IMG/VR virus record: IMGVR_UViG_3300000116_000072
Location: 12,423-36,311 of that record
Length of the DNA stretch: 23,889 nucleotides
Strand: one strand, 5' to 3'
Source of the DNA: a virus
A program made the position numbers and the translations under genes. The notes below the pieces were generated by a model that was given only the letters and a program-made list of their open reading frames with translations, was not told the DNA's origin and did no database searches. Below are positions 1-23,889 of the stretch, one piece after another; within the stretch, counting starts at the first letter, position 1, and every line of letters begins with the position of its first letter.

Positions 1-975
1 GTACCAACCAAGAACCTTGTTCATCAAATGGCTGGTGACTTCAAGGACTACGGATATACTGAGAATGTCCATCTGATCTATGGTGGTAAGGATAAGGATT
101 TCGATGAACAGATTGGTTGTACCACATGGCAGTCAATCTACAAGATGCCGAGGCCTTGGTTCGATCAATTCGATTGTGTGATTGTTGACGAGGTACACGG
201 AGCCAAAGCAAAATCATTGACTGCAATTCTAGAGAAAATGTCCAATGTGGAATATCGGTTCGGTACTACCGGCACGATGGACGGCGTAGACACCAATCGA
301 CTGGTGATTGAGGGATTGTTAGGACCAGTGCACAAAGTCACGACTACAGACAAACTAATCAAAGAGAAAGTATTGGCAGACTTTAATGTGGAATGCATAT
401 TGATGAAGTGGCCAGATTCTGTTTGTAAAACTGTGAGCAAATACACTTATCAGGAAGAAATAGATTTCGTTATATCATCAGAGAAACGCAACAAGATTAT
501 CATGAACCTTGTCCTAAAACAAAAGGGCAACAATCTTGTGCTTGTGAACTTTGTAGAGAAGCATGGTGCAGTATTACATGAGATGTTCAAAGAAGCCACT
601 GATCGACCAGTATATTACATTCATGGTGGTATACCAGCTGAGACTCGAAATGAGTATCGTGCTATGATCGAGAAGGAATCTGATTGCATTGTATTGGCAA
701 CCACTAAAAGTTTCGCCACTGGAACGAATGTGAAGAAATTGAACAACATCTTTTTCTGTCATCCAAGCAAATCACGTATCACCACTCTCCAAGCTATTGG
801 TCGAGTTCTTCGAAGATCAGAGACAAAAACATCGGCAACACTGTACGATATTGTTGATGATTTGTCATATGGGAAAAAACATTGCTTCTCCATGAAGCAT
901 TTCATTGAGCGGATGAAGTTCTATGCCAATGAGCAATTTCCATATGAGATCAAAAAATATGGCTATAAGGATTAG
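1..975 (+). CDS. uvsW: UvsW-like DNA/RNA helicase, 5' end cut by window edge
   Basis: Superfamily 2 helicase that in T4 unwinds branched DNA and R-loops and moves the phage from origin-driven to recombination-driven replication. The frame is open from base 1 (reads V-P-T-K-N-L-V), so the gene starts upstream of the window; the first internal ATG at 28 is not the real start. The DEVH Walker B box is at 187-198. The C-terminal helicase half has the motif V region (LATTKSFATGTNV, about 688-732) and motif VI (QAIGRVLRR, from 790). The protein ends with a short basic tail. Its stop (973-975) overlaps the stop of the convergent endonuclease gene by two bases. Family assignment rests on these motifs plus the T4-like neighbourhood. 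Confidence 0.93.
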   Translation, partial: VPTKNLVHQMAGDFKDYGYTENVHLIYGGKDKDFDEQIGCTTWQSIYKMPRPWFDQFDCVIVDEVHGAKAKSLTAILEKMSNVEYRFGTTGTMDGVDTNRLVIEGLLGPVHKVTTTDKLIKEKVLADFNVECILMKWPDSVCKTVSKYTYQEEIDFVISSEKRNKIIMNLVLKQKGNNLVLVNFVEKHGAVLHEMFKEATDRPVYYIHGGIPAETRNEYRAMIEKESDCIVLATTKSFATGTNVKKLNNIFFCHPSKSRITTLQAIGRVLRRSETKTSATLYDIVDDLSYGKKHCFSMKHFIERMKFYANEQFPYEIKKYGYKD

Positions 976-1469
976 TCGTGGTTTGCGAATTCACCGTGTA
1001 GTTCATTACGCAGCTGTATTGCTTTTGCTATGGCATCTTCTTTATTGACGAAGTAACCACCATGATGAGACTTTTTATTTACCATGATTCGCACATACCA
1101 TTTTCCAGCTGCTTTATGCCAAACGACACCTGTAGTACCAGATGTATTATTCTTCTGCTTACCACTATTGGCTTGATTCTGTGAATTAGTAGCAACACGA
1201 AGATTGTCGATGTTGTTGTTCAACGTATCGTTATCTGCATGATCAACGGAATTATCTTGTGATGTATCAGTGATATCCCATTGCTCATTGAACATCAGGT
1301 AGATCAATCGATGTGCTCTGTACAACTTACCATTGATCCTGATCCGTCGATAACCCGTAGAACTGTCAATACAACCAGCAGGTTTACTCATATCAACAGA
1401 ATGCGGTTGTTCTTTCCAGTACAGATCGTTATCTCTGTACTCAAACAGATCATGTATTGTGTCATACAT
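972..1469 (-). CDS. HNH endonuclease with C-terminal AP2 DNA-binding domain (homing-type), copy 1
   Basis: 165 aa. Free-standing homing-type endonuclease. The central HNH core has the pattern VDHxDND...NNNIDNLR near residues 76-91. The C-terminal AP2-like region (about 108-160) begins NNTSGTTGV and contains GKWYVRI and GGYFVNKEDAIAKA. Start: the ATG at 1469 is preferred over the one at 1526 because the paralogue at 11996 begins at the matching point (M-T-I-Y-D-T-I versus M-Y-D-T-I); no strong ribosome site is visible. It is antisense to the rest of the window and converges on uvsW with overlapping stop codons. It shares long identical DNA stretches with copy 2, so one copy probably came from the other or from a common recent source. 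Confidence 0.9.
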   Translation of the reverse strand: MYDTIHDLFEYRDNDLYWKEQPHSVDMSKPAGCIDSSTGYRRIRINGKLYRAHRLIYLMFNEQWDITDTSQDNSVDHADNDTLNNNIDNLRVATNSQNQANSGKQKNNTSGTTGVVWHKAAGKWYVRIMVNKKSHHGGYFVNKEDAIAKAIQLRNELHGEFANHD

Positions 1470-1673
1470 TGTTACACCACAGCTTCCATAATGATTTTCC
1501 AAATGATGAACGTTATCAATATACACATTATGATACTATTGATTCCCAAAACAACCAATCCCAAACTAACCAACATATCAACACAGTCGTTCATGAAATT
1601 TCTCATTACCATTCCTTATGTTTCATGTTTATATATATACCATGAGACTGTTAGTGTCAATAGGAGAATTTAT
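1470..1673. other. Non-coding gap between divergent genes
   Basis: About 200 bases between the minus-strand HNH gene and the plus-strand gene at 1674. The middle (about 1548-1590) is rich in A and C and looks unstructured. A TATATATA run near 1630-1637 could be a -10-like or late-type promoter element, but no matching -35 hexamer lies upstream. No terminator or credible gene is seen. Confidence 0.4.
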
Positions 1674-2075
1674 ATGGCTGATATCGTAAACATCAAACTA
1701 GTCACCGGAGAAGATATATTCGCTGAATTACTTGATCGTTCCGAGATTGGTATCACAGTTAGAAATCCATTGATAACAACTGAGATCAATGGACCAGATG
1801 ATAATCCAATGATGGGACTATATCCATATCTCGTACATAGTGATACGAATGTCTGTGTACTGAATAATAATTTAGTTACAACTCTCACCAAAATATCACC
1901 CATTGTGGAATCTTTCTATCATAACAGCAATTATTTCAGTGATCAATTAATATCTGATCAAATGGAACGAATAAAAGAAGCAAATATCTATATCAATGAA
2001 TCGATTCAATTGGAATCATTGAATGAAGAGGAATTTCTTGTTGATCTCAATAACATATCTTTTCTTGTTCATTGA
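1674..2075 (+). CDS. Small phage protein, possible LSm-like barrel N-terminus
   Basis: 133 aa. The start at 1674 is fixed by a strong ribosome site (AGGAGAA) eight bases upstream. The N-terminus reads VNIKLVTGEDIFAELL, then a short segment, then TVRNPL. This K-L-x-T-G-E-[DE]-I...NPL pattern recurs in small proteins of T4-like marine phages whose fold has been likened to an Sm/LSm barrel; that comparison is from memory and is an inference. The C-terminal half is acidic, rich in Asn and Ile, and probably helical. Function unknown. It stands alone between the inserted HNH gene and the promoter region of gene 55. Confidence 0.75.
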   Translation: MADIVNIKLVTGEDIFAELLDRSEIGITVRNPLITTEINGPDDNPMMGLYPYLVHSDTNVCVLNNNLVTTLTKISPIVESFYHNSNYFSDQLISDQMERIKEANIYINESIQLESLNEEEFLVDLNNISFLVH

Positions 2076-2089
2076 TGTGTTTTTATTTC

Positions 2090-2118
2090 TTGACTTATTA
2101 GTTGTTATTTGATAAGAT
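2090..2118 (+). promoter_or_regulatory. Predicted sigma70-type promoter P1 upstream of gene 55
   Basis: TTGACT (2090-2095), 17-base spacer ending in TGA, then TAAGAT (2113-2118). The TGN just before the -10 gives an extended -10, as in the other promoters of this window. It would give a leader of about 235 bases before gene 55. Confidence 0.6.
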
Positions 2119-2193
2119 CAATGAGATGGTTTAATGTCCATAATGAAGAACTAACAATCTTATTATAACAAAACTCAGAATGTCTGTCAAGTA

Positions 2194-2230
2194 AGTGATG
2201 ATCGAGAAAAACACCCGTCATCATTGGTCT
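2194..2230 (+). terminator. Weak hairpin between the two gene 55 promoters
   Basis: AGTGATGA (2194-2201) can pair with TCATCATT (2218-2225), eight pairs including one G-U, with a 16-base loop, followed by GGTCTTTT. The stem is A/T-rich and the T run is imperfect. It could be a weak terminator or attenuator acting on transcripts from the upstream promoter. Low confidence. Confidence 0.3.
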
Positions 2231-2290
2231 TTTCTCAGTTCTCAAAATTCAGTTGTCGTTTTATGCTATTTTCTTGAAAAAAATGTCGAT

Positions 2291-2319
2291 TTGACAAGGA
2301 CGAAGTATTATGATACAAT
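2291..2319 (+). promoter_or_regulatory. Strong predicted sigma70-type promoter P2 for gene 55
   Basis: TTGACA (2291-2296), 17-base spacer ending in TGA, then TACAAT (2314-2319). The -35 is perfect and there is an extended -10. Transcription would start near 2326, about 34 bases before the gene 55 start. Confidence 0.82.
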
Positions 2320-2359
2320 AGGTGTCATATGTCAAGAACAAATGTGAGGATTAGTGTAC

Positions 2360-2944
2360 ATGACTAAAAAACCACGTAAGACAAGACAGTATATCAACAA
2401 CGAACACTTCTATGAATGCTTGGTTCAATACTTGGATGACTGCAATGAAGCAGAGCTTAAAGGTGAACAGATCCCACGAATACCAGAATACATTGGTGTA
2501 TGCTTCATCTTACTTGCAAAGAACGTAGGTAAAGCTCCTAATTACTCACGATACACCTATCTAGAAGAGATGCAATCTGATGCAATTATAAATTGTGTCA
2601 AATATGTTCGCAACTTTAACCCTGAATTCGGTAAGAATCCGTTTGCATATTTCACTCAATATGTGAACAACACGTTTAAGCAACGTATACGGATTGAGAA
2701 GAAGAAGATGTATACGAGGTACAAGGAATATCAATCATTCCAAGTATCTGAGCAACTGGAAGGTATCACTGGTAGCAACTATGCTGGTGGTCCTGAATTG
2801 AACGAGATTAGCAATGAGTTCATTCGTCAGTTTGAACGTACCATGGAAGAAGAAAAGGAAAAGAAGAAACTAAATCGTATCAGATCAGCCAACTCAATTG
2901 GTAATTATTTCGAAGATGACAATGGAGAAGAATCAGATGACTGA
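2360..2944 (+). CDS. 55: gp55-like sigma factor for late transcription
   Basis: 194 aa, close to T4 gp55 (185 aa). In T4 this minimal sigma binds host RNA polymerase and recognises the TATAAATA late promoter, activated through the sliding clamp. The segment YLEEMQSDAIINCVKYVRNF, followed by NPFAYFTQYVNNTFKQRI, matches the region-2-like core of T4 gp55 (Q-E-M-x-A-D-G-I...KNPHAYITQ). The C-terminus is acidic (ends EESDD). Start: ATG 2360 lies nine bases after GAGGA (2346-2350); the in-frame GTG at 2354 is too close to that site. Two promoters precede it. The next gene starts inside its last codons. Confidence 0.9.
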   Translation: MTKKPRKTRQYINNEHFYECLVQYLDDCNEAELKGEQIPRIPEYIGVCFILLAKNVGKAPNYSRYTYLEEMQSDAIINCVKYVRNFNPEFGKNPFAYFTQYVNNTFKQRIRIEKKKMYTRYKEYQSFQVSEQLEGITGSNYAGGPELNEISNEFIRQFERTMEEEKEKKKLNRIRSANSIGNYFEDDNGEESDD

Positions 2945-3188
2945 ACATTATATTTACGGTGAGTTCAATGATCCAGAAGACAATCACTATGAGTTCTCGT
3001 ATATCAAAATGGATATTGAGCAGTTGATGTTAGGGCTTAGCTTGACAGTGCTACGTAGCAATCGTATAAAATTATCCGGTGAATTTAAGAGAATCATGGA
3101 CGTACGTATCAAGGTAGATGATCATTTTCCAGAGACATCTATGCGTTCTGGAATTCAAGACTTGCTATATGAGGAATATTATTCATGA
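2937..3188 (+). CDS. Small hypothetical protein A (paralogue of the next gene)
   Basis: 83 aa, function not recognised. The start at 2937 follows GGAGAAG and overlaps gene 55 by eight bases, so translation is probably coupled. It contains YEFSYIKMDIEQLM and ends LLYEEYYS. The following 54-aa gene has SFVRIDIELLM and ends LLSEEYK, so the two look like diverged copies. The last codons (3171-3189) also supply the ribosome site and overlapping start of the next gene. The DNA near 3040-3068 resembles a promoter but is inside the gene. Confidence 0.75.
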   Translation: MTEHYIYGEFNDPEDNHYEFSYIKMDIEQLMLGLSLTVLRSNRIKLSGEFKRIMDVRIKVDDHFPETSMRSGIQDLLYEEYYS

Positions 3189-3349
3189 AATATTCCTTTG
3201 TCAGAATCGACATTGAGCTTCTTATGAAGAGATTCATAGCTGATTCGCCATATACAAACATCAATGGGGTGCCGCACTTCTTTGATTTTTTAGTATCACC
3301 AGTACGTGATGAGATTCTTCAATTGCTTTCTGAGGAATATAAACAATGA
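3185..3349 (+). CDS. Small hypothetical protein B
   Basis: 54 aa, function unknown. It starts at the ATGA that overlaps the stop of protein A, with GAGGA at 3171-3175 as ribosome site. The N-terminus KYSFVRIDIELLMKRF resembles an internal stretch of protein A, and the C-terminus EILQLLSEEYKQ resembles its tail, so this looks like a shortened relative. Its own last codons (GAGGAATAT at 3332-3340) form the ribosome site for gene 47, whose ATG overlaps its stop. The tight chain implies translational coupling from gene 55 through to gene 47. Confidence 0.72.
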   Translation: MKYSFVRIDIELLMKRFIADSPYTNINGVPHFFDFLVSPVRDEILQLLSEEYKQ

Positions 3350-4389
3350 AAATTGCACTGATAGCTGATACACATTTTGGTGCCAGGGGTGATAACCAAA
3401 ATCTCATGGATTCCATGGTTCGATTCTATGACAATGTGTTCTTTCCAGAGATCAAGTCACAAGGTGTCGAGCATATCATTCATCTTGGTGACTTGGTGGA
3501 TCGTAGGAAGTATATCAACATTGCGACACTCAGAACAATGCAGAAGAAATTCATTGAACGCATTGATGTTCCGATGGATGTAATTTGTGGAAATCATGAT
3601 GCGTACTACAAAAACACGAACGATGTAAACTCATTGGACGAATTGATTGGTGCAGATCATCCGTACATTAAGGTGTACAAAGAGCCTACAGAGCGTACCA
3701 TAGACGGCACACAATACCTGTATCTCCCATGGATCACATCAGAAAATGAAGCACAGACACTACAGGCGATCGATGAAAGCGATGCTCCGTATGCGATGGG
3801 GCATCTAGAACTTAATGGATTTCAAATGCTACGTGGTCTACCATGCACACACGGATTGAATCCAGCACTACTGAAGAAATTTGTTCATGTTTTCACAGGA
3901 CATTTTCATCTGAAATCTGTGCAAGACAACATCATGTATGTTGGTTCGCCTTATGAGATGAATTGGGCAGAAGCTGGTGATCCACATGGGTTCCACATCT
4001 TCAATACTGAGAACCGGGAACTGGAACACATTGAAAATCCATACACGAACTTCGTCAAGATCTTCTATGATGCTGATACAGCCAAGAATGACATTCCTGA
4101 TGTTTCAGGTAAATGGACTAAAATAATCGTACTAGATAAGCCGGACAATTATGAGTTCGATGACTACTGTAATAGAGTACAAGATCTGCATCCACTGGAA
4201 ATGCGCGTGGTCGAAGCGATATCACAAGACACGCAGGACATCATTGTAGACGAAGCAGATGACACGCAGGATATCATCGAGAAGGCTATCGACATGCGTC
4301 TTGATCTTGATAACGATAAGAAAGAAGCATTGCGTGCTTTGATGCGAGACTTGTACAGAGACGCATCTTCTGTTATAATGGAAAAATAG
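3346..4389 (+). CDS. 47: gp47-like recombination nuclease subunit (Mre11/SbcD family)
   Basis: 347 aa (T4 gp47 339 aa). Metal-dependent nuclease that with gp46 resects DNA ends for recombination-dependent replication and host DNA degradation. Calcineurin-type phosphoesterase motifs are in order: DTH (residues 8-10), GDLVDRR (48-54), GNHD (82-85), GHLE (152-155) and GHFH (185-188), followed by YVGSPYEMNW, a typical Mre11 segment. The C-terminal third is acidic and probably contacts gp46. The start overlaps the stop of the 54-aa gene. Gene 46 follows after 24 bases. Confidence 0.95.
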   Translation: MKIALIADTHFGARGDNQNLMDSMVRFYDNVFFPEIKSQGVEHIIHLGDLVDRRKYINIATLRTMQKKFIERIDVPMDVICGNHDAYYKNTNDVNSLDELIGADHPYIKVYKEPTERTIDGTQYLYLPWITSENEAQTLQAIDESDAPYAMGHLELNGFQMLRGLPCTHGLNPALLKKFVHVFTGHFHLKSVQDNIMYVGSPYEMNWAEAGDPHGFHIFNTENRELEHIENPYTNFVKIFYDADTAKNDIPDVSGKWTKIIVLDKPDNYEFDDYCNRVQDLHPLEMRVVEAISQDTQDIIVDEADDTQDIIEKAIDMRLDLDNDKKEALRALMRDLYRDASSVIMEK

Positions 4390-4413
4390 CTGTGAATAAT
4401 ATGGAAGCGACAT

Positions 4414-6117
4414 ATGCTCAAATTGAAAAAGCTGACAGTGAAAAATTTTTTATCAACGGGCGCAGCGCACAGCAAATTCGATTTAGACAAACATCACACC
4501 ACATTGATCTGTGGGAAAAATGGTGCTGGTAAATCAACGATGATTGATGCGATCTGCTTTGCTTTGTATGGTAAGGCGTTTCGCAATATCAATAAGCCAC
4601 AGCTAGTCAATCACATCAACAAAAAAGAATGCTTGGTCACATTAGAGTTCTCGATTGGTGCTACTGAGTACAAGATTGCTCGTGGCATCAAACCTGCTGT
4701 GTTTGAAGTCTACCGTGATGGTGTGTTAATCGACCAGGACGCTGCCACCAAGGACTATCAAGAGGATCTTGAGCGTAACATCATCAGGATGTCACATACC
4801 ACGTTCTGTCAAGTCGTGGTGCTCGGTACAGCCAACTACACAGCATTCATGAGCCTGACACCTTCTGATCGTCGTAAGACGATTGAGGATATGCTGAACA
4901 TCGAAATATTTTCGGTGATGAACACGTTGATGAAAGAACGTCAATCCGAATCCAAAGAACATCTTGGTCTACTCGACAAACAGATTTCGGTTCTCGATAA
5001 CACAATCGAACTGAATGCCAAACACAAAGCACAGATACAGTCGCGCACAGATGATATGATCACAGAGAAGTATGCGCAGATTGAACAGCAAGAAAAAACT
5101 ATTGCTGATTACGAAGTTGCAGAAGCAGAACTAAAGAAGAAAATTGAGTGTGTGAATGCCAAAGTAGCAGATGCTGATGATGTCAAAAAAGATCTTCTCG
5201 ATGTCAGAGGTAAGAAATACAAAGCCGAAGTTGCCAAGGAACGCATAGAGAGTAACATAGCATTCTATGTAGATAATTCCGCATGTCCAACTTGTAAACA
5301 AGATTTCGATCCTGCGTTTCGTGACATGACATTGGCTGAGAGCAAAACTGGTTTGGAACGATTACAGGGAGCGGTTGATAAGCTGATTGCAAACGATACT
5401 AGCATAACAGACAAGTTAGAGAAATATCGTAAGCTGAACAGTGTCACTACAAAGCTCAATGGTGATCTTCAAGAAATCCAGATCAACAAGAATGCTCTTG
5501 TCATGAGCATCAACAACACCAGAAAATTTATTGACGAACTGCGTACTGAGGAAGCAGTGGTTGATGACCATGATTATGATGCAGATCTGAAATTGTTGGT
5601 TGATGCAAAACGTGCTGTTGTAGATCAACGTGAGATCAATATACTGGCCATTGAAATGCTCAAGGATTCCGGTATCAAAACTCAGATCATCAAGCAATAC
5701 ATCCCGATCATCAATACGCTGGTTAATCGTTATCTGGAACAGATGGAGTTCTTCTGTAAGTTCACACTCAATGAAAAATTCGAATTGGAAGTGAAGGCCC
5801 TACATAAAGAGAATATGAGCTATGAGTCGTTCTCAGAAGGCGAGAAGATGCGTATCAATTTGGCTGTGTTGTTCGCATGGCGTGACATCATTCGTCAGAA
5901 GAAAACATCGTACTGCAATCTGTTGATACTCGATGAGATCATGGATAGCTCACTCGACAACGATGGTACAGATGAGTTCTTGAACATCATTCGTAGTTTG
6001 GCAGAAGATAATCGTGTGGTTGTCATATCACACAAGACAGATCAGATAAGCGACAAGTTCGATAGGATTATTGAGATCGAGAAACGGAAAAACTTTAGCA
6101 AGGTGAAATCAAAATGA
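4414..6117 (+). CDS. 46: gp46-like recombination ATPase subunit (Rad50/SbcC family)
   Basis: 567 aa (T4 gp46 560 aa). SMC-like ATPase partner of gp47. Walker A is GKNGAGKST (34-42). A central coiled coil is broken by a zinc hook CPTC (Cys 291 and Cys 294). The ABC signature is FSEGEKMR (473-480), and Walker B is LLILDE with D507 and E508. All key residues are present, so it should be functional. The start at 4414 follows GGAAG with a six-base gap. The stop overlaps an ATG that opens a 50-aa gene. Confidence 0.95.
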   Translation: MLKLKKLTVKNFLSTGAAHSKFDLDKHHTTLICGKNGAGKSTMIDAICFALYGKAFRNINKPQLVNHINKKECLVTLEFSIGATEYKIARGIKPAVFEVYRDGVLIDQDAATKDYQEDLERNIIRMSHTTFCQVVVLGTANYTAFMSLTPSDRRKTIEDMLNIEIFSVMNTLMKERQSESKEHLGLLDKQISVLDNTIELNAKHKAQIQSRTDDMITEKYAQIEQQEKTIADYEVAEAELKKKIECVNAKVADADDVKKDLLDVRGKKYKAEVAKERIESNIAFYVDNSACPTCKQDFDPAFRDMTLAESKTGLERLQGAVDKLIANDTSITDKLEKYRKLNSVTTKLNGDLQEIQINKNALVMSINNTRKFIDELRTEEAVVDDHDYDADLKLLVDAKRAVVDQREINILAIEMLKDSGIKTQIIKQYIPIINTLVNRYLEQMEFFCKFTLNEKFELEVKALHKENMSYESFSEGEKMRINLAVLFAWRDIIRQKKTSYCNLLILDEIMDSSLDNDGTDEFLNIIRSLAEDNRVVVISHKTDQISDKFDRIIEIEKRKNFSKVKSK

Positions 6118-6266
6118 TAATGAAAATCTATGGTAAATTTTATCATATGAGCCGCGAGATTGATAACGATGGCGTTTCCCGGCAAGTCCATAGAAATGTC
6201 AGTATGGCATCACGTATGCGAATGCATATAATTATGTGCGATCACTTGGAGGAATATTACTCATGA
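6114..6266 (+). CDS. Small hypothetical protein C
   Basis: 50 aa. It begins at the ATG overlapping the gene 46 stop (6115-6117); a second in-frame ATG at 6120 is an alternative start. Function unknown. It starts KIYGKFYHM and ends HLEEYYS, echoing the YIYGEF near the start and the EEYYS end of protein A. It may therefore belong to the same small family, although the middle differs. Its final codons repeat the same DNA motif (6249-6267) that links proteins A and B, again giving a ribosome site and an overlapping start. Confidence 0.6.
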   Translation: MIMKIYGKFYHMSREIDNDGVSRQVHRNVSMASRMRMHIIMCDHLEEYYS

Positions 6267-6310
6267 ACTTTGAGAATATCCGTGATGCGATGGAAGGATT
6301 ATACCAATGA
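6263..6310 (+). CDS. 15-residue leader-like peptide ahead of deformylase
   Basis: ATG at 6263 lies nine bases after GGAGG (6248-6252) and encodes M-N-F-E-N-I-R-D-A-M-E-G-L-Y-Q, ending at a TGA that overlaps the deformylase start. The strong ribosome site suggests it is translated. Its codons GAAGGA supply the ribosome site of the deformylase gene. It may be only a coupling device rather than a functional protein. Confidence 0.45.
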   Translation: MNFENIRDAMEGLYQ

Positions 6311-6804
6311 GTGAATTGATCACAGAGCTAGTCAGTTCTAACGATCCAATTCTGCGCGAGAAGACACCAACGTGGGATTGGGCAGATCCACCCATGGATG
6401 CCATAGAACTGGCTCACAGGCTCGCACAGACGTGTTTAGAGCATGATGCACTAGGATTGTCAGGACCACAGATAGGACTGCCGTACAGAGCCTGTATCAT
6501 CAAAGCAAATCCAATGATCTGTATGTTCAATCCAAAGATCGTAGATGTGTCGTTAGGTGAAGAGTATGGTGACGAAGGCTGCTTGTCATATCCGAATCTG
6601 GTGATCAGCATCAAACGAGCATCTGTTATTAGGTTGAGATATGCCCGTCCTAATGGTGATGTTGTCACTGAGCGATATGAGGGAATGACTGCTAGGATCA
6701 TGCAACATGAAATTGATCACTTGGATGGTATCACATTCCAGAAGCGAGCAACACACTATCACTTAGAGAAGGCCAAGAAGGCTATGAGAAAAATGAATCG
6801 ATGA
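6307..6804 (+). CDS. def: Peptide deformylase
   Basis: 165 aa, normal length. Removes the N-formyl group from new proteins and needs a divalent metal. All three family motifs are intact: GLSGPQIG (50-57), EGCLS (90-94) with the metal-binding Cys 92, and HEIDH (134-138). Phage deformylases are known from T4-like cyanophages and others, where they are thought to keep host photosystem or phage proteins maturing during infection. Here there is no photosynthesis gene nearby. The start overlaps the stop of a 15-codon ORF. Its C-terminus is basic. Confidence 0.95.
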   Translation: MSELITELVSSNDPILREKTPTWDWADPPMDAIELAHRLAQTCLEHDALGLSGPQIGLPYRACIIKANPMICMFNPKIVDVSLGEEYGDEGCLSYPNLVISIKRASVIRLRYARPNGDVVTERYEGMTARIMQHEIDHLDGITFQKRATHYHLEKAKKAMRKMNR

Positions 6805-6849
6805 AACATAAAATCTCAGATCAAGTCCATGAGCAACTAATGAATGAAG

Positions 6850-6878
6850 TTGACAAGTGCTTATCTTTGTGATATACA
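6850..6878 (+). promoter_or_regulatory. Strong predicted sigma70-type promoter
   Basis: TTGACA (6850-6855), 17-base spacer ending in GTGA, then TATACA (6873-6878). Perfect -35 and an extended -10 (TGA before the hexamer). Transcription would begin near 6885, about 55 bases before the start of the Lys-rich protein. A partly similar stretch (CTTACCTTTGTAACA, about 6910-6924) follows in the leader. Confidence 0.82.
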
Positions 6879-6939
6879 TATAGGCATAAGTGTGAAGATA
6901 TCAATCACGCTTACCTTTGTAACAATGTGGAGATATAGT

Positions 6940-7239
6940 ATGACGAAACGAAGTTCTGAATCTTACGTGATGACAGTTGACCCTTCTAAGAAGAAGGATA
7001 TGGAAAAACTTGACGCTGTTCGTACAGCAATCAAAATTGGTAATGCGTCTACCAATGCTGGTTTGAGTGTTAAATGTCATGGTCGTCTTGGCATTAGTTC
7101 TCCAAATGCGAGTAAGTATGCTGGCAAAGAAACAGGCACTATCAAACTAGGTGACGCAAGCCGGTGGGATGTGTATGTGTATGGCGGCAAAACTGGTGCT
7201 TCCCCAATGAAGAAAAAGGCTGCTGTAAAGAAGTCATAG
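6940..7239 (+). CDS. Small lysine-rich protein of unknown function
   Basis: 99 aa. The start at 6940 follows GGAG (6929-6932); the longer frame from 6844 would run across the promoter and is rejected. The protein is basic, with SKKKDMEKLD near residue 16 and a tail PMKKKAAVKKS. The middle is rich in Gly, Ser and Asn, with a short WDVYVYGGKTG segment. No family is recognised. It is the only gene in the window framed by its own strong promoter and a strong terminator, so it is probably made in quantity as a single-gene transcript. The charge suggests nucleic-acid binding, which is inference. Confidence 0.8.
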   Translation: MTKRSSESYVMTVDPSKKKDMEKLDAVRTAIKIGNASTNAGLSVKCHGRLGISSPNASKYAGKETGTIKLGDASRWDVYVYGGKTGASPMKKKAAVKKS

Positions 7240-7259
7240 TCTTTTTCTAATCTGATTAG

Positions 7260-7291
7260 CCACGATGGTAATAAACCACCATCGTGGTTTT
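7260..7291 (+). terminator. Rho-independent terminator
   Basis: Perfect 10-bp stem CCACGATGGT (7260-7269) with ACCATCGTGG (7278-7287), eight-base loop, then TTTT. It closes the Lys-rich protein transcript. The next gene starts 22 bases later. Confidence 0.93.
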
Positions 7292-7313
7292 GTCGTATGT
7301 AAGTGAGGTTAAA

Positions 7314-7667
7314 ATGAATACCAATACAACAATTATTGCAGAGCTTCGTAACGATTCGACTGTTGTATCACATGCGCGTCCTAGTAATGAACCGGACTGG
7401 AAATATTCAGAGGATGAGATCCTATCTGATTTTCGTGGATATCTCGCTTCCACGTACGGTGAACATTATAAGTCTGGTAGCAAAGAGGTTGAGTGTTTCG
7501 ACGCCTGGATCGCACTCGGTGACTCAACACCAACATTCAGGAACACAGCACTAAAATATCTTTGGCGATATGGCAGTAAGGAAGGCAACAACAAAAAAGA
7601 TCTGTTGAAAGCTCTTCACTACATCGTTCTCATGTTACACGTTGATCACTATAAAAATGGCGCATAG
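7314..7667 (+). CDS. DUF3310-like protein
   Basis: 117 aa. The start at 7314 follows GTGAGG; the longer frame from 7284 would begin inside the terminator. The C-terminal part FRNTALKYLWRYGSK, then DLLKALHYIVLML, matches the conserved pattern of DUF3310 (SaV-like) proteins found in many phages, often beside nucleotide-metabolism genes. Their biochemical role is not established. The N-terminal 60 residues are acidic and not recognised. It sits just after a strong terminator with no clear promoter of its own, so it may depend on read-through or an unseen phage-specific promoter. Confidence 0.75.
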   Translation: MNTNTTIIAELRNDSTVVSHARPSNEPDWKYSEDEILSDFRGYLASTYGEHYKSGSKEVECFDAWIALGDSTPTFRNTALKYLWRYGSKEGNNKKDLLKALHYIVLMLHVDHYKNGA

Positions 7668-7701
7668 ATATTGGCATGAGCAATTGAATTAGGAGTATAG
7701 A

Positions 7702-8586
7702 ATGGCATTTAGTTTGGAAGTGAACGTCGAAGAACTGGCAAAGAAGAGAAAGTTGTTCATCGCAACTCCCATGTATGGCGGGCAATGCGCGGGTATGTAT
7801 GCAAGATCCATGATGGAACTGTGTGTGCTCCTGACACGTATGAATATCCCACACCAACCATATTTTCTGTTTAACGAAAGTCTGATCACTCGCGCACGTA
7901 ACTATTGTTGCGATGAATTTGTTCGTAGCGATTGCACACATATGTTGTTCATTGATTCTGACATTGGTTTCAATGCCAATGACATTGTTGCTATTCTTGC
8001 GATGATGGAAGATGATAGTCCGTATGACATTCTTGGTGCTCCATATCCAAAGAAATGCATCAGTTGGGAAAAGGTGAAGCAGGCTGTTGATAAAGGTTTC
8101 GCAGACGAAGATCCAAATGAGTTAGAGAAATTCGTTGGTGACTTTGTGTTCAATCCAAAGGCCGGTGGTGAACGTATCAGTATTGGTGAGCCTTGTGAGG
8201 TACTGGAAATCGGTACTGGTTACATGATGATCAAGCGTAAAGTGTTCGATACGATGCAAGAAAAATTCCCGCATCTATCGTATAAGCCAGATCACATTCG
8301 TACTGAACATTTCGATGGTACACGTGAAATCATGATGTACTTCCAAGCAGAGATCGATCCTAAGAGTAAGCGTTATCTCAGTGAGGACTATTGGTTCTGT
8401 CAGAAGGTGCAAGAGGCTGGTCTGCAAACATGGTTGTGTCCATGGATGAAAACTCATCACGTTGGTTCTTATATCTTTGGTGGTTCGCTTGCAGATCTTG
8501 CTGCTGTTGGTGTTGCCGCTACTGCCGATGCTGGTATTATTCAGGGCAATAGAGATAAGAAAAAGAAACGTGAAAAGAAGGGTTGA
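7702..8586 (+). CDS. GT-A-fold glycosyltransferase
   Basis: 294 aa. The start at 7702 follows AGGAG. The N-terminus KLFIATPMYGGQ, the segment LITRARNYCCDEFV, and the DxD motif FIDSDIGF (Asp 85 and Asp 87, binding metal and sugar nucleotide) are typical of GT-A enzymes. EDYWFCQKVQEAG near residue 232 fits the acidic motif that often holds the catalytic base. Similar enzymes are common in T4-like phages. The acceptor is unknown: modified DNA bases, virion proteins or host surface glycans are all possible. The Ala/Gly-rich segment near the end (ADLAAVGVAATADAG) precedes a basic tail (DKKKKREKK). The stop lies inside the gp45 promoter. Confidence 0.85.
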   Translation: MAFSLEVNVEELAKKRKLFIATPMYGGQCAGMYARSMMELCVLLTRMNIPHQPYFLFNESLITRARNYCCDEFVRSDCTHMLFIDSDIGFNANDIVAILAMMEDDSPYDILGAPYPKKCISWEKVKQAVDKGFADEDPNELEKFVGDFVFNPKAGGERISIGEPCEVLEIGTGYMMIKRKVFDTMQEKFPHLSYKPDHIRTEHFDGTREIMMYFQAEIDPKSKRYLSEDYWFCQKVQEAGLQTWLCPWMKTHHVGSYIFGGSLADLAAVGVAATADAGIIQGNRDKKKKREKKG

Positions 8587-8611
8587 CAATAGCGAATCGT
8601 TGTGTTAGATT
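8583..8611 (+). promoter_or_regulatory. Predicted sigma70-type promoter for gene 45
   Basis: TTGACA (8583-8588), 17-base spacer ending in TGT, then TAGATT (8606-8611). The -35 overlaps the glycosyltransferase stop codon. Transcription would start near 8618, about 22 bases before the clamp gene. Confidence 0.75.
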
Positions 8612-8639
8612 GTTTGAGATGAATTACTGAGGATACAAC

Positions 8640-9308
8640 ATGAAGCTTTCGAAGGAGACTATCAAAGTCTTACAGAACTTCCACACGATCAATACCGCGA
8701 TTATCTTGCGGGAAGGTAATGTGATCATGACACAGAAAAATGATGTCATCGTCGCCAGAGCAGAAGTGCCAGATACCTTCCCGCGAACGATTCCGATTAT
8801 TGATCTATCGAAATTCCTTGCTCTACTATCATTGGGCAAGGAAGATGCTGATGCAGATTTCGGTGACGACTGCATTACCATCACTCAGGGCGGGTACACA
8901 GTTAAGTATGCGTACGCACCTGAAAACTTGATCGTAGCGCCTCCTGCTGGACAGAATATAAAACTGCCATCCAAAGATGTACAGTTCACCCTCAATGAGG
9001 AAACATGGCAGCAGGTTTCAAAGGCGATGCAGATCATGTCGTTTAGTGAGTTTGCGTTTGTAGGAGAAGACGGTAAGTTAAGTATACAAGCCTTGTCGAT
9101 GAAAATTCAAAATGGCGGTAGTGACACGTACTCCGCACACATCGGTGACACCGACAAGGAATTTCGTTGCGTACTCAGTGCGGCTAATATGAAACTGATC
9201 CCTGGTGATTATGATGTCACAATCTCGAAATCGGGCCTCGTTAATTTCAAGGGTGAAGTAGCCGAATACTGGATCACTATGTCAACCAAGAGTCAATTCG
9301 ATGACTAG
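8640..9308 (+). CDS. 45: gp45-like DNA polymerase sliding clamp
   Basis: 222 aa (T4 gp45 228 aa). Trimeric ring that tethers the polymerase and, in T4, also activates late transcription together with gp55. The opening MKLSKETIKVLQNFHTIN and the closing segment of a beta-rich repeat protein (VNFKGEVAEYWITM) match the gp45 family, and the position at the head of the clamp, loader and polymerase set supports it. The start at 8640 follows GAGGA with a seven-base gap. Its stop overlaps the start of the first phosphoribosyltransferase gene by eight bases. Confidence 0.92.
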   Translation: MKLSKETIKVLQNFHTINTAIILREGNVIMTQKNDVIVARAEVPDTFPRTIPIIDLSKFLALLSLGKEDADADFGDDCITITQGGYTVKYAYAPENLIVAPPAGQNIKLPSKDVQFTLNEETWQQVSKAMQIMSFSEFAFVGEDGKLSIQALSMKIQNGGSDTYSAHIGDTDKEFRCVLSAANMKLIPGDYDVTISKSGLVNFKGEVAEYWITMSTKSQFDD

Positions 9309-9912
9309 TTGGATAACAGATGGTCATGCGTACAAGCGCATCAATTGTGTTCCAAAGACACAACGTGATGTTGCTGCGTTCATTCGGGAGAACTGTCGAT
9401 ATGAATCAGTCAATGGTTCTATGTTCGGCAAGGCTCCCGGTGATCGCTACACAAGTCAGTTCTACCTTGCATCGCTTACTCACAATGGTGAGATGATGAA
9501 ACGTGTTTGTGAAGCGTTTGGTTACCTACTACATGATCATGGTATCGAGATAGGAGAAATCCAGTTGGCGGGTAGACATTGGTCTGCTTTGCCAATTCTC
9601 GGTGCCATGTCATATCACTTTGGGGTTAACACATTCTCCATTCGTCGAGAACGAAAAACATATGGCAAGCACAATCTAATCGAAGGCACTGTGGATTCGA
9701 AACCGGTGTTGCTAGTAGACGATCTTGCCAATTCAACAAATTCATTTGCATTCTGCCAATCATTTCTTCGCTCGAATAACATTCCGGTGATGGATAAATG
9801 CTTGTGTATCCTGAACAAGAAACGAAAAGACGACGCAACTTTCCTTTGGGACAAATACTCGGAGCAGGAAATAATATGGTTGATAACCAGATGTCAAGTA
9901 ACAGACAAGTAG
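9301..9912 (+). CDS. Phosphoribosyltransferase-like protein 1 (degenerate PRPP loop)
   Basis: 203 aa. Type I phosphoribosyltransferase fold resembling orotate phosphoribosyltransferase. A flexible-loop-like segment RRERKTYG is at 115-122, and the PRPP-binding segment VLLVDDLANSTNS is at about 136-148. The family signature normally continues with a Gly-containing turn after the DD pair; here that Gly is replaced (STN), and the second basic residue of the loop is Arg rather than Lys. It may therefore be weakly active or a regulatory subunit. It is homologous to the next gene (shared SQF...LTHN.[ED]MM and IEG). The first 50 residues are an added N-terminal region. It overlaps gene 45 upstream and the next gene downstream. 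Confidence 0.78.
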   Translation: MTSWITDGHAYKRINCVPKTQRDVAAFIRENCRYESVNGSMFGKAPGDRYTSQFYLASLTHNGEMMKRVCEAFGYLLHDHGIEIGEIQLAGRHWSALPILGAMSYHFGVNTFSIRRERKTYGKHNLIEGTVDSKPVLLVDDLANSTNSFAFCQSFLRSNNIPVMDKCLCILNKKRKDDATFLWDKYSEQEIIWLITRCQVTDK

Positions 9913-10514
9913 TCTTCGATTACATCAATGAGAATGTCATTTTTCGGTGTGATCCTACAAAGAAATACAACGAAGAACTTGTTGGTAAACTGCCATCCAG
10001 AAATCCATCTAACGGTGGTTATGCATCTCAATTCTTCATGCGTCGTCTGACACACAATGTTGATATGATGAGCATTGTCATGGAGATGTTCGAACCGTTC
10101 ATTGATAATATAATTGAATCTATTGAATCTGATGATGGTTTTCAGTTATGTGGTATGGAAACAGGATCACTTCCTATCATCGCCGCATTACAATATCATA
10201 TAAAGTATATGTACGGTGAAAACATCAATGCGTTCACGGTACGCAAAGAACGCAAAGCATATGGTCTATTCAACTACATAGAAGGCGAGCCGAATGACAT
10301 GCCGGTGGTTTATGTTGATGATTTGATCAACTCAGGCGCATCCGTAGGGCGGTGTGCGAATATTGTGGAAAGAGAGATAGGAAAACTTGGCTATGCCGGT
10401 GCCTGGGCGATTGTGAGCAAACGAATAGACGTTCAGAGCTTGTACAGTTGGAATGATTTCAACTTAGATTATGACAAAGATTTGTATTGGGAACCGAAGG
10501 GAATACTTGCATGA
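9876..10514 (+). CDS. Phosphoribosyltransferase-like protein 2 (intact PRPP loop)
   Basis: 212 aa. Start ATG 9876 is favoured by AGGA (9866-9869) and overlaps the previous gene by 37 bases; ATG 9891 is an alternative and the frame from 9798 is rejected. It has the loop RKERKAYG (123-130), close to the orotate phosphoribosyltransferase pattern R-K-E-x-K-x-[HY]-G, and the PRPP motif VVYVDDLINSGAS (144-156) with the Gly present. It is a paralogue of the preceding protein. Substrate unknown: orotate, another base or nicotinate-like compounds cannot be separated by eye. The position between clamp and clamp-loader genes suggests a role in nucleotide supply during replication. Confidence 0.82.
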   Translation: MVDNQMSSNRQVVFDYINENVIFRCDPTKKYNEELVGKLPSRNPSNGGYASQFFMRRLTHNVDMMSIVMEMFEPFIDNIIESIESDDGFQLCGMETGSLPIIAALQYHIKYMYGENINAFTVRKERKAYGLFNYIEGEPNDMPVVYVDDLINSGASVGRCANIVEREIGKLGYAGAWAIVSKRIDVQSLYSWNDFNLDYDKDLYWEPKGILA

Positions 10515-11053
10515 TAGAAAAAGTTCTACAATATCCAACACAGACAATTCTCAATGAGATAGACAAAAATGTTCTTGAAGCTACATTGGGTGAAGTGTCT
10601 CTATGGGATATCAGTAAACGACACAAGAATATCGAGTATCACAAACACACGCGCAGCATTCCATTGATCACATGGGATAACATAGACGGTGTGGCACAAC
10701 GCGACACAATGACAACTCATGTCGTTAATAAGTATCCTGGTAAATGGCCGGAGATAAATTTGTTTATGCAGACGGTTGAGAAAATGTTCAATTGCTCAGT
10801 CAAGACAATCAGTATCGTTAAACTGGAAGCAAACATGGAAGTCTATCCGCATATTGATGGTGGTGAGTTTTATGCTGCGCATGATCGATATCATTTTGTA
10901 CTGAAAGGTGACTATGAATTTACTGTCGGTGATGATCAAATGGTGTGCTCTAAGGGATGTGTCTATCGATTTGACAACACACTGACACATAGTGTAATAT
11001 GTAAAGATGAAGAACGAATTGCGCTAATATTTGATGCGCTGCCATTAGGATAA
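10511..11053 (+). CDS. Aspartyl/asparaginyl beta-hydroxylase-like 2-oxoglutarate oxygenase
   Basis: 180 aa. The start at 10511 forms an ATGA overlap with the previous stop. The double-stranded beta-helix core carries VYPHIDGG (His 114 as likely iron ligand), RYHFVLKG (Arg 126 and His 128), RFDNTLTHSV (His 160 as likely second iron ligand) and ERIALIFD (Arg 169 for 2-oxoglutarate). This order matches the Asp/Asn beta-hydroxylase family (PF05118 type), which hydroxylates protein side chains or small molecules. The N-terminal 60 residues are not recognised. A phage homologue within a clamp and clamp-loader cluster is uncommon; the substrate is unknown. Confidence 0.72.
   Translation: MIEKVLQYPTQTILNEIDKNVLEATLGEVSLWDISKRHKNIEYHKHTRSIPLITWDNIDGVAQRDTMTTHVVNKYPGKWPEINLFMQTVEKMFNCSVKTISIVKLEANMEVYPHIDGGEFYAAHDRYHFVLKGDYEFTVGDDQMVCSKGCVYRFDNTLTHSVICKDEERIALIFDALPLG
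10971..11000 (+). promoter_or_regulatory. Possible intragenic promoter ahead of gene 44
   Basis: TTGACA (10971-10976), 18-base spacer, TAATAT (10995-11000), within the hydroxylase gene and about 65 bases before gene 44. A start near 11007 would fit, but the hexamers also encode conserved residues, so chance is possible. Confidence 0.35.
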
Positions 11054-11066
11054 TGAGGAACACATG
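11052..11066 (+). promoter_or_regulatory. Possible RegA operator over the gene 44 start
   Basis: AATGAGGAACACATG spans the ribosome site and start codon of gene 44. As recalled, the T4 RegA site on gene 44 mRNA reads AAUGAGGAAAUUAUG, so the first nine bases are the same. RegA is encoded downstream (13892). The AATGAGGA part is also a normal ribosome site, so the match alone is suggestive only. Confidence 0.45.
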
Positions 11067-11996
11067 GAAGAAGCATTGTGGGTAGAAAAATACCGACCAA
11101 AGACAATAGACGCAACCATCCTACCAGTGCGATACAAAGACATGTTTCGTGGAATGGTCAATAGCGGATCAATACCAAACATGATACTGTCTGGTCGTGC
11201 TGGCATTGGTAAAACAACGATCGCAAAAGCAATGTGCGACGAAATTGATTGCGCACACATGGTAATCAACGGATCGCTTGATGGCACAAAAGGTACGCTT
11301 CGAAACGAGATCAAGGACTTTGCGTCTACGATGGCAATGTCCGGTAAAAGAAAGTTCGTCATTCTTGATGAGGCGGACGGACTAACACCGTTGATGCAAC
11401 CTGCTTTGCGTAATTTCATGGAAGAATATTCCAGCAATTGCGGGTTCATTCTCACGTGTAACCGACCACATAAAATCATTCCAGAACTGCATAGTCGATG
11501 CACAAAGATCGATTTCGATATTGCGTCGAATGAGAAGAATGACATCATCAAGCAGTATGCAAAAAGAATCTTCCATATCCTAACAGAAGAGAATGTGAAG
11601 TTCGATAAGAAGACTGTCGTGGCGTTGATCCAGAAACACTTTCCCGACATTCGAAAAGTGATCAATGATCTACAACGCTATTCAGTCAATGGTGAGATCG
11701 ATACCGGTGTTATGGTCAGTTTTGACACTATTAGCTTGAAGCAGTTGTTGGATCACATGAAGAATCGCAACTTTGAGTCAATGCGCGATTGGGTAGCACA
11801 GAATGATATTGACGATCAGGAAATCTACGATAAACTATTTGATGTATGTAGTTCGTTGTTTAAACCTTCATCAGCTGCTCAGTTGGTTGTTCTACTGTCA
11901 AAATATCAGGACATGGGAACACGTGCACCCAATCCAGAGATAACGCTATGTGCTTGCTTATTAGAAATATCTGCCACATTGGAATGGAAAGACTGA
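11064..11996 (+). CDS. 44: gp44-like clamp-loader ATPase subunit
   Basis: 310 aa (T4 gp44 319 aa). AAA+ ATPase that with gp62 opens gp45 and loads it on primer-template DNA. Walker A is GRAGIGKTT (44-52), Walker B is ILDEAD (100-105), sensor 1 is TCN (131-133) and the arginine-finger motif is SRC (144-146). The start at 11064 follows GAGGA. The final codons encode LEISATLEWKD; the same peptide is encoded again at 12535-12567 beyond the inserted HNH gene, with every third position changed in the first seven codons. Gene 62, normally adjacent, is about 1.5 kb away. Confidence 0.95.
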   Translation: MEEALWVEKYRPKTIDATILPVRYKDMFRGMVNSGSIPNMILSGRAGIGKTTIAKAMCDEIDCAHMVINGSLDGTKGTLRNEIKDFASTMAMSGKRKFVILDEADGLTPLMQPALRNFMEEYSSNCGFILTCNRPHKIIPELHSRCTKIDFDIASNEKNDIIKQYAKRIFHILTEENVKFDKKTVVALIQKHFPDIRKVINDLQRYSVNGEIDTGVMVSFDTISLKQLLDHMKNRNFESMRDWVAQNDIDDQEIYDKLFDVCSSLFKPSSAAQLVVLLSKYQDMGTRAPNPEITLCACLLEISATLEWKD

Positions 11997-12499
11997 TGAC
12001 AATATATGACACAATAATCGATCTATTAGAATACAGAGATAATAATCTGTACTGGAAAGAACAGCCGAAGAACCAAGTTGATATGAGTAAACCTGCTGGA
12101 TGTGTCAATGATCGAGGTTATCGACATATCAAGATCAATGGTAATAATTACAGAGCACATCGATTGATATATCTGATGTTCAATCCTGAATGGGATATCA
12201 CTGATACATCACAAGATAATTCCGTTGATCATCGAGATAACGACAAACTGAACAACAACATCGACAATCTGCGTGTTGCTACTCATTCACAAAATAAAGC
12301 CAATAGTGGTAAGTACAAGAATAATACATCTGGTGTTACAGGTGTCTATTGGCATAAACGAGCTGGAAAATGGCAAGTGCTAGTCGCGGTAAATAAAAAG
12401 TCTCATTATGGTGGTTTGTTCGTTAACAAAGAAGATGCCATAGCAAAGGCAACACAGATGCGTGATGAACTACATGGTGAATTTGCACATCACGATTAG
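11996..12499 (+). CDS. HNH endonuclease with C-terminal AP2 domain (homing-type), copy 2
   Basis: 167 aa. The start at 11996 overlaps the gene 44 stop by one base and uses the GGAATGGAAAG at the end of gene 44 as ribosome site. The HNH core VDHRDNDKLNNNIDNLR is near 78-93; the AP2-like region (about 110-162) has NNTSGVTGVYWHK and GGLFVNKEDAIAKA. It is closely related to copy 1, including identical DNA runs of about 40 bases. It is followed by a promoter-like module and a duplicate of the gene 44 tail, the footprint expected of a homing insertion that restored its target gene. Confidence 0.93.
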   Translation: MTIYDTIIDLLEYRDNNLYWKEQPKNQVDMSKPAGCVNDRGYRHIKINGNNYRAHRLIYLMFNPEWDITDTSQDNSVDHRDNDKLNNNIDNLRVATHSQNKANSGKYKNNTSGVTGVYWHKRAGKWQVLVAVNKKSHYGGLFVNKEDAIAKATQMRDELHGEFAHHD

Positions 12500-12502
12500 T
12501 TC

Positions 12503-12531
12503 TTGACAACCTAAAGACGATGTGTCACTGT
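12503..12531 (+). promoter_or_regulatory. Repeated promoter-like module, copy 1
   Basis: TTGACA (12503-12508), 17-base spacer ending in TGT, CACTGT (12526-12531). The -10 is weak. The block from TTGACA to GTGTA (12503-12534) recurs with two or three changes at 13107-13138, each copy beginning four to eight bases after a stop codon. Recurrence supports a regulatory role more than the -10 match does. Confidence 0.5.
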
Positions 12532-12534
12532 GTA

Positions 12535-12573
12535 TTGGAGATTTCCGCAACTTTAGAATGGAAAGACAAATGA
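12535..12573 (+). pseudogene. Displaced duplicate of the gene 44 3' end
   Basis: Encodes LEISATLEWKDK then TGA. The gene 44 C-terminus upstream of the HNH gene is LEISATLEWKD then TGA. Leu-Glu-Ile-Ser-Ala-Thr-Leu are encoded by a different synonymous codon in each case (for example TTG/TTA, GAG/GAA, ATT/ATA), while the last four shared codons are identical. The remnant keeps the ribosome site (GGAAAG) and the ATG overlapping its TGA, so the downstream gene can still be translated. It is not itself an expressed gene. Confidence 0.85.
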
Positions 12574-13103
12574 ACATCTTCTTCCTCGATAGATGTCCGG
12601 TACAATCGGCAAAGTGGCAGGTTGATAAACACATCGTCAAAATGCCATTGGAATCTGCCCAAATGCTATGCACAGCACATCGTGTTCTCGATGGTATGGA
12701 AAGTATTGAACTGAGCAAATCCAATCGCAAGATCAAACGTTGGTCGCTGAATGACTCATTCAAGAACGTCACACTGTATAAAGCAAATCATGTGAACCAT
12801 CCATCTGCTGCATGGGTACGAGCATCGTATGCGAACTACATGTGGCTGTATGAGCATTTTCTTGCACTGTCAGTGGAATACGAATCTCGGTATGGAAAAA
12901 CGCACAAATCGTTTCTGGATCTGCGTGACGTTCTATCAGAAGCACCAGCAAATATACCGCGTTGGAAATCGTTCTCAACACCACCACCGGCAATGCCAGA
13001 CGAATATATAACGGAAGATGTGGTAACTAGCTATCGCAACTATTACCGATATGCTAAATCTGATCTTCATGCATGGAAACAAAATAAACCTATGTGGATT
13101 TAG
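12570..13103 (+). CDS. Conserved phage protein of unknown function
   Basis: 177 aa. Start ATG 12570 overlaps the TGA of the gene 44 remnant and follows GGAAAG. The N-terminus NIFFLDRCPVQSA, then VDKHIVKMPLESAQMLCTAHR, the middle NHPSAAWVRASYANYMWLYEHF, and the C-terminal YRNYYRYAK followed by PMWI resemble a family seen in many marine and freshwater myophages. I do not know an established function, and a nuclease or DNA-repair role would be a guess. The His/Lys/Glu-rich N-terminal block could be an active site. It separates gene 44 from gene 62 and is flanked on both sides by the promoter-like module. Confidence 0.8.
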   Translation: MNIFFLDRCPVQSAKWQVDKHIVKMPLESAQMLCTAHRVLDGMESIELSKSNRKIKRWSLNDSFKNVTLYKANHVNHPSAAWVRASYANYMWLYEHFLALSVEYESRYGKTHKSFLDLRDVLSEAPANIPRWKSFSTPPPAMPDEYITEDVVTSYRNYYRYAKSDLHAWKQNKPMWI

Positions 13104-13106
13104 TGC

Positions 13107-13135
13107 TTGACAACCTAACGATGATGTGTCACTGT
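13107..13135 (+). promoter_or_regulatory. Repeated promoter-like module, copy 2
   Basis: TTGACA (13107-13112), 17-base spacer ending in TGT, CACTGT (13130-13135). Nearly the same as the block at 12503. Its downstream part forms the left arm of the hairpin at 13128-13168. A transcript starting near 13142 would lack that arm. Confidence 0.5.
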
Positions 13136-13168
13136 GTAACCAATCGCAATGAAAGGAAACACAGTGAC
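13128..13168 (+). promoter_or_regulatory. Hairpin that could bury the GTG start of the next gene
   Basis: GTCACTGTGT (13128-13137) is the perfect inverted repeat of ACACAGTGAC (13159-13168), with a 21-base loop. The right arm contains the GTG start codon (13164-13166) and the loop contains the AAAGGAAA ribosome site. Long read-through transcripts would fold this way; transcripts starting just downstream of the left arm would not. This matches the logic known for T4 genes e, soc and 49. Confidence 0.65.
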
Positions 13169-13526
13169 GAACGTTGTAAGACTAAAAAAAGACAATCTGT
13201 ATTCTGCGTATGAAGACAATGCGGTACGATTTATCAATCACTTGAATGGATTGAGCATCATGCTACATGGAATCGAAATGCTATATCCAGATGAACCAGT
13301 ATCAGACAGCACATTAGAATCTCTAGAATTAATGCGAGAAGTGGTTAACGATGCATTACGTGTGGTTATGAGTAATCGCGATATGCTTGGTTTGGCCGAC
13401 AAAAAAGACGATCTCTCAGAAGTCATTGATGAGATCTACGGTGTTGTTATGATTGACGTTGATACTATGCTCATAGAGCGTAAACATAGTGAGGAACTTA
13501 CATGGCCGGACCATTCGACTACGTGA
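13164..13526 (+). CDS. Hypothetical protein with GTG start
   Basis: 120 aa, not recognised. GTG 13164 is preferred because AAAGGA (13152-13157) is well placed for it, while ATG 13149 has no ribosome site. The protein looks all-helical (for example NAVRFINHLNGLSIMLHGIEML and the acidic segment DDLSEVIDEIYGVVMIDVD). Its last 25 bases overlap gene 62, so the two are probably coupled. T4 gp62 is longer at its N-terminus than the gp62 here, so this protein could supply part of that function, but no sequence similarity is visible. Translation may be controlled by the hairpin at its start. Confidence 0.7.
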   Translation: MTNVVRLKKDNLYSAYEDNAVRFINHLNGLSIMLHGIEMLYPDEPVSDSTLESLELMREVVNDALRVVMSNRDMLGLADKKDDLSEVIDEIYGVVMIDVDTMLIERKHSEELTWPDHSTT

Positions 13527-13861
13527 AATCAATCAATGCTGGTGAGAAAATTCCACTAGGCACTGATTACAACCAACACGTTATCAACTATGTTCTATCC
13601 ATGTATCCAGACTGCATTATGCCAGTCGCCAAGGCCAATGTTGCTGAGTTGTCAGATGAGATGCATTATTCTTTTCTGATGGCCAGCATCAAGCCTCGCA
13701 AACGGTTTCGTAAATTCCCCAAGAAGCCAAATGCGTTCGAAGATGTTGTCCTAATTGCTCAATATTATAAATACAACATGAAACGAGCGAAAGAAGTTTT
13801 GTCCGTTCTCACGGAAGACCAAATTGCTGTTATTAAAAATTATTTGAAATTCGAGGCATGA
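13502..13861 (+). CDS. 62: gp62-like clamp-loader small subunit (short form)
   Basis: 119 aa, against 187 aa in T4. Recognised by HVINYVLSMYPDCIMPVAKAN, then ELSDEMHYSFLMASI and RKRFRKFPK, which line up with the T4 segments ENALSQFPECMPAVYAMN, LSDEAHFNYLMAAV and GKRYGKW, and by its place directly before regA. It forms the 4:1 loader with gp44. The first 60 or so residues of the T4 protein are mostly missing. The start at 13502 follows GTGAGGAAC and overlaps the previous gene. RegA follows after 30 bases. Confidence 0.85.
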   Translation: MAGPFDYVKSINAGEKIPLGTDYNQHVINYVLSMYPDCIMPVAKANVAELSDEMHYSFLMASIKPRKRFRKFPKKPNAFEDVVLIAQYYKYNMKRAKEVLSVLTEDQIAVIKNYLKFEA

Positions 13862-13891
13862 TTGTTTACTGCCTCAGAAATGGGGTATTGT

Positions 13892-14347
13892 ATGATCGAG
13901 ACATTTATCGAGGTTGCTCTAAAAGAAGACGGAGACTTTTTGAAAGTCAAAGAGACGCTAACTCGTATTGGTATTCCGTATTATAAAGAGAAAATATTGC
14001 GACAATCATGTCATATTTTGCATAAGCGGGGAAAATTTTATATCGTGCATTTCAAAGAACTGTACGCACTGGATGAGCTGAATCGCCAAGAACGTGGATT
14101 GTCTAGCGATGGACGTACAACAGATTTCAGTGATGATGATAGAGGACGACGAAATACCATTGCCAATTTGCTTAGTGAATGGTCACTGGTTACAATAGTG
14201 AATCCAGAAGTATGCGAATCACCAAGATGTCCTTTGGTTAGCGATGGCAAAGTATTGATCAAAGTTCTTCCGTTTCGGGAGAAAGCCGATTGGATATTAC
14301 AACCAAAGTACGCCATAGGGAAAAAGAAATATGACAGAACAGACTAA
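13892..14347 (+). CDS. regA: RegA-like translational repressor
   Basis: 151 aa (T4 RegA 122 aa). RNA-binding protein that blocks ribosome access to mRNAs of early and replication genes, including 44 and 45 in T4. DFLKVKETLTRIGI, RQSCHILHKRGKFYIVHFKE and WILQPKYAIG match T4 RegA closely (DFLKVKETLTRMGI, YQSCHILQKKGLYYIVHFKE, WKLVPKYTIG). The start at 13892 uses TGGGGT as ribosome site; upstream in-frame starts (TTG 13862, ATG 13880) lack one. It is longer than T4 RegA in the middle (an acidic stretch, TDFSDDDRGRR) and at the C-terminus (KKKYDRTD). Its end overlaps the amber-interrupted ORF. Confidence 0.95.
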   Translation: MIETFIEVALKEDGDFLKVKETLTRIGIPYYKEKILRQSCHILHKRGKFYIVHFKELYALDELNRQERGLSSDGRTTDFSDDDRGRRNTIANLLSEWSLVTIVNPEVCESPRCPLVSDGKVLIKVLPFREKADWILQPKYAIGKKKYDRTD

Positions 14348-14501
14348 TGAGCCTGTACCATCGACTGATGAAGTACAGAAATAGAAGATCAAACATTTAC
14401 GTAAAATCGCAATTGCTGTATTTTCGGCAATTGCTGTAGGTTTAGGGGTATATCTGGAAGCGATACCAATATCAATCGTCACAGATATGTTCTCTAAATA
14501 G
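14331..14501 (+). pseudogene. Small membrane-peptide gene interrupted by an in-frame amber codon
   Basis: ATG 14331, after AGGG, overlaps the regA 3' end. It encodes 17 residues (ends DEVQK), then TAG at 14382-14384. The same frame stays open to TAG 14499-14501 and encodes KIKHLRK followed by a clear membrane segment (IAIAVFSAIAVGLGVYL). No start codon lies between the amber and the membrane segment, so the second half would need read-through or suppression. Either the gene is broken by one substitution (for example CAG or AAG to TAG), the base call is wrong, or the amber is read through. TAG ends other genes here, so the code is standard. Confidence 0.6.
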
Positions 14502-14544
14502 ATGGCTGATGCAAGGGCATTGGCAAAACCAAGGAGAAACTAAA

Positions 14545-14820
14545 ATGAAGAAATCAATTATTGCAATCGTTGCTGCTATGGGCGTTGCTTTCGCGGCAAC
14601 TTCTGCGGTGGCTGATGATAGTGGTCAAAATGAGCCTGCACCACAGGGTGTAACACAAATTCATCCTTTTAAAAACGCAAACCCATGTGATCGTACGTGG
14701 AAAAAGTGTGCGTTTGCTGTCGAAGAAGGCGGTTTTAATAACCCATCCAAAAAAGCTGGTGTTCCATATGTTGACAAAACACCACAATGGAAAAAAGATG
14801 CGTTTGAGCCAAAAGACTAA
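14545..14820 (+). CDS. Small secreted (periplasmic) protein
   Basis: 91 aa. The start at 14545 follows AAGGAG. The N-terminus MKKSIIAIVAAMGVAFAA is a classic Sec signal peptide, with likely cleavage after AVA at residue 23. The mature part is about 68 residues, hydrophilic, with two Cys (in NPCDRTWKKCAF) that could form a disulfide in the periplasm. No lipobox is seen. Function is not recognised; candidates are superinfection exclusion or alteration of the cell envelope, both inference. It is followed by a strong terminator. Confidence 0.8.
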   Translation: MKKSIIAIVAAMGVAFAATSAVADDSGQNEPAPQGVTQIHPFKNANPCDRTWKKCAFAVEEGGFNNPSKKAGVPYVDKTPQWKKDAFEPKD

Positions 14821-14852
14821 GATGTCGCATCGTAGACTTTAAATTTTGATGG

Positions 14853-14878
14853 AATGGGAAGCTTCGGCTTCCCATTTT
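14853..14878 (+). terminator. Rho-independent terminator with TTCG loop
   Basis: Perfect 10-bp stem AATGGGAAGC (14853-14862) with GCTTCCCATT (14867-14876), closed by a TTCG tetraloop and followed by T residues. It ends the transcript carrying the secreted protein, and probably the 45-44-62-regA transcripts that reach it. Confidence 0.93.
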
Positions 14879-14893
14879 ACATAGGAGAGTCAA

Positions 14894-15181
14894 ATGAGTA
14901 TGGAATATTGCCACAGGCACGATAACACTTATAATACCGACTATGATACCTACTGTCACATGTGCGAGCGTGAAGAAGGCTTTGAGGACACATTGACATT
15001 CATCGAATTATCGACTATTCTTATGAAACGACATCCAACCGAGGACATCATGGATGTTTGGTATGCGTCTGATGATGCAAAGAAGAAACGTATTATCAGC
15101 ATGCTAGAAATAGCTGTTAATGCACCTGATTATGGTAAGTGGCCGGGTGTCTTGTTGGGATGGAAAAATGGAAGCAGTTGA
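14894..15181 (+). CDS. Small protein with putative zinc-binding N-terminus
   Basis: 95 aa. The start at 14894 follows AGGAGAG. The N-terminal CHRH...YCHMCE has Cys/His spacing C-x2-H-x12-C-x2-C, which could bind one zinc. The rest (LSTILMKRHPTEDIMDVWYASDDAKKKRIISMLE) looks helical. No family is recognised. It is the first gene after the terminator at 14853-14878 and opens a run of very small genes. A TTGACA...TATTCT pair inside it (14993-15021) may be chance. Confidence 0.7.
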   Translation: MSMEYCHRHDNTYNTDYDTYCHMCEREEGFEDTLTFIELSTILMKRHPTEDIMDVWYASDDAKKKRIISMLEIAVNAPDYGKWPGVLLGWKNGSS

Positions 15182-15182
15182 T

Positions 15183-15407
15183 ATGAATCCTATGCATAGG
15201 CGGAATGTAATGCATAGTATGATTGAATCGAGAGTGTGGTCGGTGTGTAGAGAACCTGTCAATCTTCTATTATATGATAGAGAATATCCACGCACTACTC
15301 GTGAAGTAGACTTGGCGATTTTTGAAAACGTGTTTACTCAAACGACTGTGATAGACAATGATAGAATTATGTGGTGGTTAGAGGATGAATTTAATTATGA
15401 AAAATAA
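15183..15407 (+). CDS. Small hypothetical protein
   Basis: 74 aa from ATG 15183, eight bases after GGAAG. ATG 15168 (79 aa) is a near-equal alternative and would overlap the previous gene. The protein is rich in Arg and Trp (RRNVMHSMIESRVWSVCREP) and has an acidic end (MWWLEDEFNYEK). No family is recognised. It overlaps the next small membrane-protein gene. Confidence 0.6.
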   Translation: MNPMHRRNVMHSMIESRVWSVCREPVNLLLYDREYPRTTREVDLAIFENVFTQTTVIDNDRIMWWLEDEFNYEK

Positions 15408-15519
15408 GGACAGCGGAATGAGACTTTTGTTCGGGTTCTATCTCGGTTGGTTGGCACTGGTGTTCATGTTCCTGTGTACATTCGCACCTCTCATATATAT
15501 CGCAATCAAAGGAGTCTAG
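15397..15519 (+). CDS. Tiny membrane protein 1
   Basis: 40 aa from ATG 15397, with AGGATG upstream, or 33 aa from ATG 15418, which has AAGGA seven bases upstream. Both give one long hydrophobic segment (LLFGFYLGWLALVFMFLC) ending in a short polar tail. Probably an inner-membrane peptide. The final codons contain AAAGGAGTC, the ribosome site of the next gene. Confidence 0.55.
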   Translation: MKNKDSGMRLLFGFYLGWLALVFMFLCTFAPLIYIAIKGV

Positions 15520-15520
15520 T

Positions 15521-15640
15521 ATGGATTTTAGATCACAAGGCATTGCGGAGCTGGTAGTGCGTGAAATTGCGTTTGCCATTGTTGTCGTGGCAATTGTCGT
15601 AGCAGCGGCTGCGGGCCTGCTGTTTTGGGTAACATATTAA
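15521..15640 (+). CDS. Tiny membrane protein 2
   Basis: 39 aa. The start at 15521 follows a perfect AAGGAG. A short polar N-terminus (DFRSQGIAELVVRE) is followed by a strongly hydrophobic Val/Ala/Ile segment (FAIVVVAIVVAAAAGLLFW). It is a single-pass membrane peptide with no known family and a size compatible with a holin or antiholin fragment, but there is no direct evidence for that. Confidence 0.6.
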   Translation: MDFRSQGIAELVVREIAFAIVVVAIVVAAAAGLLFWVTY

Positions 15641-15651
15641 GGAGTTTGACT

Positions 15652-15744
15652 GTGCAAAACGTTGAAGCAATTCTGATAGCATTCTGTATTGCATTCAGTT
15701 CATTCTTTTGGTATCAAATCCTTTTGCATTTAGGAGTTTGGTGA
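15652..15744 (+). CDS. Tiny membrane protein 3 (GTG start)
   Basis: 30 aa. GTG 15652 follows GGAG (15641-15644). It is hydrophobic throughout (AILIAFCIAFSSFFWYQILL). Its stop overlaps the start of the coiled-coil peptide, and its last codons (TTAGGAGTT) supply that gene's ribosome site. The small size makes the call tentative, but the ribosome site and tight spacing support translation. Confidence 0.5.
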   Translation: MQNVEAILIAFCIAFSSFFWYQILLHLGVW

Positions 15745-15890
15745 TGGTATCAGATTATGATGAGAAGGATGCTATTATAGCTAAACTGACTGCCAAAATC
15801 AAGAGACTGAACACGGCAATCGAGAAATATGAGGAAGCGATATCCTTGTACAAGGCAGTGATAAATAAGTATAACAGAAACACATTATAA
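15744..15890 (+). CDS. Small coiled-coil peptide
   Basis: 48 aa. The start at 15744 overlaps the preceding stop and follows AGGAG. Heptad-like hydrophobics in AIIAKLTAKIKRLNTAIEKY, then EEAISLYKAVI, indicate a coiled coil. It is soluble and sits between membrane peptides, so it may oligomerise or partner one of them. Function unknown. Confidence 0.6.
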   Translation: MVSDYDEKDAIIAKLTAKIKRLNTAIEKYEEAISLYKAVINKYNRNTL

Positions 15891-15901
15891 TGGAGTATAC
15901 A

Positions 15902-15976
15902 ATGATAGCTTTTGGTTTGGGTTCGCTGATGTTCGCATTGGCGATTTTCGTAGCATTGGAGTATTGGTATGATTGA
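15902..15976 (+). CDS. Tiny membrane protein 4
   Basis: 24 aa. ATG 15902 follows TGGAG. It is almost entirely one hydrophobic segment (AFGLGSLMFALAIFVAL) ending EYWYD. Its end overlaps the start of the DUF6356-like gene at 15969, so it may act mainly in coupling. Tentative because of its size. Confidence 0.45.
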   Translation: MIAFGLGSLMFALAIFVALEYWYD

Positions 15977-16334
15977 AGGTTTTAAACTGCTGTTCACCGC
16001 GCATCCTGGTGAGACAGAAAATCCACAAACATATTGGCAACATGGAAAGTTTGCAGCTGGCAACAGCTTCAAGCTCATTTTGGCTGGTATTGCTGGTGTT
16101 ATTCATGCTGTATACCCACCAGCTTTCCCATTCTACACGTCAACACGTGTGATCAAATCATTCAAAAAACTCGTTGAAAGTAAGCGACACATCGATGAAC
16201 TTAAGCGTGAGTTTGGTGAAAACAACGTGCGTATGTTGCGTATCAATGGTGCAAAGGATTTGACTATCACTATCAAGATGTCAGATACCAAAAAAGAATC
16301 TACACGACTGCTGCCGTTTAGTGGTGGAAAATAA
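15969..16334 (+). CDS. DUF6356-like membrane-associated protein
   Basis: 121 aa. The N-terminal half FKLLFTAHPGETENPQTYWQ, then FKLILAGIAGVIHAVYPPAFPF, matches my recollection of DUF6356: short bacterial proteins with LFxxHP, a Gly/Ala-rich hydrophobic stretch and IHAxxPxxF. Their function is not established. The phage version adds a basic C-terminal extension (about residues 62-121). The hydrophobic stretch may be membrane embedded, which would fit the neighbouring membrane peptides. The start at 15969 overlaps the previous tiny gene. Confidence 0.65.
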   Translation: MIEGFKLLFTAHPGETENPQTYWQHGKFAAGNSFKLILAGIAGVIHAVYPPAFPFYTSTRVIKSFKKLVESKRHIDELKREFGENNVRMLRINGAKDLTITIKMSDTKKESTRLLPFSGGK

Positions 16335-16335
16335 T

Positions 16336-16530
16336 ATGTCTGTCTATAATTTTGCCTCTAGAGTGCATGACATAATGGAAGCACACCCGCACATGACCAT
16401 GCACGAGGCGATCGATCGGTTAATCAATTGGCCGAATATCAAAGACAAGACATACTACACTGACGATGAGCTGGTAGCGCGGGTTCATATATACAGAGAA
16501 TTTCATGAAGACAGCACACCAAAAGGATAA
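16336..16530 (+). CDS. Small hypothetical protein
   Basis: 64 aa. ATG 16336 is chosen with GGTGGA upstream; the GTG at 16321 lies inside the preceding gene. It is helical and acidic, with DIMEAHPHMTMHEAIDRLINW and a polar end. No family is recognised. Its stop touches the next gene. Confidence 0.6.
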   Translation: MSVYNFASRVHDIMEAHPHMTMHEAIDRLINWPNIKDKTYYTDDELVARVHIYREFHEDSTPKG

Positions 16531-16535
16531 TGAAT

Positions 16536-16838
16536 ATGGATGTAACAGTAACACAGAATGTCATCTTTGTTGATGGTAAGCCAAACCTACACATGACGGA
16601 TCAATCCCCACCATGGGTACAGGATGCATTCAAGATTGGTTATCTTGGTGTTGTGCGTTTGAATAACAATCAAGCAGTTCTAGCAGTCAAAACCAAGAAG
16701 GGCATTGAAGTAGCAGAAGGCGGTGATCGCATTGCCAATGATCTGATGTCTGGTCTTGTGGTCACAAAGAAGCCAACCAATACTCTTACGTGGGATGCTG
16801 TTGAGGAAATGATGAAAGCTCGTGAAAATGGATCTTGA
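16536..16838 (+). CDS. Small hypothetical protein
   Basis: 100 aa. ATG 16536 is eight bases after AAGGA; ATG 16530 is too close to it. The predicted content is beta-rich (NVIFVDGKPNLHMTDQSPPWV, then GVVRLNNNQAVLAVKTKKGI), followed by a helix (WDAVEEMMKAREN). No family is recognised. Its end overlaps the GNAT gene by 11 bases. Confidence 0.65.
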   Translation: MDVTVTQNVIFVDGKPNLHMTDQSPPWVQDAFKIGYLGVVRLNNNQAVLAVKTKKGIEVAEGGDRIANDLMSGLVVTKKPTNTLTWDAVEEMMKARENGS

Positions 16839-17244
16839 GTATCATTCGGAAGATCAGATAGACGGAGCTGGACCAATCGTGTTTGTTGCTACTGAGGGTT
16901 GGGTTGATCTTGTAGCAAAGGGACACGCATGGGCAGACTATGTTCCGTTTCGTCATACTGACTCTGTTGTGTATGTGACTGACTACGAGTACGGTGACAT
17001 CGTAGCATTCATTGTATACCGCATAGAAAGCCCACACAAGGCGTCCATTCAGGTTGGGTACACACAGCCACATGCTCGTAGAAAGGGCATGTATGGCCGT
17101 CTCCTGGTCTATTTCGAAGAGGTTTTACGCGACAAGGGCATTCGCGTATACGAAACCATTGTATCAGACACGAACAAGGCCATGCGATCGATCAATGATA
17201 CAAGGGAACCAGTTGGTGTGTTGAGTAGAAAGGTTATAGGATGA
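16828..17244 (+). CDS. GNAT-family N-acetyltransferase-like protein
   Basis: 138 aa. The GNAT core is VGYTQPHARRKGMYGRLLVYF (76-96, described in parts): a beta strand followed by R-R-K-G-x-x-G (84-90), the acetyl-CoA pyrophosphate loop, then a helix. The strand before it (VVYVTDYEYGDIVAFIVYRI) also fits. The substrate could be a protein, a nucleotide or an antibiotic and cannot be told. It starts at ATG 16828 within the previous gene's end; GTG 16822 is an alternative. The stop overlaps the next membrane-peptide gene. Confidence 0.7.
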   Translation: MDLEYHSEDQIDGAGPIVFVATEGWVDLVAKGHAWADYVPFRHTDSVVYVTDYEYGDIVAFIVYRIESPHKASIQVGYTQPHARRKGMYGRLLVYFEEVLRDKGIRVYETIVSDTNKAMRSINDTREPVGVLSRKVIG

Positions 17245-17363
17245 ATGATTTTACAGACGTGATTATGGGTTCGGTTCTCTATTTGGCGACAGCAATGTTC
17301 GTAGGTAGCATCGTGGTTCGGATGGTGCATTATGTTTTCACAACGAATGCTCCATTGGTGTGA
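17241..17363 (+). CDS. Tiny membrane protein 5
   Basis: 40 aa. ATG 17241 overlaps the GNAT stop; AGG lies just upstream. It has one hydrophobic segment (IMGSVLYLATAMFVGSIVV) and a short polar end. It is the last gene before the polymerase promoter, and its stop abuts the -35 box. Confidence 0.55.
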   Translation: MNDFTDVIMGSVLYLATAMFVGSIVVRMVHYVFTTNAPLV

Positions 17364-17392
17364 TTGACACAATCGAATCTGTGTGATATAGT
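17364..17392 (+). promoter_or_regulatory. Strong predicted sigma70-type promoter for gene 43
   Basis: TTGACA (17364-17369), 17-base spacer ending in TGA, then TATAGT (17387-17392). Perfect -35 and extended -10. Transcription would begin near 17399, about 18 bases before the polymerase start, so the leader is very short. Confidence 0.88.
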
Positions 17393-17416
17393 GGATCGTT
17401 GTTCATTGGAGAAGCT

Positions 17417-19903
17417 ATGTCACACTTTTATACGAACGTCGTTAAACGCAACAACAAGATCCTAGTTCGTGGGTATAAGAATGGCAAGCGATATTCAGGT
17501 AGATATCCGTTTTCGCCATCGCTGTTTATGCCCACGAACGAAGAAAGCAAATGGCGTACCATACATGGTACAGCACTAAAAGAAAAGAAGTTCGAGTCGC
17601 CAAACCATATGCGTGACTTCGTAAAGACGTACGGTGATGTTGATAACTTCGAATACTTCGGTATGGAAGATGCAGCATACCAATACATCTACCAAAATTT
17701 CCACAAAGCAAAATACGAATCCAAGTACATTCGCGTGTGTTATCTCGACATTGAGGTAGACACGGAAGGTGGTTATCCAGACATGGCTACAGCAGATAAG
17801 AAGATCACTGCTATCACCATGCTCTATGACGACATCACAATTGCATTCGGTTATGGCGAATATGAAACTGATGATCCGACCATCAAATACATTCGCTGTA
17901 AGAACGAACACGAACTGATACGCAAATTTATTAAGGTGTGGTCGTCAGCGCGATATGGTCCTGATGTTGTGTCTGGTTGGAATATTGAGTTCTTCGATAT
18001 CCCATATCTCTACACACGAATTACACGCATGTTCGACGAAGACATGGCACGTGAGCTATCACCATGGCGCATGTTCGACAAGCGTACAGTCACTATGTTT
18101 GGTAGGGAACAGACAGCATACTATCCGATTGGTATTGCTGTGCTCGATTATATCAGCATGTACAAGAAATTCGTTGCAGTCACCAAACCACAAGAGACTT
18201 ATAAGCTAGATCATATTGCATGGGTTGAGTTGGGTGAAAACAAACTCGACTACTCAGAATATGGTTCACTGCATAAACTGGCAGCAGAAAATCACCAACT
18301 GTTCATGGAATATAATATTCGTGACTGCCGACTGGTGAAACGCATAGACGACAAGCAGAAATTGATGGAGGTGATTTACGCAATCTCATTCTCATCGAAT
18401 ATTAATTTTGGTTCTGCTATGGGTACAGTTGCGGCATGGGACGTGGCCATCTACAGCTACTTGATGGATCGATGTGTGATCATACCAAAGAAAGTCAAAA
18501 ACGATCCTGGTAGGCAATTGGTGGGCGGTTATGTTAAGCCACCGATACCGGGTAAGTATGGGTGGTTGGCGTCGTTCGATTTGACCAGTCTGTATCCACA
18601 TATCATCATGCAATATAACGTTGGACCAGACACGTTCATCAAGCAATGTCCTAATGACTATACGACACAAGAGTTAATAGCTGGTGAACACAGGAAGGAT
18701 ATGGATGGTAATATCTTTGCTGCTAATTCATGCATGTACTCACGCGACAAGACATCATTCCTCAGTCAGTTAATGAAGGATCTATTCAATGAACGCAAAG
18801 AAGTCAAAAAGGAAATGCTGGCGCTCGAACAGAAACGTGCGAACGGTGAAGAGAATTTGTCATCTGAAATCGAGAAGTTGGATACACTCCAATATGCAAT
18901 CAAAGTCAGATTGAACGCAGCCTATGGTGCATTAGGTAACAAGCATTTCCGTTGGTTCGATATTCGTTACGCTGAGAGCATCACACGTGGTGGTCAGTTG
19001 GCTGTTCAATGGGCTGCGCACTATGTCAATGGTTTCATGAACAAATGGCTTAAGACAGAAGAGATCGACTACATCATCTACATCGACACAGATTCGATTT
19101 ATGTTGATATGGAAGAAGTTGTGAAGCGAATTGGTAAAGAATGCACCAGAGAAGAGAAGACGGAAGCATTGGATGCGTTCTGTGAAACGAAGATACAACC
19201 ACTTCTAGAAGCTGTGTATCAAAAACTGGCTGGTTGGATGGCAGCAAAAGAGCAGGCTATGTTCATGAAACGTGAAGCTCTTGCTGATCGTGCTGTGTTC
19301 GTTGCCAAGAAACGTTACATGATCAACGTGCTGAATAACGAAGGAGTACAGTACAAAGAACCAAAGATCAAAATTCTTGGTATTGAATGTGTAAGATCTA
19401 GTACACCAAGTTCGTGTCGCCAAGCTATTCGTGATGCCATCAAGATCATTCTACAAGGCGAAGAGAGTGAACTACATAGTTATGTTAAGACTTTCCGTGA
19501 CCAGTACATGACACTACCGTTAGAAGAGATTGCGCGTAACAGTGGTTGTAATGGCATGGACAAATATGGCGATCCGCAAACGATCTATGCACCGAAAACA
19601 CCGATGCAAGTTCGTGGCGCATTGCTATACAATCATTGGCTCAAGAAAAACAAACTGACTGACAAGTACGAAACCATATTCGAGAGTGATAAGGTTCGAT
19701 ATCTGATGTTGCGTGTTCCAAATCCAATACAGGAAAACGTCATATCATGGACTGGAAAACTACCGGATGAGTTTGACATACACGCTTATATAGACTATGA
19801 TACTCAGTTCGTAAAAACTTTCTTTGATCCAATTGAAAACATATTGACGTTGGTTGATTGGTCAAGTGAGCCGCGTTTTAAGATAGGAGATTTCTGGGGA
19901 TGA
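17417..19903 (+). CDS. 43: gp43-like family B DNA polymerase
   Basis: 828 aa (T4 gp43 898 aa). Replicative polymerase with 3'-5' exonuclease. Exonuclease motifs: DIE (111-113), NIEFFD (189-194) and the YNIRDCRLV region. Polymerase motif A is DLTSLYP starting at Asp 388. Motif B is K496-xxx-N500-xx-Y503-G. Motif C is YIDTDSIY with Asp 557 and Asp 559. KKRY is also present. The gene is uninterrupted, with no intein or intron as found in some relatives. The start at 17417 follows GGAG. The stop overlaps the next small gene. Confidence 0.97.
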   Translation: MSHFYTNVVKRNNKILVRGYKNGKRYSGRYPFSPSLFMPTNEESKWRTIHGTALKEKKFESPNHMRDFVKTYGDVDNFEYFGMEDAAYQYIYQNFHKAKYESKYIRVCYLDIEVDTEGGYPDMATADKKITAITMLYDDITIAFGYGEYETDDPTIKYIRCKNEHELIRKFIKVWSSARYGPDVVSGWNIEFFDIPYLYTRITRMFDEDMARELSPWRMFDKRTVTMFGREQTAYYPIGIAVLDYISMYKKFVAVTKPQETYKLDHIAWVELGENKLDYSEYGSLHKLAAENHQLFMEYNIRDCRLVKRIDDKQKLMEVIYAISFSSNINFGSAMGTVAAWDVAIYSYLMDRCVIIPKKVKNDPGRQLVGGYVKPPIPGKYGWLASFDLTSLYPHIIMQYNVGPDTFIKQCPNDYTTQELIAGEHRKDMDGNIFAANSCMYSRDKTSFLSQLMKDLFNERKEVKKEMLALEQKRANGEENLSSEIEKLDTLQYAIKVRLNAAYGALGNKHFRWFDIRYAESITRGGQLAVQWAAHYVNGFMNKWLKTEEIDYIIYIDTDSIYVDMEEVVKRIGKECTREEKTEALDAFCETKIQPLLEAVYQKLAGWMAAKEQAMFMKREALADRAVFVAKKRYMINVLNNEGVQYKEPKIKILGIECVRSSTPSSCRQAIRDAIKIILQGEESELHSYVKTFRDQYMTLPLEEIARNSGCNGMDKYGDPQTIYAPKTPMQVRGALLYNHWLKKNKLTDKYETIFESDKVRYLMLRVPNPIQENVISWTGKLPDEFDIHAYIDYDTQFVKTFFDPIENILTLVDWSSEPRFKIGDFWG
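19773..19801 (+). promoter_or_regulatory. Possible intragenic promoter near the end of gene 43
   Basis: TTGACA (19773-19778), 17-base spacer, TATGAT (19796-19801). Good hexamers and spacing but no TGN before the -10, unlike the intergenic promoters. It could drive the small genes and uvsX. Confidence 0.4.
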
Positions 19904-20103
19904 GTGAAAAATTTATGATGCGTGATTATGCGTTCAGTAAGAAGGATATGATTGCGTTCAAAGAGAAATACACAGGTGCGAATTGGCGTGAAGGCTTCAT
20001 TGACAATTTCAATTATGTGTTGCGTAACAGTAATAGTAATAAGCTAAATGAGAAAGAATCGTTTGCGTTGCATAAATGGCTAACAGAAGAGGTAGGTGAG
20101 TGA
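19900..20103 (+). CDS. Small hypothetical protein
   Basis: 67 aa. ATG 19900 overlaps the gene 43 stop and follows AGGAG. It contains YAFSKKDMIAFKEKY and ends ESFALHKWLTEEVGE; it is helical and of mixed charge. No family is recognised. It is the first of three short genes between the polymerase and UvsX. Confidence 0.65.
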   Translation: MSEKFMMRDYAFSKKDMIAFKEKYTGANWREGFIDNFNYVLRNSNSNKLNEKESFALHKWLTEEVGE

Positions 20104-20336
20104 TGGACAATTTCGAAGCACAAAGACAAATCTCAGCAGCATTCAGAGAAGGAGTTAGAGAAGGGCGAACACAATTGATCAGGGAATTTGCCGAAGCCAT
20201 TGGTTATGGTGGGAATGTTTCTGTGGTCAAAGGTTTGTTGTCGGGTGAATTGGAGGTTGGTCATATTGAAATCGACGGATTTAGAAACTCGAAAGAGATC
20301 CAGACAATTGAAAAAGTGGTGATGAGTAATGACTGA
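20103..20336 (+). CDS. Small hypothetical protein
   Basis: 77 aa. ATG 20103 overlaps the previous stop in a TGATG arrangement, with AGGTGAG upstream; a GTG one codon earlier is possible. The N-terminal half is helical and charged (AAFREGVREGRTQLIREFAEA). No family is recognised. The end overlaps the next gene by eight bases. Confidence 0.65.
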   Translation: MDNFEAQRQISAAFREGVREGRTQLIREFAEAIGYGGNVSVVKGLLSGELEVGHIEIDGFRNSKEIQTIEKVVMSND

Positions 20337-20535
20337 TCTATTTGGACATAAAAAAACCGATGGCTATGATTATTCCATGGATGCGTACTATGAAGAGACT
20401 AGACAATTCTTGCTAGTCTTTCATGCATACGTAGAAGAGCAATATGGCGTACGCTGCGACGAAACCGTAAGCGGATGTGCGTGTTGTGATGCTTGGAAGT
20501 TGTATGACGAAGCGAATTCAATGTTTTTGGAGTAG
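20329..20535 (+). CDS. Small Cys-containing hypothetical protein
   Basis: 68 aa. The start at 20329 lies inside the previous gene. It is acidic, with four Cys (C-DETVSG-C-A-CC) near residues 44-53 that could bind metal. No family is recognised. GGAG in its final codons (20528-20531) is the ribosome site for uvsX. Confidence 0.65.
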   Translation: MTDLFGHKKTDGYDYSMDAYYEETRQFLLVFHAYVEEQYGVRCDETVSGCACCDAWKLYDEANSMFLE

Positions 20536-20542
20536 ATAACGA

Positions 20543-21583
20543 ATGAACTTAAAAGAAAAACTGATCAAGAACTCGACCATCAAAGCCACATCAACACTCA
20601 CTGACAGCAAGGTATACGGCAAAAAGGACATGATTAGAACATCAGTCCCAATGCTTAATGTTGCGCTGGGTGGATCTATTGACGGCGGTATCACACCAGG
20701 ACTAACCATGTTGGCTGGTCCATCTAAGCACTTCAAATCTGGATTCTCATTACTACTGGCTAAGTCGTATCTCAACAAGTATCCAGACGGTGCTATTCTG
20801 TTCTATGATTCTGAGTTTGGTACCCCGCAAGAATATTTCGATCAGTTCGGTATCGATATGGATCAAGTTATTCATACACCAATTATGGATGTGGAGCAAC
20901 TAAAATTTGACATCATGAAGCAATTAGATGAACTGACACGTGACGATCATGTGATGATCATCATAGATTCGGTTGGTAACTTGGCATCCAAGAAAGAAGT
21001 TGACGACGCAATGGACGGTAAGTCGGTTGCTGATATGTCTCGTGCCAAGCAGATGAAATCTTTGTTCCGAATGGTCACGCCACATTTGTCCATGAAGGAC
21101 ATTCCAATGATTGCTGTGAACCACACGTACAAAGAAATTGGTCTGTATCCAAAGGACATTGTTGGTGGTGGTACTGGTGCAATGTACTCATCTGATACCG
21201 TATGGATTCTTGGTCGTCAACAAGAGAAAGACGGAAACGAAATCTCAGGTTATCATTTCATTATCAACGTGGAGAAATCTAGATATGTCAAAGAAAAATC
21301 CAAAATCCCAATCTCAATCAGTTGGGACGGTGGCATCAATAAGTGGTCTGGTTTGCTCGAATGTGCATTGGAACATGGATCTGTTATTAAGCCAAAAGTC
21401 GGGTGGTACTCAATCCCAGGTGGAGAGAAATCATTTAGAGAAAAGCAGATCATCAATAATTCCGAGTTTTGGAAAGACATCTTCAAAACAACAGACTTAG
21501 CTGAGTTCATTAAGAACAAATACAAAATCGGCACTTCAAGGAAAATGGACTATGCAGACGAAAGTGAAGATCTACAACATTGA
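20543..21583 (+). CDS. uvsX: UvsX-like strand-exchange recombinase (RecA family)
   Basis: 346 aa (T4 UvsX 391 aa). It coats single-stranded DNA and invades duplexes to start recombination-dependent replication. The P-loop is GPSKHFKS (59-66), the T4-type variant (GPSKSFKS) that lacks the usual GK[ST] form. Walker B is MIIIDSVGNL with Asp 142. The NHTYKE region follows the RecA L2-type position. The start at 20543 follows GGAG. The C-terminus is acidic, as in UvsX. The next gene starts 32 bases before its stop. Confidence 0.95.
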   Translation: MNLKEKLIKNSTIKATSTLTDSKVYGKKDMIRTSVPMLNVALGGSIDGGITPGLTMLAGPSKHFKSGFSLLLAKSYLNKYPDGAILFYDSEFGTPQEYFDQFGIDMDQVIHTPIMDVEQLKFDIMKQLDELTRDDHVMIIIDSVGNLASKKEVDDAMDGKSVADMSRAKQMKSLFRMVTPHLSMKDIPMIAVNHTYKEIGLYPKDIVGGGTGAMYSSDTVWILGRQQEKDGNEISGYHFIINVEKSRYVKEKSKIPISISWDGGINKWSGLLECALEHGSVIKPKVGWYSIPGGEKSFREKQIINNSEFWKDIFKTTDLAEFIKNKYKIGTSRKMDYADESEDLQH

Positions 21584-22310
21584 AAACTACCCACTGGATA
21601 TTAAACCAGGAGTAAAAAAAAGAGAATGGATGGATGAAACACCTAATGGATTTGCGTATAGGTGCCTTCCACTTTCAATGGCAAACATGACTGGTTGGGA
21701 TATCTACCCGCGAGAAGATTTCATAATTTCGTGGGATGGTCAATATAACCAATCTGGTCTTGTTATCCACCATCCAGATACACAACCAGAGTATGTCACT
21801 TCCACATTCGGGAGTGGCATATTCACTGTGCATACTGGTATGTTGTTTAAGACAGAGAAAGAATGGGATATGCTGGTGACTGGTTCTCCAAATCATCCTG
21901 TATCATTTGCGTCACCATTAACTGGTGTTGTTGAGACATGGTGGAACGATTTCACATTCACAATGAATTGGAAATTACACACTGCTGGTACGTACATATG
22001 GCCGAAGGGAAGGCCGTTGTGTCGCGTCTTGCCTATTCCGGCTGAGTATGATATAGTGACAGAAGTCATTGATCTTAAAGATGATGCAGAGAAACAAGCA
22101 GCCTACCAACAGTGGGCTGACGATCGCACGCGCATTGTCGAAGAGATTGATCAAGTCTATGGCACTGGTGTTGATGGTAAAACCGTGAAAGCTGGCCAGC
22201 CAAAGACGGAGTGGGAAAAGAACTACTACACAGGAAAGAGAAAAAATGGCGAAATGATATCTGGACACAAAATCAAACGCACATTTCCACAATTCACGAA
22301 GGACGTCTAA
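21552..22310 (+). CDS. DUF6065-like protein
   Basis: 252 aa. The start at 21552 follows AGGA with a nine-base gap and overlaps uvsX. The stretch YRCLPLSMANMTGWDI (36-51), then FIISWDGQ, the Gly-rich F-G-S-G-I-F, and WKLHTAGTYIWPKGRPLCRV match my memory of DUF6065, a family of unknown function in bacteria and phages. The C-terminal third is charged (WADDRTRIVEEI, then WEKNYYTGKRKNG). It occupies the slot where T4 has gene 40 between uvsX and 41. Role unknown. Confidence 0.65.
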   Translation: MQTKVKIYNIENYPLDIKPGVKKREWMDETPNGFAYRCLPLSMANMTGWDIYPREDFIISWDGQYNQSGLVIHHPDTQPEYVTSTFGSGIFTVHTGMLFKTEKEWDMLVTGSPNHPVSFASPLTGVVETWWNDFTFTMNWKLHTAGTYIWPKGRPLCRVLPIPAEYDIVTEVIDLKDDAEKQAAYQQWADDRTRIVEEIDQVYGTGVDGKTVKAGQPKTEWEKNYYTGKRKNGEMISGHKIKRTFPQFTKDV

Positions 22311-23668
22311 TGGAAGAAATTATCTTATCGAACCTAGCTTATAATGAGAAGTATGCTCGTAAGATTGTGCCTTATTTGAGTGACGAATTGTTCTCATATG
22401 ATGCACAGAAGAAAACTTATCAAATGATACGTGAATATCTTGAACGATACAATGCTCTACCGACTAAGGAAGTTCTGTATATCAATCTCGAAAACACGAA
22501 TGATATTTCAGAGCAAATGTTCAATGACACCAAAGAAATAATCGGCAATCTGAAAGTGGATGAAGACACCAAATTCGATTGGTTGATTGATGAGACTGAA
22601 AAATTTGTACAAGACAGGACAATAACAAATGCGATACGCCGATCTATCAGAATACTCGATGCCGACACAGATCTTACGAAATCAGCAATTCCTGGCCTAT
22701 TACAAGAAGCCTTGTCGGTTTCCTTCAATACGGAAATTGGTCACGATTTTGTTGCCGACGCGGAAACCCGCTATGAAATATACCATCAGAAGGACAAAAA
22801 ACTTAGGTTTAACTTGGACTATTTCAATCGAATCACTGGAGGTGGTTTGCCCACCAAAACTCTAAGCTGCATAATGGCGAGCACTGGTGTTGGGAAAAGT
22901 CTTGCTATGTGTTCGATGGCAGCAGCCAATCTCATGGACCAACAGAATGTGCTCTATATAACGCTAGAGATGGCCGAAGAGCGGATTGCAGAAAGAATCG
23001 ATGCTAACCTAATGGATACGCCGGTAGATGGTTTGATTGATCTTACAAAGACTGAATACGTTAAGAAAATGGCGGCTGTATCAGAATCTACTAAAGGAAG
23101 ATTTATCATCAAAGAGTATCCTACTGCAAGTGCATCAGCAGAGCATTTCCGCAATCTACTTGATGAGTTGAAGATCAAGAAAAACTTTGTGCCTGATGTT
23201 GTGTATGTTGACTACATCAATCTGTGTATGTCGTCTCGCATTAAGATTGGTGCAGGGGCAAATTCGTACGCATATATAAAGGCAATCGCAGAAGAACTAC
23301 GTGGACTGGCAGTCGAATATGAAATCCCGATCATCACAGCCACACAGGCTAATCGTGATGCGATTGGCAGTTCTGACGTCTCGCTCACAAACACATCTGA
23401 CTCGATTGGTCTACCGATGACAGTAGATTTCATGGTGGCAATAATAGCTACTGAGGAATTGGATGAAGAAAATAAGTTCATGGTCAAACAATTGAAAAAT
23501 AGATTCGGTGATCCAGGGAAGTATCGTCGGTTCTTCGTTGGTGTGGATAAGGCAAAAATGCGTTTGTACGACTGTGCAAACGAAATACAAGAAGAACCTC
23601 CGGTAATGGATAATGGTGATTTCAATACCAAAAATTATGAACCGACAAAATTCGGTGGGTTCGTATAA
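22310..23668 (+). CDS. 41: gp41-like replicative helicase (DnaB family)
   Basis: 452 aa (T4 gp41 475 aa). Hexameric 5'-3' helicase that moves with the primase on the lagging strand. The N-terminal domain (1-140) is helical. Walker A is ASTGVGKS (190-197), followed by LYITLEMAEERIAER, the DnaB H1a-like segment. Walker B is VVYVDYIN with Asp 301. The sensor region is ATQANRD. The C-terminus (KNRFGDPGKYRRFFVGVD) carries the basic DNA-loop and arginine-finger area. The start at 22310 overlaps the previous stop and follows AAGGA. Confidence 0.96.
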   Translation: MEEIILSNLAYNEKYARKIVPYLSDELFSYDAQKKTYQMIREYLERYNALPTKEVLYINLENTNDISEQMFNDTKEIIGNLKVDEDTKFDWLIDETEKFVQDRTITNAIRRSIRILDADTDLTKSAIPGLLQEALSVSFNTEIGHDFVADAETRYEIYHQKDKKLRFNLDYFNRITGGGLPTKTLSCIMASTGVGKSLAMCSMAAANLMDQQNVLYITLEMAEERIAERIDANLMDTPVDGLIDLTKTEYVKKMAAVSESTKGRFIIKEYPTASASAEHFRNLLDELKIKKNFVPDVVYVDYINLCMSSRIKIGAGANSYAYIKAIAEELRGLAVEYEIPIITATQANRDAIGSSDVSLTNTSDSIGLPMTVDFMVAIIATEELDEENKFMVKQLKNRFGDPGKYRRFFVGVDKAKMRLYDCANEIQEEPPVMDNGDFNTKNYEPTKFGGFV

Positions 23669-23684
23669 AAACAGGAACAGAGTT

Positions 23685-23864
23685 ATGAGTAATTTTTTAA
23701 GTACGTCAATTGTCATATTGTTAATAATGGCAATTTCTCTGGGAGGTGGTTTTGTTCTTCACGAACGCATTGTGAAGAACGAACTATCCTTCCAGAAGTA
23801 TCGACTATATATCGTGTGCGTAGATCAGAATGCAAAAGAGTCGTGTAAATTTATCTTACAATGA
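23685..23864 (+). CDS. Small membrane-anchored protein
   Basis: 59 aa. ATG 23685 follows AGGA (23673-23676). The N-terminal membrane segment TSIVILLIMAISLGGGFVL is followed by a short charged tail with two Cys (IVCVDQNAKESCKFIL), possibly a periplasmic disulfide if oriented outward. No family is recognised. Confidence 0.65.
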   Translation: MSNFLSTSIVILLIMAISLGGGFVLHERIVKNELSFQKYRLYIVCVDQNAKESCKFILQ

Positions 23865-23875
23865 GGATTAAAGAC

Positions 23876-23889
23876 ATGAATGACGAACT
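23876..23889 (+). CDS. Start of a gene cut by the window edge
   Basis: ATG 23876 follows GAGGA (23863-23867), overlapping the end of the previous gene, and reads M-N-D-E before the sequence stops. Nothing can be said about the product. In T4 the primase gene (61) lies near 41, but that is only context. Confidence 0.5.

Follow-up and report, generated by a model that had tools for sequence, protein, structure and literature searches.

The interval between regA and gene 43 of a T4-like phage contains, at 15397, a frame encoding a conserved 40-residue membrane microprotein, which is under purifying selection as judged from its substitution pattern, has relatives in eight further viral contigs and is preceded by promoter-like sites in these relatives. 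Our preferred reading, to which we give nearly an even chance, is that this frame is an early host-takeover gene of a cassette whose product docks onto a particular host membrane protein. The window, i.e., the whole stretch of 23,889 nucleotides analyzed, belongs to a viral record of 36,311 bases and shows a T4-like gene order, gp46/47, gp45, gp44, gp62, regA, gp43, uvsX and gp41, the names except regA and gp43 being partly tentative (for regA to gene 43, see Table 1). A close relative was not present in the annotated phage collection, where four records matched over 56 bases each. One 13,903-base contig (L001), however, represents the same phage at 99.92% identity, with 11 differences all lying outside the regA-43 interval (14348-17413). 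In T4, regA and 43 are adjacent, as stated in the first-pass annotation, with a spacing of 78 nt and imm following 43. The corresponding gap in the window amounts to 3.07 kb, and the gap of the 38 relatives with regA as well as 43 varies between 277 and 5753 bases, indicating that the gap size in the window is ordinary and the site variable. Hits against Rfam were not obtained within the window, and promoter-like sites are not in excess in the region (53 versus a shuffled expectation of 56.8). The promoter directly before gene 43 has counterparts matching 10 to 12 of 12 positions in six of the eight relatives examined.

Table 1. Features in and around the regA-43 interval of the window (all positions refer to the window).
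Feature	Position	Strand	Characteristics
regA (translational repressor), left border of interval	13892..14347	+	Pfam PF01818, E 2e-36
Amber-interrupted hydrophobic frame	14331-14500		
Small predicted secreted protein, 91 aa	14545..14820	+	Sec-type signal peptide read by eye
Conserved membrane microprotein ORF, 40 aa	15397..15519	+	AGGA at 11 nt; 8 relatives; one predicted helix
39-aa hydrophobic ORF	15521..15640	+	AAGGAG site; KD 3.0; no relatives found
30-aa hydrophobic ORF, GTG start	15652..15744	+	TAAGGAG site; KD 2.1; no relatives found
48-aa charged helical peptide, probably coiled-coil	15744..15890	+	AGGAG site; weak matches to several coil families
24-aa hydrophobic ORF	15902..15976	+	GGAG site; KD 2.4; no relatives found
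DUF6356 protein, 121 aa, hydrophobic stretch	15969..16334	+	PF19883, E 5e-12, 46.1 vs 24.4 bits cut-off
64-aa ORF, no family	16336..16530	+	
100-aa beta-rich protein	16536..16838	+	Relatives often accompany 15397 peptide; model pLDDT 85
GNAT-like acetyltransferase	16831..17244	+	PF00583, E 9e-6, over cut-off
40-aa hydrophobic ORF adjoining gene 43	17241..17363	+	AAGG site; KD 2.1; no relatives found
Sigma-70-like promoter before gene 43	17364..17392	+	TTGACA-17-TATAGT, 11/12
Gene 43 (DNA polymerase), T4-like family, right border	17414..19903	+	tblastn to 2578 phage records, best ~41%

All five small ORFs that had been proposed at 15397, 15521, 15652, 15902 and 17241 are present as described, all located in the regA-43 interval and 24-40 codons long, each with one hydrophobic helix and preceded by a ribosome site. 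The good ribosome sites ascribed to most of them are seen for the latter four, while 15397 is preceded only by AGGA at 11 nt. A better site (TAAGGA, 7 nt) is found at the inner ATG 15418 of the same frame, but the outer start is supported by the homologs, which likewise begin with MKxKD or MKND. Tight coupling was also borne out, with TAG-T-ATG at 15517-15523 linking 15397 and 15521, a TAA stop at 15638 that is overlapped by a ribosome site, a TGA/ATG overlap at 15744 and the 15969 start overlapping the end of 15902-15976. With a filter chosen in knowledge of the ORFs (length 22-60 aa, at least four bases of ribosome site, 19-residue Kyte-Doolittle mean of at least 1.8), the interval yields five ORFs and its minus strand none, whereas 500 dinucleotide shuffles averaged 0.044 and never gave more than 2. 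In the corresponding intervals of the 38 relatives (86.9 kb), 17 filtered ORFs were found on the coding strand and six on the other strand. Twelve of these 17 belong to four contigs of one clade, and four of the twelve are probably alternative frames; in each of L085, L087, L088 and L092, three small ORFs were counted, one of which is a frame inside the homolog of the 16536 protein and probably not real. Among 169 roughly non-redundant phage loci, at least four such ORFs within 1 kb occur in the window alone, and stretches of three were detected in seven other loci, five of which are clade contigs carrying a relative of the 15397 peptide. Duplicate loci of the same contigs had been dropped for this comparison as well as for those of the 38 relatives, albeit with some overlap possibly remaining. 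As a set, the small membrane ORFs are not due to chance.

For the individual frames, only the 15397 ORF is demonstrated, by comparison of coding sequences, as a conserved protein. Preservation of the frames in relatives, the lack of which had been named earlier as a refuting outcome, was thus established for 15397 with its eight relatives, whereas 15521, 15652, 15902 and 17241 stay unproven: no family could be assigned to them, and they have no credible relative among the fetched loci. The latter finding would suit an explanation in which the variable gap contains, apart from 15397, small hydrophobic ORFs that are recent, specific to the lineage or even without function, as would the lack of differences in the interval of L001, the only near-identical contig. 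Nevertheless, it is opposed by the count of five such ORFs against an expectation of 0.04 and by their ribosome sites and overlapping ends, and we consider this explanation possible but rather doubtful.

Plain tblastn of the 15397 peptide matched L020 with 72% identity over 39 residues, and when 2.9 million viral contigs were scanned by patterns and profiles, nine contigs were obtained in total, L001 and eight others, the latter falling into two groups (L020/L082/L083 and L085-L089) and sharing the alignment motif FxxGWxALVFMFLCTFxPLxYIA. Within the core of 90 bases, the window differs from the relatives by 22-28 bases but by just 6-9 residues, corresponding to an estimated silent rate of about 1 or saturated and a coding rate of 0.16-0.22. 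In the 30-codon core compared with L020, 27 base differences result in six residue changes, against a neutral mean of 16.2 and with none of 20,000 simulations reaching a value as low; across three window comparisons, neutral expectation was 14-16 residue changes and counts as low as observed were obtained in 0 to 0.135% of 20,000 simulations. These substitution counts indicate that the 15397 peptide is under purifying selection. For the window and L020, identity amounts to 72% for the peptide, 71% for UvsX and about 45% for gp43. In seven distinct sequences, 19 of 30 core positions are invariant and spread over all helix angles, although this invariance partly reflects selection by the search, as most relatives were found by patterns fixing part of the core (L020, in contrast, via plain tblastn) and core positions 17-27 were partly fixed by one search pattern. 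A pattern leaving positions 19-27 free returned the nine known contigs plus one chance match and no diverged relative; members breaking every pattern used would be missed. AlphaFold predicts one helix covering residues 3-38 (mean pLDDT 84), in line with a small single-span phage membrane protein of less than 60 aa.

The peptide is rare, as none of 50,697 phage records contained a convincing match, and the window copy could not be assigned to any Pfam, NCBIfam, PHROG or PADLOC family. PHROG gave weak matches for family members, the best at E 0.019, and a convincing PDB sequence match was not found for the family. Several candidates for further relatives were dismissed. The two matches in cellular genomes, Bosea (L096) and Adlercreutzia (L097), sit within much larger proteins, the frame in L187 is unlike the family outside the pattern, and a match in Mycobacterium phage Phlei (E 2, 40% over 25 residues) was taken as chance.

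In five relatives (L085-L089), the peptide is likewise encoded between regA and 43, with L086 showing it just before 43 on a contig starting later, whereas in L020, L082 and L083 it is located elsewhere; synteny, which had been suggested as one of several checks, is kept in this respect only in the former. L020 and L082 have the peptide gene after a gene for a secreted lytic-transglycosylase-like protein (PF03330 at E 4e-20, tested in L082) and before one for a P-loop protein, and in L083 the frame could start at least 20 codons earlier. The regA-43 position in the window and five relatives would suit peptides anchoring the phage replication machinery to the membrane, as the first-pass annotation had offered. 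However, the peptide can sit away from replication genes, the regA-43 gap is highly variable in size, and the peptide profile matched just one of 30 viral records, i.e., L020 itself as an already known carrier, while gp43 and uvsX are of general occurrence; the anchoring hypothesis is thus disfavored and in our view very improbable. The proposal that the whole block forms a single envelope-acting module is not supported either, because its sole traceable member is found unaccompanied by the other small ORFs and, in L020, L082 and L083, away from regA-43.

All eight relatives show a sigma-70-like promoter matching 10 to 12 of 12 positions at most about 115 bases upstream of the peptide gene, the gene neighborhoods being different. 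Such a score is reached by about 6.5% of random stretches of 130 bases, and the eight relatives are not independent but comprise at least three different promoter sequences. The window copy, in contrast, has no promoter-like site directly upstream (best 8 of 12) and is probably read from further upstream. Together with the patchy occurrence and the changing genome positions, the early-type promoters in the relatives fit a dispensable host-directed early gene. The suggested host-takeover role, with a putatively early timing, fits the promoters in eight of eight relatives. As regards the regA-43 gap as such, the best reading is a cassette site of variable content in which mini-genes for early host takeover are kept.

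The other genes of the interval are in line with the earlier description to varying degree. An amber-split membrane peptide was recovered as the hydrophobic frame starting at 14331; read-through of its amber codon by a suppressor tRNA was rejected, as the contig has no detectable tRNA and TAG is a common stop here. The secreted protein corresponds to 14545-14820, where a signal peptide is predicted by eye and similarity to DUF6520 (PF20130) stays below the cut-off (21 versus 25.4 bits). As to the coiled-coil peptide, 15744-15890 encodes a charged helical and probably coiled-coil peptide, the coil being suggested by weak matches to several coil families. Similarity between this peptide and the coil-like neighbor of the 15397-type peptide in L082 was not found. 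The DUF6356-like protein was confirmed by exceeding the curated cut-off of PF19883. For this family, Caulobacter gave the sole match among 14 control genomes, making an alphaproteobacterial host plausible as far as can be deduced from protein similarity, and two of 16 phage records matched, one being the window's own. A DUF6356-bearing record (G021) was considered as a syntenic relative but has no comparable block. The 16536 protein was detected in seven contigs, and the 15397 peptide is encoded in six of them, L002 being the exception; beyond the window's phage, the ratio is five of six. Its homolog adjoins the peptide in all five of L085-L089, with the order in the window being reversed. The model of this protein shows a compact beta-rich fold, for which a fold search gave no PDB match at E ≤ 0.001. 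PADLOC anti-phage defense models identified no families for the six proteins given.

From these results, a possible course of events can be outlined. The regA-43 gap would be filled with short, translationally coupled early genes, among which 15397 would encode a single-span inner-membrane microprotein of 40 residues, probably inserted soon after infection and, following the positive-inside rule, probably with its N terminus in the cytoplasm. Its helix would then probably pack on all sides against a particular host protein or complex spanning the membrane several times, whose activity would be altered in the phage's favor, closing the membrane to other phages being one form of such a takeover. 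As nearly all residues are kept on every face while silent sites are saturated, the helix is no generic anchor; the latter would let lipid-facing residues drift, and tight packing with a specific membrane protein is the simplest reading. Against docking count the missing promoter-like site directly upstream of the window copy, the rarity of the peptide, the share of the invariance that stems from the search patterns and the possibility that a membrane peptide is conserved for self-assembly instead. Self-assembly is also the basis of a further explanation, according to which the product is a pore or lysis-accessory, holin-like peptide depolarizing the membrane. Small size, one predicted helix and one weak holin profile match among seven family members (E 0.11) would agree with this, but the gene lies among replication genes in the window and five relatives and not in a lysis cassette, early-type promoters are found in the relatives, and the window copy lacks any family match, rendering a holin-like function quite improbable.

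Exclusion of superinfecting phages at the membrane, with the 15397 peptide blocking DNA entry of related phages like T4 Imm, was weighed as well. T4 imm, a small gene located near gene 43, carries the annotation of superinfection immunity, and the early-type promoters and patchy distribution of the 15397 family are compatible with such a function. Exclusion genes frequently diversify. The 15397 helix, unlike such genes, is nearly frozen; moreover, the T4 imm gene is found beyond gene 43, on its opposite side, and its 83-aa product is not similar to any of the three window peptides compared. T4 Imm resembles the peptide in being a small gene product encoded near gene 43 with membrane action as annotated, but exclusion as its function seems unlikely. 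Extending the docking reading, the 15397 family might represent a viral extra subunit, a helix of 35-40 residues that occupies a cavity in one conserved host membrane complex, thereby retuning it while being constrained on every face, and that moves among T4-like phages as an independent cassette equipped with an early promoter of its own; this is a speculation that we would not expect to hold in full.

With respect to significance, tiny unannotated proteins are abundant among phage early genes, and the present analysis marks the regA-43 gap of environmental T4-like phages as a cassette site with variable content. That a membrane helix is conserved like the recombinase UvsX despite saturation of its silent sites strongly hints at a fixed target in the host. 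The 15397 peptide is short enough for direct synthesis and, if it modulates a host membrane complex, would be a natural peptide probe of that complex.

Among known systems, the small immediate-early genes of T4 are close in kind: many of them are described as acting as host-directed "monkey wrenches," and several proteins of one T4 region are stated to be membrane-located (PMC6071114). Small genes in variable sites are shared with these, and early host modification would be as well, whereas the window peptides are only 24-40 aa in length. The protein at 15969-16334 resembles DUF6356 (PF19883) in scoring above the curated cut-off but differs by about 50 extra C-terminal residues in the phage protein. 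Nothing on the 15397 family was found in the literature on small phage membrane proteins and DUF6356, the tables of Fremin et al. 2022 being outside the scope of this search. In that survey, small novel phage gene families have reportedly been predicted at scale, and the 15397 peptide is of the type that such surveys bring up. Hence, the family of the 15397 peptide appears to be new, while its kind, the small early phage membrane proteins, is known.

Expression of gene 43 (DNA polymerase) in the group of phages to which the window belongs might be directed by an own early-type promoter, as suggested by sequence because a near-consensus sigma-70-like site is predicted immediately upstream of the gene in the window and corresponding sites scoring 10–12 of 12 can be found at this position in six of the eight relatives examined (contigs L085, L092, L004, L005, L007, and L006). 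The other two, L002 and L003, do not show a site of this score before gene 43.

At the other end of the interval between regA and gene 43, a 17-codon ORF starting at position 14331 is terminated by an amber codon. Past this codon, the reading frame (window 14331–14500) remains open across a hydrophobic stretch, KIKHLRKIAIAVFSAIAVGLGVYLEAIPISIVTDMFSK, but possesses no ATG, GTG, or TTG start of its own. The frame is similar to an intact ORF of contig L004, matching it at 42% across 31 residues with an E value of 1e-4 when composition correction is not applied, but a profile scan did not bear this match out. The interrupted frame may represent decay or else employ a non-standard start.

Coordinates of additional features in the window and in the viral contigs used for comparison.
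Feature	Sequence	Position	Strand	Remark
HNH endonuclease gene (PF13392)	window	972–1526	(-)	
HNH endonuclease gene (PF13392)	window	11993–12499	(+)	
Sigma-70-like promoter (predicted)	window	17364–17392		immediately 5' of gene 43
Intact 48-aa ORF	L004	3475–3621		similar to window 14331–14500 frame
Extra sequence splitting gene 43	L088	4501–5245		
Extra sequence splitting gene 43	L092	9847–10985		
Extra sequence splitting uvsX	L005	5072–5478		
Collagen-like GXY-repeat protein	L178	1332–2114		upstream on contig
Run of PIDLP-type repeats	L178	11021–11871		upstream on contig

The two oppositely oriented HNH endonuclease genes of the window are mutually related, with about 85% identity across approximately 500 bases. 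In relatives, the sequences interrupting gene 43 and uvsX are possibly introns or inteins. Compared with the near-identical contig L001, the window shows 11 differences, all confined to two short clusters (13358–13424 and 22921–23140).

In the clade carrying a relative of the 15397 peptide, a predicted 40-aa single-span membrane microprotein, a further tiny hydrophobic ORF follows regA (L085, 11553–11621; L086, L087, L088, and L092), MIGMLIGLVN[VI][IL]VVLVILKYGE, varying only by I/L/V exchanges and in length. In L002, a 47-aa hydrophobic frame (9888–10031) overlaps the gene 43 start and, although lacking an evident ribosome site, is similar in position to the 40-aa hydrophobic ORF at 17241 of the window.
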